Assembly (NCBI RefSeq): GCF_036227485.1
Contig: NZ_CP109479.1
Location: 744,001 to 808,000, forward strand
DNA from: Streptomyces sp. NBC_01451
Lineage (GTDB): Bacteria; Actinomycetota; Actinomycetes; Streptomycetales; Streptomycetaceae
Direction: 5' to 3'
DNA length: 64,000 bases
Positions within the stretch are counted from its first letter, which is position 1; each line of letters starts with the position of its first letter. Shown piece after piece: positions 1 through 64,000 of this stretch. A model generated the notes under the pieces. That model made no database searches and had not been told where the DNA came from. It was given only the letters and a program-made list of their open reading frames with translations. Both the position numbers and the translations under genes were made by a program.

Positions 1-2168
1 GCCACACCCCAGGTGCGCAGGGTGCGCCGGGTGAAGCGGCGGGCGTGCCGGACCGCCTCGGGCACCCGCCACACCGTCCAGCTCTCCCGCAGCGGGCGCC
101 GTTCCATGCCGTCGTAGCGCAGCAGGAGCAGGGCCACGTCGTCGTTGCGGTTGGCGCCCGCGAGGAGGGCGTCGGCGACCAGGCCGAGGTGGGCGGGGTC
201 GGCGGCCGCGAGGTCGGCGGCGAGGCCGTCGAGGCCGTCCTCGATGTCGGTCTGGGCGGACTCGACGAGGCCGTCGGTCGTGAGGGCGATCAGGGTGCCG
301 GGCTGGAGGCGGAGCATGCTCATCGGGTAGTCGGCCCGGGCCAGCACTCCGAGCGGCGGGCCGACATCGGACTCGGTGATCTCGGTGGTGCCGTCGGGGT
401 TGCGGACGACGGGGGGAAGGTGGCCGGCGCGGACGTACCAGGCGGTGCCCTCCTCCATGTCGACCTCGACGTAGCAGCAGGTGGCGAAGAGGTCGGTCTC
501 CATGTCGACGAGGAGGCGGTTGGCGTGGGAGACGACGACGTCCGGCGGGTGGCCCTCGACGGCGTACGCGCGCAGGGCGGTGCGCATCTGGCCCATGAGG
601 GTGGCGGCGCCCGCGTTGTGGCCCTGGACGTCGCCGATGACGAGGCCGACATGGTTGTCGGGGAGCGGGATCACGTCGTACCAGTCACCGCCGACCTCCA
701 GGCCCTCGGTGGTCGGGAGGTAGCGGGCCTCGGCGACCCCGCCGGGCAGTCTGGGCAGGCGGCGGGGCAGCAGGGAGCGCTGGAGCATGCCGACGAGTTC
801 GTGCTCGGCGTCGAAGGCGTGGGCGCGGGTCAGCGCCTGTCCGGCGAGGCCGGCGGCGGCGGTGAGCAGAGCGCGTTCGTCGGTGCCGAACTCGTGCGGG
901 CTGTCCCACCCGATCAGGCAGATGCCGGCCATCCGCCCTCCGGCGGGCAGCGGCAGCACGGCGAGGCCGCCGGGGCCCACGCCGTCGAGCGCGGGCTCCA
1001 GTTCGGTACCGGCGGGCCAGATGGCGGCCCTGCCCTCGCGCAGGGCGGCGGCCAGCGTCGGCATGGAGCGGACGGGCGACTCGGGCCACTCGGAGCGCCA
1101 CTCCAGCCGCCACAGCTCGGGCCAGGACTCGGGTTCGGGCGGGTCGAGGACGGTGACGACGAGCCGTTCGTTGTCCAGTTCGGCGAGGGCGATCCGGTCG
1201 GCCCGCAGCGGTTCGCGCAGGGCGGTGACGACGGCCCGGCTGACGTCACGGACGGTCCCGGCGGTGGCGAGGGCGGCGGCGAGGCGCTGGACGCGGGCCA
1301 CGTCGGTGACACCGGAGCGCAGGGTGGAGGCGTCGCCGACCGTGCCCACGAGCCGGGCGGCCCGGCCCTCCCCGGCGGTCACGAGCCGCCCGCGCAGCCG
1401 CAGCCATCTCGGCGGGCCGGCGGGCTGGAGGACCCGGAACTCCAGTTCGCGGTCGCCGATGGACATGTGGTCGGCCTCGACGACGGACATCAGGGAGGGC
1501 AGGTCCTCGGGCACGGTCAGGCCGAGCAGGGTCTCGACCTTGCCGTCGAAGTCCGTCCGGTCGAGCGCGAACAGTTCGAGGAGTTCGTCGCCGACCTCGA
1601 CGCGCCCGCTGTCCATGGCCAGGCTGAACGCGCCGGCCGACAGTTCACCGGGGTCACCGGCGGCGGGCGGGGCGGGCCAGGCGACGGCTTCGGCGAGCAG
1701 TCCCAGGCAGTCCCGGGCGCCGTCGTCGAAGCCGCCGGGGCTCTCCGTCACGACGAGCAGACAGCCGCCGTCACCGACCGCCGCGCCGGCACGGACGGGC
1801 AGGGCCGCCAGGTGGACGGCACCGGCCGGCATCCGCCGGGACTCGGCGCACTCGGCGAGTTCGGCGGGGCCGAGCCAGACCGGCCGTCCGGTGCGGTGGG
1901 CGTCCGCGGCGGGCGAGTGGGCGGCCACGGGGTAGCTGTCGCGCAGGCCGTACAGCGTCCTCGGCACTCCGGCCGACTCGACGAGACACAGGACGTCACC
2001 GGTGTCGCCCGGGGTGTAGACGGCGGCGACGCTCGCGCCCGCGAAGACGAGCGCCTGTTCGAGGACCCGGCGGAGGCGCTCTGGTGGGTCGAGTTCGACG
2101 GTGAGCGACTTCAGGGCGAGCTCGGCACGCGCCGTTCTCGTTCCGCGTCCCTCCTCCTCACTGACCAC
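1..2168 (-). CDS. PP2C/SpoIIE-family serine/threonine phosphatase, GAF/PAS sensor (3' end cut by window)
   Basis: Read on the minus strand, this frame encodes a multidomain sensor phosphatase that would dephosphorylate an anti-anti-sigma (STAS) protein. In order it has a GAF-like N-terminus (about residues 15-160), a PAS-like segment (190-290), a second GAF (300-440) and a SpoIIE/PP2C domain (about 465-660). The metal-binding signature GGDWYD lies near residue 490, followed by GDVQGH and the terminal NDDVALLLLR motif. After that motif the frame continues toward an anti-sigma-type ATPase domain but runs off the window at base 1, so the C-terminus is missing. I chose the GTG at 2168; the frame stays open slightly upstream, so the start is uncertain. 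It is divergent from ramC. The sensed ligand and target cannot be read from sequence. Confidence 0.85.
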   Translation of the reverse strand, partial: MVSEEEGRGTRTARAELALKSLTVELDPPERLRRVLEQALVFAGASVAAVYTPGDTGDVLCLVESAGVPRTLYGLRDSYPVAAHSPAADAHRTGRPVWLGPAELAECAESRRMPAGAVHLAALPVRAGAAVGDGGCLLVVTESPGGFDDGARDCLGLLAEAVAWPAPPAAGDPGELSAGAFSLAMDSGRVEVGDELLELFALDRTDFDGKVETLLGLTVPEDLPSLMSVVEADHMSIGDRELEFRVLQPAGPPRWLRLRGRLVTAGEGRAARLVGTVGDASTLRSGVTDVARVQRLAAALATAGTVRDVSRAVVTALREPLRADRIALAELDNERLVVTVLDPPEPESWPELWRLEWRSEWPESPVRSMPTLAAALREGRAAIWPAGTELEPALDGVGPGGLAVLPLPAGGRMAGICLIGWDSPHEFGTDERALLTAAAGLAGQALTRAHAFDAEHELVGMLQRSLLPRRLPRLPGGVAEARYLPTTEGLEVGGDWYDVIPLPDNHVGLVIGDVQGHNAGAATLMGQMRTALRAYAVEGHPPDVVVSHANRLLVDMETDLFATCCYVEVDMEEGTAWYVRAGHLPPVVRNPDGTTEITESDVGPPLGVLARADYPMSMLRLQPGTLIALTTDGLVESAQTDIEDGLDGLAADLAAADPAHLGLVADALLAGANRNDDVALLLLRYDGMERRPLRESWTVWRVPEAVRHARRFTRRTLRTWGV

Positions 2169-2237
2169 GTCGTCATTACAGCGCGTATGGGGCGCAGGCG
2201 CAGCCCCTGACGCTCCCGGTGTTCGGCCCGGCCGCAC

Positions 2238-2254
2238 CTGTGCGTTCCGCACAG
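2238..2254. promoter_or_regulatory. Inverted repeat in the ramC upstream region (candidate operator)
   Basis: A perfect 7-bp inverted repeat, CTGTGCG-TTC-CGCACAG, lies about 80 bases upstream of the ramC start. Just downstream, CGTGAC occurs twice (2261 and 2270). Either could be a regulator site in the ram promoter region, for example for RamR. I have no binding data, and the assignment is inference. Confidence 0.3.
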
Positions 2255-2331
2255 TGGTCTCGTGACAGCCGTGACTGTCGGGACCCGTGCACGGACTGGA
2301 AGGCTCGGTGCAAGCCATCGAGGAGGTGGGC

Positions 2332-4974
2332 ATGGACCAGCGGTACGAGGTGTACGCACTCGCCGACCAGCACTTCTACGAGACGCCCGACCGGCTGTCC
2401 GCGGCCGGCGGGGCCACACCCCTGTTCGAGACGGCCGGCCGTGCGGTGCCTGAGGGCTGGCGGGCGGGGCGGATCGGCGACTGGCTGGCACTGACGCCGC
2501 TCGGTCCGGACGGCGACCCGCTGCCCGGACCCGCCCAGGGCTGGAAGGTGCACGCTTCGGCCACCCGGGCGAACGCGGAGCGGATCGCCGCGGCGGTGTG
2601 GGACTACTGCGTGCCGCGCGGCATCCCGTTCAAGTTCCTGCCGGGCCCCCAGCTGCTGCACCTGCGGAACACCAAGTACGCGGGCCGCGACGGCAGCGGG
2701 AAGTTCGTGACGGTCTACCCGGCCGACGAGGATCTCCTGCACCGGGTGCTGACCGAGCTGGGCGCGCTGCTGGAGGGCTGCGAGGGCCCGTACATCCTCA
2801 CCGATCTGCGCTGGCACGACGGTCCGCTGTACGTCCGATACGGGGCGTTCGCCCGCTCCTTCGTCGTCGACGAGCGCGGTTCGCTCGTGCCGGCGGTCCG
2901 GGACGGCGAAGGCCGGCTGGTGCCGGACCGGCGCGCGCCCTCCTTCCAGGTCCCGGAGTGGGTGCGGCTGCCCCGGTTCCTGGAGGCGCAGCTGGCGGCC
3001 CGCAACGCGACGACGGTGAGCGACCTGCCCTACCGCATCGAGAAGGCCCTGCACTTCTCCAACGGCGGCGGTGTGTACGTCGGCACCGACACGCGCGACG
3101 GGCGCCGGGTCGTCCTGAAGGAGGGGCGTCCGCACGCGGGTCTGGCGGCGGACGGCGCGGACGCGGTCACCCGGCTGGAGCGCGAGCGGGCGGCGCTGGA
3201 ACGGGTGTCGGGGCTCGGGACGGTGCCCGAGGTGCGTGACTGGTTCACGCTCGGGGAGCACCGCTTCCTCGTCATGGACTTCATCGAGGGGCGTCCGCTC
3301 AACGCGTTCTTCGCCGAGCGCCACCCGCTCCTCACCCACGACCCGGATCCGGAGGCGGTGGCCGCCTACACGCGGTGGGCGCTGCGTATCCACCGCGCGG
3401 TCGAGGAGACCGTGGAGGCGGTGCACGCGCGCGGGATCGTCTTCAACGACCTGCACATCTTCAACATCATGGTCGCGCCCGACGAGGAGTCGGTGTCCCT
3501 GGTCGACTTCGAGGCGGCGGCGCCGACCGAGGAGCGGGGCCGTCAGGTCGTCGCCCACCCCGGGTTCTTCGCCCCGCCCGACCGCCGGGGAACCGATGTC
3601 GACCGGTACGCGCTGGCGTGTCTGCGGCTCGCGCTCTTCATGCCCCTGACCACGCTGTTCGTGGTGGACCGCGGCAAGGCGGCCCACCTGGCCGAGGTGA
3701 TCGCCGGCCAGTTCCCGGACGTACCGGCCGGGTTCCTGGCCGAGGCGGTCGCCGAGATCACCCGTGACGTGTCCGCGCCGGGAGCCGGCCGCCCCGCGCC
3801 CGTGCCGCCGGCGGTTCCCGTCGAACCCGGCGACTGGCCGTACAGCCGCGACTCGATGGTCAAGGCCGTCCTCGCCTCCGCCACCCCCGAACGCGACGAC
3901 CGGCTCTTCCCCGGCGACATCACCCAGTTCTCCGACGGCGGCGGACTCGGAGTCGCGCACGGCGCGGCCGGGGTGCTGTACGCGCTGTCCCAGGCGGGCG
4001 CCGAGCGGTACGAGGAGGGCGAGCGCTGGCTGCTGGCACACACCGACCCCGTGCCGGTGGGCACGCCGCTGGGGCTGTACGACGGTCTCGCGGGCGTCGC
4101 CCATGTCCTCGACCTGCTCGGGCACCGCCCGCGCGCGCTGGACCTGATCGACATCGTGCTCCGGGAGAAGTGGCACAAGCTCTCCTCGGACCTGCGTGGC
4201 GGCCTCGCCGGGCTGGGCCTGGTCCTCGGCTCGCTGGCGCGCACCACCGGGGAGCGGGAGTTCGCCGAGCGGGCCCAGGACGTCACGGACATCCTGGTGA
4301 GCCGTCTGGACGAGCCGCTCCCCGACCCGCAAAAGCGCCGCGCCGGTCTGCTGCGGGGTGCGAGCGGGCCCGCGCTGCTGTTCCTCCGGCAGTACGAGGC
4401 GACGGGTGACCCCGCGCTGCTCGACGCGGCCGGCACGGCGCTGCGCCGCGACCTGGACCGCTGTGTCGTCCAGCGGGGCGGCGGTCTCGAGGTCGACGAG
4501 GGATGGCGGACCATGCCGTACCTCGCGGAGGGCAGCGTGGGGATCGGCCTGGTCCTCGACGACTACCTGGCGCTGGACGCGGCCGAGGGTCGCTCCCCGG
4601 CCCGTTCCGACCGGCGCGAGGGCTTCGAGCAGGCCCGGAACCGGATCCTGACCGCCGCCGCCTCCCGCTTCTACGCGCAGCCCGGCCTGTTCCAGGGCAG
4701 GGCCGGCATGATCCTGCACCTCGCCCGCACCGGCGCCCCCGAGGCACGGCAGCGGGAACAGGTCGCGGGGCTCGGCTGGTACGCGATGTCGTACCAGGGC
4801 CAACTGGCCTTCCCCGGGCACCAGATGATGCGGCTCTCCATGGACCTGGGCACCGGCACGGCGGGCTGTCTGCTCGCGCTCGGCGCGGCCCTCGACGGGA
4901 CGGCCCCCGCCGCTCTGCCCTTCCTGCCGCCACTACGGCGGCACCAGAACGCGGCTCCGCGCAAGGAGTCGTGA
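2332..4974 (+). CDS. ramC: RamC/AmfT-type class III lanthionine synthetase (LanKC)
   Basis: This 880-residue synthetase makes the SapB-type lanthipeptide from RamS: it phosphorylates core serines, eliminates phosphate, and cyclises the product with cysteine to labionin. An N-terminal lyase-like region is followed by a Ser/Thr kinase domain. The catalytic loop FNDLHIFN is near residue 370 and the metal-binding VDFEAA near 391. A LanC-like cyclase fills the C-terminal half (from about residue 535, with GLGVAHGAAG near 540). The cyclase lacks the Cys-Cys-His zinc ligands of class I, II and IV enzymes, which fits class III. The ATG at 2332 was preferred over the one at 2287 because AGGAGGTG sits 7 bases upstream. 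It heads the ramC-S-A-B operon; ramS follows after 61 bases. Confidence 0.93.
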   Translation: MDQRYEVYALADQHFYETPDRLSAAGGATPLFETAGRAVPEGWRAGRIGDWLALTPLGPDGDPLPGPAQGWKVHASATRANAERIAAAVWDYCVPRGIPFKFLPGPQLLHLRNTKYAGRDGSGKFVTVYPADEDLLHRVLTELGALLEGCEGPYILTDLRWHDGPLYVRYGAFARSFVVDERGSLVPAVRDGEGRLVPDRRAPSFQVPEWVRLPRFLEAQLAARNATTVSDLPYRIEKALHFSNGGGVYVGTDTRDGRRVVLKEGRPHAGLAADGADAVTRLERERAALERVSGLGTVPEVRDWFTLGEHRFLVMDFIEGRPLNAFFAERHPLLTHDPDPEAVAAYTRWALRIHRAVEETVEAVHARGIVFNDLHIFNIMVAPDEESVSLVDFEAAAPTEERGRQVVAHPGFFAPPDRRGTDVDRYALACLRLALFMPLTTLFVVDRGKAAHLAEVIAGQFPDVPAGFLAEAVAEITRDVSAPGAGRPAPVPPAVPVEPGDWPYSRDSMVKAVLASATPERDDRLFPGDITQFSDGGGLGVAHGAAGVLYALSQAGAERYEEGERWLLAHTDPVPVGTPLGLYDGLAGVAHVLDLLGHRPRALDLIDIVLREKWHKLSSDLRGGLAGLGLVLGSLARTTGEREFAERAQDVTDILVSRLDEPLPDPQKRRAGLLRGASGPALLFLRQYEATGDPALLDAAGTALRRDLDRCVVQRGGGLEVDEGWRTMPYLAEGSVGIGLVLDDYLALDAAEGRSPARSDRREGFEQARNRILTAAASRFYAQPGLFQGRAGMILHLARTGAPEARQREQVAGLGWYAMSYQGQLAFPGHQMMRLSMDLGTGTAGCLLALGAALDGTAPAALPFLPPLRRHQNAAPRKES

Positions 4975-5035
4975 CGCGACACCCGTCCCCACAGGAAGTA
5001 CCCGGGACCCACCGGGAACGACGAAAGGAATCGAC

Positions 5036-5152
5036 ATGGCACTGCTCGACCTTCAGACGATGGAGTCCGACGAGACCGCCGCCACGGGCGCCAACAGCAC
5101 GCTCAGCCTGCTGTCCTGCGTCAGCGCGGCCAGCGTCACCCTCTGTCTCTGA
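5036..5152 (+). CDS. ramS: RamS/AmfS precursor peptide of the SapB morphogen
   Basis: This 38-residue precursor is the substrate of RamC. The leader carries the class III recognition element LLDLQ (residues 3-7). The core contains two complete S-x2-S-x3-C motifs: Ser21/Ser24/Cys28 and Ser30/Ser33/Cys37. Each is expected to become one labionin ring, as in SapB. The mature peptide is a hydrophobic surfactant that lowers surface tension so aerial hyphae can emerge (family knowledge). The ATG is preceded by AAAGGA (5022-5027), 8 bases away. The gene sits between ramC and the transporter pair and is followed by a strong hairpin. The cleavage site is not obvious; the TG at residues 17-18 aligns with the start of the S. 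coelicolor SapB core. Confidence 0.92.
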   Translation: MALLDLQTMESDETAATGANSTLSLLSCVSAASVTLCL

Positions 5153-5167
5153 GCACTTCCGCAAGGA

Positions 5168-5208
5168 CGCCGGGCGGTCACTCCCATTCGTGGGACGGCC
5201 GCCCGGCG
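5168..5208 (+). terminator. Hairpin between ramS and ramA (attenuator-like)
   Basis: A 10-bp GC stem (5168-5177 with 5199-5208) encloses a second 5-bp stem capped by TTCG (5182-5195). It begins 15 bases after the ramS stop, with no T tract. In this position it should stop part of the transcription or protect the ramS 3' end, raising ramS mRNA over ramA and ramB. The effect is inferred. Confidence 0.6.
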
Positions 5209-5238
5209 GTCCGTCAGCCCCCGTCGGAGGGTCCCCCG

Positions 5239-6969
5239 ATGACGACAACCACCGCCCACGGCCGGCGGACCCCGGCCGCGGACACCGCCTCACCGCTGCG
5301 TGCGGCCGTGCGCCGCACCGGGGCGAGCTGTGCGGTCCTCTTCCTGGTCGCCACGGCCTCGACGGGTCTGAGCCTGGCCCTGCCCCTGACCCTGGGGCGG
5401 GCCCTCGACGTGCTGCTGACGCATCCGGACGGCACCGGCGCCGCGCGCTGGGTCCTGTGGTGCACCGGAATCGTCGTACTGCTCGCCGTTCTCGACGCCG
5501 TCGAGACCGTGCTGAGCGGGACCACGAGCGCCCGCGCCACGGCGTGGCTGCGGCACCGGCTGACCGGGCATCTGCTCGCCGTGGGACCACGGGCCGGGGA
5601 ACGCTTCGGGTCCGGTGACCTGGTGGCCCGGCTGGTCGGCAACGCCGCCCAGGCAGGGACCGCGCCCGCCTCCCTCGCCGCGTTGCTGGCCGCGGTCGCC
5701 GGACCGGTCGGAGCGGTGGCGGCGCTCGGCCTGCTCGACCCCTGGCTGGCGGCGGTGTTCCTCGCCGGGGCGCCCCTGCTGGCCCTGCTGCTGCGGACCT
5801 TCGCCCAGGACACGTCACGGTGTGTGGCCGACTACCAGCGGGCCCAGGGGCGGATCGCGAGCGGGCTCGCGGAGGCGATCGGCGGATCCCGCACCATCGC
5901 CGCCTGCGGCACGGCGGACCGTGAGGTGGCCCGGGTCCTGCGGCCCCTGCCCGGCCTCACCCGCGCGGGCCACCGGATGTGGCACGTGCAGGGCCGAGCG
6001 GCGGCCCGGGCGGTCGCCCTCGCCCCGTTGCTTCAGCTGGGGGTCGTGGCCGTGGCGGGTGTCCTGCTGGTCCGCGGCCGGCTGACGGTGGGCGAGATGC
6101 TCGCCGCCTCGCGGTACGCCGTCCTGGCGGCCGGGGCAGGCGTCCTGGTCGGGCAGCTGTCGGGGCTGGTCCGGGCCCGCGCGTCGGCCCGCCGCCTCGG
6201 CGAGGTACTGGCCGAGCCGGTGACGCCGTACGGGCACCGCCGGCTGCCTCCGGGGCAGGGCCGCCTGGAGCTGCGCGGGGTCACCGCCCGCCGCGGCGGC
6301 CGTACGCTCCTGGACGGGGTCGACCTGGTCGTGCCCGGAGGCAGCACACTCGCCGTGGTCGGCCGCTCCGGCGCGGGCAAGTCCCTCCTGGCGGCACTCG
6401 CCGGACGCCTGGCCGATCCCGACGGCGGAACCGTGCTCCTCGACGGCGTGCCGCTGCCCGAGCTGGACCACGACGAGCTGCGCGGCGCGATCGGCTGCGC
6501 CTTCGAACGCCCCGCGCTGCTGGGCGGCACCGTCGCGGACACGATCGGCCTCGGCGTCCGGGCGGCGCCGCCCGACCGGATCAGGGCCGGTGCCGCCGCC
6601 GCCCGCGCCGACACGTTCGTACGCCGGCTGCCCGACGGGTACGCCACCCCCTGCCGGGACGCGCCCCTGTCCGGAGGGGAGCGGCAGCGGCTCGGCCTGG
6701 CCCGGGTGCTGGCCCGCGACAGCAGGCTGCTCGTCCTCGACGACGCGCTGTCGAGCCTCGACACGGTCACCGAACACCAGGTCGTCGACGCCCTGCTGCA
6801 CCACTCCCCCGGCGGCACCCGGGTGATCGTCGCCCACCGGGTCTCCACGGCGGCCCGCGCGGACACGGTGGCCTGGCTGGACGGGGGGCGGGTGCGGGCG
6901 CTGGGGACACATCCGCAGCTGTGGCGCGAGAAGGCCTACCGGGAGGTGTTCGCGGATGCGGAAGGCTGA
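5239..6969 (+). CDS. ramA: RamA-type ABC transporter (membrane + ATPase half-transporter)
   Basis: This 576-residue half-transporter has an N-terminal six-helix membrane domain (about residues 25-320) and a C-terminal ATPase. The ATPase has Walker A GRSGAGKS near 376 and the signature LSGGERQR near 477, followed by Walker B (LLVLDDALS) and the H-loop (VIVAHR). With RamB it should form the heterodimer that exports mature SapB. The ATG has GGAGG about 10 bases upstream. The last codons form part of a tandem duplication: the segment encoding WREKAYREVFADAEG is copied 154 bases downstream. Its stop overlaps an ATG at 6956 that looks like the ancestral ramB start. Confidence 0.92.
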   Translation: MTTTTAHGRRTPAADTASPLRAAVRRTGASCAVLFLVATASTGLSLALPLTLGRALDVLLTHPDGTGAARWVLWCTGIVVLLAVLDAVETVLSGTTSARATAWLRHRLTGHLLAVGPRAGERFGSGDLVARLVGNAAQAGTAPASLAALLAAVAGPVGAVAALGLLDPWLAAVFLAGAPLLALLLRTFAQDTSRCVADYQRAQGRIASGLAEAIGGSRTIAACGTADREVARVLRPLPGLTRAGHRMWHVQGRAAARAVALAPLLQLGVVAVAGVLLVRGRLTVGEMLAASRYAVLAAGAGVLVGQLSGLVRARASARRLGEVLAEPVTPYGHRRLPPGQGRLELRGVTARRGGRTLLDGVDLVVPGGSTLAVVGRSGAGKSLLAALAGRLADPDGGTVLLDGVPLPELDHDELRGAIGCAFERPALLGGTVADTIGLGVRAAPPDRIRAGAAAARADTFVRRLPDGYATPCRDAPLSGGERQRLGLARVLARDSRLLVLDDALSSLDTVTEHQVVDALLHHSPGGTRVIVAHRVSTAARADTVAWLDGGRVRALGTHPQLWREKAYREVFADAEG

Positions 6970-7212
6970 ACGCGCCCGACAGCTACCGGCCGGAAGCTCC
7001 GGCCTCCGCGCGCGGACTGCGCGTCCCGCGGAGACGGCGGCACACGGCCACCCGCCCCGGACACGTCCACAGCCTTGGCGCGAGAAGGCCTGCCGGAGGG
7101 GGTTCACGGATGCGGAAGGCTGAACGCGCCCGACGGCCGCCGGCCGGAAGGTACGGCTTACGCTCTCGTGGACTGCGGTTTCTGCGGCAGCAGCGGCGGG
7201 TCGTGGCGCGGC
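6905..7212 (+). repeat. Imperfect tandem duplication of the ramA/ramB junction, period 154 bp
   Basis: Copy 1 (from 6905) and copy 2 (from 7059) align without gaps at an offset of 154. Identity is strong over the first ~100 bases and fades after about base 7035/7189. Copy 1 holds the end of ramA and an ATG at 6956; copy 2 holds the true ramB start at 7110. As 154 is not a multiple of three, the spare ramB start in copy 1 reads into the spare ramA tail of copy 2. This gives a 55-codon hybrid frame (6956-7123) ending WREKACRRGFTDAEG, versus WREKAYREVFADAEG in RamA. Confidence 0.8.
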
Positions 7213-9005
7213 TCGTGCTGTGGTCGCTTCTGGAGACGGCGCAGACCTTCCTCATGGGGTATGCCCTCGCCCGCGCCCTCGACGAGGGGTTCCTGCGCGG
7301 CCGGACGGGCACCGGACTCGGGTGGCTCGGGGTCGCCGCGCTCGCGGTGGCCGTCGGGGCGTACGGCACGGGGCGGGTGTACGGGGCGGTCGCCGCGCTC
7401 GTCGAACCGTTGCGGGACCGGCTCGTGCAGCGGGTGGTGGCGCGCGGGGTGCGGGAGGCGGAGGGCGGGTCGCTCTCCGCGCTGACCCAGCAGGTGGAGA
7501 TCGCCCGGGACACCTTCGCGGGCGTGGTGATGGTCTCCCGTTCCTTCGTCTTCACGGCCGCCGGAGCGCTGATCGGGCTGGGCTCGCTGGCACCGCCGCT
7601 GCTGCTGGTGGTCGTGCCCCCGCTGGTCGTCGGCGTGGGTCTGTTCGCGGCGAGCATGCGCCCGCTGGCCCACCGCCAGGAGGTGTTCCTCGTCGCCGAC
7701 GAACGCCTCGCCGACCGGCTCGGCGACATCTGCGCCGGACTGCGGGACGTGACCGCCGCGGGTGCGGAGGAACGGGTCGCGGCCGATGCCGGCGAACGGA
7801 TCGCGGCCGAGCTGGGGGCCGCCCGCTCCCTGGCCCGCTGGGCAGTGCCGCGCGTGGCGTCGGTCGCCGTCGGCGGACAGCTCCCCGTCGTCCTGCTGCT
7901 GCTGACCGCGCCCTGGCTGCTGCGCAGCGGCGTCACACCCGGTGCGCTGGTCGGCGCGCTGGCCTATGTCACCCAGTCCCTGCTGCCCGCCCTGCAGAAC
8001 CTGGTCCACGGCATGGGCGCGAGCGGTTCCCGGCTCGCGGTGGTACTGCGCCGCCTGGTGCCGGCCGGTCCGGTGGCGGTCGACGGCAGCGGTCCGCACC
8101 CCCGCCCCGCCCACACCCCCGCGGGGGCGCCCGCTCTCACTCTCTCCGGTCTCACCTTCGCCTACGGGCCCACCTGCGCGCCCGTCGTCGAGGGCCTCAC
8201 CCTCAGCCTGCCCCCGGGCTCGCGGCTCGCCGTCGTCGGCCCCAGCGGCATCGGGAAGTCCACCCTCGTCTCCCTGGCCGCCGGACTCCTCGAACCCCAG
8301 TACGGCGCGATCCGGCTGTGCGGGCATCCGGTGCCCGGTGACACCGCGCACGCGCACCGGGTCGTCATTCCCCAGGAGGCGTACGTGTTCAGCGGGACGT
8401 TCGCCGAGAACCTCGGCTGTCTGCGGCCGGATCCCGTGCCTGAGGCCGAACTGCTGGCCGCCGCCGAGGCGGTCGGGCTCGCCCCGCTGCTCGCCCGGCA
8501 CGGCGGCCCCGGGGGCCTGGTCGACCCGGCCGCGCTCTCGGCCGGCGAACGGCAGCTGATCGCGCTGACGCGGGCCTGGCTCTCGTACGCCTGCGTCGCG
8601 CTCCTCGACGAGGCGACCTGTCATCTGGACCCGGAGGCCGAGGAACGCGCCGAACGGGCCTTCGCCGCCCGGGCCGGCACCACCCTGGTCGTGGTCGCGC
8701 ACCGGATCGCCTCGGCGCGCCGTGCGGACCGTGTCCTCGTCATGGACGGCCGGAGTTGCGCGTACGGGACACACGCCGAACTGCTGGAGTGCTCGTCCCT
8801 CTACCGTGACCTGGTGGGCAGCTGGTCGGCGACGGGGTCGGGGCCGTCACAGCCAGCCCTCGCCCTGCGAGATGCGGATGGCGTCGACGCGGTTGCGGGC
8901 TCCGGTCTTGCGGGTGATGGCCGCCATGTAGTTGCGCACGGTTCCGTGGGACAGGTGCAGGCTGCCGGCGATCTCCGCGACGGACGACCCCTCCGCGGCG
9001 AGTGA
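7110..9005 (+). CDS. ramB: RamB-type ABC transporter (membrane + ATPase half-transporter)
   Basis: The second SapB exporter subunit has 631 residues as read here. Membrane helices occupy about residues 25-300. The ATPase has Walker A GPSGIGKS near 380, a shortened signature LSAGERQL near 480, Walker B VALLDEA and the H-loop VVAHR. The ATG at 7110 lies in the second copy of the junction duplication, 8 bases after GGAGGGGG. Recognisable RamB sequence ends near LYRDLVGSWS (base 8825). The frame then continues about 59 codons, antisense through the DNA-binding end of ramR, to a TGA at 9003-9005. This is longer than expected and suggests loss of the ancestral stop. The overlap with ramR is 159 bases. 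Confidence 0.9.
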   Translation: MRKAERARRPPAGRYGLRSRGLRFLRQQRRVVARLVLWSLLETAQTFLMGYALARALDEGFLRGRTGTGLGWLGVAALAVAVGAYGTGRVYGAVAALVEPLRDRLVQRVVARGVREAEGGSLSALTQQVEIARDTFAGVVMVSRSFVFTAAGALIGLGSLAPPLLLVVVPPLVVGVGLFAASMRPLAHRQEVFLVADERLADRLGDICAGLRDVTAAGAEERVAADAGERIAAELGAARSLARWAVPRVASVAVGGQLPVVLLLLTAPWLLRSGVTPGALVGALAYVTQSLLPALQNLVHGMGASGSRLAVVLRRLVPAGPVAVDGSGPHPRPAHTPAGAPALTLSGLTFAYGPTCAPVVEGLTLSLPPGSRLAVVGPSGIGKSTLVSLAAGLLEPQYGAIRLCGHPVPGDTAHAHRVVIPQEAYVFSGTFAENLGCLRPDPVPEAELLAAAEAVGLAPLLARHGGPGGLVDPAALSAGERQLIALTRAWLSYACVALLDEATCHLDPEAEERAERAFAARAGTTLVVVAHRIASARRADRVLVMDGRSCAYGTHAELLECSSLYRDLVGSWSATGSGPSQPALALRDADGVDAVAGSGLAGDGRHVVAHGSVGQVQAAGDLRDGRPLRGE

Positions 9006-9461
9006 CAGGACGCTCAGCTCTCGCGGGGTGAGCGGAATCTGCGTGGCCCTGAGGAAGCCGAAGCCGAGCGAGTCGTCGACGAAACGTTTCCCTGCCGCGA
9101 CCTTCCGGATGGCGGACACCAGCCGCTCCGGCGCGCCCTCCCTGTCCTTGTCGACGTAGCCCAGGGCGCCCGCCTCGGCCGCCCGCTTCAGCAGGCCCGG
9201 CCTGGCGCCGCTGGCCAGCACCAGCAGCCGCGGGGCGGGCGCGCCCGCCCCGCGGCCCCGTAACTCGCCCAGCGGCGGTGAGCCGTAGGAGTCCAGGTTC
9301 TCCAGGTCGGCCGCGCAGACATCGGGCCGCAGCGATCGCACTCTGCCCGCGGCACTGTGCCAGGAGGTGTCGGACACCCCGAGATCGGGCTCCCTGCTCA
9401 GCCACTCCGCCAGGACGGATCTCACCAGACACGCGTCGTGCACCAGAAGCACTCCGATCAC
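8847..9461 (-). CDS. ramR: RamR/AmfR-type response regulator (receiver + LuxR HTH)
   Basis: This 204-residue NarL/FixJ-type regulator is the expected activator of the ramCSAB operon. The N-terminal receiver (about 1-120) keeps the phospho-acceptor-region aspartate (AADLEN) and the conserved lysine (GYVDKD). The usual acidic pair after strand 1 is reduced to HD (LLVHDA), so classical Mg-dependent phosphorylation may be weakened. The LuxR helix-turn-helix (about 140-195) includes LTPRELSVL and SHGTVRNYMAAI. The GTG at 9461 is preceded by GAAGGAG (7 bases), which rules out the longer frame upstream. It is convergent with ramB and shares 159 bases with it. The gene order matches the S. coelicolor ram cluster. 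Confidence 0.9.
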   Translation of the reverse strand: MIGVLLVHDACLVRSVLAEWLSREPDLGVSDTSWHSAAGRVRSLRPDVCAADLENLDSYGSPPLGELRGRGAGAPAPRLLVLASGARPGLLKRAAEAGALGYVDKDREGAPERLVSAIRKVAAGKRFVDDSLGFGFLRATQIPLTPRELSVLSLAAEGSSVAEIAGSLHLSHGTVRNYMAAITRKTGARNRVDAIRISQGEGWL

Positions 9462-9700
9462 TGCCGCTCCTTCACTCGCCTCGGCTCGGTTCACCGCTGT
9501 CGCGTGTGCCCTCTTTTCGGCTCTCGCCTCTCGAGACGGCTCCGGGGCATGCAGAACTGGCCAACAGCGTGCGTGGGGCGCGCACCAGGGGCCCCGCACG
9601 CCGGTCCGGGGGTGTGCCGGAGCCCGCTCGCCGTGCGCGAAGGGCCGAGTGGACAGAGCCTTGAGTCGGAAGCACCGGGCCGGGCGAGGAGGTGGTCCCG

Positions 9701-11851
9701 ATGGCCGATGGACGGGCCTCCGCGCGCGGACGGCCGGGGGCGGACGCCCGCTCGGCCTCGTTCGGGAAGCCGCTGCTGTCGCTGGCGCTCGCCGGGATGA
9801 TGGAGGACGTCCGGGCCCTCGCGGGTGGGGTGTACCTGCTGGCTCCCGGCGGGTCGGTGCTGGAGATGGCCGTCATGGCGGGGCTCCCCCGGGCGTTCGC
9901 GGCGCCCTGGGAGCGGGTCGGGATCGGCTCGCCGGTCCCCGTCGCGGAGGCGGCCCGCGAGCGCCGGTTCATCTGGGTGGGCGGCGAGGAGGAGATGGCG
10001 CGGCGGTACCCGCGGGTCGCCGTCGTGCTGCCCTACCCCTTCGCGCTGGCCGCCGTCCCGGTGGCGACCGCCTCGACGGTGTACGGGGCGATCTTCCTGA
10101 CCTGGCCCGGTTCGCATCCGCCGGGGCTGTCCGACCGGGAGCGCCGGCAGCTCAGCTCGGCCTGCGACCGGCTGGCGCTGCGTCTGGAGCGTGCCGCAGC
10201 CGAGCACCGTCCGCTGCGGCGCGAGGCGGATCTGCTGGCCATCTCGCCCGAGGCTCCGACGGCCGACCCTCTCGGCACGGTCGAGGCGGCGCGGATGGTG
10301 GCGCGGCTGCCGTACGGCCTGTGCTCGCTCGACCTGCACGGGCGGGTCGGTTTCGTCAACGCGGCCGGCGCGGACCTGCTGGGTGTCCCCGCGGGCGCTC
10401 TGCTGGGCAACCGGCTGTGGGTGTCGGTGCCCTGGCTCGACGATCCGGTGTACGAGGACCGCTACCGTGCCGCGCTGTTCAGCCTGCACGTCACCTCGTT
10501 CGTGGCGCTGCGCCCGCCCGGCGACTGGCTGTCGTTCCGGCTGTATCCGAGCGCGACCGGGCTGAGCGTCCGGATCACCCGGGCGCGGGCGGTGGCCGAA
10601 CTGGACCGGGCCGGCCGGCGACCGGGCGGGCCGTCCAGTCTGGTCACGATCTCCCAGGTGCTGTCCCTGGCCGGGGCACTCACCGAGGCGGCGGGCGTCC
10701 AGGACGTCATCCAGCTGGTCGCGGACGAGATCATGCCGGCCGTGGGCTGCCAGACCCTGGTGATGCTGGGCTCCCGGGGCGGGCGCATGCACGTGGTGGG
10801 GCATCGCGGCTTCGCCGACCCCCGGCTGGTGGAGCGGTTCGACGGGCTGCCGCTGACGGAGCAGACTCCGGGCATCCAGGTGCTCACCACCGGAGTGCCC
10901 GCCTTCTTCGAGTCCCGGGGGCAGCTGGAGCGGCTGTATCCGGCGGTGGGAGAGGTGCCCGGCCCGATGGCGGCCTGGGCGTATCTCCCGCTGATCGCGT
11001 CCGGGCGTCCGGTGGGCACCTGTGTGCTGGGCTACGGCGAACGGCACCCGTTCCCCGCCGACGAGCGCGCCGTCCTCACCAGTCTCGGCGGCCTGATCGC
11101 CCAGGCTCTGGAACGGGCCCTGCTGTACGACGCCAAGCACCGGGTCGCGCACGGCCTCCAGGCCGCCCTGCTGCCGAGTTCCCTGCCGTCGCTGCCCGGC
11201 TTCGAGGCCGCCGCGCGCTATCTGCCCGCCACCCAGGGCATGGACATCGGCGGCGACTTCTACGACCTGGTGTGCTCGCACGGGCGGGCCTCCGCGGTGA
11301 TCGGCGACGTCCAGGGGCACAACGTGACGGCGGCCGGCCTGATGGGCCAGCTCCGTACGGCCGTACGGGCGTACACGACCGTCGGCCAGGCGCCGGAGGA
11401 GGTCATGCGCAGCACCAACCGGCTGCTCATCGACCTCGGCACCGAGTTGTTCGCGAGCTGTCTGTATCTTCGGCTCGATCCGGGCACCGGCCGGGCCGTG
11501 ATGGCCCGCGCGGGGCATCCGCAGCCGCTGCTGAGGCACCCGGACGGGCAGGTGCGGGTGCTCGACCTGGCCGGGGGTCCCCTGCTGGGGATCGACGCCT
11601 CGGCCACGTACCCGACGACCGAGGTCGACCTGCTGCCGGGCTGTGTCCTCGCCCTGTACACCGACGGGCTGATCGAGTCCCCGGGCGTCGACATCGACGA
11701 GACGCTGGCCGCGCTCGGCCGGCGGCTCGCGGAGACCGGGGACCGGCCGCTGGACGAACTGGCCGACGGGCTCGTCGAGTTCGGCGCGGGGGTGACGGAC
11801 CGGGTGGACGACATCGCGCTGCTTCTGCTGAGGGCGCGGGCGGAGAACTGA
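9701..11851 (+). CDS. PP2C/SpoIIE-family phosphatase with GAF and PAS domains
   Basis: This 716-residue sensor phosphatase is a full-length relative of the one at the window start. The order is a GAF-like domain (about 20-165), PAS-like (200-300), GAF (315-470) and SpoIIE/PP2C (490-716). The signature GGDFYDL is near 517, then GDVQGHN, and it ends in VDDIALLLLRARAEN. Unlike the phosphatase at 33767-36151 it has no ATPase domain. It would dephosphorylate an anti-anti-sigma factor such as a STAS protein; the partner is unknown. The ATG at 9701 was chosen over the GTG at 9692 because AGGAGG sits 8 bases upstream. The 240 bases between ramR and this gene contain both promoters. Confidence 0.9.
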   Translation: MADGRASARGRPGADARSASFGKPLLSLALAGMMEDVRALAGGVYLLAPGGSVLEMAVMAGLPRAFAAPWERVGIGSPVPVAEAARERRFIWVGGEEEMARRYPRVAVVLPYPFALAAVPVATASTVYGAIFLTWPGSHPPGLSDRERRQLSSACDRLALRLERAAAEHRPLRREADLLAISPEAPTADPLGTVEAARMVARLPYGLCSLDLHGRVGFVNAAGADLLGVPAGALLGNRLWVSVPWLDDPVYEDRYRAALFSLHVTSFVALRPPGDWLSFRLYPSATGLSVRITRARAVAELDRAGRRPGGPSSLVTISQVLSLAGALTEAAGVQDVIQLVADEIMPAVGCQTLVMLGSRGGRMHVVGHRGFADPRLVERFDGLPLTEQTPGIQVLTTGVPAFFESRGQLERLYPAVGEVPGPMAAWAYLPLIASGRPVGTCVLGYGERHPFPADERAVLTSLGGLIAQALERALLYDAKHRVAHGLQAALLPSSLPSLPGFEAAARYLPATQGMDIGGDFYDLVCSHGRASAVIGDVQGHNVTAAGLMGQLRTAVRAYTTVGQAPEEVMRSTNRLLIDLGTELFASCLYLRLDPGTGRAVMARAGHPQPLLRHPDGQVRVLDLAGGPLLGIDASATYPTTEVDLLPGCVLALYTDGLIESPGVDIDETLAALGRRLAETGDRPLDELADGLVEFGAGVTDRVDDIALLLLRARAEN

Positions 11852-12078
11852 CGGACGCCGACGCCGGACCCGGGACTCTCCTGTGCCGGTGGCCCAGGTC
11901 CTCCCGGCGGATCGCGCCGAGGACGCGCGGCCCGGCACGCGCACCTGCGCGCGCGGCCCGCGCCGCGGGACCGGACCGCGCCGGAGCCGACGGTCACCGA
12001 AGCGCACCCACGCCCGTACCGATCGGTCGCCACTGTCCTCAGGCCTGCTGTCCGCCGGACGGCCCCGCGCACGCGGAA

Positions 12079-12110
12079 CGGTCCGGCCCTCCCGCCGGAG
12101 GGCCGGACCG
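12079..12110. terminator. Strong hairpin terminator between convergent genes
   Basis: A perfect 14-bp stem (12079-12092 with 12097-12110) has a 4-base loop. It lies 44 bases beyond the stop of the minus-strand protease and 228 bases after the plus-strand phosphatase, and could serve both. The rest of the roughly 300-base gap shows no gene. Confidence 0.75.
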
Positions 12111-12153
12111 TGTCAATGGCGGCCGGAACTACTGGTGTTGCTGGTGTTGCTGG

Positions 12154-13545
12154 TCAGTGGTTCTCGTTGTTCCCCAGGCCGGTGCCGTCGTCCGCGCCGT
12201 TGCCGGTCTGGTCGTCGACGCCGCCGAGCTCGTCGCCGCCGACCTCTTCGCCGAGTCCGGCCTCTTCGCCCGCACCGGCTTCCTCACCGGCACCGGCCTC
12301 CTCACCGGCGCCCGCTTCCTCGCCCGCGCCGACTTCTTCGCCCGCGCCGACCTCTTCACCGGCACCGGCTTCCTCACCGGCGCCCGCTTCCTCACCGGCA
12401 CCGGCCTCCTCACCGGCGCCCGCACCCGCGTCGCCCGCGCCGAGGGTCGCGCCGACGGCCTCCAGGGCGGTGGTGACCGGCTGGAAGAAGGTCTCGCCGC
12501 CGACGGTGCAGTCGCCGCTGCCACCCGAGGTCAGACCGATCGCGCTGCCGTCCTGGGTGAACAGCGAGCCGCCGCTGTCACCGGGCTCCGCGCAGACGTT
12601 GGTCTGGATGAGGCCGGTGACCGTGCCCTCGGGGTAGTTCACGGTGGCGTCGAGGCCGGTGACCTCGCCGTCGTTGAGGCCCGTCGTGGAGCCCATGCGG
12701 AAGACCTGCTGGCCGACCGCGGCCTCGGCGGCCTGGAGGATGTCGACGGTCTGGCCGTTGCCGACGTCGACGGTGCTGGCCGCCACGGTCGCCGGGTCGT
12801 TGTACTTCACGAGTGCGAAGTCACCGTCGCCCGGGAAGGTGGCTGCCTCGACCGTGGCGATGGGTTCGCCGCCCTCCGCGTCCGACCACTCGGCCGCGGC
12901 CACACCGCAGTGACCGGCGGTCAGGAAGCCGGGCGTGCCGTCTCCGGTCACCACGTTGAAGCCGAGGGAGCACCGGGCGCCGCCGGCGAAGATGGCGTCG
13001 CCGCCCTCCACGAACGTCTTGAAGGTGCCCTCGGTCTTCTTGATGGTCGCCATGCCCGCGCCGAGGCTCTTGACGGTCGACTCGATCGTGTTCCAGTTGG
13101 CGCCCGTGACCGTGCTGTCGGCGGTGACCTGGATCTTGTTGGTGCGGGGGTCGAGGGCCCAGGCGGTGCCCGGGATGGTCGCCTCGGCCTTCAGCGTCTG
13201 CGCGCCGGCCTTCAGCTCGGCGATGCTGTTGTCGACCTCGCGGACAGCGGCGCCGGCCTTCTTGGCCTGGATGATGACGTTGTTGTCGCCTTCGACGACG
13301 TTGATGACCAGCTGCTGCTTGTCGGTGTCGTAGTAGGAGCCGGCGAAGGCGTCCCCCAGCAACTCCTGCAACTGCGAGGCCAGATCCGAGGCGTCCGTCG
13401 CCTTCAGGGTCTTCGGAGCCGCGCCGTCCGCAGCGTCGGTCTGGGACGCCATGGCGTTGGGCAGCAGCAGGGCTGCCGCTCCGAGCGCCGCGACACTGCC
13501 CACCGCTATCGCGGCCTTACGCTTCGGAACTCGCTTGTGACTCAA
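12154..13545 (-). CDS. Secreted streptogrisin/alpha-lytic-type serine protease with acidic repeat tail
   Basis: This 463-residue pre-pro-protease has a signal peptide (about 1-34), a pro-region (to about 178), the S1 catalytic domain (about 179-365) and a C-terminal tail. Catalytic residues are His212 (TAGHCG), Asp242 (GDFALV) and Ser324 (GDSGGS). Four cysteines (192, 213, 318, 346) match the two conserved disulfides. GGDAIFAGGARCSLGFNV aligns with the mature start of streptogrisins. Residues 376-435 are ten hexapeptide units, GAGEE plus A or V, followed by an Asp/Asn/Gly-rich end. Streptogrisins A and B end near residue 365 here, so the tail is an addition. It is divergent from the thioesterase, and the GTG/ATG start region is preceded by GGAGG (13550-13554). 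Confidence 0.9.
   Translation of the reverse strand: MSHKRVPKRKAAIAVGSVAALGAAALLLPNAMASQTDAADGAAPKTLKATDASDLASQLQELLGDAFAGSYYDTDKQQLVINVVEGDNNVIIQAKKAGAAVREVDNSIAELKAGAQTLKAEATIPGTAWALDPRTNKIQVTADSTVTGANWNTIESTVKSLGAGMATIKKTEGTFKTFVEGGDAIFAGGARCSLGFNVVTGDGTPGFLTAGHCGVAAAEWSDAEGGEPIATVEAATFPGDGDFALVKYNDPATVAASTVDVGNGQTVDILQAAEAAVGQQVFRMGSTTGLNDGEVTGLDATVNYPEGTVTGLIQTNVCAEPGDSGGSLFTQDGSAIGLTSGGSGDCTVGGETFFQPVTTALEAVGATLGAGDAGAGAGEEAGAGEEAGAGEEAGAGEEVGAGEEVGAGEEAGAGEEAGAGEEAGAGEEAGLGEEVGGDELGGVDDQTGNGADDGTGLGNNENH
12241..12420 (-). repeat. Ten tandem 18-bp units encoding the acidic GAGEE(A/V) tail
   Basis: The segment codes for protease residues 376-435. Each 18-base unit gives GAGEEA or GAGEEV; the tenth is GLGEEV. 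Neighbouring units differ at synonymous positions, so this is coding repeat expansion rather than a simple DNA repeat. On the plus strand it appears as a spurious proline/serine-rich frame. Confidence 0.85.
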
Positions 13546-13733
13546 CTTCTGACCTCCTGCGGGGCGGGGTCTTAGCCGCCGAACGTTTCTCGGCGACCGA
13601 CTGGGGCGCCTGGATGGCTGTAGGTACGGACGGGTTGCTCGGGGCGTTCAAATTATTTGCCAACTCCCTTTGCGAAACAGCGAATCGGCCATTGCCCGGG
13701 CCTGACCAACGGCTGCCGGGAACAATCACCCAT

Positions 13734-14147
13734 ATGACGATGACGCCCGACGAAGCAGACAAGATCCTTTCCGCCAACTTCGCACCCTGGGTGCTCGATC
13801 TCGGCCTGTCGGTCGAGGAGCTGGACGACCACCGCGCGCTGCTGCGAATGCCCTGGTCGGCCCGGTTGGCACGGCAGGGCGGCGCGCTGTCGGGGCAGGC
13901 CCTGATGGCAGCCGCCGACACCTCGACCGTGATCGCCGTGTCGGCGGCGCGCGGGGCTTTCGTCCCCATGACGACGGTGCAGATGTCCACGACGTTTCAG
14001 CGCGCGGTGACCGGATCCGACGTCCTGATCGAGGCGGTCCTCACGAAGCTCGGCCGCCGAATGGCCTTCGCCGACATCTCGCTGACCGACGCGCAATCCG
14101 GTGAACTCGCGGCCCGCGCAAGCACGGTGTACGCCCTCCTGGACTGA
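13734..14147 (+). CDS. PaaI-family (hotdog) thioesterase
   Basis: This 137-residue hotdog-fold protein resembles PaaI/YdiI acyl-CoA thioesterases. The central segment RQGGALSGQALMAAADT matches the region holding the family catalytic acidic residue and helix. VPMTTVQMSTTFQRAV and the C-terminal DISLTDAQSGELAARASTVYALL complete the sheet. The substrate is likely an acyl or aryl-CoA but cannot be specified. The ATG at 13734 was chosen because homology starts at MTMTPDEADK; upstream sequence looks like promoter (AT-rich around 13645-13665). No clear ribosome site is visible, so it may be translated from a short leader. It is divergent from the protease. Confidence 0.85.
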   Translation: MTMTPDEADKILSANFAPWVLDLGLSVEELDDHRALLRMPWSARLARQGGALSGQALMAAADTSTVIAVSAARGAFVPMTTVQMSTTFQRAVTGSDVLIEAVLTKLGRRMAFADISLTDAQSGELAARASTVYALLD

Positions 14148-14651
14148 TTCAACACACAGGGTGTTCACAGAAAAGGACTTTCCGTAATCACCACATGACT
14201 TCGGGTCGGTCAAACCGGTGCGAATCACGGCTCCAGCGAATCTGCACATCGAATACCCAGTCAGGTCACCCCATGCGACGGTTCCGCACATCTCCTCGTC
14301 ACACGCCACGCCTTTGGTACCGGACTGTCCGATTCCGCCTTGTACCGGTGACCGACGCCGCCGCCCGACCGCAAGGGCCGAGGTGCACCGATGCCGTGCG
14401 TCATGTGAAGAAGTCGCCGCCAAGGCGTGCGCGCACCCTCACGGTGTGAGGCCTGCGGGTCTCAAATGCCCTGGTGGGGCGGTTGGTTGATTGGAAGGGC
14501 GCTGTGCGGGCGTGCTTTGATCCATCGCATCGCAGGGGCCGCCGAGGTTCCGGAAACGAGCCTGGGTGGCCCTGCGGCCGCGGCCGTCGTCTGTCCCCCA
14601 GAGGGGGCCGCTCCCCCCTTGTGAAATCCCCATATGAAGGGAAGTTCCATC
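14148..14651. other. 500-base gap before the glycine-zipper peptide gene
   Basis: No convincing gene is seen. The region is less GC-rich than its surroundings at its left end (14150-14340), with short frames lacking codon bias. It should carry the promoter of the peptide/exporter operon. A plausible ribosome site (AAGGGAAG, 14637-14644) lies at its right end. Confidence 0.5.
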
Positions 14652-14870
14652 ATGAACTCCACCCCCCAGGTTGAGACCGCCGAGCTGTCGGACGCCGCCC
14701 TCGACGCCGTCTCCGGCGGTCTGTCCCTGCACGCCGTCGGCACCGTCACGAACCTGGTGGACAGCGTTGCCCCCGGCGCGCTCCCGCTGGTCGGCTCGGT
14801 CACCGGCACGGTCGAGGGCCTCACCGGCCTGAACACCGGTGCGGTCACCGGCCTGGTCGCCGGTCTCTGA
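14652..14870 (+). CDS. Double-glycine leader peptide with glycine-zipper core (bacteriocin-like)
   Basis: This 72-residue peptide has a leader ending ELSDAALDAVSGG (residues 11-23), a typical double-glycine signal for a C39-peptidase exporter. The 49-residue core has no Cys, Lys or Arg; it is hydrophobic with only His27, Asp37 and Glu55 ionisable. From residue 48 the glycines fall at 48, 52, 56, 59, 63, 67 and 71, a GxxxG glycine zipper typical of packed membrane helices. The ATG at 14652 has AAGGGAAG about 7 bases upstream; the ATG at 14634 has none. A hairpin follows, then HlyD and two NHLM-type exporters. No lanthipeptide or radical-SAM enzyme is nearby, so the product is probably unmodified. 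Similar small proteins are often labelled type A2 lantipeptide by leader similarity. Activity is unknown. Confidence 0.75.
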   Translation: MNSTPQVETAELSDAALDAVSGGLSLHAVGTVTNLVDSVAPGALPLVGSVTGTVEGLTGLNTGAVTGLVAGL

Positions 14871-14889
14871 CCGACGCCTTGCGCCGCTG

Positions 14890-14920
14890 AGTCCCGGAAC
14901 CGTTTCCCGGTTCCGGGACT
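14890..14920 (+). terminator. Hairpin directly after the peptide gene
   Basis: A perfect 12-bp stem (14890-14901 with 14909-14920) has a 7-base loop. It starts 19 bases after the peptide stop and ends 80 bases before the HlyD gene. It probably limits read-through into the exporter genes so that the peptide is made in excess. Confidence 0.7.
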
Positions 14921-15000
14921 CTCGGGTGCCTGGGCGCTCCACCCGGCACACGGTTCGTCCGCCGCCGGTATTCATCCGCTCGCAGGTGAGGGAAAGTCCC

Positions 15001-15807
15001 GTGCAGTTCCGCCAACAGGCCCTCGCCAAGCTCCAGTCGGCCGAAGAGCTGGATCTTCCGGTGCGCTTCGCACGCCCCCAGGGCTGGCTGGTCCTCTCCG
15101 TCACGGTCGTCGTCATGGCCGCCGCGTCGGTGTGGGCGGTCACGGGGTCCGTCTCCTCCACCGTGAGCGCGCCCGCCATCCTCACGCACGGGGAGGGCAG
15201 TTACGTCCTGCAGAGCCCCGTCGCGGGCCAGATCACCGCGGTCCTCGCCGAGGAGGGCGCCCGGCTGCCCGCCAACTCCCCTGTGCTGAAGGTCCGTACC
15301 GCCTCCGGGGAGGAGGTCGTCCGCTCGGTCGCCGCGGGCCGGCTCACCGCGCTCGCCGCGACGATCGGCCAGATCATCGGCACGGGCACGAACATCGCGG
15401 CCGTCGAGAAGGTCGCCCGCGCGAGCGACCCGCTGTACGCGACGGTGTACGTCCCGGCCGAGAGCGCCGCCACGATTCCCGCGAACGCGGCCGTCGACCT
15501 GAGTGTCCAGACCGCGCCCACCCAGCAGTACGGGGTACTGCGCGGTCATGTGGAGTCGGTGGACCGGGCCGCCCAGACCGAGCAGCAGATCGGCGCGTTC
15601 CTCGGCGACAGCCAGCTGGGCGAGCAGTTCACCAAGAAGGGCAGGCCGGTCGCCGTGCTGGTGAAGCTGGACAAGTCGCCGGCCACGAAGAGCGGTTACC
15701 GGTGGTCCTCCGCCGAGGGACCGCCGTTCGCGCTCACCTCCATGACCCTGGCCTCGGGCTCGATCCGGCTGGCCGACCAGCGTCCCGTCGACTGGCTGCT
15801 GCCGTGA
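15001..15807 (+). CDS. HlyD-family membrane-fusion/adaptor protein
   Basis: This 268-residue adaptor has a cytoplasmic N-terminus, one membrane segment (about residues 33-55) and an extracytoplasmic lipoyl/barrel-sandwich domain. The lipoyl halves are around QSPVAGQITAVLAEEGARL and VRSVAAGRLTALAATIGQII, then a beta-barrel region. It is shorter than Gram-negative HlyD proteins and lacks the long coiled coil, as is usual in Gram-positive export systems. The GTG at 15001 has GAGGGAAAG just upstream; longer in-frame starts run back across the peptide gene. Its TGA overlaps the GTG of the next gene (GTGA, 15804-15807), so the two are translationally coupled. It should link the exporters to peptide release. 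Confidence 0.82.
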   Translation: MQFRQQALAKLQSAEELDLPVRFARPQGWLVLSVTVVVMAAASVWAVTGSVSSTVSAPAILTHGEGSYVLQSPVAGQITAVLAEEGARLPANSPVLKVRTASGEEVVRSVAAGRLTALAATIGQIIGTGTNIAAVEKVARASDPLYATVYVPAESAATIPANAAVDLSVQTAPTQQYGVLRGHVESVDRAAQTEQQIGAFLGDSQLGEQFTKKGRPVAVLVKLDKSPATKSGYRWSSAEGPPFALTSMTLASGSIRLADQRPVDWLLP

Positions 15808-18026
15808 GCGCCGCGCCGAACTCCCGGGCCAGGCGCCGCTCGGCCCCGCCCCGCCGCACGGTTCCGAAGGGCAGCGGCAGGTCCGTGCGCACTCCGACGA
15901 TCCTCCAGATGGAGGCCGTGGAGTGCGGCGCGGCCTCGCTCGCCATGGTCCTCGGTCACTACGGGCGGCACATCCCCCTGGAGGAGCTGCGCATCGCCTG
16001 CGGTGTGTCGCGGGACGGCTCACGCGCCAGCAACCTCCTGAAGGCGGCCCGGAGTTACGGTCTGACGGCCAAGGGCATGCAGATGGACACGGCCGCGCTC
16101 GCCGAGGTGGACGCGCCCGCGATCCTGTTCTGGGAGTTCAACCACTACGTCGTCCTCGACGGCATGGGCCGCCGCCTCGGCCGGCGCGGGGTGTACGTCA
16201 ACGACCCCGGCAAGGGCCGCCGGTTCGTGCCGATGGAGGACTTCGACTCCAGTTTCACCGGTGTCGTCCTCGTCATGGAGCCGGGCCCCGACTTCGAGCG
16301 CGGCGGGCGCAGACCGGGCGTCCTGGGTGCCATGCCGGCCCGGCTGCGCGGCACTTCGGGCACGATGCCCGCCGCGATCCTGGCGAGTCTGCTGCTGGTG
16401 GCGGTGGGCGCCGCGATGCCCGCGCTCAGCCGCACCTACATCGACACGTTCCTGATCGGCGGCCGGACCTCGATGCTGGAGGTGCTGTTCGCGTCGATGG
16501 GCGCGTGCGTGGCACTGACCCTCGTACTGACCTGGCTGCAGCAGGCGAACCTGCTGCACGGCCGCATCATCTCCTCGACCCTGAGCAGCGCCCGCTTCCT
16601 GCGCCATCTGCTGCGCCTCCCGGTCACCTTCTTCTCCCAGCGCAGCCCGGCCGACCTGGTCCAGCGCCTCCAGTCGAACGACGCGGTGGCCGAGACGCTG
16701 GCCCGCGACCTCGCGGCGGCGGGTGTCGACGCGTTCGTCGTCGTGCTGTACGCGGTGCTCCTCTACACGTACGACCCGCAGCTCACGGCCGTCGGCATCG
16801 GTGTGGCGCTGCTCAACATCGTGGCCATGCGGGTGGTGATCCGGCTGCGCGCGACCCGGACCGCCAAACTGCGCGCGGACAACGCCCGGTTGACCAACAC
16901 CGCATATTCCGGGCTCCAGTTGATCGAGACGATGAAGGCGACCGGTGGCGAGGAGGGGTATTTCCGCAAGTGGGCCGGGCAGCACGCGACCACGCTGGAG
17001 GAGCAGCAGCGGCTCGGCGTGCCGAGTGCCTGGCTGGGGGTGGTCGCGCCGACGCTCGCGACGCTGAACAGCGCGCTGATCCTGTGGATCGGCGGGATGC
17101 GGGCCGTCGAGGGCCATATGTCCGTGGGTCTGCTGGTGGCCTTCCAGGCCCTGGTCGTGCGGTTCACCGCACCCCTCACCCGGCTCAACGGTGTGGCGGG
17201 CCGCATCCAGGACTTCGCGGCGGACGTGGCCCGGCTCAAGGACGTCGAGAACTTCCGGGCGGACCCGCTGTACGCCCGCCCGGGCGGCGGCGATTCGACG
17301 CGCCGACTGCACGGCCACGTCGAGCTGCAGAACATCACCTTCGGCTACAGCCCGCTCGACAAGCCCCTGCTGACCGGCTTCGACCTGACCGTCGGTCCGG
17401 GGCAGCAGGTGGCGCTGGTCGGTGGCTCCGGCAGCGGCAAGTCGACTGTCTCCAGGCTGATTTCGGGTCTGTACGCGCCCTGGGAGGGCGTCATCCGGAT
17501 CGACGGGCAGCGCCTGGAGGACATTCCGCGCGGCGCGCTGGCCGCCTCGGTGTCCTTCGTCGACCAGGACGTGTTCCTCTTCGAGGGCAGTGTCCGCGAC
17601 AACGTGGCGCTGTGGGACCCGTCGATCCCCGACGAGTCGGTGGTGGCGGCACTTGAGGACGCGGCACTGTACGACGTCGTCACGCGCCGCCCGGGCGGGA
17701 TCCACAGCCGGGTCGAGCAGGACGGGCGGAACTTCTCCGGCGGTCAGCGTCAACGCCTGGAGATCGCGCGGGCGTTGGTGCGCAACCCGAGCATTCTCGT
17801 CCTCGACGAGGTGACCAGCGCGCTGGACGCGGAGACCGAGCAGAGGGTGATCGACAACCTGCGCAAACGCGGCTGTGCCTGTGTGGTGATCGCCCACCGG
17901 CTCTCCACCGTGCGCGACAGCGACGAGATCGTCGTACTCCAGCACGGCACGATCGTGGAACGCGGGCGGCACGACGCCCTGGTGGCGGCCGGCGGGGCGT
18001 ACGCCGAGCTGGTCAGGGAGCGATGA
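15804..18026 (+). CDS. NHLM/NHLP-type bacteriocin exporter: C39 peptidase-permease-ATPase
   Basis: This 740-residue peptidase-containing ABC transporter cuts double-glycine leaders and exports the core. The C39 peptidase domain (about 28-165) has Gln35, Cys41 (VECGAAS), His114 (FNHYVVLDG) and Asp134 (VNDPGKG). Six membrane helices follow (about 190-480). The ATPase has Walker A GGSGSGKST near 543, signature FSGGQRQR near 645, Walker B LVLDEVTSALD and the H-loop VIAHR. The intact catalytic residues support cleavage of the upstream peptide after GG. The GTG start overlaps the HlyD stop, and the next exporter begins one base after this stop. Confidence 0.9.
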   Translation: MSAAPNSRARRRSAPPRRTVPKGSGRSVRTPTILQMEAVECGAASLAMVLGHYGRHIPLEELRIACGVSRDGSRASNLLKAARSYGLTAKGMQMDTAALAEVDAPAILFWEFNHYVVLDGMGRRLGRRGVYVNDPGKGRRFVPMEDFDSSFTGVVLVMEPGPDFERGGRRPGVLGAMPARLRGTSGTMPAAILASLLLVAVGAAMPALSRTYIDTFLIGGRTSMLEVLFASMGACVALTLVLTWLQQANLLHGRIISSTLSSARFLRHLLRLPVTFFSQRSPADLVQRLQSNDAVAETLARDLAAAGVDAFVVVLYAVLLYTYDPQLTAVGIGVALLNIVAMRVVIRLRATRTAKLRADNARLTNTAYSGLQLIETMKATGGEEGYFRKWAGQHATTLEEQQRLGVPSAWLGVVAPTLATLNSALILWIGGMRAVEGHMSVGLLVAFQALVVRFTAPLTRLNGVAGRIQDFAADVARLKDVENFRADPLYARPGGGDSTRRLHGHVELQNITFGYSPLDKPLLTGFDLTVGPGQQVALVGGSGSGKSTVSRLISGLYAPWEGVIRIDGQRLEDIPRGALAASVSFVDQDVFLFEGSVRDNVALWDPSIPDESVVAALEDAALYDVVTRRPGGIHSRVEQDGRNFSGGQRQRLEIARALVRNPSILVLDEVTSALDAETEQRVIDNLRKRGCACVVIAHRLSTVRDSDEIVVLQHGTIVERGRHDALVAAGGAYAELVRER

Positions 18027-18027
18027 G

Positions 18028-20850
18028 ATGACGACGGTCCACGAAGGCGACGCCGATGTCGTCCTCGCCGCGCTCGGACAGCTGGGAACGCGGTTCGACC
18101 TGTCCGGGCAGGGGCGCCTCGATCTCGAAGGCCCGCAGGTGCTGTGGCTGGTCGCGGCCGGCGCGCTCGACCTGTACGCGGTCGACGCCGTGGAGCAGGG
18201 CCAGTGGCACCACATCGGCCGGCTGGAGGCGGGCGCGCTGCTGCTCGGCCCGGTCACCGGCCCGGACCACACGCTGGTCGCCCGCCCGGTGCGCGACTGC
18301 GTGGTGCACCGCATCGGGCTGCGCGAGCTGTACCGGTCGCCGGACACGGAGACCTGGTCGTACGACGAGTACGGCAACGCCCGGTACGTGCCCCCGGCGA
18401 CCAGCCCGCTGGAGTACGCCCTCGCCCTGGGCGTCGGCCGAGGCCTGTCGGTCCTCTTCCAGGCACCGATGGCCTCGGAACGGGCCGCCGCGCCGGCCGA
18501 CGACGACGTGTTCTGGATGCAGGTCCCGCCGGGCAGCGTCCGGTACGGGTCGCTGTACGGGGCGGAGGCCGCCGCCGACCTGCTGATGGACCCCGGGGTC
18601 TGGCAGGGCATGGTCGACCAGCAGTACCGGCTGCTCACCACCCTCGACCGGTGGATCGAGCAGCTGGAACGCAGCCACGAGACCCGTACGGCGGCCGGCA
18701 TCAGGGCGGGCGAGGCCGTCCGCGCGCAGGCCGACCGGACGCTGCTGGCGTCGATCGGGAGGCCGTCGGCGAAACGCACGACCGCCGCCGACGCCGACGC
18801 CACGTACGCGGCCTGCAAACTCGTCGCCGAGGCGGCGGGCATCACACTCGCCGAGCCCGCGCGGAGCGGCACCGAGAGCGACCGGCTCGACCCGGTCGAG
18901 CGGATCGCGCTCGCCTCCCGTGTCCGTACCCGGGCCGTCCGGCTCGACGGGCGCTGGTGGCACGACGACGTCGGCCCGCTGATCGGTCACCGCAGTCTGT
19001 CGGGCACCCCGGTCGCACTGCTGTGGCGACGCGGCGGCTATGTGGCCGTGCACCCCTCGTCGGGACGCGAGACACCGGTGGAGAAGGCGAACGCGGCGGA
19101 GTTCGAGGAGCGGGCGGTGATGTTCTACCGCCCGCTGCCCGAACGCGGGATGAGCCCGCTGCGGCTGCTCCGGTTCAGCATGGGCGGCAGCCGGGGCGAC
19201 GTGGTGAACCTGCTGCTGAGCAGCCTGGTGACGATCGCCATCGGCGCTCTGGTGCCCGTCGCCACCGGCAAGGTGCTCGGCGAGTTCGTGCCGAAGGCGC
19301 AGACCACGCTGATCGTCCAGTTCTGTCTCGCCGTGATGATCAGCAGTGTGGTGGCTGCGGCCTTCACCCTGCTGCAGAACCTCACCCTGCTCCGCATGGA
19401 GGGCCGGATCGAGGCGACGCTCCAACCGGCCGTCTGGGACCGCCTGTTGCGGCTGCCGACGAAGTTCTTCACCGAGCGCTCGACCGGTGAGCTGGCGAGT
19501 GCGGCGATGGGCATCAGCGCGATCCGCAAGCTGCTGGCGGGAGTTGCTCCCGTCGTCACGCAGTCGGTCACGGTGGCGGCGATGAACCTCGGCCTGCTCC
19601 TCTACTACAGCGTCCCGATGGCACTCGCTGCGGTCGGCATGCTCGTGGTGATCGCCGCCGTGTTCCTGGGTCTCGGGCTGTGGCAGGTGCGCTGGCAGCG
19701 GCGGCTGATCGCGCTGTCCAACAAGCTGAACAACCAGGCCTTCCAGACCCTGCGAGGCCTGCCCAAACTACGGGTGGCGGCAGCCGAGAACTACGCGTAC
19801 GCGGCCTGGGCGGGCGAGTTCGCGCGCAGCCGCGAGCTTCAGCAGAAGGTCGGCCGCATCAAGAACCTCACCACGGTGCTGGGCGCGGTGTACCTGCCGG
19901 TGTGCACCCTGCTGATGTTCATGCTGCTGGCGGGGCCGGCGCGCGGTGCGATGTCGGCGGCGGCCTTCCTCACCTTCAACACCTCGGTGACGATGCTCCT
20001 GACCTCGGTCACCCAGCTGACCGGCGCCTTCGTCTCCGGCGTGGCCGCGCTCCCGCTGTACGAGGAGATCAAGCCGGTGCTGGAGGCGACCCCGGAGGTA
20101 CGCGTCGCCAGCACCCGGCCGGGTGTGCTGACCGGCGCGATCGAGGCCCGCCGTCTCTCCTTCCGCTACACGGACGACGGCCCGCTCGTCCTGGACGACG
20201 TGTCCTTCCAGGTGCGGGCGGGCGAGTTCGTGGCGATCGTCGGCCCCAGCGGCTGCGGCAAGTCGACGCTGCTGCGCCTGCTGATCGGCTTCGACAGACC
20301 GGTCTCGGGCAGTGTGCTGTACGACGGCCAGGACCTGGGCGCCCTCGACCAGTCGGCCGTACGGCGCCAGTGCGGCGTGGTGCTCCAGCACGCCCAGCCG
20401 ATGACGGGTTCGATCCTGGACGTCATCTGCGGCACCGAGCCCTACACACCGGAGGAGGCGATGGCCGCCGCCGGGATGGCGGGTCTGGCCGAGGACATCA
20501 AGCGGATGCCGATGGGCCTGCACACCATCGTCCAGGGCAGCGGCGCGGTCTCGGGCGGCCAGCGCCAGCGGCTGATGATCGCGCAGGCGCTGATCCGCAG
20601 GCCGCGCATCCTCTTCTTCGACGAGGCGACCAGCGCCCTGGACAACGAGACCCAGCGCACGGTCATCGAGAGCACCCGCGCGCTGAACGCCACCCGGATC
20701 GTGATCGCCCACCGCCTGTCCACGGTGCTGGACGCGGACCGGGTGATCGTGATGGAGGACGGCAAGGTCGCCCAGCAGGGCACCCCGGCCGAGCTGCTGG
20801 CGGACACGGGCGGGCGGCTGCACGAACTGGTGCGACGGCAGCTGGCGTAG
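18028..20850 (+). CDS. NHLM/NHLP-type bacteriocin exporter: second permease-ATPase subunit
   Basis: This 940-residue ABC transporter is the partner subunit typical of NHLM systems. The first ~370 residues are a soluble extension lacking the C39 catalytic residues. Its opening part resembles a cyclic-nucleotide-binding or cupin-like sensor domain (moderate confidence). The membrane domain spans about 385-680. The ATPase has Walker A GPSGCGKST near 742, signature VSGGQRQRL near 840 and Walker B LFFDEATSALD. It begins one base after the preceding exporter and likely heterodimerises with it. The soluble part may gate export. It is the last gene of the peptide operon. Confidence 0.9.
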   Translation: MTTVHEGDADVVLAALGQLGTRFDLSGQGRLDLEGPQVLWLVAAGALDLYAVDAVEQGQWHHIGRLEAGALLLGPVTGPDHTLVARPVRDCVVHRIGLRELYRSPDTETWSYDEYGNARYVPPATSPLEYALALGVGRGLSVLFQAPMASERAAAPADDDVFWMQVPPGSVRYGSLYGAEAAADLLMDPGVWQGMVDQQYRLLTTLDRWIEQLERSHETRTAAGIRAGEAVRAQADRTLLASIGRPSAKRTTAADADATYAACKLVAEAAGITLAEPARSGTESDRLDPVERIALASRVRTRAVRLDGRWWHDDVGPLIGHRSLSGTPVALLWRRGGYVAVHPSSGRETPVEKANAAEFEERAVMFYRPLPERGMSPLRLLRFSMGGSRGDVVNLLLSSLVTIAIGALVPVATGKVLGEFVPKAQTTLIVQFCLAVMISSVVAAAFTLLQNLTLLRMEGRIEATLQPAVWDRLLRLPTKFFTERSTGELASAAMGISAIRKLLAGVAPVVTQSVTVAAMNLGLLLYYSVPMALAAVGMLVVIAAVFLGLGLWQVRWQRRLIALSNKLNNQAFQTLRGLPKLRVAAAENYAYAAWAGEFARSRELQQKVGRIKNLTTVLGAVYLPVCTLLMFMLLAGPARGAMSAAAFLTFNTSVTMLLTSVTQLTGAFVSGVAALPLYEEIKPVLEATPEVRVASTRPGVLTGAIEARRLSFRYTDDGPLVLDDVSFQVRAGEFVAIVGPSGCGKSTLLRLLIGFDRPVSGSVLYDGQDLGALDQSAVRRQCGVVLQHAQPMTGSILDVICGTEPYTPEEAMAAAGMAGLAEDIKRMPMGLHTIVQGSGAVSGGQRQRLMIAQALIRRPRILFFDEATSALDNETQRTVIESTRALNATRIVIAHRLSTVLDADRVIVMEDGKVAQQGTPAELLADTGGRLHELVRRQLA

Positions 20851-20914
20851 CGAGGGGCCGCGAAGCGAAGCCGCCTCCGGGCTGCCGCCGGGCGCATCGA
20901 CACATCACCCCTAA

Positions 20915-20966
20915 CGATACTTTGCCGTTTCGATACTTTGCCGTTTCGATGGAAATGGTCTAACCT
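20915..20966 (+). promoter_or_regulatory. Promoter with tandem 16-bp direct repeat upstream of the MFS gene
   Basis: The 16-base unit CGATACTTTGCCGTTT occurs at 20915-20930 and 20931-20946, with a third start CGAT at 20947. TTGCCG (20938-20943) and TAACCT (20961-20966) with a 17-base spacer form a good sigma-70-type promoter, with the -35 box inside the second repeat. A regulator bound there would block RNA polymerase. Confidence 0.55.
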
Positions 20967-20981
20967 CAAGGGGCCGGGTGT

Positions 20982-20996
20982 ACGAAACCGTTTCGT
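20982..20996. promoter_or_regulatory. 15-bp palindrome (TetR-type operator candidate)
   Basis: ACGAAAC-C-GTTTCGT is a perfect palindrome lying about 15-30 bases after the predicted -10 box and 90 bases before the MFS start. This placement suits a TetR-family repressor of a drug exporter, but no such regulator gene is adjacent. Confidence 0.55.
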
Positions 20997-21084
20997 TTAC
21001 ATACTCGTAACTCCCGGTCCCCTTCGCCTTCCGTCACCACTCGTCGCTCCACTCCACGAGCGACCTTCCCTGGAGTGTGCTCAA

Positions 21085-22596
21085 ATGCCCCAGTCCCTTA
21101 CCGAAGGCGCCCCGAAGGGCGTCGGGCACGACACGGACAAGGAGTCCGCCGCGCCGAACCCGAAGCGGTGGTGGATCCTCGCGATCATCGGAATCGCGCA
21201 GCTGATGGTGGTCCTCGACGCCACCATCGTGAACATCGCGCTTCCCTCCGCACAGGCCGACCTCGGCTTCTCCGACGGCAACCGGCAGTGGGTCGTCACG
21301 GCGTACGCGCTGGCCTTCGCCTCCCTGCTGCTGCTCGGCGGCCGGATCGCCGACCTGTTCGGGCGCAAGCCCGCCTTCCTCATCGGCGTCGCCGGATTCG
21401 CCGGCGCCTCGGTCCTCGGCGGCGCCGCGAACGGCTTCGAGATGCTGGTCGTCGCCCGGGCACTCCAGGGTGTCTTCGGCGCACTGCTCGCACCGGCCGC
21501 GCTCTCACTCCTCAACACGACCTTCACCGACGCGCGCGAGAAGGCCCGCGCGTTCAGCGTGTACGGCGCCATCGCCGGGGCCGGCGGCGCGGTGGGCCTG
21601 TTGCTCGGCGGCCTGCTGACCGACGCGCTCGACTGGCGCTGGACGCTGTACGTGAACCTGGTCTTCGCCGTCGTGGCCTTCGTCGGCGGCTGGATGCTGC
21701 TGAGCAACCACCGTGACGCCGCCAACTCCAGGATCGACGTCCCGGGCACGCTGCTGGTCTCCGCCGGTCTCTTCTCCGTCGTCTACGGCTTCTCCAACGC
21801 CGAGACGCACGACTGGAGTTCACCGCAGACCTGGGGCTTCCTGACCGCGGGCGTACTGCTCCTCGCGGCGTTCGCCCGGTGGCAGACCCGTGCGAAGCAC
21901 CCGCTGCTGCCGATGCGCGTCCTGCTGGACCGCGATCGTGCGGCCTCGTTCCTCACGGTGCTCATCTCCGGCGCCGCGATGTTCGGCGTCTTCCTCTTCC
22001 TCACCTACTACCTGCAGCTGAACCTCGGCTTCAGCCCGACCAGGACCGGCCTGGCCTTCATGCCGATGATGGCGGCCCTGATGGTCGCGGCCCAGGTGTC
22101 CACCACCATGCTCGTGCCCCGCTTCGGGCCGAAGATCATCATCCCGGCGGGCTTCGCCCTCGGTGCGGCCGGCATGGCCTGGCTGACCGGCATCGGCGTC
22201 GGCTCGTCCTTCAGCACCGCCGTACTCCCGCAACTGCTGGTGATCGGCGCGGGCATGGGCGCCATCATGCCGCCCGCGATGCAGCTGGCCACCAGCGGGA
22301 TCGGCGCCGAGGACGCGGGCGTGGCCTCCGCCACGGTCAACACCATGCAGCAGGTGGGCGGTTCGATCGGTACGGCGCTGCTGAGCACGCTCGCCGCGAG
22401 CGCCGCGACCAACTACCTGTCCGGCCGGAACGCGGCCGACAAGCTGGTCCAGGCCCAGTCGACGATCGAGAGCTACACCACCGCCTTCTGGTGGTCGGCG
22501 GGCTTCTTCGCCGCGGGCGCCCTGATCACCTCCCTGCTGTACCGCCCCGGTGTCCCGGTCCAGGACGAGAACGCCGCACCTGTCGTCCACATGTGA
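21085..22596 (+). CDS. DHA2-family MFS drug exporter (14 membrane helices)
   Basis: This 503-residue major facilitator of the DHA2 group exports drugs with proton exchange. The DHA2 signature is visible: LDATIVNIALPSAQADL in helix 1, the motif A-like GGRIADLFGRKPAF, and PAALSLLNTTF in the motif C region. Fourteen helices fit the length. The ATG at 21085 was chosen because TGGAG lies about 10 bases upstream and the preceding 49 codons look like untranslated leader. The promoter carries a tandem repeat and a palindrome, pointing to repressor control. A rho-independent hairpin follows 24 bases after the stop. The substrate is not predictable; it could protect against a product exported nearby. 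Confidence 0.9.
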   Translation: MPQSLTEGAPKGVGHDTDKESAAPNPKRWWILAIIGIAQLMVVLDATIVNIALPSAQADLGFSDGNRQWVVTAYALAFASLLLLGGRIADLFGRKPAFLIGVAGFAGASVLGGAANGFEMLVVARALQGVFGALLAPAALSLLNTTFTDAREKARAFSVYGAIAGAGGAVGLLLGGLLTDALDWRWTLYVNLVFAVVAFVGGWMLLSNHRDAANSRIDVPGTLLVSAGLFSVVYGFSNAETHDWSSPQTWGFLTAGVLLLAAFARWQTRAKHPLLPMRVLLDRDRAASFLTVLISGAAMFGVFLFLTYYLQLNLGFSPTRTGLAFMPMMAALMVAAQVSTTMLVPRFGPKIIIPAGFALGAAGMAWLTGIGVGSSFSTAVLPQLLVIGAGMGAIMPPAMQLATSGIGAEDAGVASATVNTMQQVGGSIGTALLSTLAASAATNYLSGRNAADKLVQAQSTIESYTTAFWWSAGFFAAGALITSLLYRPGVPVQDENAAPVVHM

Positions 22597-22620
22597 CCCG
22601 CCCGGGTCGCCGAGGCCGAG

Positions 22621-22652
22621 GGGGCCGCCGTCCGTAGGGAGACGGCGGCCCC
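22621..22652 (+). terminator. Terminator after the MFS gene
   Basis: A perfect 12-bp stem (22621-22632 with 22641-22652) with an 8-base loop is followed by TTCG. It begins 24 bases after the MFS stop. Confidence 0.8.
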
Positions 22653-22828
22653 TTCGTCCGTCGCGGCGTCCCGAGCAGTAAGTGCACAGTGCACGGAATG
22701 TCAATCAGTACAGCCATAATTCACCTTGTCGAGTGAACTAGATCTTGCGCACGGCGTGTCAGGGATGGTCCGGACGCAACCGGGGTAGCTACCGAGATCG
22801 AATGCGCCCCCGCCGAGGTGGAGCAGCC

Positions 22829-23239
22829 ATGACGCCGGAAGCCGACGACCGCATCCCCCGGCCGCCCGCACACACGGCCCCGGACTCGTCCGGGGCCCTC
22901 ACGCCGACGGCCAACCCGTATGCCCGTACCTATGCGAACGGGCCGTTCACCGTGGTCGAGGTCTTCGGCGAGATCGACCTGGCGACCGCGGGCTTCCTCG
23001 CCGAGCATCTGGACGCGGCGACCTCGCGCGCCGGCCCCGACGTCCTGGTCGACCTCCGGCAGGTCGGCTTCTTCGACTGCTCCGGCCTGCGCGAACTGTG
23101 CCGCGCCGACACCCGGGCCCGCGAGCGCGGCGGACGGCTGCGCCTGGTCTGCGACACACCCCGCCTCCACCGGCTGCTGCGCGCCGCCCTGCTGCTCCAC
23201 CGTTTCCCGCCCCTCCCCGGCATCCCGGAGCCGGAGTAG
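22829..23239 (+). CDS. STAS-domain anti-sigma factor antagonist
   Basis: This 136-residue protein has a single STAS domain (about residues 35-130). The phosphorylatable serine is in FDCSGLRELC, the usual D-x-S-G context of SpoIIAA/RsbV proteins. Dephosphorylated, such proteins bind an anti-sigma kinase and release the sigma factor; PP2C phosphatases like the three in this window reverse the phosphorylation. The ATG at 22829 was chosen for GGTGGAGC upstream and because the domain starts soon after. No anti-sigma kinase or sigma gene is adjacent. The N-terminal 30 residues are proline-rich and variable. Confidence 0.85.
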   Translation: MTPEADDRIPRPPAHTAPDSSGALTPTANPYARTYANGPFTVVEVFGEIDLATAGFLAEHLDAATSRAGPDVLVDLRQVGFFDCSGLRELCRADTRARERGGRLRLVCDTPRLHRLLRAALLLHRFPPLPGIPEPE

Positions 23240-23274
23240 GGGAAGCGGTCCCGCCTTCGCGCGCATATGCCGAT

Positions 23275-23309
23275 GGGCCGGCCGGTGGCCCCACACCACC
23301 GACCGGCCC
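23275..23309. terminator. Convergent terminator between the STAS and inhibitor genes
   Basis: A 14-bp stem with one mismatch (23275-23288 with 23296-23309) and a 7-base loop lies midway between the two convergent stops. Confidence 0.65.
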
Positions 23310-23403
23310 TGCTGCGAGATCGCGCGGCTTCCCGCGACACAGGGTTCGCACTCCCCATCCGCGTGCGCCCTGCGTTGCTCACGGCAGCGCGCGACCCCGG
23401 TCC

Positions 23404-23838
23404 CTAGAACGTGAAGACGGCCGTCCCGTAGGTGTTCTTCACGCACTCGTTCGCGAAAGTCCGCTCGTAGGCGACCCGCCGGCCCCGCCACACGCCCTCG
23501 ACGGTGACGACCACGGGGTCGAACTGCTTGGTGCACTTCACGTCGCCCCTGGGCGCCAGCAGGTCGAAGTCCCCACCGGCGGCCCGGAGTTCCGCACAGG
23601 CCTCGGACGCGGCCGGGTGGGTGCCCGAGGCGGTCGGGGCACAGGTCAGGGTGACGGCACGCTCGGGCGTGACGGTGGCCGCGGTGTCACCGTGCCCCGT
23701 GGTGAGCACCAGGGCCGAGGGTGCGTAGAGCCCGGAGGGGGCGGAGCCCGGGGCGGCGACGGCGGCCCCTGTGAAGGGGGCGCAGACGGCGGTGGCCGTC
23801 AGGGTCAGAGTCGCTGCCCAGCGCGCGGTGTTCGGCAT
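23404..23838 (-). CDS. Streptomyces subtilisin inhibitor (SSI)-family protease inhibitor, Lys at P1
   Basis: This 144-residue secreted inhibitor has a signal peptide (about 1-29) and a mature domain of about 115 residues, the family length. Cys66, Cys81, Cys102 and Cys132 keep the SSI spacing (15 and 30) for two disulfides. The reactive loop reads C-T-K-Q-F-D-P, where SSI has C-P-M-V-Y-D-P. P1 is therefore Lys104 rather than Met, predicting preference for trypsin-like proteases, as in plasminostreptin. The ATG at 23838 is 9 bases after GGAAGG, which excludes the ATG at 23847 and the longer frame. It likely controls the host's own extracellular serine proteases before aerial growth (family knowledge). 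Confidence 0.92.
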
Positions 23839-24234
23839 TGTGTGCATCCTTCCGCTCAGTTCGAAGATGCGAATCGAAGGTCCAACGGTCCGCATGGGTA
23901 CTCGATCCCAGCCGGTCGGGCCGGATCGGCGAGCGTGAGTCTGCCGAGTCCGGCGCCGAAACTCATCTCGACCCCATGCGTTTCAGTAACCTTGCGTATT
24001 GAATCAGTGGCGTGAAGTTACGTGATTCGAACGCGTGAAGCCCGTAACTGAGCGGCCGTTGATCACCCGAGGCGACCGAGTGGCCGGATCCACCTGCTTT
24101 TTTAATCGGCCTGAAACATTCCGGTTCGGCCCCGAGCCGTCCCCTGGACGACCCCCTGTGTTCATAGAGCCAGGTGGCTCATCCCGCCACCGGTGCCGGA
24201 GGCGTTGTCGGAGGCTCGCGCTACGTTGTGCGGC
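23839..24234. other. 400-base gap between inhibitor and hydrolase genes
   Basis: No gene is supported. The left half is relatively AT-rich and should hold the promoter of the inhibitor gene. A T6 run (about 24101-24106) follows a loosely paired region, but I could not assemble a convincing terminator. TACGTT near 24220, just before the next start, could be a -10 box for a leaderless transcript. Confidence 0.4.
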
Positions 24235-24930
24235 ATGAGCGAAGTCGTGTTGGTCGCGGGTGCGCGGCTCGGTGCCTGGGCGTGGGACGAAGTGGTGGTC
24301 GAGCTGCGCGCCGCCGGGCACGGGGTGCACCCGCTGACCTTGTCGGGGCTGGCGGAGCGGCGGGGCGAGCCGGCCGGACAGCAGACGCATGTACGGGACA
24401 TCGTCAAGGAGGTCGAACGCCTCGATCTGCGGGATGTCGTGCTCGTCGGGCACAGTTACGCGGGGATACCCGTCGGGCAGGCCGCCGAGCGGACGGGTGA
24501 GCGGCTGAGGCGGGTGGTGTTCGTCGACGCGAGCGTCCCGGCCGACGGAAAGTCGTTCCTGTGGGGCTGGGACAGTACCGGGGTGGAGACGTCGATCGCC
24601 GAGAACGACGGCTTCTGGCCGATCCCGGCGGCGGACCACTTCGCGGGCCAGGACCTCACCGACGAGCAGATCGCGCGGATCGTGAGCGGCTCCACGCCCC
24701 ACCCCGGGGCCACCCTCACCGAGCCTGCCGTCCTCACGGGCGCGATGAGCGACCTTCCCGCGACCTACGTCAAGTGTCTGCTAGACGACCCGGAACCGTG
24801 CCAGGACGTGGTGGAACTGCTCAAGAGCGACCGGTGGGACCTGGTCGAGCTGGACACCGGGCACTGGCCCATGTTCTCCCGCCCACGCGAACTGGCCGCC
24901 GTCCTGCACCGGTCGGCGACCGGAGACTGA
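24235..24930 (+). CDS. Alpha/beta-fold hydrolase (esterase-like)
   Basis: This 231-residue hydrolase has the nucleophile elbow GHSYAG (Ser near residue 81) and a C-terminal histidine in LDTGHWPMF. The oxyanion region is the unusual LVAGARLGAW rather than HG-x-W. The arrangement resembles the salicylate-esterase/hydroxynitrile-lyase branch. The ATG at 24235 was chosen because the fold begins at once (SEVVLVAG). No ribosome site is visible and TACGTT lies about 10 bases upstream, so it may be leaderless. The substrate is unknown. Confidence 0.82.
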   Translation: MSEVVLVAGARLGAWAWDEVVVELRAAGHGVHPLTLSGLAERRGEPAGQQTHVRDIVKEVERLDLRDVVLVGHSYAGIPVGQAAERTGERLRRVVFVDASVPADGKSFLWGWDSTGVETSIAENDGFWPIPAADHFAGQDLTDEQIARIVSGSTPHPGATLTEPAVLTGAMSDLPATYVKCLLDDPEPCQDVVELLKSDRWDLVELDTGHWPMFSRPRELAAVLHRSATGD

Positions 24931-25072
24931 CCGCACGGCGACGCACGGGTGCGGTGGGCCGCCCTCGCACCCCGGCCGGACCACCGTCCCCGCCGACGGC
25001 ACCCTGATCGCCGTCGGCACCGGAGTCACCCGGCGGGTCGCCCGCCGGCCGTACGCCCCCTGCGGAGACGGC

Positions 25073-26719
25073 CTACCTCGGGTCCGCGTCCACCTGGGCC
25101 GCCCTGCCCGGAGAGCCGCCTATCGACAGGGACTCGGGGCTGGCGGTCACCGTGTCGGTGAGCCAGCGTTGGTTCGCGGAGCCGTCGCGGACCTTGACGA
25201 CCACGTCCGTGTCGGGTTCGTCGGAGGCGGGGGCGACGGCGAGGCCCTCCTGCCAGCGGGGCAGCAACTCGCCCCGCACGGTGAGGTCGTAGCGGACGTC
25301 GTCACCGCGCTCGTCGGACGCGGCGGCACAGCGGCCGAGGATGACGACACCGGCGTCGGCGTGCGAGTCCAGGCACAGCTCGGGGTTGGCGACACTGCGC
25401 AACAGGCCGTCGTCCTCGTACGTCCACAGCTGGGTCCACGCGGTCGAGCAGGACGCGAGCCTGGTGACGGCGCCGGCCGTGGCCCGGCCGCCCCGGATGT
25501 CGAGGCACAGGTCGGCGGTGACGTTCCGCAGCCGGGTCTGCCGGACGGCGGTGGGGTTGCCGCCCGTCGCGGGCGGCGAGGAGGACACCGCGGGCGGGGT
25601 AGGCGAGGCGTCGGGCGCCCCGCTGCCCTGGCCGGTCGCGCTGGAGGAGGCCGTCGGGTCGGCGCCGCTGCCGTCCTTCGGCAACAGTCCGCTGCCCAGC
25701 ACGACCGCGAGGACGACGGCCGAGGCCAGGCCCACGCTGGTGAGCAGGGTCCTCCTGTTCCGGGTCTCGCCCGGGACCGGGCGGCGCGGGGAGGGAATCC
25801 GTGACAGAAGTCGAAGCCGCCCCAGGCCACCGCCGCCTCCGCCGCGGTGCCGGGCATGACCCCGTACCCGGGTGCCGCTCTGGCTGCGTCCCGGGCGTGA
25901 GTCGAGATAGCGCCGGGCACCCCAGCCGAGCACGGCCTCGGCGAGCAGCGTGCCCAGGCCGCCCTCGAAGTGGCTCAGCTGCTCGGCGGCGTGGCGGCAG
26001 TAGCGGCACTCCGACACGTGCTGCTGGACATCGGGCAGGAGGGCGCCGCCGCGCCTGATGGGGATGTCGAGGAGACGGTTGTAGAACCGGCATTCCTTGG
26101 ACGGCGCGAGTTCCCGGTGGGCGCGGACACAACCCTCGCGGAATTGTTCACGGGCCTGTTCCAGCGACGCCGCCGCCATATTCGTGTCCATGCCAAGAAG
26201 GACGGCGGGGACATTCATCGGATCGCCCTCCACCTCGGTGTGCCACAGCAGACACTGGGCGAGTCCGGGAAGGGCCTGGAACGAACGCTCCGCGAGTTTT
26301 CGGTTTTCCGCCGTCATGGACTTCGCCGCGCGCATACCGCGACCGCCCGCCGGTTTCGTCAGGTCCGGCAGCACATCGGATATGCGGTCGTCGGCGGACC
26401 ACTCCCTGACGATGTCGCGCACGGCGACGAGGAACCTCGGGCGCAGCGCGACGGCCGACTCGGCTCGCATCACCCGTTCCAGGACCTGGTGGAAGGCGGC
26501 CGCGGTGACCATGGAGGCGGTCCGGGCCGAGGTGGCGAGGCAGATGACCGCGTACTCGTGGGCCGCCTGCCAGTGTCGCGCGGTCAGCAGGGCGACGGGC
26601 ACACCCGTCTCACCCTCAGGCCTGCTTCTGAGCTGGGCCGCGAGACTCTCGTCCGATTCACCCGGAACCCCACCGGAGTACGGGGGGTAGGACGGACGAG
26701 GGGGGTGGGGGTGGGGCAC
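25073..26719 (-). CDS. Sigma-like / zinc-finger / single-TM / ricin-lectin fusion membrane protein (paralogue 1)
   Basis: This 548-residue protein has an unusual layout. Residues about 40-230 are helical and sized like a two-domain ECF-type sigma module (weak resemblance). An anti-sigma-type zinc motif H234-x3-C238-x2-C241 follows, then the conserved stretch VLGWGARRYLDSRPGR. One membrane segment lies at about 324-346, then a Pro/Ser/Thr linker, and a ricin-type beta-trefoil (about 395-530) with repeated CLD and W-W elements outside the cell. The most direct reading is a membrane-anchored sensor coupling carbohydrate binding to transcription. The gene at 38239-40164 has the same order. The GTG start is preceded by GGAAA. 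The sigma assignment is inference. Confidence 0.72.
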   Translation of the reverse strand: MPHPHPPRPSYPPYSGGVPGESDESLAAQLRSRPEGETGVPVALLTARHWQAAHEYAVICLATSARTASMVTAAAFHQVLERVMRAESAVALRPRFLVAVRDIVREWSADDRISDVLPDLTKPAGGRGMRAAKSMTAENRKLAERSFQALPGLAQCLLWHTEVEGDPMNVPAVLLGMDTNMAAASLEQAREQFREGCVRAHRELAPSKECRFYNRLLDIPIRRGGALLPDVQQHVSECRYCRHAAEQLSHFEGGLGTLLAEAVLGWGARRYLDSRPGRSQSGTRVRGHARHRGGGGGGLGRLRLLSRIPSPRRPVPGETRNRRTLLTSVGLASAVVLAVVLGSGLLPKDGSGADPTASSSATGQGSGAPDASPTPPAVSSSPPATGGNPTAVRQTRLRNVTADLCLDIRGGRATAGAVTRLASCSTAWTQLWTYEDDGLLRSVANPELCLDSHADAGVVILGRCAAASDERGDDVRYDLTVRGELLPRWQEGLAVAPASDEPDTDVVVKVRDGSANQRWLTDTVTASPESLSIGGSPGRAAQVDADPR

Positions 26720-27184
26720 TGAGCGGTTTCCTTCCCACGCGCGGGCAACTCACAGAGGTTCCCGGCTGCGTCCCCGCCCCGACGGTGGGGCTGGACCGCC
26801 ACCGAAACACCACCGGCGAATTGAGTCCGGCCACTCCCCTGTACAGGTCGTTCACCATTGCACAAGTCGGTCACGGCCAACAAGGCACTTGGGCAACATC
26901 CATTCATTGAAGGAAAGTCAGCAACAGGAGAAACTTCCGGCACGCGCACCGGCTTTCGGTATTTTCCCCGCGCCCCGTGTGAACCGGGTGCACGCGCCGG
27001 TGCGCCTCGCACGCTCCCGGCGCGAACGGCGGTGCAGTCCACTGGAACCGGCCTTCTCGGAGGCCCCGCGCGGAAAGGCGGCTCTCCCGCGCGAAACGGC
27101 CGCCGACCCCGTTCTTCCCGCCCTCGGTCGGCGGCCCCGAGGGCGGGCCCGGCCCGGCGACGGGGCCCAACTGCCCGGATCCGC
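26720..27184. other. 465-base gap upstream of the lectin fusion gene
   Basis: No gene is supported. Bases 26850-26960 are AT-richer than the surroundings and probably contain the promoter of the minus-strand fusion gene. The right end holds the overlapping hairpins described separately. Confidence 0.45.
27098..27147 (-). terminator. Overlapping hairpins downstream of the toxin gene
   Basis: Two 11-bp stems share bases and cannot form together: 27098-27108 with 27126-27136, and 27117-27127 with 27137-27147. Read on the minus strand they lie 38 bases beyond the toxin stop and most simply act as a terminator. Confidence 0.55.
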
Positions 27185-27562
27185 TCAGATCTGCCAGGAG
27201 CGCAGCCGGTCGGCCGCGCCGTAGACGTCGACCTTCCCCGAGATCAGGTCGCGTGCGAGGTCGACGAGGGCGCCGTAGGGCGGGTCGATGCCGACGTCAC
27301 TGACGAACATGTACGCCACGGCGGTGGCGCAGGCGAAGCGGGCGTTGGCCGACGGGAGCGGCTTGAGCAGGGCGAGGGTGTGCAGCAGCGCGGCGGCCCG
27401 CCAGGCCGGGTCGGAGTCCACGCCGAGGCGCGGCGGATCGACCCGGTGCCGTGCCACCGCGGCCACCAGGGCGGAGAAGTCGTTGACCGTGGGCTGGTCC
27501 GGCAGGACCTCTTCGTGGCGCTGGAGCAGCCAGGGCACGTCGATGTGGATGACGGGAGCCAT
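27185..27562 (-). CDS. Fic/Doc-family toxin-like protein, degenerate active site
   Basis: This 125-residue protein resembles the actinobacterial Fic/Doc (death-on-curing) toxins in length and in the order: N-terminal PVIHIDVPWLL, central helix RAAALLHTLALLKPLPSANARFACATAVAYMF. The Fic motif HxFx(D/E)(A/G)N(K/G)R appears as KPLPSANAR: the catalytic His is missing but the Asn and Arg remain. If active it would modify a translation factor or similar target; otherwise it may act by another mechanism or be inert. It starts 3 bases after the antitoxin stop and is co-transcribed with it. Confidence 0.75.
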   Translation of the reverse strand: MAPVIHIDVPWLLQRHEEVLPDQPTVNDFSALVAAVARHRVDPPRLGVDSDPAWRAAALLHTLALLKPLPSANARFACATAVAYMFVSDVGIDPPYGALVDLARDLISGKVDVYGAADRLRSWQI

Positions 27563-27565
27563 CGG

Positions 27566-27814
27566 TCAGGCGACCTGTCCCTGACGCCCCGGCGCGACCG
27601 GTTCGTCCTCGGGGAACGCGGCGGCGAACTCGTCGGCGTGGGCCGCGAAGAACCGCCGGAACTCCTCCGCACCCTCCTGCAGGGCACGGTGGCGGGCGAT
27701 GTCGGCCGCCGCCGCCTCACGCACGAGGGCCTTCATGGACGTACCGCGCTCCTTGGCTATCTGCCGCAGGTCCTCTAGCTCGCGGTCACTGAACTCCACG
27801 TTGAGAGCTGGCAT
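27566..27814 (-). CDS. Ribbon-helix-helix-type antitoxin
   Basis: This 82-residue protein begins with a short strand (ALNVEFSDRELEDL) and two helices (QIAKERGTSMKALVREAAAADI), the layout of a ribbon-helix-helix DNA-binding domain. The acidic C-terminal tail would bind and neutralise the toxin encoded 3 bases downstream. Such antitoxins usually repress their own operon. The ATG at 27814 follows an AT-rich stretch (27836-27855) that probably holds the promoter. Confidence 0.78.
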   Translation of the reverse strand: MPALNVEFSDRELEDLRQIAKERGTSMKALVREAAAADIARHRALQEGAEEFRRFFAAHADEFAAAFPEDEPVAPGRQGQVA

Positions 27815-27905
27815 GCCCCCACGGTACCTCGCCGGTACTTACCCGTAAATATCAGCAGGTCAGCCCGGTGAGGCGGAGGTACCGAGGGGGCGAGGCACGG
27901 CCCGG

Positions 27906-30149
27906 TTATCCCTGGTCGGCCACGAAGGACGCCATTCGGGCCAGGGCCGCGTTCCAGTTGACCGTGTGCTCGTTCGTCGACCAGGACTGGATGTCGTCGA
28001 TGTAGCAGAACTGGCCGACGCAGCCCTGGAGTTTGCTCTGTGCGTAGGGGTCCTGAATGCTGGAGTTGGGGCCTCCGGCGAGCGTGCCGTCCGGCGGGCC
28101 GGGCAGGCTCGGGTCGAGCTGCTTGGCGTACCAACGGCTGTGCTGCTGATGCGAGTTGACCTCGCCGTAACCCGTCACGTACGACATGTTCAGCGCGTTG
28201 CGGCCGAAGAGGTAGTCCATGCTCTGGAGCGCGCCGTCCCGGTACTTCGAGGCGCCGCTGATGTCGTAGGCGGTGGCGACGACGACGGCGTTGTTGAGGA
28301 TCTGGGCGTTGGATCCCCAGTCGTACACGTTGGCGTCGGGGGCGTAGGGCATGCCGTACGGCTGTGCCGCCAGCGTGGTCAGATAGCGGTCCGCGCCCTT
28401 GATCACGGACTGGCGGACCTTGTCCCGGCCGGGCAGCCCGTTCGGGACGGTCGCCAGGTCGAGCCGGCCGGCCGCCGCGGTCCTGGCCCAGTCGAAGCCG
28501 AGGGGCACGAAGATGTCGGCCGTGTGGACCGGCGAGTTCAGGATGAACCGCTCGAACGCCTTCTCACCGGTGCTGAGGTACAGCTCGGCGGCGGCCCAGT
28601 AGAACTCGTCCTGTGCGTCGGTGTCGTTGTAGGCACCGCCACCGGTCGCGTCGTTCGGGTCGGCGTGGAGGCCGGGGTGCGCGAGGGCGGCCGTCCAGGC
28701 CTTGCGCGCCACCGCGAGGGCACGGGCGGCGAACGCGCGGTCGTAGGGCCGGTACAGCCGGGCCGCCTGCGCCGCCGTGGCGGCGAGGTTCAGGGTGGCC
28801 TCGGTGGTCGGCGGGTGCAGTTGGCGCTTCTGCGGGTCGTCGCTCGGCAGCAGCGGCAGCCCGGTCCACTGCTCGTCGTGGATCTTGTGGTGCGCCATGC
28901 CGGCCAGCGGCTGCCCGTCGGGCACCTGCATCTTCAACAGGAAGTCCAGCTCCCAGCGGGCCTCGTCCAGGACGTCGGGCACCTTGTTGCCGCTCTCCGG
29001 GATGGCGAGCGTGCCGTCACCGAGCTTGTCCCGCTGCCCCGTACGGGCGTGCAGGGCGCGCTCGTACGTGCTCAGCACCTCCCACGTGGAGATGCCGCCG
29101 TTGACGACGTACTTGCCGTGGTCACCGGCGTCGTACCAGCCGCCGGTGACATCGAGCGTGTAGTCGCACACACCCGGCTGGCACGGCACGGCGGAGTCGC
29201 CCCGGTTGGGCGCCACGTCGACGTGGCCGGCGGGGCGGGCGTAGCCGGGGCGCAGATCGTCGCGGATCGCGATGCCGCTGCGCTGCGTGTAGTAGTACTT
29301 CAGCGAGTCCTGCCGCAGCCGGTCGTAGGCGCTCGCGTCGATGTCGAAGGGACGGCTCGTCTCACCGTCGGCGACCAGCGTGAGGCCGGTGCCACGCTTG
29401 CGGTAGGAGCCGAAGTCGATGGTGTGCACGTTCTGCCCGGAGGAGGCGTCGGTGCCGCGCGGCACGGTCCTGCCGTGGGCCACCGTCGCCCCGTCGGCCT
29501 TCTTCAGCTGCCAGGGCAGCGGCTGCGTGGCGTCGGTGACCAGCGTGGCGTTCTTCGGGCCGGCGGGCAGATAGGCGACCTGGTTGACCCGTACCCGGGG
29601 TCCGGTGTCGGGTTCGTACACCTCGGGCGGTACCCCGCCCACCAGCGACACGTCGTCCATACAGAACCGGAAGGCCTCTGCGCTGCCGCCGAGCTGGAAA
29701 CCGACCTGGCCCTGGGCCGTGTCCGCGGGCGCGGTGAACGTGTAGGTGTAGGCGTCGCCCGACACGCTCAGCTGCGGGCTGACCTCGAAGTAGGTGTCGT
29801 ACGGGGACACCGACAGGCCGACGATCGCCCGGACGACGTGTCCGGCGGGCGCGCCCAGCGCCTTGAAGGCGAACCGGTAGGACTCGCCCTTGACCAGGGT
29901 GATGTCGTTCTGGCCGACGGCGGCGTCCCAGCGGTTGGCGGTCCCGCCGGGTACGTCCGCGCAGAGGCCTCCGTCGGAGAGGCCGGCGGTGACGTTGCTG
30001 GTCGTCCACCAGGGGGCGGTGGTGGTGTCGAAGGTGCCGTTCTTCACCTGTTCGATCTCCTCGGCACCGGCCGGGCCGGCGGGGAGTGCGGTGAGTGCCG
30101 CCGCGAGGAGGGCGGTCACCGAGAACAGGGTGGTTCTGCGTCGTTTCAC
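27906..30149 (-). CDS. Secreted GH9 endoglucanase with CBM4/9 module
   Basis: This 747-residue cellulase has a signal peptide (about 1-29), an N-terminal CBM4/9-type beta-sandwich (about 32-180), an immunoglobulin-like CelD_N domain (about 190-275) and a GH9 (alpha/alpha)6 barrel (about 280-745). The catalytic-base aspartates are in [12 protein letters not shown] and the proton-donor glutamate in [13 protein letters not shown] near the C-terminus. It cleaves beta-1,4-glucan outside the cell. The GTG start has GGAG upstream. A perfect CebR operator lies 24 bases before the start, so expression should be induced by cello-oligosaccharides. Confidence 0.93.
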
Positions 30150-30172
30150 GTCTGGGCTCCTCGGGGGGAGGG

Positions 30173-30186
30173 TGGGAGCGCTCCCA
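30173..30186. promoter_or_regulatory. CebR operator (TGGGAGCGCTCCCA)
   Basis: The 14-base perfect palindrome is identical to the CebR-box consensus of cellulose-utilisation genes in Streptomyces. It sits 24 bases upstream of the GH9 start codon, where the LacI-family repressor CebR would block transcription until cellobiose or cellotriose releases it. Confidence 0.9.
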
Positions 30187-30299
30187 TAAATGGACGTGGC
30201 CCATGCTCTGCGAGGTCGTGCGGCGCGTCAACGGTGTGGACCGTACTGGGCGCGCGTACAGGGTTGTTCGCCCCCGCCGCCCCGCCCGTCCCATCCCTG

Positions 30300-30395
30300 G
30301 GGGCCGCGCCCCCGGACCCCCGCTTTCGGCCCTGAAGGGGCCTCGTCCTCAAACGCCGGACGGGCTGAAAGGCCCCGAGGACGGGCAGGGGCGGC
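30300..30395. repeat. Streptomyces dispersed intergenic repeat with stem-loops
   Basis: The segment around CCTCAAACGCCGGACGGGCT resembles an intergenic sequence I recall as abundant in Streptomyces genomes. Arms CGTCCTC (30344-30350) and GAGGACG (30377-30383) can pair. It lies just beyond the stop of the GH2 gene and could serve as its terminator. Confidence 0.5.
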
Positions 30396-30406
30396 GGGGG
30401 CGAGAA

Positions 30407-33400
30407 TCAGCCCGCCGGCGCCTCCAGCCGGGTGATTCGCAACGCACCGCGCGTCTCCCCCGGGTAACGGCTCGTCAGGTCGAGCCGCAGGCCGGTGCCC
30501 CGTACCGCCGCGAAGGTGATCACCGTCGGCGTGTCGGAGGCGTCTGCCCACTGGACGGCCGCGTCCGGCACCCGCACGTACCGGTCGCCGTCCCGCACCG
30601 ACACGGCGACCGACGCGGGCAGGCTGTGGATGGCGTCCACCGTGAAGGAGACCTCGACCCGGGTGAAGTCGCGGGCCCGTCCGTAGTCGACCGAGACCCA
30701 GTCCTCGGCGCGGGCCCCGCTGAACGCGGGCAGCAGCGCGGTCGGCGACTTGTAGAACGCGTTGGACCAGCCGGTGCCCGGCGCGCCGTCGAGCATCGCG
30801 GCGGGGAGTGTGTCCGGGCGGCCGGAGTAGCCGGCGTCCGCAGCGGGGTAGGTGGGGGTCCCCGGGCCCGGGTCGGGTGTGAAGAGCGCGGCCGGCGTCA
30901 GCGCCTCGTCGTGCGCCGGCGTCGTACGGACCTCGGCCCTGCCCGTGCGCAGCCCCGCCGACCGGGCCGTGACCTTCAGCCGCCCGGCCGCCGTTCCCGC
31001 CCGGACGATGGCGAGTGCCTTGCCGTGGAAGGCGGTTCGGGTGCTCGCCTGATAGCGCTCGGCACTCTCCTCGCGCCCGTTGTCGAGCCCGGCCAGGGAG
31101 CCGCCGTCGACCTCGAAGGCGAGCAGGTGCTCGGCTCCGGGCACGACCACGCCCCGGGCGTCGACCACGTCGGCGGTCACGAAGCACAGCGAACGGCCGT
31201 CGGCCGCGAGGGACCCGCGGTCCGCGGTGAGGCGTATCGCGTGTGCCGGGCCCGCCGTCCGCAGGACGTCCGTCGCCACGACCCGGCCGTTCCGCCGGGC
31301 CACCGCCCTCAACTCGCCCGGCTCGTAGGGCACGTGCCAGGTCAGATGCAGCTTGCCCGCGCTGCCGTTCGGGCTGGTGTAACTGCCCGGCCAGGGGCCC
31401 GAGGTGACCGTCTTGTCGTCACCGGTGGCCTCCGTGGTCTCCAGGTAGACGCGGCCGTCGACCGTCGTCTTGGTGTCGAACCGCCTGGTGCCGAGCGGCT
31501 TTCCGTTGAGGAACAGTTCCACCGTGTCGACGTTGGCGTAGGCCCAGACCTCCACCGTGTCGCCCGGTTCGTGGTTCCAGGTCATCGGGAGCAGATGGAC
31601 CATGGGCTCGCTCGTCCACTGGCTGCGGAACAGGTGGTACATGTCCTTGGGGAAACCCGCGGTGTCGACCGCGCCGAAGAAGGACGCCTTCACCGGGAAC
31701 ACGTCGTACGGGGTCGGCTCGCCGATGTAGTCGATGCCCGACCACAGGAACTCGCCGGCGAACCACTTGCGGTCCCGGTCCTTCTTCAGGCCGTACTCAC
31801 CGCTCATCGTCCAGGAGGCGAGATTGTTGTCGTACGACGAGACCGCGCGTCGGCCCGGGGTGTGGTTCTCGCCGGTGTTGAGGCGTTCCGGTTCCTGGTA
31901 GGTGCCCCGGGTGGAGGTCTCGGACGAGGACTCCGACTCGAAGAGGAACAGGTGCGGATAGCGGGCGTGCAGGGCGTCCACCGAGGCCGCGGTGTTGTAG
32001 TTGAGGCCGAGGCCGTCGAGCTTCGCCAGGATCAGGTCGCCCGGGGTGCCGGGGGCCGGCACGCTGCGGTGACGGTGGGAGCCGATCACGATCGGGCGGG
32101 TGTCGTCGGACGCCCTCACGGCGGCGATGAGCCGGTCCGCGATGGTGAGGCCGGCGGTGGAGGTGAACTCGGAGATCTCGTTGCCGAGGGACCACATGAG
32201 GACGGCGGGCGAGTTGCGGGCGGCCCGCACCATCTCCGTGATGTCCCGGTCCGCCCACTCATCGAAGAACCGGCCGTAGTCGTAGCGGGTCTTGGAACTG
32301 CGCCAGCAGTCGAAGGCCTCGACCATCATCACGATGCCCAGCTCCTCGCAGACCTGGATCATCTCCGGCGAGGGCGGGTTGTGGGAGGTGCGGAAGGCGT
32401 TGACGCCCATCGACTTCATGATGGTCATCTGCCGGCGGATCGCGTCGACGCTGACGGCGGCCCCGAGGGCGCCCAGGTCGTGGTGGAGGTCGACTCCCCT
32501 GATCTTGTGAGCGGTGCCGTTGAGCTGGAAGCCCTCGTCCGGGTCGAAGCGGAAGGTCCGGATGCCGAAGGTCGTGCGGTGGGTGTCGACAGTGATGCCG
32601 CCGACCCGCAGTCCGGTCTTCAGGGTGTAGCGGTGCGGTGCCGCGAAGTCCCACAACTGCGGTTCGGGGACAATGAGTTCATGGGTCTCGGTCGACCGGT
32701 CGGTGACGGCGGCCGTGGAGGACGTACGGGCGACCGTACGGCCGCGGGGATCCACGATCCGGGAGACGACCTCGACCTCGGCGGCGCTGCCCGAAGCGTT
32801 GACCACGGAGGTCCGAACCCGGACGACGGCCCGGCCCTCGGCGACCTCCGGGGTGGTGACATACGTACCCCAGCGCTCCACGTGCACCGGCTCGGTGACG
32901 ACCAGCCGGGCCTCGCGGTAGATGCCGCTGCCCGAGTACCAGCGGCTGCTGGGCAGCCGGTTCTGCACCTTCACCGCGAGCACGTTCTCGGTGGTGCCGT
33001 CGGTGTGAAGAAGGCCGGTGAGGTCAAGGGCGAATCCGGTGTAGCCGTAGGGGTGACGGCCGGCCTCCGTGCCGTTGCAGTAGACGTAGGAGTCCATGTA
33101 GACGCCGTCGAACTCCACCGAGATCCGCTTACCGGCGAGCGCGGGCGGGAGTGTGAAGGCGAGGCGGTACCAGCCGAGGCCGCCGGGGAAGAACCCGGTG
33201 CCGCTGGTGGTGCCGTGGTCGGTGGTCGGGGCGAGCTCGATGCTCCAGTCGTGGGGGACGGCGACCGTCCGCCACGCCGAGTCGTCGTAGGCGGGGTCGG
33301 GAGCGTTCGCGTACTCGCCCGTGGGGTCGGTGATCCCGCCCGGGTCGACCAGCGCGAAGCGCCAGCCGTCCCGCAGCGGGACGGTTCGGCGGCCGGACCG

Positions 33401-33499
33401 GCCGGAGGCGGCCCGCGCGTCGGCCGCGGTGCCCAGCAGGGCTCCGGCCGCGGGGGCGGACGTACCGGCGGCCAACACCGATCTGCGAGTGACTGTCAC
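30407..33499 (-). CDS. Secreted GH2 glycosidase (beta-galactosidase family) with C-terminal sugar-binding domain
   Basis: This 1030-residue enzyme has a Tat-type signal (TRRSVLAAG, residues 4-12). The sugar-binding sandwich (about 40-200), Ig-like domain (about 205-310) and TIM barrel (about 315-600) are the GH2 core. The acid/base glutamate is in WSLGNEIS and the nucleophile glutamate in FLFESESSSE. Further Ig-like domains precede a discoidin/F5-8-type domain near residues 890-1025. The substrate could be a beta-galactoside or a related glycoside. The GTG start has GGGAGAG upstream. No CebR box is seen here, so control differs from the adjacent GH9 gene. Confidence 0.9.
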   Translation of the reverse strand: MTVTRRSVLAAGTSAPAAGALLGTAADARAASGRSGRRTVPLRDGWRFALVDPGGITDPTGEYANAPDPAYDDSAWRTVAVPHDWSIELAPTTDHGTTSGTGFFPGGLGWYRLAFTLPPALAGKRISVEFDGVYMDSYVYCNGTEAGRHPYGYTGFALDLTGLLHTDGTTENVLAVKVQNRLPSSRWYSGSGIYREARLVVTEPVHVERWGTYVTTPEVAEGRAVVRVRTSVVNASGSAAEVEVVSRIVDPRGRTVARTSSTAAVTDRSTETHELIVPEPQLWDFAAPHRYTLKTGLRVGGITVDTHRTTFGIRTFRFDPDEGFQLNGTAHKIRGVDLHHDLGALGAAVSVDAIRRQMTIMKSMGVNAFRTSHNPPSPEMIQVCEELGIVMMVEAFDCWRSSKTRYDYGRFFDEWADRDITEMVRAARNSPAVLMWSLGNEISEFTSTAGLTIADRLIAAVRASDDTRPIVIGSHRHRSVPAPGTPGDLILAKLDGLGLNYNTAASVDALHARYPHLFLFESESSSETSTRGTYQEPERLNTGENHTPGRRAVSSYDNNLASWTMSGEYGLKKDRDRKWFAGEFLWSGIDYIGEPTPYDVFPVKASFFGAVDTAGFPKDMYHLFRSQWTSEPMVHLLPMTWNHEPGDTVEVWAYANVDTVELFLNGKPLGTRRFDTKTTVDGRVYLETTEATGDDKTVTSGPWPGSYTSPNGSAGKLHLTWHVPYEPGELRAVARRNGRVVATDVLRTAGPAHAIRLTADRGSLAADGRSLCFVTADVVDARGVVVPGAEHLLAFEVDGGSLAGLDNGREESAERYQASTRTAFHGKALAIVRAGTAAGRLKVTARSAGLRTGRAEVRTTPAHDEALTPAALFTPDPGPGTPTYPAADAGYSGRPDTLPAAMLDGAPGTGWSNAFYKSPTALLPAFSGARAEDWVSVDYGRARDFTRVEVSFTVDAIHSLPASVAVSVRDGDRYVRVPDAAVQWADASDTPTVITFAAVRGTGLRLDLTSRYPGETRGALRITRLEAPAG

Positions 33500-33766
33500 G
33501 GCGGCTCTCCCTCATCAGGGCCCAGAAGTACTCACAATTGATCGTTAACAAACAGATTCTGACGGTGCGGCACATGCGTCCGTCAAGAGTCCGGTGACGT
33601 ACTTCGGCCCCACCTGTCACAACGGCCGGAATCCCGCCCCGCGCGGCGGCCTTCCCGGCGGTCCGGGGACATGGGTGTTACTGACCATGCGGGGACAGAA
33701 CGCACTAGTGTGGAACACCAGTGACATCCCCTGCTCACTGTGAGTGTTCACGATGGAGTGGCGACG

Positions 33767-36151
33767 ATGAGCCCGGTGTACCCGTTCGACGATGCCGACA
33801 CGGCGCGGGCCGTCGTCGACGCGCGGGGCGCCCTGACCGGCTGGAACGAGGGCGCCCGCCGGCTGCTGGGCTGGTCGGCGGCCGAGGTGCTGGGCCGTCC
33901 CGCCGCGTCCCTGCTGGCCGTCGACGGTTCCGGGAAGCCCGGGCCGCCGACGGAGGAGATCTGGCACGGCACTCTCGCGCTGCGTCACCGCGACGGCCGG
34001 ACGGTGTCCTCCTGGCTCCTCGCCCACTACCGGCCGGCCCCCGACGGCGGCCGGGGCGACTGGCTGCTCGTCACACCCCTGGAGAACGATTCCCGGCCCG
34101 AGGACGACCCGCTGATGCGGGCCGCGCTCGCCCAGGCGCCCTGTGCGACGGCCGTCTACGACGACCGGCTTCGACTGCACGGCGTCAACGACGCCATGGC
34201 GGGGGTCATCGGGCTGCCGCTGGAGCGCATCCGAGGGCTCAGAATCGCCGAGATAGGAGGCCGGGAGCGCAGCGCGGAGCTGGAGCAGCACATGCTCGAC
34301 GTACTGACCAGCGGCCGGCCGAAGGACATCCAGACCTATCTGCGCACCGGCGGCGAGGACCACGCACACGCCTGGCTGGCCCGGCTGGCACCGCTCAAGG
34401 ACGCCGAGGGGCGGGTGCGGGGGGTCTGTCTCGCGGCCCATGACTTCACCGATCAGTACCTCGCCCGGGAGCGGCTCCAGCTGGTCAACGAGGCGAGTGT
34501 GCGCATCGGCACCACCCTCGACGTCACCCGGACGGCCCAGGAGCTGGCGGACGTCTGTGTCCCGGCGCTCGCCGACTTCGTCAGCGTCGACCTGCTGGAC
34601 CCGCCGCAGCACGGCGGCGACCACCGCCCGGCCGAACTGAGCGCGCCCCTCAGCCTCCGCCGGGCCGCCCACCGGTCGATCATCCCGGGCAGCCCCGAAG
34701 CCGTCGCCAAGCCGGGACAGCTGGACGAGTACCCCGCCCTCTCACCGCAGGCCGACTCGCTCCTCGCGGGCCGCACCATCGTGGCCACCCTGCCCTCCGA
34801 CGACCTCGAACAGCGGCTGGCCTGGAACAAGGCCCGCCTCAACCGGGTCAAGGAATTCGGCATCCACTCCATGATGTCCGTGCCGATCACGGCCCGCGGT
34901 ACGACGCTCGGCGTCGCCGTCCTGACCCGGTACCGGCGGCCCGACCCGTTCACGGCAGACGACGCGCTGCTCGCCGAGGAGGTCACCGCCCGGGCCGCCG
35001 TCTGTATCGACAACGCACGCCGGTTCTCCCGCGAACGCGACACCGCTCTCGCCCTGCAACGCAGCCTGCTCCCCCGGACCCTGCCGCGCACCGCCGCCCT
35101 CGAAGCCGCCTCGCGCTATCTCCCGGCGGCGCGGGCCGGCGTGGGCGGCGACTGGTTCGACGTGATCCCGCTGTCCGGGATGCGGGTCGCGATGGTCGTC
35201 GGTGACGTGGTCGGCCACGGCATCCAGGCCTCCGCCACCATGGGCCGGCTGCGCACCGCCGTACGCACGCTCGCCGACATCGACCTCGCCCCGGACGAGC
35301 TGCTCACCCACCTCGACGACCTCGTCGTACGGCTGTCCGCCGAGGCCGGCAGTGAGGGCGGCCCGGGCGAGGTCGGGGCGACCTGTCTGTACGCGGTGTA
35401 CGACCCGGTGTCGCGGCGCTGCACCCTGGCCCGCGCCGGGCATCCCCCACCGGTCATGCTCACCCCGGGCGGCACGCCCCGGCAGGTGCGGCTCCCGGCG
35501 GGTCCGCCGCTCGGGCTCGGCGGGCTGCCGTTCGAGTCCACGGAACTGGAGCTCGCCGAGGGCACGGTCCTCGCGCTCTACACCGACGGGCTGATCGAGA
35601 GCCGCGAGCGGGACATCGACGCCGGTCACCAGCTGTTGTGCGACGCGCTGGCCGCGTACGCGGACTCGCTCGACGAGACGTGCGACCGCATCCTGCACAC
35701 CCTGCTCCCGCCGGGTGGCGCGGCGGACGACGTGGCGCTGCTGCTGGCCCGCACCCAGGGGCTGCCTGCCTCCCACGTCACGACGTGGGACATCCCGGCC
35801 GACCCCGCGCTCGTCGGACCGATCCGCAAACAGGTCGGCGAGCAGCTCGACGTCTGGGACCTGAGCGAGGCCTCGTTCACCACCGAGCTGGTGGTGAGCG
35901 AGTTGGTCACCAACGCCATCCGCTACGGCTCGCACCCCATCCGGCTGCGGCTCATCCATGACGCGGCGACCCTGATCTGCGAGGTCTCCGACTCCAGCCA
36001 CACCGCCCCGCACCTGCGGCGCGCCAGGACCTTCGACGAGGGGGGCCGCGGTCTGCTGCTGGTCGCCCAGCTCACCGAGCGGTGGGGCAGCCGCCACACG
36101 CCCGACGGGAAGACGATCTGGGCGGAGTTGTCCCTGACCGACGAGATGTGA
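33767..36151 (+). CDS. PP2C/SpoIIE phosphatase with PAS, GAF and anti-sigma-type ATPase domains
   Basis: This 794-residue protein has PAS (about 10-105), a second PAS (118-235), GAF (245-425), SpoIIE phosphatase (450-650; GGDWFDV near 460, final DDVALLLA) and a C-terminal HATPase (665-794). The ATPase shows the N-box SELVTNAIRYG and the G-box DEGGRGLLLV, as in anti-sigma kinases. It therefore combines opposite activities, kinase and phosphatase, of a partner-switching module in one chain. The ATG at 33767 was preferred over the GTG at 33740 because GGAG lies 8 bases upstream. Input signal and partner are unknown. Confidence 0.92.
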   Translation: MSPVYPFDDADTARAVVDARGALTGWNEGARRLLGWSAAEVLGRPAASLLAVDGSGKPGPPTEEIWHGTLALRHRDGRTVSSWLLAHYRPAPDGGRGDWLLVTPLENDSRPEDDPLMRAALAQAPCATAVYDDRLRLHGVNDAMAGVIGLPLERIRGLRIAEIGGRERSAELEQHMLDVLTSGRPKDIQTYLRTGGEDHAHAWLARLAPLKDAEGRVRGVCLAAHDFTDQYLARERLQLVNEASVRIGTTLDVTRTAQELADVCVPALADFVSVDLLDPPQHGGDHRPAELSAPLSLRRAAHRSIIPGSPEAVAKPGQLDEYPALSPQADSLLAGRTIVATLPSDDLEQRLAWNKARLNRVKEFGIHSMMSVPITARGTTLGVAVLTRYRRPDPFTADDALLAEEVTARAAVCIDNARRFSRERDTALALQRSLLPRTLPRTAALEAASRYLPAARAGVGGDWFDVIPLSGMRVAMVVGDVVGHGIQASATMGRLRTAVRTLADIDLAPDELLTHLDDLVVRLSAEAGSEGGPGEVGATCLYAVYDPVSRRCTLARAGHPPPVMLTPGGTPRQVRLPAGPPLGLGGLPFESTELELAEGTVLALYTDGLIESRERDIDAGHQLLCDALAAYADSLDETCDRILHTLLPPGGAADDVALLLARTQGLPASHVTTWDIPADPALVGPIRKQVGEQLDVWDLSEASFTTELVVSELVTNAIRYGSHPIRLRLIHDAATLICEVSDSSHTAPHLRRARTFDEGGRGLLLVAQLTERWGSRHTPDGKTIWAELSLTDEM

Positions 36152-36274
36152 GTCCCGGCTCTCACTGACGACGGTTTTATTCGGGGCCGCATGGGCTTTT
36201 GGGTTCCGGTCCCACCGGACACTCGTGACGGTGCACGAGACGCCGTACGCGCAGTGACCTCCAGGAGTGTGGAC

Positions 36275-36865
36275 ATGGCGACCTTCCGAACCACCCGGCC
36301 GGCCCGTCGGACCGCGCTGCTCATGAGCGCGATGGCGCTACCGGTCCTGCTCGGGGCCTGCGGCAGCGACACCGGCGACGGCACGACCGTCCCGTCGACC
36401 GCCACCACGACGACTGTCTCGACGTCGACCGCCCCTTCGACCGGCGACAGCCGTTGCCGTGCCTCCGAGCTGCGCGCCTCGGTCGGGCGGCTCGATCCGG
36501 GCGCCGGGCAGAAGAACTTCCCCGTCGTCCTCACCAACGACTCCGCCCGTGCCTGCACCCTGCGCGGCTACCCGGGCGTCGCCTTCGTGGACGCGGCCGG
36601 CGAACAGCTGGGCGCCGACCCGAAGCGCTCCGACGCCCAGGTGACAACGGTCCATCTGGCGCCGGGCGACAGTGCCTGGGCGGGCCTGAGCTTCGCGAAC
36701 CCGGAGCTCAGCGAGGCCGCGACGGCGACCCCGGCCGAGCTGCTGGTGACCCCGCCGGACGAACGGGACCAGCTGAAGGTGGCATGGGAGAAGGGCGAGG
36801 TGCCGGTCGGCGGGAACGAGTCGTCGGTGTTCCTGACGGTCTTCGGTCCCGGTACCGGATCCTGA
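36275..36865 (+). CDS. DUF4232-type secreted lipoprotein
   Basis: This 196-residue lipoprotein has a positively charged start, a hydrophobic stretch and the lipobox LLGAC (Cys near residue 28). A long Thr/Ser-rich linker follows, then a DUF4232-like beta domain containing RCRASELRAS, NDSARACTLRGYPGVAF and paired cysteines. It would be anchored on the outer face of the membrane; the function of this common actinobacterial domain is not established. The ATG at 36275 has CAGGAGTG upstream. Confidence 0.82.
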   Translation: MATFRTTRPARRTALLMSAMALPVLLGACGSDTGDGTTVPSTATTTTVSTSTAPSTGDSRCRASELRASVGRLDPGAGQKNFPVVLTNDSARACTLRGYPGVAFVDAAGEQLGADPKRSDAQVTTVHLAPGDSAWAGLSFANPELSEAATATPAELLVTPPDERDQLKVAWEKGEVPVGGNESSVFLTVFGPGTGS

Positions 36866-36940
36866 CCCGGTCGGTGGGCCGGTGAGCTGGGCCTGCTTTC
36901 ATGGAGGGGTACCGACATCCCTGTCCCGGAGGACCGAACT

Positions 36941-38218
36941 CTGAACGCCCCGTCCGCCGAGGCCCTGTCCATCGCCCTGCTCATCGCCGTCCTGGCCTGC
37001 GCCGTCGTGCGCCCGTTCGGGCTGCCTGAGGCGGTCGTGGCGGTTCCCGCCGCCGGGCTGGTGGTCGTCACCGGCGCGATCTCGCCGGAACACGCGTGGG
37101 AGGAGGCCGAGCGGCTCGGGCCGGTGGTCGGCTTCCTCGCGGCGGTGCTGGTCCTGGCCCACTTCTGCGATGTCGAGGGGCTCTTCCGGGCCTGCGGCGG
37201 GTGGATGGCCCGGTGGGCGAAGAACCGGCCGGGACGGCTGCTGACCTCGGTCTTCGTGCTGGCCTCGGCGATCACGGCGGTACTGAGCCTGGACGCGACC
37301 ATCGTGCTGCTCACGCCCGTGGTGTTCGCCACGGCCGCCCGGACAGGGGTCAGGCCCAAGCCGCACTCCTACGCCTGCGCGCATCTGTCGAACACGGCGT
37401 CGCTGCTGCTGCCGGTCTCCAACCTCACCAACCTGCTGGCGTTCAGCGCGAGCGGCCTGAGCTTCACCCGGTTCGCCGCTCTGATGACGCTGCCCTGGCT
37501 GGTCGCGATCGGCGCCGAGTACCTGGTGTTCCGTCGGTTCTTCGCCGCCGACCTGGCCGCACCGGCACCGGACACGCCGCCCGCGGACCCCGGCCCCGGT
37601 ACGGCGGACGCGCCCGCGCTCCCGCTGTTCGCCCTCGTCACCGTGGCCTGCACACTGGCCGGGTTCGTCGTGGCCTCCGCGCTGGGCATCGATCCCGCGT
37701 GGGCGGCGCTCGCGGGAGCACTCGTACTGTCCGGACGCGCGCTTCTGCGCCGGCAGGCCACCCCGGTGACAGTGCTGCGCGCCACGGCACCCGGGTTCCT
37801 CGCGTTCGTGCTGGCGCTGGGTGTCGTGGTCCGCGCGGTCGTGGACAACGGGCTCGCGGAGGCGCTCGGCCGGGTGCTGCCCGACGGAACCGGGCTGGCC
37901 GCGCTGCTCGGGATCGCCGCGCTGGCCGCCGTACTCGCCAATCTGATCAACAACCTGCCCGCGGTGCTCGTGCTGCTGCCGCTGACCGCCACAGCCGGTC
38001 CCGGTGCGGTGCTCGCCGTGCTGCTCGGGGTGAACATCGGCCCGAACCTCACGTACGCCGGATCGCTGGCGACCCTGCTGTGGCGGCGCATCGTGCACCA
38101 GCACGAGCGCGATGTCGGGATCGGGGAGTTCACCCGGCTCGGGCTCATCTCCGTGCCGGCCGCGCTGATCCCGGCGGTGGTGGCGTTGTGGGGCTCGCTG
38201 GTCGTCCTCGGGGGCTGA
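36941..38218 (+). CDS. SLC13/ArsB-like membrane carrier
   Basis: This roughly 425-residue membrane protein of the ion-transporter superfamily (ArsB/NhaD/SLC13) has about ten helices. It has two related halves, each with an Asn-rich reentrant motif: HLSNTASLLLPVSNLTNLLAF, and LANLINNLPAVLVLLP plus GVNIGPNLTYAGSLATLLW. It could export arsenite or carry another anion; no ars genes are adjacent. The start is doubtful. GGAGGA (36928-36933) is 7 bases before an in-frame CTG at 36941, which gives a complete first helix. The first GTG at 37007 would cut that helix. I favour the CTG. Confidence 0.78.
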   Translation: MNAPSAEALSIALLIAVLACAVVRPFGLPEAVVAVPAAGLVVVTGAISPEHAWEEAERLGPVVGFLAAVLVLAHFCDVEGLFRACGGWMARWAKNRPGRLLTSVFVLASAITAVLSLDATIVLLTPVVFATAARTGVRPKPHSYACAHLSNTASLLLPVSNLTNLLAFSASGLSFTRFAALMTLPWLVAIGAEYLVFRRFFAADLAAPAPDTPPADPGPGTADAPALPLFALVTVACTLAGFVVASALGIDPAWAALAGALVLSGRALLRRQATPVTVLRATAPGFLAFVLALGVVVRAVVDNGLAEALGRVLPDGTGLAALLGIAALAAVLANLINNLPAVLVLLPLTATAGPGAVLAVLLGVNIGPNLTYAGSLATLLWRRIVHQHERDVGIGEFTRLGLISVPAALIPAVVALWGSLVVLGG

Positions 38219-38238
38219 GGCGCGGGCGGGCCCGGTCG

Positions 38239-40164
38239 TCAGCGGCCTCCCCAGCCGCCGTATCCGCCGCCGTAGGGGTAGCCGTATCCGTAGCCGCCGC
38301 CGTAGTTGCCGCCGCCGGTGTTCTGGCCGTTCCCGCAGTTGTAGTACCCGTAGTAGTAGCAGGGCACGGTCGTCGGGTTCGAGGCCGAGGGGGTCGGGGT
38401 GGCGGCCGACGGTGTCGGGGTCGGCCGGGCCGGTGTGGGGGTCGGCGCCGGGGTCGTCGAGGGCTCGGGGCTCTTCTTGGTGGTGGGGGGACCGGCCTCG
38501 GACGCCGCGTCCCAGTTGACGGCCTGCATCTGGAGCGAGGGTGACGAGGAGTCGAAGACCCAGTGCTGGTCGGCGGACTCCTCGCGCGACTTCAGGACCA
38601 GCGGCGCGTCGCCCTCGTCCGCGGCGTCGGCGGGGGTCAGGGCCAGCTCCTGGTCCCAGCGCGGGACCAGGGTGCCCTGGAGGGTGAAGTCGTAGCGCAC
38701 GTTCTTGGCGGCGGGCTGGGACGCGCCCGTGCACGGGGCGAGCTGGACCGAGTAGCCGAGGTGGGAGTCGAGGCAGAGGTCCGGGGCGGCGACGTTGCGC
38801 AGCAGGCCGTCCTTCTCGTACGACCACTCCTGGCCGGCCTCCGACGAGCAGCTGGTCAGCTCGGCCTCCGCGCCCTGGACGGCCTTGCCGCCGACGATGC
38901 CGATGCACAGTCCGGACTCGACGTTGTGCAGTCGGCCGCGCAGGGCGCCCTTGGTGGTCTCGCCCGAACCGGCCCAGGAGGGATCGCCGGCCGTGTCGGA
39001 GCCGGTGGTAGCGGTGTCCGGGGGGCTGTTCTCGGCGGTCGGGCCGTCCTCGTCGTCCGAACCCAGGACGGACCACAGGGCCAGCGGGACGAGGACCAGC
39101 GCGCTCACGGTCGCGGCGGCCAGGACACGGTTGCGGCGACGGACCGCGCGCCGGGCCGCCTTGTGCGCGGACCGGTGCGATCCGGGGCGGACGACCAGCT
39201 CGGTGGAGACCGGCGGGTTCGCGGGCATGGGCGGAGCCTGGGCCAGGACGCGCGGGACCGGGAGCACGCTCTCGACCGTGGCGATCTCGATGATGGGGGC
39301 CTGTTCGACCTCCACGATGGCGCTCTCCGCGGCGCGTCCCGGCCGGGACTCCAGATAGGCGCGCGCACCCCAGCCGAGCACTCCCTCGGCCAGCGCGAGG
39401 GCGAGGTCGCCGTTGAACTGGTTCAACTGGTCGGCGGCGTACCGGCAGTGCATGCAGTCGGCGAGGTGCTTGGCGAGGTCGGGGTCGATGTCGAAGCTGC
39501 GGCGCCGGCAGGTGACGTCGATCAGCCGGATGTAGCGGCGGCACTCCTCCTGGGGCACGACCTCGCGGTGGACGTGCAGGCACTCCTCGCGGAGCCGTCC
39601 GCGGGCCCGGCCCAGTTCGACGGCGGCGTCCTCCACGCTCAGGCCCAGCAGGCCGGCGGGTATCTCCAGCGGTTCGGCCTCGACCTCGGCGTGCCAGAGC
39701 AGGCAGCGCGCCGACTGCGGGAGGTTCTGGAAGGCCCTGGAGAGCAGCCGCCGGTCGGGCGCGGGCAGCAGTCGGGCGGCGACGCGGCTCTCGCCGCCGG
39801 GTCTGGTGCGCAGCTCGGGGTGGAGCATTTCGTGGCGGTGGTCGCCCTCCCACTCCGCCGCCAGCCGGCGCACGGTGACCAGGAGGTGGGGCCGCCACGC
39901 GGAGGTGGGGCCGCTCTGGCGCAGCGATTCCCCGAAGAGGCGGGTGAACGCGGCGGTGGTGAGCATTCCGGCGGGGCGCGGGCCACTGGTGCACAGTCGG
40001 GCATAGGCGAAGGCCGCTTCCCAGTGCCGGTCGAGCAGTTCACCGACGGGATGGAGCGCGGGCGTCGTCCCCGTCCACTTCTTCAGCTCCGCGCTGAGTT
40101 CGACATCCGAAGCGTCGTACGCGGGAACCGGTGTAGGGGAATTCGACAGGCCTGCGTCTTTCAC
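38239..40164 (-). CDS. Sigma-like / zinc-finger / single-TM / ricin-lectin fusion membrane protein (paralogue 2)
   Basis: This 641-residue protein shares its layout with the gene at 25073-26719. A sigma-like helical module spans about 45-225 and the zinc motif H233-x3-C237-x2-C240 follows. The shared stretch VLGWGARAYLESRPGR, a longer acidic linker, one membrane segment (about 346-368) and a ricin-type lectin domain (about 408-555) complete it. A Pro/Thr linker then leads to a terminal Tyr/Gly-rich tail (about residues 600-641) absent from paralogue 1. The GTG start has GGAGGAA 8 bases upstream. It probably senses a glycan outside and signals inside; the sigma assignment is inference. Confidence 0.72.
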   Translation of the reverse strand: MKDAGLSNSPTPVPAYDASDVELSAELKKWTGTTPALHPVGELLDRHWEAAFAYARLCTSGPRPAGMLTTAAFTRLFGESLRQSGPTSAWRPHLLVTVRRLAAEWEGDHRHEMLHPELRTRPGGESRVAARLLPAPDRRLLSRAFQNLPQSARCLLWHAEVEAEPLEIPAGLLGLSVEDAAVELGRARGRLREECLHVHREVVPQEECRRYIRLIDVTCRRRSFDIDPDLAKHLADCMHCRYAADQLNQFNGDLALALAEGVLGWGARAYLESRPGRAAESAIVEVEQAPIIEIATVESVLPVPRVLAQAPPMPANPPVSTELVVRPGSHRSAHKAARRAVRRRNRVLAAATVSALVLVPLALWSVLGSDDEDGPTAENSPPDTATTGSDTAGDPSWAGSGETTKGALRGRLHNVESGLCIGIVGGKAVQGAEAELTSCSSEAGQEWSYEKDGLLRNVAAPDLCLDSHLGYSVQLAPCTGASQPAAKNVRYDFTLQGTLVPRWDQELALTPADAADEGDAPLVLKSREESADQHWVFDSSSPSLQMQAVNWDAASEAGPPTTKKSPEPSTTPAPTPTPARPTPTPSAATPTPSASNPTTVPCYYYGYYNCGNGQNTGGGNYGGGYGYGYPYGGGYGGWGGR

Positions 40165-40658
40165 GTCTGTATTCCTCCACGGACAACGCGGGTTTTAGTC
40201 CATACCAAGAGGTATGCGACCCTGTCGACGAAACGACAGGATCCGACCAAACAGGGGATCGGTATCGCGAACGCCCGCAGCGGACAGCTCTTTTGGAGCG
40301 GGGAGTCAGCGGGGGCGTCGCGTGCGTGCAGGGGAAAAAGACTGTCCGCACGCCGACGTGCACACCTTTGCACAGCTCATCGAGCCGTAACAAGAGATCA
40401 CGCCGTTTTCCACATTGCACTGTGACCTAAAGCGGTTGACGGCGTGTCAATGGGATGCACCTTTAGGGATTGCCACTGTATCAACATCCTCATTGCAAAC
40501 GGTATTCACTTCGCTCAGCATCGTTTCGCAACCATTGAAGGACGCTCTCCACCGGTGGCGCAAAACCGCCCGTCTCCGGTGTCCTGTCACCACCTCTTGT
40601 GCGTTTCCGCAGCTCATGGTTGCGGGCGTGCGAACCGCCGCCGCAACCCAGAGCGTCG
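40165..40658. other. 490-base gap upstream of the second lectin fusion gene
   Basis: This stretch is clearly less GC-rich than its neighbours. It contains short frames on both strands with no codon bias and no recognisable product, including a 71-codon minus-strand frame (40447-40662). It probably holds the fusion-gene promoter (for example around 40180-40230). I see no RNA gene. Confidence 0.45.
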
Positions 40659-41648
40659 TCATGGCAGTTGACCGGTTCCTTCGCCTCTCCGTCCGGGAAC
40701 AGCCGCGAAACCAATAGCGGGCGTGGTTTCCGCCGGATCGCGTCTGCACAGGGCCCGGTACGCGCCCGGTGGCGTCCCGTGACGCTCGCGGAACACCCGG
40801 TTGAAGTGGAACGGGCTGGCGAAGCCGGAGGCGAGGGCGACGCGTTCCACCGGCAGGTCGGTGGCCTCCAGCAACCGGGCCGCATGGCGCAGCCGGGCCT
40901 CGCGCAGGGCCCGCATCGGGGACCGGCCGAGCTGCTCGGTGAACAGGTGCGCGAACCGCGACGGTGAGAGCGCGACCCCCTCGGCGAGCGAGCGGACGGT
41001 GTGCGGAGCGGCCGGGTCGGCGGCGATGAGCGCTTCCGCCCGGCTCACCCGGGGGTCGACGCCCGGCCGTTCCGGAAGGGGGCGGGCGGCCGTGGAGGCC
41101 AGCAGCACGATTTCCTCCAGGGAACAGAGGGCGAGTTCCCGGGCTGCGGCGCCGTGGGCGACGGCTGTCGGACCGTCGGGCACGGCCGGGGCGGCGGAGG
41201 CGGAGGAGCCGGGCGGCCGGGTGTCGCTGCCCGGCCAGCGGGCGTCCGCCAGCATGCGCGCGAACGCCGTGGCCATACGGTCGTGCAGCGCTTCCGGCAC
41301 CGGGGCGACGACGTACATGCCGACGGCGTACGGGCTCAGCCAGGCCGTCCAGGAGGGGCGGGCCTGGCAGTGCGTCCACCAGAACCGCCAGTGCCGGGCA
41401 CCCGGCCGGACCAGGTAGCGGTGGGGCACCCCCGGGCCGAGGACGACCAGGTCCCCGGCCCCGGCCCGCGCCTCGGCCGCGCCCTGGGTCAGCAGCCCGT
41501 GGCCGTCCGTCGTCCAGGTGAACAGCCAGCTGTCGGCGCCCTGCGGCCGGTTGACGGCGTAACCGGGCCCCTCGTCGTAGCGCCCGACGGTCACCAGACC
41601 GGGCGGCGGCGCGGGGACAGCGGTCCTGGACAATCCGTCAGCGTTCAT
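40659..41648 (-). CDS. AraC-family transcriptional regulator
   Basis: This 329-residue regulator has an N-terminal cupin-like effector domain (about 20-150) and a C-terminal double helix-turn-helix (about 215-310). The HTH includes VRSLAEGVALSPSRFAHLFTEQLG and the AraC signature VERVALASGFASPFHFNRVFRERHG. The N-terminus resembles regulators of sugar or aromatic metabolism. The ATG at 41648 was preferred over 41654 because GGGGAGG leaves a 6-base spacer. It is divergent, 68 bases apart, from the PhyH dioxygenase at 41717 and is a likely local regulator of it. Confidence 0.88.
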   Translation of the reverse strand: MNADGLSRTAVPAPPPGLVTVGRYDEGPGYAVNRPQGADSWLFTWTTDGHGLLTQGAAEARAGAGDLVVLGPGVPHRYLVRPGARHWRFWWTHCQARPSWTAWLSPYAVGMYVVAPVPEALHDRMATAFARMLADARWPGSDTRPPGSSASAAPAVPDGPTAVAHGAAARELALCSLEEIVLLASTAARPLPERPGVDPRVSRAEALIAADPAAPHTVRSLAEGVALSPSRFAHLFTEQLGRSPMRALREARLRHAARLLEATDLPVERVALASGFASPFHFNRVFRERHGTPPGAYRALCRRDPAETTPAIGFAAVPGRRGEGTGQLP

Positions 41649-41716
41649 GGGCATCCTCCCCAGGGAGTGGCAACCCTAGTCTGGCGGCCGGTGAGAGCTG
41701 ACCGAAGGAGTCGACG

Positions 41717-42556
41717 ATGACAGTCACAGGCATCAGTACCCCCGGGGCCCCCATCCTGCCGGAGGAGGAGCGCCGGCGGTTCGAGGAGGACGGATTCACC
41801 GTTGTGCGGGGACTGTTCGGGGCCGACGAGATCGCCGCGCTGCGCGCCGAGTTCACGGCGCTGCACGCGGCCGGTCCGGTGCCGGGACATTTCGAGCCGC
41901 GCCCGTCCGGACAGGACGGGCGCCCGGCCGACCCGCTGGACGCCTATCCGCGCGTCATGCAGCCGCACGAGTTCCACGAGCCGTCCCTCGGCTGGCTGTT
42001 GGATCCGCGGTTGCGCGCCGTCCTGGAGGTGCTGCTCGGCGAGGAGGTACTGGCCGCGCAGAGCATGTTCTACTTCAAGCCGCCGGGCGCCCGGGGGCAG
42101 GCGCTGCACCAGGACAACTTCTATCTGCGGGTCGAGCCGGGCACCTGTGTGGCCGCGTGGATCGCGTGCGAGACGATCGACCGGGACAACGGCGGTCTGG
42201 AGGTGGTGCCGGGCACGCACCGCATGGACCTGTTCTGTCCGGAGACGGCGGACGCCGGTGTGTCCTTCGCCCGGGAGTACGTGGCTCCGCCGCCCGGTCT
42301 GGCCACGGTGCCGGTCGACATGGCCCCGGGCGACGTCCTGTTCTTCAACGGCAGCCTGGTGCACGGCTCGCAGCCCAACCGGAGCGCCGACCGGTTCCGG
42401 CGCTCGTTCATCGGGCACTACGTGGGCCGCTCGGCCGAGCGTATCGGCCACTTCTACCGCACGATCTCCATGGACGGCGACCGGGTCCGGCTGCGCGAGA
42501 GCGAGGGCGCGGGACCGTGCGGCACGGAGTTCGGGTCGCCGTCCGCACCGCACTGA
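41717..42556 (+). CDS. Phytanoyl-CoA dioxygenase (PhyH)-family Fe(II)/2-oxoglutarate oxygenase
   Basis: This 279-residue protein has the PhyH double-stranded beta-helix. Iron ligands are the H-x-D of LHQDNFY and the distal His of LVHGSQPN. An arginine in the SADRFRRSFI stretch is placed to bind 2-oxoglutarate. It hydroxylates an unknown small molecule. AAGGAG lies 7 bases before the ATG. The divergent AraC regulator probably controls it. It ends 18 bases from the convergent aldo/keto reductase. Confidence 0.88.
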   Translation: MTVTGISTPGAPILPEEERRRFEEDGFTVVRGLFGADEIAALRAEFTALHAAGPVPGHFEPRPSGQDGRPADPLDAYPRVMQPHEFHEPSLGWLLDPRLRAVLEVLLGEEVLAAQSMFYFKPPGARGQALHQDNFYLRVEPGTCVAAWIACETIDRDNGGLEVVPGTHRMDLFCPETADAGVSFAREYVAPPPGLATVPVDMAPGDVLFFNGSLVHGSQPNRSADRFRRSFIGHYVGRSAERIGHFYRTISMDGDRVRLRESEGAGPCGTEFGSPSAPH

Positions 42557-42574
42557 CGCGTCGCCGGGGTCCCG

Positions 42575-43543
42575 TCAGTGGCCGCTGACCGGATGCGGGG
42601 TGTAGGGCTGCCCCAGTTCCTCGATCTCCTGGTCGGTGAGTTCCAGGTCGACGGCGGCCACCGCGTCGTCGATGTGGTGCGGCTTGGTGGCGCCGACGAT
42701 CGGGGCGGTCACCGGGCTCTGACGCAGCAGCCAGGCCAGGGCGACGCGGGCACGCGGGACGTTCCGCCGGTCCGCGATGCGGGCGACCGCGTCGACGATC
42801 GTGCGGTCGCCCTCCGGGTAGAGGGTGCGGCCGAAGTCGTCGGTCTCGCTGCGCCCGGTGGTGGTGTCCCAGTCGCGGGTGAGCCGGCCGCGGGCCAGCG
42901 GGCTCCACGGCAGGACGCCGACGCCCTGGTCGGCGCAGAGAGGCAGCATCTCGCGCTCCTCCTCGCGGTAGAGGAGGTTGTAGTGGTTCTGCATCGACAC
43001 GAACCGGGTCCAGCCGTGCTCGCGGGCCGTGTACTGGGCCTTGGAGAACTGCCAGGCGTACATCGAACTCGCTCCGATGTAGCGGGCCTTGCCCGCCTTG
43101 ACGACGTCGTGCAGGGCCTCCATCGTCTCCTCGATCGGGGTGACGGAGTCGTAGCGGTGGATCTGGTAGAGGTCGACGTAGTCGGTGCCGAGGCGGGTGA
43201 GGCTGTGGTCGATCTCGGTCAGGATCGCCTTGCGGGACAGGCCGCCGCCGTTGGGCCCGGGCCGCATCCGGCCGTGCACCTTCGTGGCCAGCACTATCTC
43301 GTCGCGGCGGGCGAAGTCGGCGAGCGCCCTGCCGACGATCTCCTCGCTGGTGCCGTCGGAGTAGACGTTCGCCGTGTCGAAGAAGGTGATCCCGGCGTCG
43401 AGGGCCTGCCGGATCAGCGGACGGGACGCCTCCTCGTCGAGGGTCCACTCGTGGTTGCCGCGGTCGGGCAGGCCGTAGCTCATGCAGCCCAGACAGATCC
43501 GCGACACGTCCAGGCCCGTCGAACCGAGCTTCACGTACTGCAT
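42575..43543 (-). CDS. Aldo/keto reductase
   Basis: This 322-residue NADPH-dependent reductase has the catalytic tetrad Asp and Tyr (FFDTANVYSDG), Lys (VLATKVHG) and His (YQIHRYDS). The cofactor-binding C-terminal part includes APIVGATKPHHIDDAV. It belongs to the Tas/YdhF-like branch (AKR family, voltage-gated channel beta-like). The ATG at 43543 has AGGAG 9 bases upstream. The LAL regulator gene 43599-46448 ends 55 bases upstream on the same strand, so they may be co-transcribed. Confidence 0.9.
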   Translation of the reverse strand: MQYVKLGSTGLDVSRICLGCMSYGLPDRGNHEWTLDEEASRPLIRQALDAGITFFDTANVYSDGTSEEIVGRALADFARRDEIVLATKVHGRMRPGPNGGGLSRKAILTEIDHSLTRLGTDYVDLYQIHRYDSVTPIEETMEALHDVVKAGKARYIGASSMYAWQFSKAQYTAREHGWTRFVSMQNHYNLLYREEEREMLPLCADQGVGVLPWSPLARGRLTRDWDTTTGRSETDDFGRTLYPEGDRTIVDAVARIADRRNVPRARVALAWLLRQSPVTAPIVGATKPHHIDDAVAAVDLELTDQEIEELGQPYTPHPVSGH

Positions 43544-43598
43544 CGTTGCTGCTCCTGCCTTCGAGTGGGGTGTCAGAGGGAGCGTACGCCCGGCCCGA

Positions 43599-46448
43599 TC
43601 ACGGGCCCGGGGTGCCTTCCAGGGCCGCCGACGACTCCGGCAGTGTGTCGCGGAGCTGGGCGCGGCCCGTGATGCCGAGTTTGGGGAAGATGCGGTAGAG
43701 GTGGAAGCCGACCGTGCGGGGCGAGAGGAACATGCGTTCGCCGATCTCCCGGTTGGTGAGACCGGCCGCGGCCAGGCGGGCGATCTGGAGCTGCTGCGGG
43801 GTGAGTTCGGCGAGGACGTCGCGGGGTGCGCTGCTGGTGGGGGTGACGCCGGCGGCCCGCAGTTCGGCGCGGGCGCGTTCCGTCCAGGGGCGGGCGCCGA
43901 CCCGTTCGAAGGCGTCGAGGGCGGCGGTGAGCTGCGGGCGCGCCTCCACCGAGCGGCGTCGGCGGCGCAGCCACTCCGCGTAGTCGAGGCGGACCAGCGC
44001 CCGCTCGAACAGCCACTGTTCGCCGGCCGGGTCGGCGAGGGCCGCGGTGAAGTGCTCCTCCGCCTCGTCTCCGTCGGCAAGCAGGGCGTCCGCCCGGTGC
44101 AGTACGGCGTCCAGCCGGGCGGAGATCCCGCCTGCCGCGAGGCGGCGGCGGGTCGCGTCGACGATCCGGCGTGCCTCGTCGGCGCGGCCGGTGCGCACGG
44201 CCGCTGCCGTGAGGTCGGCCAGGTAGTAGTCGGAGGCGTGGAAGTGCACCGGTTCGGGTTCGGCGTCCTGGGTGTAGACGGCCCGGAAGCGGGTGCAGGC
44301 GGCGGCGTGGTCGCCCTCGGCGAGGGCGGCGGTGCCGAGGGCGTAGTGCCTCCGTACCTGGAGGCTGCGGGAGTTGGGCAGATCGACGCCGTGGACGGCG
44401 CGCTGCACGGCGGCACGGGCCGCCTCGGTGTCGCCGCGCCGGGCGAGGATGGTGGCGCCGACGACGGGCGAGCCGGCCGCCACGATCTCCAGGCCGGCCT
44501 CGGCCGCCGTCCGGTACGACTCGTCGAAGATCGTGCGGGCCCGGGTCCAGGAGCCGCTCTCGTACAGCGCGAGCCCGAGCGCGTTGGCGACGGTGGCGTT
44601 GGCGCCGGCCGTCGGGGAACGCCGCAGATGGTCCAGCGCGGCGCCGAGCAGACGGACGGCCTCGGCGGTCTCGTCCAGGACCCAGGCGGCGGCCCCCACG
44701 ACGATCAGCCGGGACAGCCTGCGGTCCTGGGGGAGGGCGCCGGGCGGGAGTCCGGGCGGGTCCTGGGTCCAGTCGGTGCCCCTGAGCAGCGCCAATGCCT
44801 GCTCACGGTTGCGTACGGGATCGCAGCCGGCCAGCGCCCACACCCGTTCCCCCTCGTCGTCCTGGGGCGGAACGCGTTCGGTGATCCGCTGGATCCGCTC
44901 GCGGAACGAGGGGTCCCCGGAGTGGTAGGCGGGGGTGGTGGCCGTGCCGAGGGCGTCGAGGGCGAGGGCGGGGTCGGTCTCGACGGCGGCCTCGGCGACC
45001 GGCAGCAGGAAGCCGAGCGAGTCCTCGAAGCGGGTGGTCACCGCGAGCGCCCAGCCGGCCAGGAGCGAGGCCTGGGCGAGCACGGCCGGGTCGTCGGTGA
45101 GGGTGAGGACGTGGGTGGCCAGCTCTCCGACCCAGCGCGGGTGTCCGGCGTACATCGCCATGGTCGCGGCCCGGACCAGCCGCCTGGAGCGGACGTGGGG
45201 GTCGGGGCTGAGCCGGGCCGCCCGTTCGAGGGCGGCGGCAGCACCCGCGTAACCGCCCCGGCGCTGCGCGCGGCCCGCGCTGTCCTCCAGGCCCTGGGCG
45301 GCCTCCTCGTCGACGCCCGAGACGGCGGCGGCCAGGTGCCAGGCGCGCCGGTCGGGGTCGCCGGCGAGAACGCCGGCCAGGGCGGTGTGGGCCGCGTGGC
45401 GTTCGGCGTAGGTCGCGGACTGGTAGACGGCGGAGCGGATCAGCGGGTGCCGGAAGTGGAGGCGGCCGTCGTCGATGCGGACGAGTCCCGCGCTCTCGGC
45501 GGGCCGCCAGTCGGCCGGGGCGGCGGTGTCTCCGGCGGCGGAGAGGATCACAGGCAGTTCGGCCGTCTCGGCGGCTGCCGCGAGGAGCAGCAACCGGCGG
45601 GTGGGCGCGGGGAGTTCGGGCAGGTCGGCGGCGAAGATCGCCTCCAGGCGGTCGGTGAGGGGCAGTGCGTCGGTGGCGCCGTCCTGCCCGGCGGCGGGGT
45701 CGCGGCTGACCGCGCGGGCGAGTTCGACGAGGGCGAGGGGAACGCCTGCCGCCTGGTCGAGGATGCGGGAGCGGGCGCGTCCGACGGGCGGTTCGGGCTG
45801 GAGGTCGAGGAGGCGTCCGGCGGCGGCCGGGGTCAGCGGCTCGACGTTCAACTGCCGGCTCTCACTGGCGAATTGCCGGGGTACGGCGTTGTCCCGGGCG
45901 GCGAGCACCATGGCGACCGGCTCCCCTTCGAGGCGCCGGGCGACGAAGGCGAGGACGTCGAGCGTGCCCACGTCGAGCCAGTGGGCGTCGTCGATCACGA
46001 GCAGCAGGGGTCCCCGGTTCGCCGCGTCGGAGAGCAGGGTGAGGGTGCCGAGCGAGGTGAGCAGCGGGTCGGGAACCTTGTCCTGCGCCTGTTCGGGGTC
46101 CAGCCCGAACACACCGAGCAGCGCGCCTCGTTGGCGTACGGGCAGTTCCCCGGCGAGGTCCAGTACGGGGCGCAGCAGTTGGTGGAGTCCGGCGAACGCC
46201 AGCCCGGACTCGCCTTCGCAGCCACGGCAGCGCAGGACACGCAGTCCGGCCCTGAGCGCGGTGCGGCCGACGGCGTCGAGCAGGACGCTCTTGCCCGCGC
46301 CCGGTCCGCCGGTCACGACCAGGACGCCGGGCAGGCCCCCCAACAGGTCGGCGGGTTCGGCCGTGACCTCGTTCACCAGGTCGTCCAGCAGGGCGAGTTC
46401 GCGGTCGCGGCCGACTATCCACTCCGCGCCGAAGCGGGAGGGGCTCAT
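43599..46448 (-). CDS. LAL-type (large ATP-binding, LuxR) transcriptional regulator 1
   Basis: This 949-residue regulator has an N-terminal AAA/NACHT-like ATPase: Walker A GGPGAGKSV near residue 51 and Walker B LLLVIDDAHW near 152. A long tetratricopeptide-like helical region follows, then a C-terminal LuxR helix-turn-helix (about 875-935) with LTPQQLQIARLAAAGLTNREI and SPRTVGFHLYRIF. LAL proteins usually activate adjacent metabolic or secondary-metabolite genes in response to a ligand. The aldo/keto reductase directly downstream is a candidate target. No clear ribosome site precedes the ATG. Confidence 0.9.
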   Translation of the reverse strand: MSPSRFGAEWIVGRDRELALLDDLVNEVTAEPADLLGGLPGVLVVTGGPGAGKSVLLDAVGRTALRAGLRVLRCRGCEGESGLAFAGLHQLLRPVLDLAGELPVRQRGALLGVFGLDPEQAQDKVPDPLLTSLGTLTLLSDAANRGPLLLVIDDAHWLDVGTLDVLAFVARRLEGEPVAMVLAARDNAVPRQFASESRQLNVEPLTPAAAGRLLDLQPEPPVGRARSRILDQAAGVPLALVELARAVSRDPAAGQDGATDALPLTDRLEAIFAADLPELPAPTRRLLLLAAAAETAELPVILSAAGDTAAPADWRPAESAGLVRIDDGRLHFRHPLIRSAVYQSATYAERHAAHTALAGVLAGDPDRRAWHLAAAVSGVDEEAAQGLEDSAGRAQRRGGYAGAAAALERAARLSPDPHVRSRRLVRAATMAMYAGHPRWVGELATHVLTLTDDPAVLAQASLLAGWALAVTTRFEDSLGFLLPVAEAAVETDPALALDALGTATTPAYHSGDPSFRERIQRITERVPPQDDEGERVWALAGCDPVRNREQALALLRGTDWTQDPPGLPPGALPQDRRLSRLIVVGAAAWVLDETAEAVRLLGAALDHLRRSPTAGANATVANALGLALYESGSWTRARTIFDESYRTAAEAGLEIVAAGSPVVGATILARRGDTEAARAAVQRAVHGVDLPNSRSLQVRRHYALGTAALAEGDHAAACTRFRAVYTQDAEPEPVHFHASDYYLADLTAAAVRTGRADEARRIVDATRRRLAAGGISARLDAVLHRADALLADGDEAEEHFTAALADPAGEQWLFERALVRLDYAEWLRRRRRSVEARPQLTAALDAFERVGARPWTERARAELRAAGVTPTSSAPRDVLAELTPQQLQIARLAAAGLTNREIGERMFLSPRTVGFHLYRIFPKLGITGRAQLRDTLPESSAALEGTPGP

Positions 46449-46647
46449 ACGGCGGAACCGTCCGGCCTGACGGCCGACGTGGCTGGTCCACCTGCCGAAC
46501 CGGCTGCGAACGACCGGTCGGCGAGGGTCGGCGAGCGGTATAAGTCCAGCGGGTCGAGGTCTCCGATCATGTCATGACAATAAACGGTGAGTCGGCTGTC
46601 CATCGGTCCCGGGGAGCTCCCGGAGTGCTCCCGGACCGGCCCTCGGT

Positions 46648-47253
46648 TCAGGGCTGGAGGAGCAGACTGAGCGTCGGCAGCGGGCCGCCGGGAAACTCCT
46701 GAAGGCGGCCCCCATCAGCCAGGGGGCCCAGATCGACGGCCGCCCAGCCGACGTGTTCGACGAGCCGGGCGACCCGGTCGTTGGCGCCCGCGTGGTTGCC
46801 GGAGAGAAATATCACCCGCCGTCCGGCCGGAGTGCGCGGATCGGCTCCGACGAGCGCCGGCGCCAGGGTGTTGAACGCCTTCACCAGGCGGGCCCCGGGC
46901 ACCAGACCGGCGACGACCTCGCTGGACGGGCGCCCCTGGAGGTCGGCGAGCCGGAAGTCGGGCGGGCCGAGCGGGTTGACGGTGTCGATGACGATCCGTT
47001 CCTGCCAGTCGGACACATCGGCCGCCCGCACCGCCTCGGACAGCCCCCGCCAGGGCACCGCGAGCACGACGATCTCGGGGTCGGCCGCCTCCGCCACGGT
47101 CACCGGTGTGAGCCCCGGTCCGATCGAGTCGACGAGCCCCCGCAGGGACCGGGGTCCCAGGCTGTCGCCGAGAAGCACCTCCGCCCCGGCGGCCACGAAC
47201 CGGACCGCGAGGGCCTGCCCGAGGGCTCCGGCGCCGATGATGCCGATACGCAT
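46648..47253 (-). CDS. NADPH-dependent F420 reductase-like oxidoreductase (COG2085 type)
   Basis: This 201-residue protein has an N-terminal Rossmann motif, MRIGIIGAGALGQALA, with NADP-type features. VIDTVNPLGPPDF and the VKAFNTLAP segment are typical of the F420H2:NADP oxidoreductase-like (Fno/YrpG) family. It may transfer hydride between NADPH and deazaflavin or reduce a small substrate. A deazaflavin-dependent enzyme occurs at 56237. GGAAGG precedes the ATG at 47253; longer upstream starts lack support. Confidence 0.82.
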   Translation of the reverse strand: MRIGIIGAGALGQALAVRFVAAGAEVLLGDSLGPRSLRGLVDSIGPGLTPVTVAEAADPEIVVLAVPWRGLSEAVRAADVSDWQERIVIDTVNPLGPPDFRLADLQGRPSSEVVAGLVPGARLVKAFNTLAPALVGADPRTPAGRRVIFLSGNHAGANDRVARLVEHVGWAAVDLGPLADGGRLQEFPGGPLPTLSLLLQP

Positions 47254-47491
47254 GACGTGCCTTCCTTGACCCGGTGACAACGAGCGTGCGAGGGCACGTC
47301 CCGAGCATGTCCGGGACGACGGACCGCGGGCTTCTGTCAAGTGACTGGGTCTGGCCCGCGTCGGCGCACCGGGGCCTGTTTGACCGACGGATGCGCAGGA
47401 CGCTTTGATCTTGTCCGTGCCGGGCCGAGCGCCCGGTGCGCAGAGGTGCGCCCAGCCGGTAGTGGTCGTACCCGCGATCGATGGAGCGGAC

Positions 47492-48364
47492 ATGTTCCCC
47501 GAGGGTGCACCCCGCGCCGGAGGTATCCGGACGACGGCCGTCGTACTGGCGGCCGTCTGCGCGGCCGGGTGGGGACTGACCGCGTGCGGCGGCCCGCCGG
47601 AGACGACGAACGGAGCCGGGCCCGGGTCGACGCCCTCCCCCACCACGTCGGCCGAGGTCGGACTGCCGCCGCTGCACGCCGGTTTCGACTACCAGATCGG
47701 CGGCGCCTACCCGCCCCCGGCGGGGGTGCGCATCGTCAGCCGCGACCGTACGGCGACTCCCGCGCCCGGCCTGTACAACATCTGCTACGTCAACGCCTTC
47801 CAGGCGCAGCCCGGCGACGAGCGGGCGTGGCCAGACGATCTGCTGCTGCGCGACGCGAACGGCGAGACCGTCGTCGACGAGGACTGGGACGAGGCGCTGC
47901 TCGACATCGGCACGGCGGCGAAGCGCAAGCGGGTCGCGGAGCGGGTGAACGAGTGGATCGACGGCTGCGCGGACAAGGGCTTCGACGCGGTCGAGCCCGA
48001 CAACTACGACAGCTACACCCGCTCCGACGGCCTCCTCACCGCCGACGACGCCACCGCCTTCATCACCCTCCTCTCCCGGCACGCGCACACCCGCGGGCTG
48101 GCCATCGGCCAGAAGAACACCGTGGAGCTGGCCGGGATCCGGAAGGAGACAGGGCTGGACTTCGCAGTCGCGGAGGAGTGCGGCGAGTACGACGAGTGCG
48201 GTGAGTACGCGGCGGCGTTCGACGACCGGGTGGTCGTGATCGAGTACACCGACTCGGGGCTGCGCAAGGCCCGCCAGGCCTTCGGCGACCGGCTGAGCAT
48301 CGTCCGCAGGGACGTCGATGTGTCGACACCGGGCAGTGCCGGGTACGTCCGCAGGACGCGCTGA
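47492..48364 (+). CDS. GH114-like (endo-alpha-1,4-polygalactosaminidase family) lipoprotein
   Basis: This 290-residue exported lipoprotein has the lipobox GLTAC (Cys near 30), a short linker, and a TIM-barrel domain of the GH114/TM1410 family. Family features seen are HAGFDYQIGGAYPPPAGVRIV, ICYVNAFQAQP, FDAVEPDNYDSYT (acidic residues at the strand end) and LAIGQKNTVEL, FAVAEECGEYDEC. It probably cleaves galactosaminogalactan-like or other amino-sugar polymers at the cell surface. The ATG has GGAG 6 bases upstream. It is divergent from the F420-reductase-like gene. Confidence 0.85.
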   Translation: MFPEGAPRAGGIRTTAVVLAAVCAAGWGLTACGGPPETTNGAGPGSTPSPTTSAEVGLPPLHAGFDYQIGGAYPPPAGVRIVSRDRTATPAPGLYNICYVNAFQAQPGDERAWPDDLLLRDANGETVVDEDWDEALLDIGTAAKRKRVAERVNEWIDGCADKGFDAVEPDNYDSYTRSDGLLTADDATAFITLLSRHAHTRGLAIGQKNTVELAGIRKETGLDFAVAEECGEYDECGEYAAAFDDRVVVIEYTDSGLRKARQAFGDRLSIVRRDVDVSTPGSAGYVRRTR

Positions 48365-48484
48365 GGCCGAACCGGGACATCCGCCCCCGGGCAGGGCGCC
48401 GACCCTGCTTGAATGGGAGCGCTTCACCGTAACCGAGCATTCCCGCTCTCGTCCCCAACTGGGGCCTTGCTGAAGGGTGTTGGG

Positions 48485-51232
48485 TTGATCCTCACAGGAC
48501 GCGCGGCGGAGCGGGAGCAACTCGGTCACCTTGTCGGCGATCTTCGCGCGGGCCTGAGCCGGGTCGTGCTGCTGCGCGGGGACGCCGGGATCGGGAAGAC
48601 CGTACTGCTCGACCATGCGGCGAACGAGGCCGCCGGACTACGGGTGCTGCGGACTGCGGGCGTCGAGGCGGAGGCCGGCTTCCCGTACGCGGCCCTGCAC
48701 CGGCTGCTCGTACCGTTCCTGGAAGGGCTGAAGGAGACCGGGCCGCTGTCCGCGGTGCAGCGCGAGGCGTTGCGGGTGGCCTGCGGACTGGCCGACGGAC
48801 CGCCCGCCGACGGCTTCCTCGTCGGCCTCGCGACCCTCACCCTGCTCGCGGAGGCGGCGAAGGAGCGGCCGGTGCTGGCGCTCGTGGACGACGCCCAGTG
48901 GCTCGACGAGGAGTCCCTCGGCGTGCTGGCGTTCGTCGGGCGCCGGATGCACGCGGAGGGCGTCGGGCTGCTGTTCGCCGCGCGCACCGGGTTCGACGTG
49001 CCGGCGGGGCTGCCCGTGACCGAAGTCGCCGGGCTGGCCGAGCCGTTCGCGCTGGAGGTGCTGCGCGCGGCCGTCGCCGGGCCGCTGGACGCCCGGGTCG
49101 CGGCGCGGATCGTGGCCGCGACCGCCGGAAACCCCCTCGCGCTGGCGGACCTCGGCCAGGAGCTGTCTGCCGACCAGCTGGCCGGCGGCCTCGCGCTGCC
49201 CGAACCGCTGCCCGTGGGCGGGCGGTTGGAGGCTCACTACCTCCAGCGGGTGCGCGCCCTGCCGTCGGCCGCGCGGACCTGGCTGCTGCTCGCCGCCACC
49301 GAACCGGGCGGCGACCTCGGGTATGTCACGGGAGCGGCGCGGCGGCTCGGGATCGGCTTCGAGGCGTCCGGCCCGGCGGAGGCGGCCCGGCTGGTGGTGC
49401 TGCGGACCGCCGTCGCGTTCCGGCATCCACTGGTGCGTTCCGCGGTGTACGGGGGTGCCACCGGCGTGGAGCGGCGGCGCGCCCACCGCGCACTCGCCGA
49501 GGCCACCGACCGCCCCGCCGACAGCGACCGGCGGGCCTGGCACCTGGCCGCCGCCGCGCTCGGCCCGGACTCCGAGGTCGCGGCGGAGGTGGAGCGCGCG
49601 GCCGACCGGGCGGGCGCCCGGGGCGGGTTCGCGGCCCGCGCCACCTTCCTCACCCGGGCCGCCGAGCTCACGCCCGAGGAGAGTGAACGGGCCGGGCGGT
49701 TGCTGGCCGCGGCGGAGGCCGCGCTGCGGGCCGGGGCACCCCTGCAGGCGGAGACGCTGGTCGACGGGGTGGACGTCGACCGGCTCGACGCGGTGGGCCG
49801 GGGCCGGATACTGCTGGTCCGGGCGTACGCGATCCTGGCGCTCGGCGACGCGGACTCGTTCTCGCGGGCGCCCGCGCTGTGCCTGCGGGCCGCGCTGCTG
49901 CTCACCGAGGGGGCACCCGATCTGGCCCGCCAGGCGTTCCTGCAGGCGATCCAGGGCGTCATCACCGCGGAACATCTGATCCGGGACACCTCGGCGGCCG
50001 AGATCGCCCGGGCCATCGAGACGCTGCTGCCCCGCTCCGGGCCCGCCACCGGCGTCGATCTCGTGCTGCGGGCGTTCGCCGTGCTGGCCCTCGACGGCTA
50101 CGCGAGTGCCGTCCCGCATCTGCGGCGGGCCTGCGCGATGGTCCTGGACCCGCGCACCTCCGACGAGGAGGTACTGCGCGCCTATCTGCCCGCCATCACC
50201 ATGTCGATGATCCGGTGGGACGAGAAGACACAGACCGCGGTGATGCGCCGGGCGGCGGACGTCGCCCGGGCCACCGGCGCGCTCACCCAGCTGGACATCG
50301 CCCTGTACACGTGGGTGATGTCCGAGACGAACCTCGGAGAGCTGGCCGCCGCCGACGCCCTGCACGCGGAGGGGAACCAGATCCGGGCGGCGATCGGCGC
50401 GACCGACGACGTGTGGGCGATCTACCGGCATCCCGAACTCGTCGCCTGGCACGGTGACGCCGACGGACTCGACGCCGTCCTGCGGGGTTCGATGGAGGCG
50501 GGGACCTGGCTCGGCAACGGCGCCGTCGAGTCCATCGCCCGTATCGGGATGACCGTGGTGGCCCTGAGCCGCGGTGACTACGCGACGGCCCGTGACCACA
50601 CCTGGGCGCTGGTCGAGCACGACCGGTGCGCCGTCCACTCCCGCATCCTCCCCCATCTGATCGAGGCCGCCGTACGCTGCGGCGACCGTGTCCTCGCCAC
50701 GGCCACCCTGCGGACGCTCACCTCCCGGGCGACGGCCGCCGGCACCCCCTGGGGGCTGGGGGTGCTGGCCCGCTGCCGGGCCCTGCTCGCCTCCGCGGAC
50801 GAGGCCGAACCGCTCTACGCCGAGGCGATCGACCTGCTGTCCGGGACCCGGGCACGGTCCGATCTGGCCGTCGCCCGTCTCCACTACGGCGAGTGGCTGC
50901 GCCGACGCAGGCGCCGCAAGGACGCCCGCGAGCAACTCCGCACCGCCATGGGGCTGTTCGACGCGATGGGCGCCACGGGCTTCTCGGCGCGCGCCGCCCG
51001 GGAACTGGCCGCGACGGGTGAGCACCCCCGGCGCGGACCGGCCGGCACGGCGAACGCGCTCACCCCGCAGGAGCTGACCATCGCCCGCCTCGCGAAGGAC
51101 GGCGCGACCAACGCCGAGATCGCCGCCCAGCTGTTCATCAGTGCGAGCACCGTCGACTACCACCTGCGGAAGATCTTCCGCAAGCTCGACGTGACGTCCC
51201 GGCGCCGGCTCGCCCAGCTCCCGGGACTCTGA
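48485..51232 (+). CDS. LAL-type (large ATP-binding, LuxR) transcriptional regulator 2
   Basis: This roughly 915-residue regulator has Walker [12 protein letters not shown] near residue 34 and Walker [14 protein letters not shown] near 135. A long helical repeat region follows, then a C-terminal LuxR HTH with [21 protein letters not shown] and [16 protein letters not shown]. The TTG at 48485 follows AAGGG by 7 bases and starts close to the ATPase homology ([12 protein letters not shown]). The ATG at 48413 in the same frame has no ribosome site but cannot be excluded. The alpha/beta hydrolase genes downstream on the same strand are candidate targets. Confidence 0.88.
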
Positions 51233-51331
51233 TCCGGGGTCACGACTACGCGCTCCACGGGATACGGGGCCCGCCGGTCCCCGACGAGGCTCAGGGGGTC
51301 GGACGAGTCCCGCAGACGGGAGCACACACCC

Positions 51332-52156
51332 ATGCCATACGTCACCGCAGCGGACGGCGCGGAGATCTTCTACAAGGACTGGGGCCAGGGCCGCCCGGTC
51401 GTCCTGAGCCACGGCTGGCCGCTGAACTCGGACAGCTGGGAGGCACAGCAGCTGTTCCTGGCCACCCACGGCTTCCGGGTGATCGCCCACGACCGGCGCG
51501 GCCACGGCCGCTCCACCCAGACCTGGCACGGCAACGAGATGAACACGTACGCCGGAGACCTGGCCGCCCTCGTCGACACCCTCGACCTGCGGGACGTGAC
51601 CCTCGTCGGGTTCTCGACCGGCGGCGGCGAGGTCGCCCGCTATGTGGGCCGGCACGGCACCGGGCGCGTCGCACAGCTCGCGCTGGTGTCCGCCGTACCG
51701 CCGTTCATGCTGAAGACGGACGACAACCCGGGCGGGGTGCCGGGCGAGGTGTTCGACGGGATCCGGGCCGGTTCGCTGGCCGACCGCTCCCAGTTGTACC
51801 GGGATCTCGCCGACGGGCCGTTCTTCGGCAACAACAGGCCCGGCGGACACGTCTCGCAGGGCATCCGGGACGCGTTCTGGCGGCAGAGCCTCCAGGCCGG
51901 CCATCGCAACGCCTACGAGAGCATCGCCGCCTTTTCCGCCACCGACTTCCGCGCCGACCTGGACGCCTTCGACGTACCGACGCTGGTCGTTCACGGCGAC
52001 GACGACCAGGTCGTACCGATCGACGTCGGCGGCAAGGCGTCGGCGGCCCGCATCAAGTCGGCGACGCTCAAGGTCTATCCGGGCGCGCCGCACGGCATCA
52101 CGGACACACACAGGGACCAACTGAACGCCGATCTCCTCGACTTCCTCAACTCCTGA
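51332..52156 (+). CDS. Alpha/beta hydrolase, cofactor-free haloperoxidase-like
   Basis: This 274-residue hydrolase matches the non-haem chloroperoxidase/esterase family. The oxyanion loop is [12 protein letters not shown], the nucleophile elbow GFSTGGGE (Ser near 95), the acid [11 protein letters not shown] and the histidine YPGAPHGIT. Such enzymes hydrolyse esters and can form peracids that oxidise halides. The ATG follows GGAGCACACACCC, a moderate ribosome site. It heads a run of hydrolase genes (51332-53852). Confidence 0.9.
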
Positions 52157-52173
52157 TCCCTGAAAGGAACTTC

Positions 52174-53045
52174 GTGAGCATGCGACTCCACCGCACCCTG
52201 GGCACGGTCCTCGCGAGCTGCGCCCCGGTCGTCGGACTGACCGGCGCCGTCGCACACTCCTCCCCGCGCCCTCCTCGTCGGAGAAGGGCGCTCCCAAGCC
52301 GACCGTCGTCCTCGTCCACGGCGCGTTCGCGGACGCGTCGGGCTGGAACGCCACCGTCACGTCCCTCCAGGACGCCGGTTTCCCGGTGATCGCCCCGGCC
52401 AACCCTCCCCCAAGTCCCGACTCCCGCTCGACCCGGGGGGACCCCCATCGCGACCTGGCGGGCGACTCGGCGTACGTCTCGTCGGTCGTGGCGAGCATCG
52501 CCGGGCCGGTGATCCTGGTGGGCCACTCGTACGGCGGCGAGGTCGTCACCAACGCGGCGCGCGGCCGGGCCAACGTCAAGGCACTGGTGTACGTCGCCGC
52601 CTTCGCGCCCGACCAGGGCGAGACCGCGCTGGCCCTGGCCGACAAGTTCCCCGGCAGCAAACTGCCGACGGCTCTCCTGGTCCGGACGTATCCGCAGCCG
52701 GGCGCGCCCGACGGACATGACGGGTATGTCGACCCGGCGAAGTTCCACGACGTCTTCGCCCAGGACCTGCCCAGGAGGACGACCCAGGTCATGGCGGCGA
52801 CCCAGCGCCCGGGCAGCCTCGAAGGGCTGAGCCAGGGCAGCGGCGTACCGGCCTGGAAGTCCCTGCCTTCCTGGTACGTCATCCCGACCGCCGACAACGT
52901 CATCCCGCCGGCCGTGCAGCACTTCATGGCCGAGCGGGCCGGCAGCCGGACCGTCGAGGTCAAGGGGGCCTCGCACGTCGTGATGATGTCCCGCCCGGAC
53001 ACGGTCGTCCGCCAGATCAAGGCCGCGTACCGCGCCACCGACTGA
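52174..53045 (+). pseudogene. Frameshifted secreted alpha/beta hydrolase with an in-frame palindromic insert
   Basis: The gene starts at GTG 52174 (AAAGGA upstream) with a signal peptide, but the frame shifts near 52258-52266. The hydrolase continues in the -1 frame, from APSSSEKG through PTVVLVHGAFADASGW to VGHSYGGE (nucleophile Ser) and GASHVVM (His), ending at 53045. No start codon precedes the domain in that frame except GTG 52386, which is past the oxyanion loop. A second oddity is at about 52406-52445: 13 extra codons (PPPSPDSRSTRGD) sit between ANP and HRDLAGDS, encoded by a C-rich/G-rich self-complementary segment. A sequencing error could explain the first but not the second. Confidence 0.75.
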
Positions 53046-53054
53046 GGAGCACCG

Positions 53055-53852
53055 ATGAGCACACCGGACACCATCGTCCTGATCCACGGCTTCTGGGTCA
53101 CGCCCCGCAGCTGGGAGCAGTGGGTCGCCCACTACGAGAAGCGCGGCTACCGTGTCCTCGCGCCCGCCTACCCCGGCTTCGAGGCCGAGGTGGAGTCGCT
53201 CAACGCCGACCCGACGCCGGTCGAGCAGGTCACGGTCCCGCAGATCGTCGAGAGCCTGGAGAGCGTCGTCCGTTCCCTGGACAGGCCGCCGATCCTCGTC
53301 GGCCACTCGGCGGGCGGCGTCTTCGTGCAGCTGCTGCTCGACCGGGGCCACGGAGCGGCGGGCGTGGCGATCAACTCCGCGCCGACGGAGGGGGTCGCGG
53401 TGCTGCCGCTGACGCAGATCAAGGCGGCCTTCCCGGTCCTGAGGAACCCGGCCAACCGGCACCGGGCGGTCGGGCTGAACTTCGAGCAGTGGCACTACGC
53501 GTTCACCAACACGTTCGAGGAGGCCGAGTCGAGGAGGCTGTACGAGCGGTACGCGGTCCCGGCGTCCGGCAGCATCTTCTTCGACAGCGCCCTGGCCACC
53601 CTGCGCCCCGGCCACCAGAGCACGTACGTCGACTACCACAACGACGACCGGGCACCGCTGCTGTTCGTCTCGGGCGAGCTGGACCATCTGATGCCGCCCA
53701 GGGTGCAGCAGTCCAACGCCAGGCACTACAAGTCGAAGACGGTCACGGAGATCAAGGAGTACCCGGGCCGGCCGCATCTGCTCCCCGCCGCCCCCGGCTG
53801 GGAGGAGATCGCGGACGACGTCCTGGAGTGGGCGGTCCGGAACGCCCGGTAG
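53055..53852 (+). CDS. Alpha/beta-fold hydrolase
   Basis: This 265-residue cytoplasmic hydrolase has the oxyanion loop LIHGFWVTPRSW, the nucleophile elbow VGHSAGG (Ser near 84), the acid residue in VSGELDHLMPP and the histidine in GRPHLL. It is related to esterase/lipase-type and dienelactone-like hydrolases common in Streptomyces; the substrate is unknown. The ATG follows GAGGAGCACCG. It starts 9 bases after the frameshifted hydrolase and is likely in the same transcript. A strong hairpin follows its stop. Confidence 0.87.
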   Translation: MSTPDTIVLIHGFWVTPRSWEQWVAHYEKRGYRVLAPAYPGFEAEVESLNADPTPVEQVTVPQIVESLESVVRSLDRPPILVGHSAGGVFVQLLLDRGHGAAGVAINSAPTEGVAVLPLTQIKAAFPVLRNPANRHRAVGLNFEQWHYAFTNTFEEAESRRLYERYAVPASGSIFFDSALATLRPGHQSTYVDYHNDDRAPLLFVSGELDHLMPPRVQQSNARHYKSKTVTEIKEYPGRPHLLPAAPGWEEIADDVLEWAVRNAR

Positions 53853-53864
53853 ACCGTGAGGAGC

Positions 53865-53893
53865 CCGGGGCGGCCGGACACCGGCCGCCCCGG
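53865..53893 (+). terminator. Terminator after the hydrolase run
   Basis: A perfect 13-bp GC stem (53865-53877 with 53881-53893) with a 3-base loop lies 12 bases after the hydrolase stop. It separates the hydrolase transcript from the next gene. Confidence 0.8.
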
Positions 53894-53919
53894 ACATCCG
53901 CAACCCGGAGGGAACCCGT

Positions 53920-54711
53920 ATGACCGAGGCCCGTATCACCCACATCGGCGGTCCGACCGCGCTGATCGAGGCGGGCGGCTGGCGGCTGCTGACGGATCCG
54001 ACGTTCGACCCGCCCGGGCGCCGCTACTCCTTCGGCTGGGGCACCTCGTCGGTGAAGACCTCGGGACCGGCACTGTCGGCCGCCGAACTCCCCCCGCTGG
54101 ACGCCGTGTTGCTGACCCACGACCACCACGGCGACAACCTCGACCGGGCGGGCCGGGCCCTGCTGCCCGGGGTGGGCACCGTCCTGACGACACCGTCCGG
54201 GGCGCGCAGGCTCGGCGGCGACGCACATGGCCTCGCCCCCTGGACGACGTACCGCCTGACCGCCCCGGACCGCCCGACGATCGAGGTCACCGCGACCCCG
54301 GCCCGGCACGGCCCGCCCCTCTCCCGCGTGGTCGTCGGCGAGGTGACGGGCTTCGCCCTGCGCTGGGAGGGGCAGCGGCACGGCGCGCTGTGGATCTCCG
54401 GGGACACCGTCCTCCACGGCGGCGTACGCGAGGTGGCCCACCGTCTGACCGTCGGCACGGCGCTCCTCCACCTCGGCGGCGTCCGTTTCCCGCTCACCGG
54501 CCCCCTCCGCTACACCATGACGGCGGCCCAAGCGGTGTCCCTGTGCGGCGAGTTGCGGCCCCGGACCGCCCTGCCCGTGCACTACGAGGGCTGGCGCCAC
54601 TTCCAGGAGGGCCGCCGGTCGATCGAGGCGGAGCTGGCGAGGGCACCCGCGGACATCCGGGACCGGTTCCGCTGGCTGCCGATGGGAGCACCGCTCGACA
54701 TCACCGTGTGA
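53920..54711 (+). CDS. Metallo-beta-lactamase-fold hydrolase
   Basis: This 263-residue MBL-fold protein of the UlaG/RomA-like group has zinc ligands in LLTHDHHGDN (H-x-H-x-D-H pattern), a further His in TPARHGPPL, the aspartate in WISGDTVLHG and a terminal His in LPVHYEGWRHF. It probably hydrolyses a phosphodiester or lactone-type bond. The ATG at 53920 has GGAGGG 7 bases upstream. It is convergent with the flavoprotein gene. Confidence 0.88.
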   Translation: MTEARITHIGGPTALIEAGGWRLLTDPTFDPPGRRYSFGWGTSSVKTSGPALSAAELPPLDAVLLTHDHHGDNLDRAGRALLPGVGTVLTTPSGARRLGGDAHGLAPWTTYRLTAPDRPTIEVTATPARHGPPLSRVVVGEVTGFALRWEGQRHGALWISGDTVLHGGVREVAHRLTVGTALLHLGGVRFPLTGPLRYTMTAAQAVSLCGELRPRTALPVHYEGWRHFQEGRRSIEAELARAPADIRDRFRWLPMGAPLDITV

Positions 54712-54729
54712 CCGGTCCCGCGCGACCGA

Positions 54730-55269
54730 TCACCGTGCGCCGAGCAGCTCCAGACCCCGCTCCCAATCGAACTCCCGCCGTCCATCGCCCACTTGGACGT
54801 CACCGGCGTACGGATCACCGAACCGCACCCCCATCCCGCCCAGCCGCTCCAGACTCGCCCGGTACGCGGGATGGGCTGCCAACGCCTCGCCCACGCACGG
54901 CAGTACGGCTATCGGCACCCCCAGCCCGCACACCTCGCAGAGCGTGCCCAGGGCGAGGGTGTCGGCGATACCGGCCGCCCACTTGTTGACGGTGTTGAAG
55001 GTGGCGGGCGCGACGAGCACGGCGTCGGGTGCCGGGAAGGGCCGCGGATCACCGGGCCTGCGCCAGGCGGACCGGATCGGGCGTCCGGTCTGCGTCTCGA
55101 CCGCGTCGGTGTCGAAGAACCCCATGGCGAGGGGTGTCGCCATGACCCCGACCTCCCAGTCCCGCTCCTGCGCGGCGGTGATCAGCGTGCCGACGTCGGA
55201 GGCGATCCCGGCGGCGCAGACAATGACGTAGAGGAAGGGATTCGGGGCCTGCGCGGACGTCTTGGTCAT
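54730..55269 (-). CDS. HFCD-type flavoprotein (phosphopantothenoylcysteine decarboxylase-like)
   Basis: This 179-residue flavoprotein resembles the homo-oligomeric FMN-containing cysteine decarboxylases (Dfp/CoaC, EpiD). It has a Rossmann-like start (LYVIVCAAGIASDVGTLI), the motif VLVAPATFNTVNKWAAGIADTL (PASANT-like element) and VPIAVLPCVGEAL. Streptomyces carry several such paralogues of unknown role. The EpiD-like catalytic His is not evident, so decarboxylase activity is uncertain. The ATG at 55269 reads MTKTSAQAPNP. Confidence 0.83.
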   Translation of the reverse strand: MTKTSAQAPNPFLYVIVCAAGIASDVGTLITAAQERDWEVGVMATPLAMGFFDTDAVETQTGRPIRSAWRRPGDPRPFPAPDAVLVAPATFNTVNKWAAGIADTLALGTLCEVCGLGVPIAVLPCVGEALAAHPAYRASLERLGGMGVRFGDPYAGDVQVGDGRREFDWERGLELLGAR

Positions 55270-55323
55270 CCGGGAACCCTAAATGAGTTGCCGGTACCCG
55301 GTCCCCGGCCCCAGGATCACGCC

Positions 55324-55431
55324 ATGTCTACGATCGAAGCCTCCCGGCCGCTGTCCCTCACCGCCGCTCGTCCGGTGCGGGTCCAGCAGCAGCCCGGCCG
55401 CCCCTGGAGGCCCGTGCTTCCCCGGTCATGA
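55324..55431 (+). CDS. Short upstream frame overlapping the LysE exporter start (possible leader peptide)
   Basis: A 35-codon frame starts at ATG 55324 after AGGA, and its TGA (55429-55431) overlaps the ATG of the LysE gene (55428). The product is basic and contains QQQPGRPWRP. It has no recognisable family. The overlap suggests translational coupling or a regulatory leader, but it may be non-coding. Confidence 0.3.
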   Translation: MSTIEASRPLSLTAARPVRVQQQPGRPWRPVLPRS

Positions 55432-56060
55432 CGGCCGCGCTCGTCGCGGGGCTTCTCGCGGGGTACGGCATCGCCGTCCCGGTCGGAGCCGTCACGACCT
55501 ATCTCGTCTCCCTCACCGCACGTACGTCCCTTCGGACCGGTCTCTGCGCGGCGCTCGGCATCGCCACCGCCGACGGTCTCTACGCCCTCCTCGCCGCGCT
55601 CGGCGGGACTGCCCTGGCCGGCGCCCTGCAGCCGGTGCTGGTGCCGCTGCGCTGGGCCTCCGCACTGGTGCTGGCCGCGCTCGCGGTCCGGGGCGGGGCC
55701 GGCGCCCTGCGGCAGTACCGTGCCGGTCTGCTCTCCGTACGGGCCGACACCGCACCGCCGAGCCCGCTGCGGGCGTTCCTCATGCTGGTCGGCATCACGC
55801 TGCTCAACCCCACCACCGTGATCTACTTCGCCGCGCTGGTGCTCGGCAGCCGGGCCTCGGACGCCGTGTCCCCCTGGGAGCAGGGCGTGTTCGTGCTCGC
55901 GGCCTTCCTCGCATCGGCCAGCTGGCAGTTGCTGATCGCCTCCGGCGGCGCGCTGCTCGGACGGGTTCTGACGGGCCACCGCGGGCGGCTGGTGACGGCC
56001 CTCGTGTCCAGTGCGGTGATCATGGCGCTGGCGGTGCGGATGGTGGTGTCGCCGACATGA
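55428..56060 (+). CDS. LysE/RhtB-family amino-acid exporter
   Basis: This 210-residue protein has about six helices and the LysE-family pattern: an N-terminal PVGAVTTYLVSLTARTSLRTGLCAALGIATADGLYAL (glycine-rich, with conserved Pro and Asp) and the NPTTVIYFAAL segment. It should export an amino acid or a similar small metabolite. No good ribosome site lies within 12 bases of the ATG; translation may depend on the overlapping upstream frame. Its TGA overlaps a further ATG (56057). Confidence 0.87.
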   Translation: MTAALVAGLLAGYGIAVPVGAVTTYLVSLTARTSLRTGLCAALGIATADGLYALLAALGGTALAGALQPVLVPLRWASALVLAALAVRGGAGALRQYRAGLLSVRADTAPPSPLRAFLMLVGITLLNPTTVIYFAALVLGSRASDAVSPWEQGVFVLAAFLASASWQLLIASGGALLGRVLTGHRGRLVTALVSSAVIMALAVRMVVSPT

Positions 56061-56179
56061 TGACGGTCACAGCCCATGACCCGGTGCCTGTCCCGGTCGA
56101 CGTGCCGGTCGATGTTGACGTCGATGTTCCGGCCGCCGTCCCGACGCCGGCGGATGAATCCGCCCCGCCCGCGTGTTGA
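56057..56179 (+). CDS. Small acidic PV/DV-repeat frame overlapping the exporter stop
   Basis: A 40-codon frame overlaps the LysE stop (ATGATGA, 56057). It encodes low-complexity runs of Pro-Val and Asp-Val and ends in Cys. No family is recognised. The overlap allows translational coupling; the repetitive composition makes it doubtful as a real protein. Confidence 0.3.
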   Translation: MMTVTAHDPVPVPVDVPVDVDVDVPAAVPTPADESAPPAC

Positions 56180-56236
56180 CCCTCGTGCACAACAGTCACA
56201 CGCGAGACGACGCGACGAGACGATGGGACGAACTCC

Positions 56237-56686
56237 ATGCCTCTTGAGGGCGAGTACGAAGCCAGTCCGACACAGTGGGTGCGTGAGCAGGTGGAGCTGT
56301 ACGAGAGCTCCGGCGGCACCGAGGGAACGACCCTGCTCGACACCGGCCTTCCGGTCGTCCTGCTCACCACCCGCGGCGCCCGGAGCGGCAAGATCCGCAG
56401 GACGCCGCTCATGCGGGTGGAGCACGACGGTGTGTACGCGGTGGTCGCGTCGCTGGGTGGCGCCCCCAAGCATCCGGTCTGGTACTTCAACGTCCTCGCC
56501 GATCCGCACGTCGACATACAGGACGGGCCGGTGCGCCAGGACAGGATCGCCCGTGAGGTGACGGGCGAGGAGAAGGCCGTGTGGTGGGAGCGGGCGGTCG
56601 CCGCGTTCCCCCAGTACGCCGAGTACCAGAAGAAGACCGACCGGGAGATCCCCGTGTTCGTCCTCGAAGCGGCCGACGGAAGCTGA
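56237..56686 (+). CDS. Deazaflavin (F420)-dependent nitroreductase-family oxidoreductase
   Basis: This 149-residue split-beta-barrel protein belongs to the Ddn/FDOR-A family. Typical elements are [24 protein letters not shown] (F420-phosphate binding), [24 protein letters not shown] and the C-terminal [18 protein letters not shown]. It transfers hydride from reduced F420 to quinones or other unsaturated compounds. The ATG at 56237 is preceded by a weak site. A convergent terminator follows. Confidence 0.9.
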
Positions 56687-56710
56687 TCCCGGCCGGGCAG
56701 AGACATTTTC

Positions 56711-56747
56711 GGTGCCCGGAGGAGTGAACTCCCGGCCTCCGGGCACC
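56711..56747. terminator. Convergent bidirectional terminator
   Basis: A perfect 12-bp stem (56711-56722 with 56736-56747) with a 13-base loop sits between the stops of the deazaflavin enzyme (56686) and the cation transporter (56754). Confidence 0.75.
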
Positions 56748-56753
56748 CGCGTC

Positions 56754-57767
56754 TCAGGCCCCGCCGCGTCCCCCCGTCGCGGCGGGGCTTTCCGCTGCCT
56801 CCTTCGCCGCCGCGTCGGTGACGTCGAGGAAGATCTCACCGGCCTCGGGGACCGCGCGGGCGACCGAGCGTTTGATGCGTACGGCGACCTCCTCGACCCG
56901 CTCGCTGTCGAGGCCGGGGACGAGGTCGATCCGGGCGGCCACCAGGGTGGAGTCGAGACCCATCTTCATCGTGAACAGCGCCTCCACGCTGTCGATCTCG
57001 GGCTGCTCCGCCAGCAGGGCGCGGATCTCGCGGCTCAGTTCCGGGTCGGCGGCCTCGCCGATGAGCTGGGCGCGCGCGTCCCGGCCCAGCCAGAACGCGA
57101 CGCAGACGAGCAGCACCCCGATGGCGACGGAGGCGGACGCCTCCCACACGACCTGCCCGGTGACCATGTGCAGGGCCATGCCCACGATGGCGAACGTCAC
57201 GCCGAGCACCGCGGTGCCGTCCTCGGCGATCACCGTACGCAGGGCGGGGTCCCGCAGAGCACCCGCACCGCCCGCTGTGCCCTTCCCGGCCTTCCCGCGC
57301 TCCCCGCGCGCCTGGTGCACGGCCCGCAGCAGCGAGGCACCCTCGGCGAGCAACGCGACCCCGAGCACGACCAGGCCCGCGACATAGCCGCCGAAGGACT
57401 CCTCCTTGTCGCTGCTGAGTGCCTCCACGCCCTGGAAGAAGGAGAAGCAGCCGCCCATGACGAAGATGCCGACGGCCGCGAGCAGCGACCAGAAGAACCG
57501 TTCCTTGCCGTAGCCGAAGGGGTGCCGTTGGTCGGCGGGGCGGCGGCTGCGGCGCAGGGCCGCGAGCAGGAAGACCTCGTTGAGGCTGTCGGCCACCGAG
57601 TGCGCGGCCTCGGACAGCAGCGCGGGCGACCCGGTGAGGAGGCCGCCCACGGCCTTGGCGACGGCGATCAGCAGGTTGGCGCCCAGCGCCACCAGCACGG
57701 TCACACGCGTACGCCGGTCCGCGGACGGCGTGCCGCTCGGCTCCTCCCGGTCCGGTGCCGCCGTCAA
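56754..57767 (-). CDS. Cation diffusion facilitator (CDF) family metal exporter
   Basis: This 337-residue CDF transporter has six helices (about 20-235) and a C-terminal cytoplasmic metal-sensing domain. Key metal-site residues appear as SEAAHSVADSLNE (helix 2; here H-x3-D) and EDGTAVLGV (helix 5). It would export Zn or a related divalent metal by proton exchange. The TTG at 57767 was chosen: it overlaps the TGA of the upstream VOC gene (TTGA), implying translational coupling; no other start fits before helix 1. Confidence 0.85.
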   Translation of the reverse strand: MTAAPDREEPSGTPSADRRTRVTVLVALGANLLIAVAKAVGGLLTGSPALLSEAAHSVADSLNEVFLLAALRRSRRPADQRHPFGYGKERFFWSLLAAVGIFVMGGCFSFFQGVEALSSDKEESFGGYVAGLVVLGVALLAEGASLLRAVHQARGERGKAGKGTAGGAGALRDPALRTVIAEDGTAVLGVTFAIVGMALHMVTGQVVWEASASVAIGVLLVCVAFWLGRDARAQLIGEAADPELSREIRALLAEQPEIDSVEALFTMKMGLDSTLVAARIDLVPGLDSERVEEVAVRIKRSVARAVPEAGEIFLDVTDAAAKEAAESPAATGGRGGA

Positions 57768-58156
57768 CGCTGTTCGGGGGCCGTCGACGTCACCTGGCGG
57801 AGGGTGAAGGAGTGGCCGGCCGGGTCGGCGTACCCGCGCTCCTCGAACGGGGTACCTGCGTCCTTCGTCTCCAGCGCGCGTCCGCCGAGGCCGACCACCC
57901 TGCGTTCCGCCTCGTCGAGATCGCACACGCGGAAGTCGAGGTGAACCTGGAAGGACGCCTCGGCGCGCGGCCAGCTCGGCGGAGTCATGTTCGCGTCGAG
58001 GCGGAACTCCATCCGGGTTCCCCCGGCGCCCCTGATCTCGATCCGGTTGACGGTCGTCTCCGTCTCCTCGGCCTCCAGCAACTCCATGTAGAAGGCGGCG
58101 AGCTTCTCGGGCTCGGCACAGTCCAGCACCACGACGCCTGCCGTCACCAAGGTCAT
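57764..58156 (-). CDS. VOC-family (glyoxalase/bleomycin-resistance fold) protein
   Basis: This 130-residue VOC protein has paired beta-alpha-beta-beta-beta units: VTAGVVVLDCAEPEKLAAFYMELL, then HLDFRVCDLDEAERRVVGLGG and YADPAGHSFTLRQV. The metal-ligand positions are only partly conserved, so it may bind a small ligand rather than catalyse. The stop overlaps the start of the cation transporter, and the two should be co-translated. Confidence 0.87.
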   Translation of the reverse strand: MTLVTAGVVVLDCAEPEKLAAFYMELLEAEETETTVNRIEIRGAGGTRMEFRLDANMTPPSWPRAEASFQVHLDFRVCDLDEAERRVVGLGGRALETKDAGTPFEERGYADPAGHSFTLRQVTSTAPEQR

Positions 58157-58231
58157 TCTTCCTCCGCACGGAGTCCGGGGCGGGACTGTTCGCCGCTGCC
58201 CTCTTCTGTGCGGGTACCCCGCACACGGGAA

Positions 58232-58960
58232 TCACACGGGCGGCGCGTCGTCGGGCGCGGTGAGTTGTGCGAGGCGGGCCGCCGCCGCCGTCAGGAAGAG
58301 GTCGAGGGCCGCCGGGTAGGAGCTGCGGCGCATGTCCGTGACGAGGTGGCGGGCGGTCGCGTTGATGTGCGGGTGGGTGTCTGCGGGCAGCCGGGCGTAG
58401 GTCGCCCGCCACACGGCTGTCTCAGCCTCGCGCGCGGCCTTCGGCAGTGCCGTGTTCGCCGAGTCGAGGGCGCCGAAGGCGAGCGCCTGGTCGACGAAGG
58501 CGTGGTAGATCCGTACCGCCTCGGCGTCCGGGAACCCGGCACCGCGCAGCACCCCGAGGCCGGTCTCCACGGCCTGGATCTCGTACGCCCGTCCGGTCAC
58601 CCGGTACGAGCTGAGCACCGCCGCCTGCGGCTGCGCGAGCGCTCCGGCGTGCATCCGCAGACCGAGGTCGCGCAGGTCGGCGCGCCAGTCGCCACTGGGG
58701 CGCCAGGTGCGCAGGGTACGGCCGATCAGTTCGTCGGCGATGGCGAGCAGCAGGTCGTCGGTGTCGCGGAAGTAGCGGTACAGGGCGCTCGGGTCGGCGC
58801 CGAGGGCGCGGCCGAGGCGGCGCACGGACAGGGCTTCGGCGCCGTGTTCCCCGAGCAGCCGCATCGCCGTCTCGACGATCAGTTCCTCGGAGAGGACGAC
58901 ACCCTGTTTGGTGGGGCGCCTGCGACGCCTGGCACCGGGCGGGACGACACGTTCGCTCAT
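58232..58960 (-). CDS. TetR-family transcriptional regulator
   Basis: This 242-residue regulator has an N-terminal HTH (about 20-70) with LSVRRLGRALGADPSALYRYFRDTDDLL and a TetR C-terminal ligand domain. The ATG at 58960 has GGAGG about 6 bases upstream; the longer frame from 58987 is not supported. It is divergent from the APC permease (160 bases apart) and probably represses it and itself. The intergenic region has the AT-rich element ACAACACCGTTGACCTGTTAA near 59034. Confidence 0.88.
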   Translation of the reverse strand: MSERVVPPGARRRRRPTKQGVVLSEELIVETAMRLLGEHGAEALSVRRLGRALGADPSALYRYFRDTDDLLLAIADELIGRTLRTWRPSGDWRADLRDLGLRMHAGALAQPQAAVLSSYRVTGRAYEIQAVETGLGVLRGAGFPDAEAVRIYHAFVDQALAFGALDSANTALPKAAREAETAVWRATYARLPADTHPHINATARHLVTDMRRSSYPAALDLFLTAAAARLAQLTAPDDAPPV

Positions 58961-59120
58961 GGGGCCTCCTCCTGCGCGGTCGCTCACGGTCGCACCCGGC
59001 CCTGCGCGGCGACCGGTGCGGGCACCTTATGACAACACCGTTGACCTGTTAAGGCCCCGGGCAGTTTCATGTGCGTTCACCGGGGTCGACCGAGGCCCCC
59101 AGGTGTGAGCGGAGACCGCC

Positions 59121-60668
59121 ATGACCGATCCCCAGCCCTACGGAGCTGCCCCACCCACGCCGACCCCGTCGCCCACGCAGCCCACGCACCCCGCGCTGCG
59201 CAAGTCCCTCGGCATGCTCGACGGCGTCGCCATCGCCGCGTCCAGCACGGCGGCGACCACCAGCATCGGTATCGGTCTCGGGGTCACCGCCGGGGTGGTC
59301 GGGCTGCATCTGCCGGCCATCATGCTGCTCGCGTTCCTGCCGGTCCTGGGCATCGCGGGCGCCTACTCCCGGCTGAACCGGGTGGAGCCCAACGCGGGCA
59401 ACGGCTATGTGTGGGTGGGGCGTTCGCTCAGCCCGTGGCTCGGCTTCATGGTGGGCTGGGTGAACATCGTGGCCTCGGTGGTGTTCCTGGCGTACACCAC
59501 GGCGGTCACCGGCTCGGCGGTCATCCAGCTGGCCGGTGACGCGGGACTGCACCGGGTGGCCGGGCTGTCCCTGGACCCGGGGTCGACCGCGCAGACGACC
59601 GGCGTCGGCGTCCTGGTCCTGGCCGCCGTCACCCTGACCGCGGTCTCCGGCATCAGGACGGCCGCCCGGCTCCAGGGCGGACTGCTGATCTTCGAGTACG
59701 TCGTGCTGCTGGGCTTCTGCGGCTACGGCATCGCCGTCGGCCCGCACCCGTTCAGCCTGAGCTGGTTCGACCCCTTCCAGATCCCCTCGGCGTCGGCTCT
59801 CGCGCAGGGCATGCTGCTGTCGGTGTTCTGCTACTGGGGATTCGAGGCCGCGTTCAGTGTGAACGAGGAGGTGAAGGACCCGGGACAGGCGTCGCGGGCC
59901 GGGATCACCACCCTGGTGACCATGCTCGGACTGTTCCTGCTCGGCTCGATCGCCTTCCAACGAGTCCTGTCCGAGGGCGAGTTGGCGGGACACGGTGCCG
60001 AAGGACTGGCCTTCTTCGGCAACCGGCTCGCCGACCAGCCGCTGGCCGCGCTGCCGCTCGTCGCGCTGATGTTCTCGGCCGTGGCCTCGTTGCAGGCCGG
60101 GGTGATCCCGACGGCCCGCGCGATGTTCGCGATGAGCCGCGACCGTACGCTCGGCCCCTCCTGGTCCCGGGTCAGCCCCCGGTACGGCACCCCGGCGGCC
60201 GGCACCCTGATGATCGGCGCGCTGGCGGCGACCGTCGCCGGGCTCGCCCTGGTCCTGCCGCGCCTCGCCGACATGATCCTGGCGGCGGTCAACGCGATCG
60301 GCATGGTCGTCGCCCTGTCGTACGCGCTCACCGCACTCGCCGCCGCAGTGCGCTTCCGGGGTCTGCTGCGCGAGAACTGGCGGGACGGCCTGCGAGCGGT
60401 GGTGCTGCCCGCGCTGAGCGCGGCCACGCTGCTGGGGCTCGGCGGCTATCTGGGCTGGTCCTTCTACACCTCCGCCGACCATCTCGAACTCAGCCCGGAC
60501 AACGGCTGGTTCCTGCTCCTCGTACCGTCACTGATGGTCGCGTCCGGTTTCCTGGCCGCGGCCTGGGCGAAGTGGGGACGCAGGAGCCCGTACTTCAGCA
60601 CCGGCCGGGGCACCGACGCGGACGCGCCGCAGCTGCTCGCGGTGAAGGAGGCGTCGTCGGCACGGTGA
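59121..60668 (+). CDS. APC-family amino-acid permease
   Basis: This 515-residue transporter has about twelve helices and a proline/threonine-rich cytoplasmic N-terminus. Helix 1 shows the discontinuous glycine motif of APC proteins (SSTAATTSIGIGLGVTAG), followed by PAIMLLAFLPVLGIAGAYSRLNRVEPNAGNGYVWVGR. It imports an amino acid or polyamine with protons. The ATG follows GAGCGGAGACCGCC. The divergent TetR gene is the probable regulator; the amidohydrolase downstream may act on related compounds. Confidence 0.88.
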   Translation: MTDPQPYGAAPPTPTPSPTQPTHPALRKSLGMLDGVAIAASSTAATTSIGIGLGVTAGVVGLHLPAIMLLAFLPVLGIAGAYSRLNRVEPNAGNGYVWVGRSLSPWLGFMVGWVNIVASVVFLAYTTAVTGSAVIQLAGDAGLHRVAGLSLDPGSTAQTTGVGVLVLAAVTLTAVSGIRTAARLQGGLLIFEYVVLLGFCGYGIAVGPHPFSLSWFDPFQIPSASALAQGMLLSVFCYWGFEAAFSVNEEVKDPGQASRAGITTLVTMLGLFLLGSIAFQRVLSEGELAGHGAEGLAFFGNRLADQPLAALPLVALMFSAVASLQAGVIPTARAMFAMSRDRTLGPSWSRVSPRYGTPAAGTLMIGALAATVAGLALVLPRLADMILAAVNAIGMVVALSYALTALAAAVRFRGLLRENWRDGLRAVVLPALSAATLLGLGGYLGWSFYTSADHLELSPDNGWFLLLVPSLMVASGFLAAAWAKWGRRSPYFSTGRGTDADAPQLLAVKEASSAR

Positions 60669-60700
60669 GCTCCGCGGGGTCGGCGGTTCGATTCACCTGC

Positions 60701-60750
60701 GGGCCCGTGGGGGCTGGTCGCGCAGTTCCCCGCGCCCCTATCGGGGCGCC
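60701..60750. repeat. Streptomyces dispersed intergenic repeat with hairpin
   Basis: The segment containing CTGGTCGCGCAGTTCCCCGC and ending in a 7-bp hairpin (60732-60738 with 60743-60749) matches an intergenic element I recall as very common in Streptomyces. It lies 32 bases after the permease stop and could act as its terminator. Confidence 0.55.
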
Positions 60751-60841
60751 GTTGCCCACCGTTCTTCACCAGCACCGCCCTGACAGCGCATCCGCAGCCG
60801 ACCCCTTTCCTCCCACTCCCCACACCTCAAGGAAACGGAAC

Positions 60842-62476
60842 ATGCACGCTGACCTCCTCTTCACCGGCGGACCCGTGTTCGCCCCCGGGAACCCCACGGC
60901 CGTAGCGGTCACCGGCGGCCGGATCACCGCCGTGGGCCGGGCCGAGGTGCACGACCTGATCGGGGCGGGGACCGAGGTCGTCGATCTCGCCGGGCGCCTG
61001 CTCCTGCCCGGCTTCCAGGACGCCCACGTCCATCCGCTGCCGGCCGGGCTCGAACTGACCCAGTGCGACCTGACCGGCACGAAGACCGCCGAGGACACGG
61101 TGGCCGTCGTCCGCGCCTACGCCCTCGCGCACCCCGAGCGGGAGTGGATCACGGGCGGCGGCTGGTCCATGGAGGCCTTCGAAGGGGGCACGCCCACCCG
61201 CGAGTTGCTGGACGCGGTGGTCCCGGACCGGCCGGTGTACCTGCCCAACCGGGACCATCACGGGGCCTGGGTCAACACCCGCGCCCTCGAACTCGCGGGC
61301 GTCACCCGGGACACCCCGGACCCGGCGGACGGCCGCTTCGAGCGGGACGCCGACGGCGAGCCGACCGGCATGCTCCAGGAAGGAGCCATGGAGTACGTGG
61401 GCCGGCTGACCCCGCCGGTCACGGCGGCGGAGCGACGGGCGGCCCTGCTGTCCGCGCAACGGCGGCTGCACTCGCTGGGCGTCACGGCCTGGCAGGACGC
61501 GCTGGTCGGCTCGTTCCTCGGTATGGAGGATCCTTCCGAGACCTACCTGGCCGCCGCCCGGGACGGTTCGCTGACCGCGCGGGTGGTCGGCGCGCTGTGG
61601 TGGGACCGGGAGCGCGGGGCCGAGCAGATCCCCGAACTCGTGGAGCGGCGGGCCGCGTTGAGCCGGGGCAGGTTCCGGGCGGGCAGCGTGAAGCTGATGC
61701 TGGACGGGGTCGCCGAGACGGGCACGGCCGCGCTGCTCGACCCGTACCTCGACAAGTGCGGCTGCGCCACGGCCAACCGGGGCACGAGCTTCGTGGACGC
61801 GGCCGAACTGCCCAAGTACGTGACGCAGTTGGACGCCCTCGGTTTCCAGTGCCACTTCCACGCGCTGGGCGACCGGGCCGTACGCGACGCCCTGGACGCC
61901 GTCGAGGCGGCGCGCGCCGCGAACGGGCCGAGCGACACCCGGCCGCATCTCGCCCACCTTCAGGTGGTGCACCCGGACGACGTGCCGCGCTTCGCCCGGC
62001 TCGGCGCGGTCGCGAACATCCAGGCGCTCTGGGCCATGCACGAACCCCAGATGGACGACCTCACTATCCCCTTCCTCGGCCCCGAACGCGCCGCGTGGCA
62101 GTACCCGTTCGGCGCGCTGCTGCGCTCCGGGGCCACGCTGGCCGCGGGCAGCGACTGGCCGGTCAGCAGCCCCGACCCGCTCCAGGCGATCCACGTCGCG
62201 GTCAACCGCGCGGCACCGGGTTTCCCGTCCTCCCCGGTGTTCCTCCCCGCCGAACGCATCGGCCTGACGGACGCGCTCACGGCGTACACGGCGGGTTCGG
62301 CGTACGCCAACCACCTGGACGACACGGGCACCGTGCGCGCGGGGGCGCTGGCCGACCTGACGATCCTGGACCGCGATCCGTACGCCGGCCCGCCGGAGTC
62401 GATCGGGGAGACGAAGGTGGCGCTCACCTATGTGGGGGGCGAACGGGTGTATGCGGCGGCGGACGGGGGCGCCTGA
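60842..62476 (+). CDS. Amidohydrolase-family metal-dependent hydrolase (YtcJ-like)
   Basis: This 544-residue enzyme has the amidohydrolase TIM barrel with small flanking beta domains. Metal ligands are in LPGFQDAHVHPL (H-x-H), the later His in CHFHALGD and HLQVVHPDD, and the Asp in AAGSDWPVSSPDP. The YtcJ/AepA subgroup hydrolyses C-N bonds, for example in N-substituted formamides or hydantoin-like compounds; the substrate is unknown. The ATG at 60842 has AAGGAAA 7 bases upstream. The gene follows an APC permease, suggesting uptake plus hydrolysis of one nitrogen source. Confidence 0.9.
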   Translation: MHADLLFTGGPVFAPGNPTAVAVTGGRITAVGRAEVHDLIGAGTEVVDLAGRLLLPGFQDAHVHPLPAGLELTQCDLTGTKTAEDTVAVVRAYALAHPEREWITGGGWSMEAFEGGTPTRELLDAVVPDRPVYLPNRDHHGAWVNTRALELAGVTRDTPDPADGRFERDADGEPTGMLQEGAMEYVGRLTPPVTAAERRAALLSAQRRLHSLGVTAWQDALVGSFLGMEDPSETYLAAARDGSLTARVVGALWWDRERGAEQIPELVERRAALSRGRFRAGSVKLMLDGVAETGTAALLDPYLDKCGCATANRGTSFVDAAELPKYVTQLDALGFQCHFHALGDRAVRDALDAVEAARAANGPSDTRPHLAHLQVVHPDDVPRFARLGAVANIQALWAMHEPQMDDLTIPFLGPERAAWQYPFGALLRSGATLAAGSDWPVSSPDPLQAIHVAVNRAAPGFPSSPVFLPAERIGLTDALTAYTAGSAYANHLDDTGTVRAGALADLTILDRDPYAGPPESIGETKVALTYVGGERVYAAADGGA

Positions 62477-62968
62477 CTACAGGCCCAGGCGAAGGGTCAC
62501 CGCCTGGGCCGCGAAGCCGTTGCGCTCGTAGAAACGCACGGCGCCGGTGTTGGCCGCGTAGGCGGTCACCTCGGCGTGCTCGGCGCCCTGTTCCCGTGCC
62601 CACCGGACGAAGGCCTCCACCAGGCGCGCCCCGGTCCCCGAACTCCGGTGGGCGGGACGGACATACAGGCTGATCAGCGTGGCGGTCTTCACCGGCTGCC
62701 GCGCTGTGGGTTCGGCGAGCGAGCCCATCAGATGGCCGACCACCGCGCCGGCGCACTCGACCGCCAGTACCAGGCGTGCCGGGTCGCCCAGCGCCGCCGC
62801 GAAGGACCCGGCGGCGTGCTCGCGCGGCCAGTCCGCGTCGACGCTCGGGTCACGGGTGCCGGCGTCCTCGGCGAAGAGGCCGGTGCTGGAGGCGACGAGC
62901 CCTGGTATGTCGTCGGCGCGGGCGCGGCGGACGGTGATCGTCGGGGTGTGGGCCGGGTGATCGGTCAT
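62477..62968 (-). CDS. GNAT-family N-acetyltransferase
   Basis: This 163-residue acetyltransferase has the GNAT order, with the acetyl-CoA loop in LYVRPAHRSSGTGARLVEAF (R-x-x-G-x-G/A variant: RSSGTG) and the C-terminal NTGAVRFYERNGF motif. It transfers acetyl from acetyl-CoA to an unknown amine. The ATG at 62968 was chosen because the domain begins soon after; no ribosome site is evident and TAGCGT lies close upstream, so it may be leaderless. It is divergent from the DUF1304 gene. Confidence 0.87.
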   Translation of the reverse strand: MTDHPAHTPTITVRRARADDIPGLVASSTGLFAEDAGTRDPSVDADWPREHAAGSFAAALGDPARLVLAVECAGAVVGHLMGSLAEPTARQPVKTATLISLYVRPAHRSSGTGARLVEAFVRWAREQGAEHAEVTAYAANTGAVRFYERNGFAAQAVTLRLGL

Positions 62969-63013
62969 GGTCGGCACGCTAGTGGTGGGGTCTGACAACC
63001 CGGGTCGACTTTC

Positions 63014-63065
63014 TGGACAGCTGTCCATGTATGCTGGCCGCCTGTCCATGATGGACACCTGTCCA
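63014..63065. promoter_or_regulatory. TGGACA/TGTCCA palindromes upstream of the DUF1304-TetR operon
   Basis: TGGACA-GC-TGTCCA (63014-63027), TGTCCA-TGA-TGGACA (63043-63057) and TGGACA-CC-TGTCCA (63052-63065) cluster between the divergent GNAT and DUF1304 genes. They are good candidates for operators of the TetR regulator encoded at 63466, which would repress its own operon. Confidence 0.65.
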
Positions 63066-63106
63066 AGAAGACGCTTTCAGAAGCCTGACGCAGGAGATTG
63101 CCGAGC

Positions 63107-63469
63107 ATGGTGACGGTCGCGAACGTGCTGGTCGGCCTGGTGGCCGCGTTGCATCTGTACATCCTGGTGATGGAGATGTTCCTGTGGCAGCGCCCGCCGG
63201 GGCGCAAGTTCCACGGGTTCGACGCGGAGATGGCCGGTGCGACGGCCAAGATGGCCGCCAACCAGGGGCTCTACAACGGGTTTCTCGCGGCGGGCCTCAT
63301 CTGGGGTCTGATCGCGGCCGATCCGACCGGGTTCCGCGCGCAGGTCTTCTTCCTCTCCTGTGTGATCGTCGCGGGCGTCTACGGGGCCGCGACCGCCAAC
63401 CGGCGCATCCTGTTCGCCCAGGCTCTGCCCGGCGCCATCGCCCTGGCCGCCGTCCTCGTCGCGCGGTGA
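63107..63469 (+). CDS. DUF1304 membrane protein
   Basis: This 120-residue membrane protein has four predicted helices and the DUF1304 pattern: VALHLYILVMEMFLW near the start and ANQGLYNGFLAAGLIWG in the middle. The function of the family is not established. The ATG at 63107 has AGGAG 10 bases upstream; TTG 63098 is an alternative. Its TGA overlaps the GTG of the TetR gene (GTGA, 63466-63469), so the pair is translationally coupled and probably controlled by the palindromes upstream. Confidence 0.85.
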   Translation: MVTVANVLVGLVAALHLYILVMEMFLWQRPPGRKFHGFDAEMAGATAKMAANQGLYNGFLAAGLIWGLIAADPTGFRAQVFFLSCVIVAGVYGAATANRRILFAQALPGAIALAAVLVAR

Positions 63470-64000
63470 CGCGCGGCGCGCCCGAGGACCCGCGGGCCGC
63501 CCGCACCCGGGCGAAGCTCCGCGAGGCCCTCCTCGCGGAGTGCGCCGAACACCCGCTGGCGGAGATCGGCGTGGCCGCGCTGGTACGCCGGGCGGGGGTC
63601 GGCCGGGCCACGTTCTACGTCCACTACCCCGACCTGGAGGCGCTGGCCGTCGACGCCTGTGCCGATGTCGTACGGGAGGCCGTGGACGCCCTGCACGCCT
63701 GGCGCGGGCGACCCGACCCGGTGGTCGCCCCGGCCGCGCTGGTGGAGTTCTTCGCGGCCCTCACCCCGCACACCGCGCTGTACCGGGCCCTGCTGAGCCC
63801 GGGCGGCGGGGGTCCGCTGGGGCAGGTGCTGCACCGGGACCTGCGGGCACGGAGCCTCGCGGAGCGCGAACTGGCGGGCGCCGCGGACGCTCCCCTGGTC
63901 GCCTCCGCGGTGGCCGCCACCTTCGCCGGAGTGCTGGCGGACTGGCTGCACGGCAGGATCGAGGCGACGCCGGATCAGATCGCCCACCAGGTCTGGCAGC
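63466..64000 (+). CDS. TetR-family transcriptional regulator (3' end cut by window)
   Basis: The frame from the GTG at 63466 gives 178 residues before the window ends. The N-terminal HTH (about 12-58) includes EIGVAALVRRAGVGRATFYVHYPDLEALAVD, and the start of the TetR ligand domain follows. It is coupled to the DUF1304 gene by a GTGA overlap. The TGGACA/TGTCCA palindromes at 63014-63065 are its likely binding sites. Confidence 0.85.
   Translation, partial: MTRGAPEDPRAARTRAKLREALLAECAEHPLAEIGVAALVRRAGVGRATFYVHYPDLEALAVDACADVVREAVDALHAWRGRPDPVVAPAALVEFFAALTPHTALYRALLSPGGGGPLGQVLHRDLRARSLAERELAGAADAPLVASAVAATFAGVLADWLHGRIEATPDQIAHQVWQ

Follow-up and report, generated by a model that had tools for sequence, protein, structure and literature searches.

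Introduction

The closest described counterpart of the locus studied here is the SCO0753-0756 operon of Streptomyces coelicolor, in print since 2019, which encodes a Cys-free hydrophobic peptide together with an exporter and has been reported as conserved across many Streptomyces (PMC6629963; this and the other papers are cited from excerpts of their text). According to that report, the operon is under the control of the SCO5282/5283 two-component system: upon activation of SCO5282, SCO0753 was the most induced gene and the pellets dispersed, and in the SCO5282 null mutant of S. coelicolor the four operon genes were nearly silent. The same paper already compares the peptide with SapB and considers a possible location at the hyphal surface.

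We analysed a 64,000-nucleotide stretch of Streptomyces DNA (the window), which carries an operon with the same order of a hydrophobic Cys-free peptide, HlyD and two ABC proteins. Judged by gene order and by the published description, this is probably the SCO0753-0756 locus, and the operon itself is therefore not new. What appears new comes from its relatives, namely leader peptides encoded away from the exporter (hereafter unlinked) and a shared upstream box, neither of which is mentioned in the excerpted text of PMC6629963 on SCO0753-0756.

With regard to other systems, the locus resembles the NHLM/NHLP and Nif11 systems in its TIGR03796 and TIGR03797 exporters, its TIGR03794-like HlyD protein and its double-glycine leader (PMC2887384), but its precursor carries neither an NHLP nor a Nif11 leader and no modification enzyme of its own was found adjoining. 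As in the prochlorosins, there are many precursors, some of which are encoded far from the common machinery (PMC7268733); the prochlorosins share the modifying enzyme LanM, whereas here the exporter is shared and most genomes lack LanM. The pneumococcal ComAB and BlpAB systems likewise serve several double-glycine peptides per C39 exporter, some of which, such as BriC, are switched on by the pathway that also regulates the exporter; in contrast to the situation found here, a genus-wide leader family with swapped cores is not mentioned in the excerpts at hand (PMC7595303). Finally, peptidase-containing ABC transporters (PCATs) are typically homodimers (PMC6959990), whereas here a peptidase-free second ABC protein adjoins the first.

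Results

The operon and its exporter

The features of the locus, as read from the sequence, are the following.

14481..14497, + strand: GGTTGGTTGATTGGAAG block, a conserved upstream element with a possible -35-like part (box-anchored consensus)
14511..14522, + strand: 12-base CGTGCTTTGATC box, which the operon has in common with many other leader peptides
14595..14617, + strand: GC-rich conserved block CCCCCAGAGGGGG.., downstream of the box and ahead of the start codon (81 operon upstreams aligned)
14652..14870, + strand: precursor peptide gene, 72 aa (ATG at 14652, stop at 14868-14870)
14652..14720, + strand: leader of 23 aa, MNSTPQVETAELSDAALDAVSGG, ending in SGG (leader profile A2)
14721..14867, + strand: predicted mature core of 49 aa, free of Cys, Lys and Arg
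15001..15807, + strand: short HlyD-type adaptor, 268 aa, GTG start
15804..18026, + strand: NHLM ABC1, with C39 peptidase, permease and ATPase
15891..16289, + strand: C39 peptidase domain of ABC1 (PF03412, E 1.6e-35)
18028..20850, + strand: NHLM ABC2, a permease/ATPase with an N-terminal extension of about 250 aa

This anatomy bears out the preliminary description, which had reported a 72-aa double-glycine peptide, HlyD and two NHLM ABC proteins, with an intact C39 catalytic triad in ABC1 (Cys41, His114 and Asp134). The order peptide-HlyD-ABC1-ABC2, which it had suggested comparing across relatives, was kept in all 74 named loci with room for it.

ABC1 scored 1018 bits against TIGR03796 (cut-off 853.3) and is the sole C39 peptidase (PF03412) match across the 10.27-Mb genome. 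ABC2 reached 893.3 bits against TIGR03797 (cut-off 709.4) over residues 257-939, and Pfam gave no peptidase match on it. The adaptor is shortened: it was above the cut-off for Pfam HlyD_3 but under that for TIGR03794 (138.8 against 156.2 bits), and its best stretch covered profile positions 255-417 of 421. When ABC1 was compared with a structure database, the top scores went to P-glycoprotein-type entries, which match the permease/ATPase part only; similarity over the full length, including the peptidase, was found for PCAT1 (4ry2, E 6.1e-99, aligned with ABC1 over residues 33-736) and ComA (8hf7, E 2.5e-87). ComAB and BlpAB are not known to include an NHLM HlyD/ABC2 pair. Control through bldA was considered and set aside, the TTA codon being absent from all four genes.

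The precursor peptide and its glycine spacing

Leader profile A2 recovered the window peptide in its own genome (E 9.6e-15), and precursor profile A1 matched 107 of the 150 Streptomyces genomes. An alternative in-frame ATG at 14634 would extend the precursor to 78 aa. The best 120 of 157 matches were aligned with the window peptide, and in these 121 sequences the leader fits the PCAT consensus L(-12)xxxE(-8)L(-7)..GG (PMC6959990), with Ile/Leu at -12 and Leu at -7 in 121/121 and mostly Glu, Asp or Ala at -8. Given that the C39 domain of ABC1 is intact, cleavage after Gly-Gly is probable. An NCBIfam search with the precursor (E 0.001) matched no family, so the leader is neither of the NHLP (TIGR03793) nor of the Nif11 (TIGR03798) type; with Pfam, a HAP match (E 0.015) stayed below the cut-off. 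The AlphaFold model of the precursor, of low confidence (pLDDT 58.7, pTM 0.23), suggests weak helices at 14-38, 44-58 and 62-71.

The preliminary description had correctly placed glycines at 48, 52, 56, 59, 63, 67 and 71 of the 72-aa precursor, in a core devoid of Cys, Lys and Arg. GxxxG pairs are above chance in the window core, since five were counted against 1.4 expected from same-composition shuffles (p 0.0024); the broader Gly/Ala/Ser spacing showed no enrichment (6 against 5.2 expected). Across the operon cores there were 263 GxxxG pairs against 94.5 expected (p < 0.05 in 37/81), and the cores of other leader peptides were weakly enriched (112 against 74; p < 0.05 in 9/50). Alignment of the cores gave a divided picture: G52 (103 of 121), G56 (120), G59 (121) and G71 (121) are kept, but G48 (29), G67 (68) and G63 (12, with Ala in 97) are found less often. 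With the spacing only partly conserved and weak in the other cores, a strict glycine zipper was dropped as the hallmark of these peptides.

Core composition and conservation

The cores are anionic, with a mean net charge of -2.26 in the 81 operon cores (range -4 to -2) and -2.36 in 50 others. Cys occurs in a single operon core out of 81; among the 50 others, eight contain Cys and 17 contain Lys or Arg. The operon core is under purifying selection, with raw averages over 71 sequences of pN/pS 0.51 for the core and 0.36 for the leader.

These data bear on the possibility that the leader peptides are unmodified class II-type bacteriocins, which kill competitors and whose variety of cores reflects an arms race. 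Class II bacteriocins are usually cationic, whereas the cores described here are not. The presence of the operon in 105 of 150 genomes, with its core under purifying selection, also argues against this explanation. Furthermore, no neighbouring gene recurred at more than 8 of the 53 fetched loci, and a common immunity gene is therefore lacking there. Although a double-glycine leader with a PCAT exporter is typical of class II, such leaders being compared in PMC2887384, and although the cores do differ from genome to genome, we regard a bacteriocin role as unlikely.

Modification enzymes and neighbouring genes

A search of the window's own genome for LanM (PF13575) gave no match, and 82 of the 105 genomes with both exporter and leader also lacked it, LanM being found in the remaining 23. 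The view of an exported, probably unmodified hydrophobic peptide has thereby gained ground. The earlier statement that the flanks hold no modification enzyme needs qualification: the RiPP enzyme RamC is encoded at 2287-4974, about 10 kb upstream of the operon; its Pfam name, however, assigns it to the SapB (ram) pathway. RamC was found beside 23 of 80 named homologous loci, a lower bound because the flanks extended to at most 10 kb. Partnership with SapB/ram was rejected on this count, and the proximity of SapB, previously taken as a clue to function, loses its value.

The database name 'type A2 lantipeptide', the Thr and Ser residues of the core and the presence of RamC about 10 kb away could suggest a lanthipeptide or another RiPP that an unlinked enzyme modifies in trans. 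Nevertheless, 80 of the 81 operon cores are without Cys, LanM is missing from this and most related genomes, and RamC is near fewer than a third of the loci within those flanks, all of which make modification in trans the most improbable of the alternatives. The name was rejected for the window peptide, whose core has no Cys and whose genome has no LanM.

In 75 of 80 named loci, the opposite strand carries a gene for a secreted protease some 1.5 kb upstream. It was not retained as an obligatory partner, since it is absent at L201, L210, L211 and L214-L216, six more divergent exporter loci with flanks; it is also absent at the more distant exporter locus L213.

Leader and exporter co-occur, and further leader peptides are unlinked

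Among 150 Streptomyces genomes, leader and exporter were both found in 105, the exporter only in 4, the leader only in 2 and neither in 39 (Fisher p 6e-29, uncorrected for phylogeny and inflated by shared ancestry). At least two leader matches were present in 48 genomes, all of which have the exporter, and in 41 of the 48 a leader peptide was placed away from it, with differing, Gly/Ala-rich cores. As these relatives have unlinked peptides sharing the leader, the term 'dedicated', formerly applied to the exporter, no longer holds. Within the window's own genome, the leader profile recovered the operon peptide alone. Exactly one C39 match was found in 33 of the 41 genomes; in the 8 with more than one, the further C39 proteins could instead serve the unlinked peptides.

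Many assemblies are fragmented, and the unlinked position is certain in the 12 of 41 genomes that are single contigs (G007, G009, G040, G049, G064, G065, G068, G117, G123, G128, G135 and G136). Our list of 43 genomes comprises the 41 exporter-positive ones with a placed unlinked peptide, G001, whose 79% complete assembly gave no exporter, and G118, in which the exporter is split in two and the leader peptide L132, located on a different contig, probably belongs to the operon itself. From the 48 multi-leader genomes it omits G069, G085, G095 and G111 (second match unplaced), G105 and G147 (two matches on different contigs) and G144, where tandem peptides adjoin the exporter (L201). The other-peptide set used for upstream blocks, the box-anchored consensus, core composition and clustering includes both L201 peptides and, except for the core-composition counts, L132; it excludes L187, L199 and L206. 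Clustering of the cores at 42% identity is not reliable as a count of families, as low-complexity Gly/Ala-rich cores merge into one group of 29.

A shared upstream box

The CGTGCTTTGATC box at 14511..14522 is the only exact copy in its genome. Across the 150 genomes there are 104 exact copies, 92 of which lie just upstream of a leader peptide and 12 elsewhere; the reversed pattern, used as a control, had 5 matches in total. In a recount restricted to unlinked peptides, 43 of 51 upstreams contained the box with up to two mismatches (5.1 expected). The box is not universal: the exact 12-mer is present in just 21 of the 51, and 8 lack it even at two mismatches. With regard to the flanking blocks, GGTTGATTGGAAG at up to three mismatches was found in 77/81 operon upstreams and in 10/51 upstreams of other leader peptides (against 1.8 predicted by shuffling), and TCTGTCCCCCAGAGGGGGC at up to five mismatches in 67/81 operon upstreams. 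One group of other peptides has most of the operon's upstream region, and similarity in leader and box may be partly inherited through duplication. CGTGCTTTGATC is a putative promoter element.

The common box would also suit signalling peptides, whose exported cores would be detected by a two-component system and would adjust development in the manner of pneumococcal CSP/BriC. The two-component control reported in S. coelicolor (PMC6629963) is in line with this, as is BriC, a double-glycine peptide that is ComE-induced and ComAB-exported (PMC7595303). However, no histidine kinase was detected among the Pfam-scanned window proteins, which represent the smaller part of the window, and the hydrophobic, low-complexity composition of the cores does not favour a signal. 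We therefore hold signalling to be a minority possibility, ahead of the bacteriocin role.

Discussion

We estimate at roughly 60% the probability that one NHLM exporter serves co-regulated, dispersed and unmodified peptides whose cores most likely belong to the hyphal envelope or surface. The leader would dock on the C39 domain of ABC1, which would cut the precursor after Gly-Gly, and the 49-aa core would leave the cell by way of ABC1/ABC2 and the short HlyD adaptor, receiving neither lanthionine nor any other enzymatic modification. In relatives, the exporter may act as a hub that also exports standalone peptides encoded elsewhere, recognised by the leader that they share with the operon peptide and turned on by way of a common CGTGCTTTGATC element. 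The most likely task of the hydrophobic, anionic, Gly-rich cores would be to coat or condition the envelope or surface of the hyphae. Such a surface role is the likeliest job for the peptide, based on one transcriptome paper (PMC6629963) and on core composition.

On the scale of the genus, we lean slightly towards a secretory regulon in which one conserved NHLM peptidase-exporter serves standalone unmodified peptides that are spread over the chromosome and vary by species; with their 23-aa leader, dedicated CGTGCTTTGATC promoter element and cores exchanged freely from one species to another, these peptides would form a new surface or signalling class hidden under the 'type A2 lantipeptide' label. 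An exporter is generally attributed to the precursor next to it, and the search of genomes for peptides of this kind frequently begins at the modifying enzyme. Taken together, leader, exporter and 12-base box reveal scattered peptides encoded by single genes, which enzyme-first mining would miss or name lantipeptides. Should the exporter be a hub, deletion of one gene is expected to abolish the whole set of secreted peptides, and the role of SCO0753, so far unexplained, becomes directly testable. One homologue of the window peptide, P0196, from a genome named S. violaceoruber, is 69% identical to it.

Leader peptides encoded away from the exporter

This analysis revealed that peptides sharing the double-glycine leader of the operon in the window are also encoded far from the exporter in many Streptomyces genomes. 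The source genome is a single contig of 10.27 Mb, of which the window covers 744001-808000. Homologues assign the window to Streptomyces, and the operon comprises four genes:

14652-14870, + strand: precursor gene, 72 aa (23-aa leader, MNSTPQVETAELSDAALDAVSGG, and 49-aa core)
15001-15807, same strand: HlyD, a shortened relative of TIGR03794, below its cut-off
15804-18026, same strand: ABC1, an NHLM C39 peptidase/permease/ATPase above the NCBIfam cut-off of TIGR03796
18028-20850, same strand: ABC2, an NHLM ABC protein without peptidase match, above the NCBIfam cut-off of TIGR03797

The HlyD, ABC1 and ABC2 genes overlap or nearly touch one another. The preliminary description had stated that the core lacks Cys, Lys and Arg, which is true of the 49 translated residues, and that ABC1 has an intact C39 triad, which is correct. 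ABC1 is similar to PCAT1 (4ry2) along its whole length (residues 33-736), and the source genome has no other C39 peptidase match. ABC2 carries an N-terminal extension of ~250 aa (18028-18800), outside the TIGR03797 match and without a Pfam match at E 0.1.

Among 150 evenly drawn Streptomyces genomes, many showed extra precursor-search matches spanning the leader alone. A 23-position leader profile matched 107 of them. Leader and ABC1 were found together in 105 genomes, ABC1 only in four (G028, G038, G039 and G119), leader only in two (G001, 79% complete, and G118, with ABC1 split in two pieces) and neither in 39 (Fisher p 6e-29, kinship ignored). All 48 genomes with at least two leader matches were ABC1-positive; a match was placed away from the exporter in 41, and the second match was unplaced or tandem in the remaining seven. 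As 12 of these 41 assemblies are single contigs, the distance is no assembly artefact in those 12. In G009, the operon peptide lies at 9.03 Mb and three further leader peptides at 1.57, 5.76 and 7.40 Mb. The leader profile found no extra leader peptide in the window's own genome.

We fetched 53 loci, of which 51 are unlinked leader peptides once L201 and L132 are removed. The unlinked cores (42-56 aa, 50 measured) fall into several unrelated-looking types in which Ala, Gly, Val, Leu and Ser are abundant. Peptides aside, no neighbour gene family recurred at more than eight of the 53 fetched loci. Annotation covered 20 flanking proteins out of 562 reading frames called. Pfam families were matched by 15 (sigma factor, acyltransferase, CNNM, metallo-beta-lactamase fold, AraC regulator, MFS, SpoIIE phosphatases, Band 7, luciferase-like and others) and by none of the remaining five, with no lanthipeptide, YcaO or radical-SAM enzyme among the 20.

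With regard to the exporter, exactly one C39 match was found in 33 of the 41 genomes with an unlinked peptide and more than one in eight, where several of the extra matches fall in frames only about 190-250 aa long. G009 has a single C39 match for four leader peptides; G118 has one partial match and G001 none. ABC1 is the candidate peptidase for these leader peptides, if a C39 peptidase cuts them at Gly-Gly at all. According to the accessible part of PMC6959990, PCAT recognition depends on leader positions -12, -7 and -4, a pattern that the operon leader fits, and the transporter has no specific cargo site; core swapping would therefore be permitted.

Some loci depart from this arrangement. 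At L201 (G144), two tandem leader peptides with differing cores (5986 and 6623) directly precede the exporter; operons with more than one precursor thus exist. L198, L202 and L204 form a small separate group (MSNTSRIETRE.., SVSGS.. core), one member of which is present in G001, in whose 79%-complete assembly no C39 peptidase was found. L213, from the leaderless G038, holds a more distant NHLM exporter, its ABC1 being 49% identical to that of the window.

A shared upstream box

A box, GCTTTGATCC with up to two mismatches, lies upstream of all 81 operons and of 43 of the 51 unlinked peptides, versus 5.1 expected from shuffled sequence. The window's own genome has a single exact copy of the 12-mer CGTGCTTTGATC (14511-14522), and 21 of the 51 unlinked peptides have it upstream. 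The 150 genomes contain 104 exact copies, 91 of which stand 42-142 nt before a listed leader match on the same strand; one more (L247 in G128) precedes an unlisted leader peptide, giving 92/104. Downstream of the remaining 12, no double-glycine peptide was seen. The reversed pattern yielded five copies in all. A looser GGTTGG-like block lies ~20 nt upstream of the box, which suggests a putative two-part promoter.

Between box and start codon, a GC-rich CCCCCAGAGGGGG block (14595-14617), conserved in most operon loci, is possibly a leader-RNA hairpin. In one unlinked peptide type (L135, L138, L180, L183 and L184), the box is a variant, CGTGCTTACATCC or similar. These five loci have a common neighbour gene family, whose L135 member is a sigma-70 region 2 domain protein; this family might drive the variant box.

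Modification and likely role

No LanM (PF13575) was found in the source genome, and LanM occurs in 41 of the 150 genomes and in 23 of the 105 having both exporter and leader. For this reason, the peptide is likely to be free of lanthionines and only plausibly free of other modification chemistry.

The cores are anionic (mean charge about -2.3) and hydrophobic (GRAVY 1.01 for operon cores, 0.71 for the others). Hydrophobic residues of operon cores follow a helix-like pattern (excess at i+3 and i+4, deficit at i+2 and i+5); the other cores show no such pattern (deficit at i+3). The three helices of an AlphaFold model were predicted with too little confidence to be usable. Given this composition and the S. 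coelicolor data on regulation of SCO0753-0756 by SCO5282/5283 in the accessible part of PMC6629963, we favour an envelope or surface role. The core charge and the lack of a common neighbour gene speak against classical bacteriocins. Signalling peptides are the main alternative to a surface role, with a precedent in pneumococcal BriC/ComAB, where a further peptide is induced by the exporter's own pathway (PMC7595303, accessible part).

Relation to published work

By gene order and description, SCO0753-SCO0756 is the S. coelicolor counterpart of the operon; these genes are also mentioned in passing in the accessible parts of further papers. The operon, the absence of cysteines and the surface idea are already published, and many peptide homologues carry the public-record name 'type A2 lantipeptide'. 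The dispersed set appears to be the novel part, resting on this published operon: a literature search mostly outside subscription papers found no description of it, nor, with similar coverage, any paper holding both GTGCTTTGATC and Streptomyces. The nearest design is that of the prochlorosins, in which the common part is the modifying enzyme (PMC7268733, accessible part).

Spread and conservation of the operon

A GTDB genome collection search returned 463 loci with relatives, and the top 80 were retained. The peptide-HlyD-ABC1-ABC2 order held in all 74 of these with more than 6.5 kb downstream. In the 150-genome genus sample, ABC1 was above cut-off in 109 and the full precursor profile matched 107. 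At order level, matches were found in 201/293 genomes and 3/9 genera; at class level, the leader profile matched 27/345 genomes, 25 within Streptomyces and two outside it with marginal E-values (5.7e-4 and 8.3e-4).

Across 121 aligned sequences (that of the window and the best 120 of 157 hits), conservation was highest in the leader and in the C-terminal portion of the core. The glycine spacing claimed for the core was conserved in part: Gly 52, 56, 59 and 71 each persist in 103 or more sequences, unlike 48, 63 and 67. Over 71 operon sequences, the leader had a raw pN/pS of 0.36 and the core one of 0.51, ratios that base composition biases but that are consistent with a functional product.

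An S1-type serine protease with an alpha-lytic prodomain and a GAGEE-repeat tail is encoded at 12154-13545 (- strand). Of the 80 named homologous loci, 75 have this protease ~1.5 kb upstream on the opposite strand, and it is missing from divergent exporter loci; in one clade, it might act on the peptide extracellularly.
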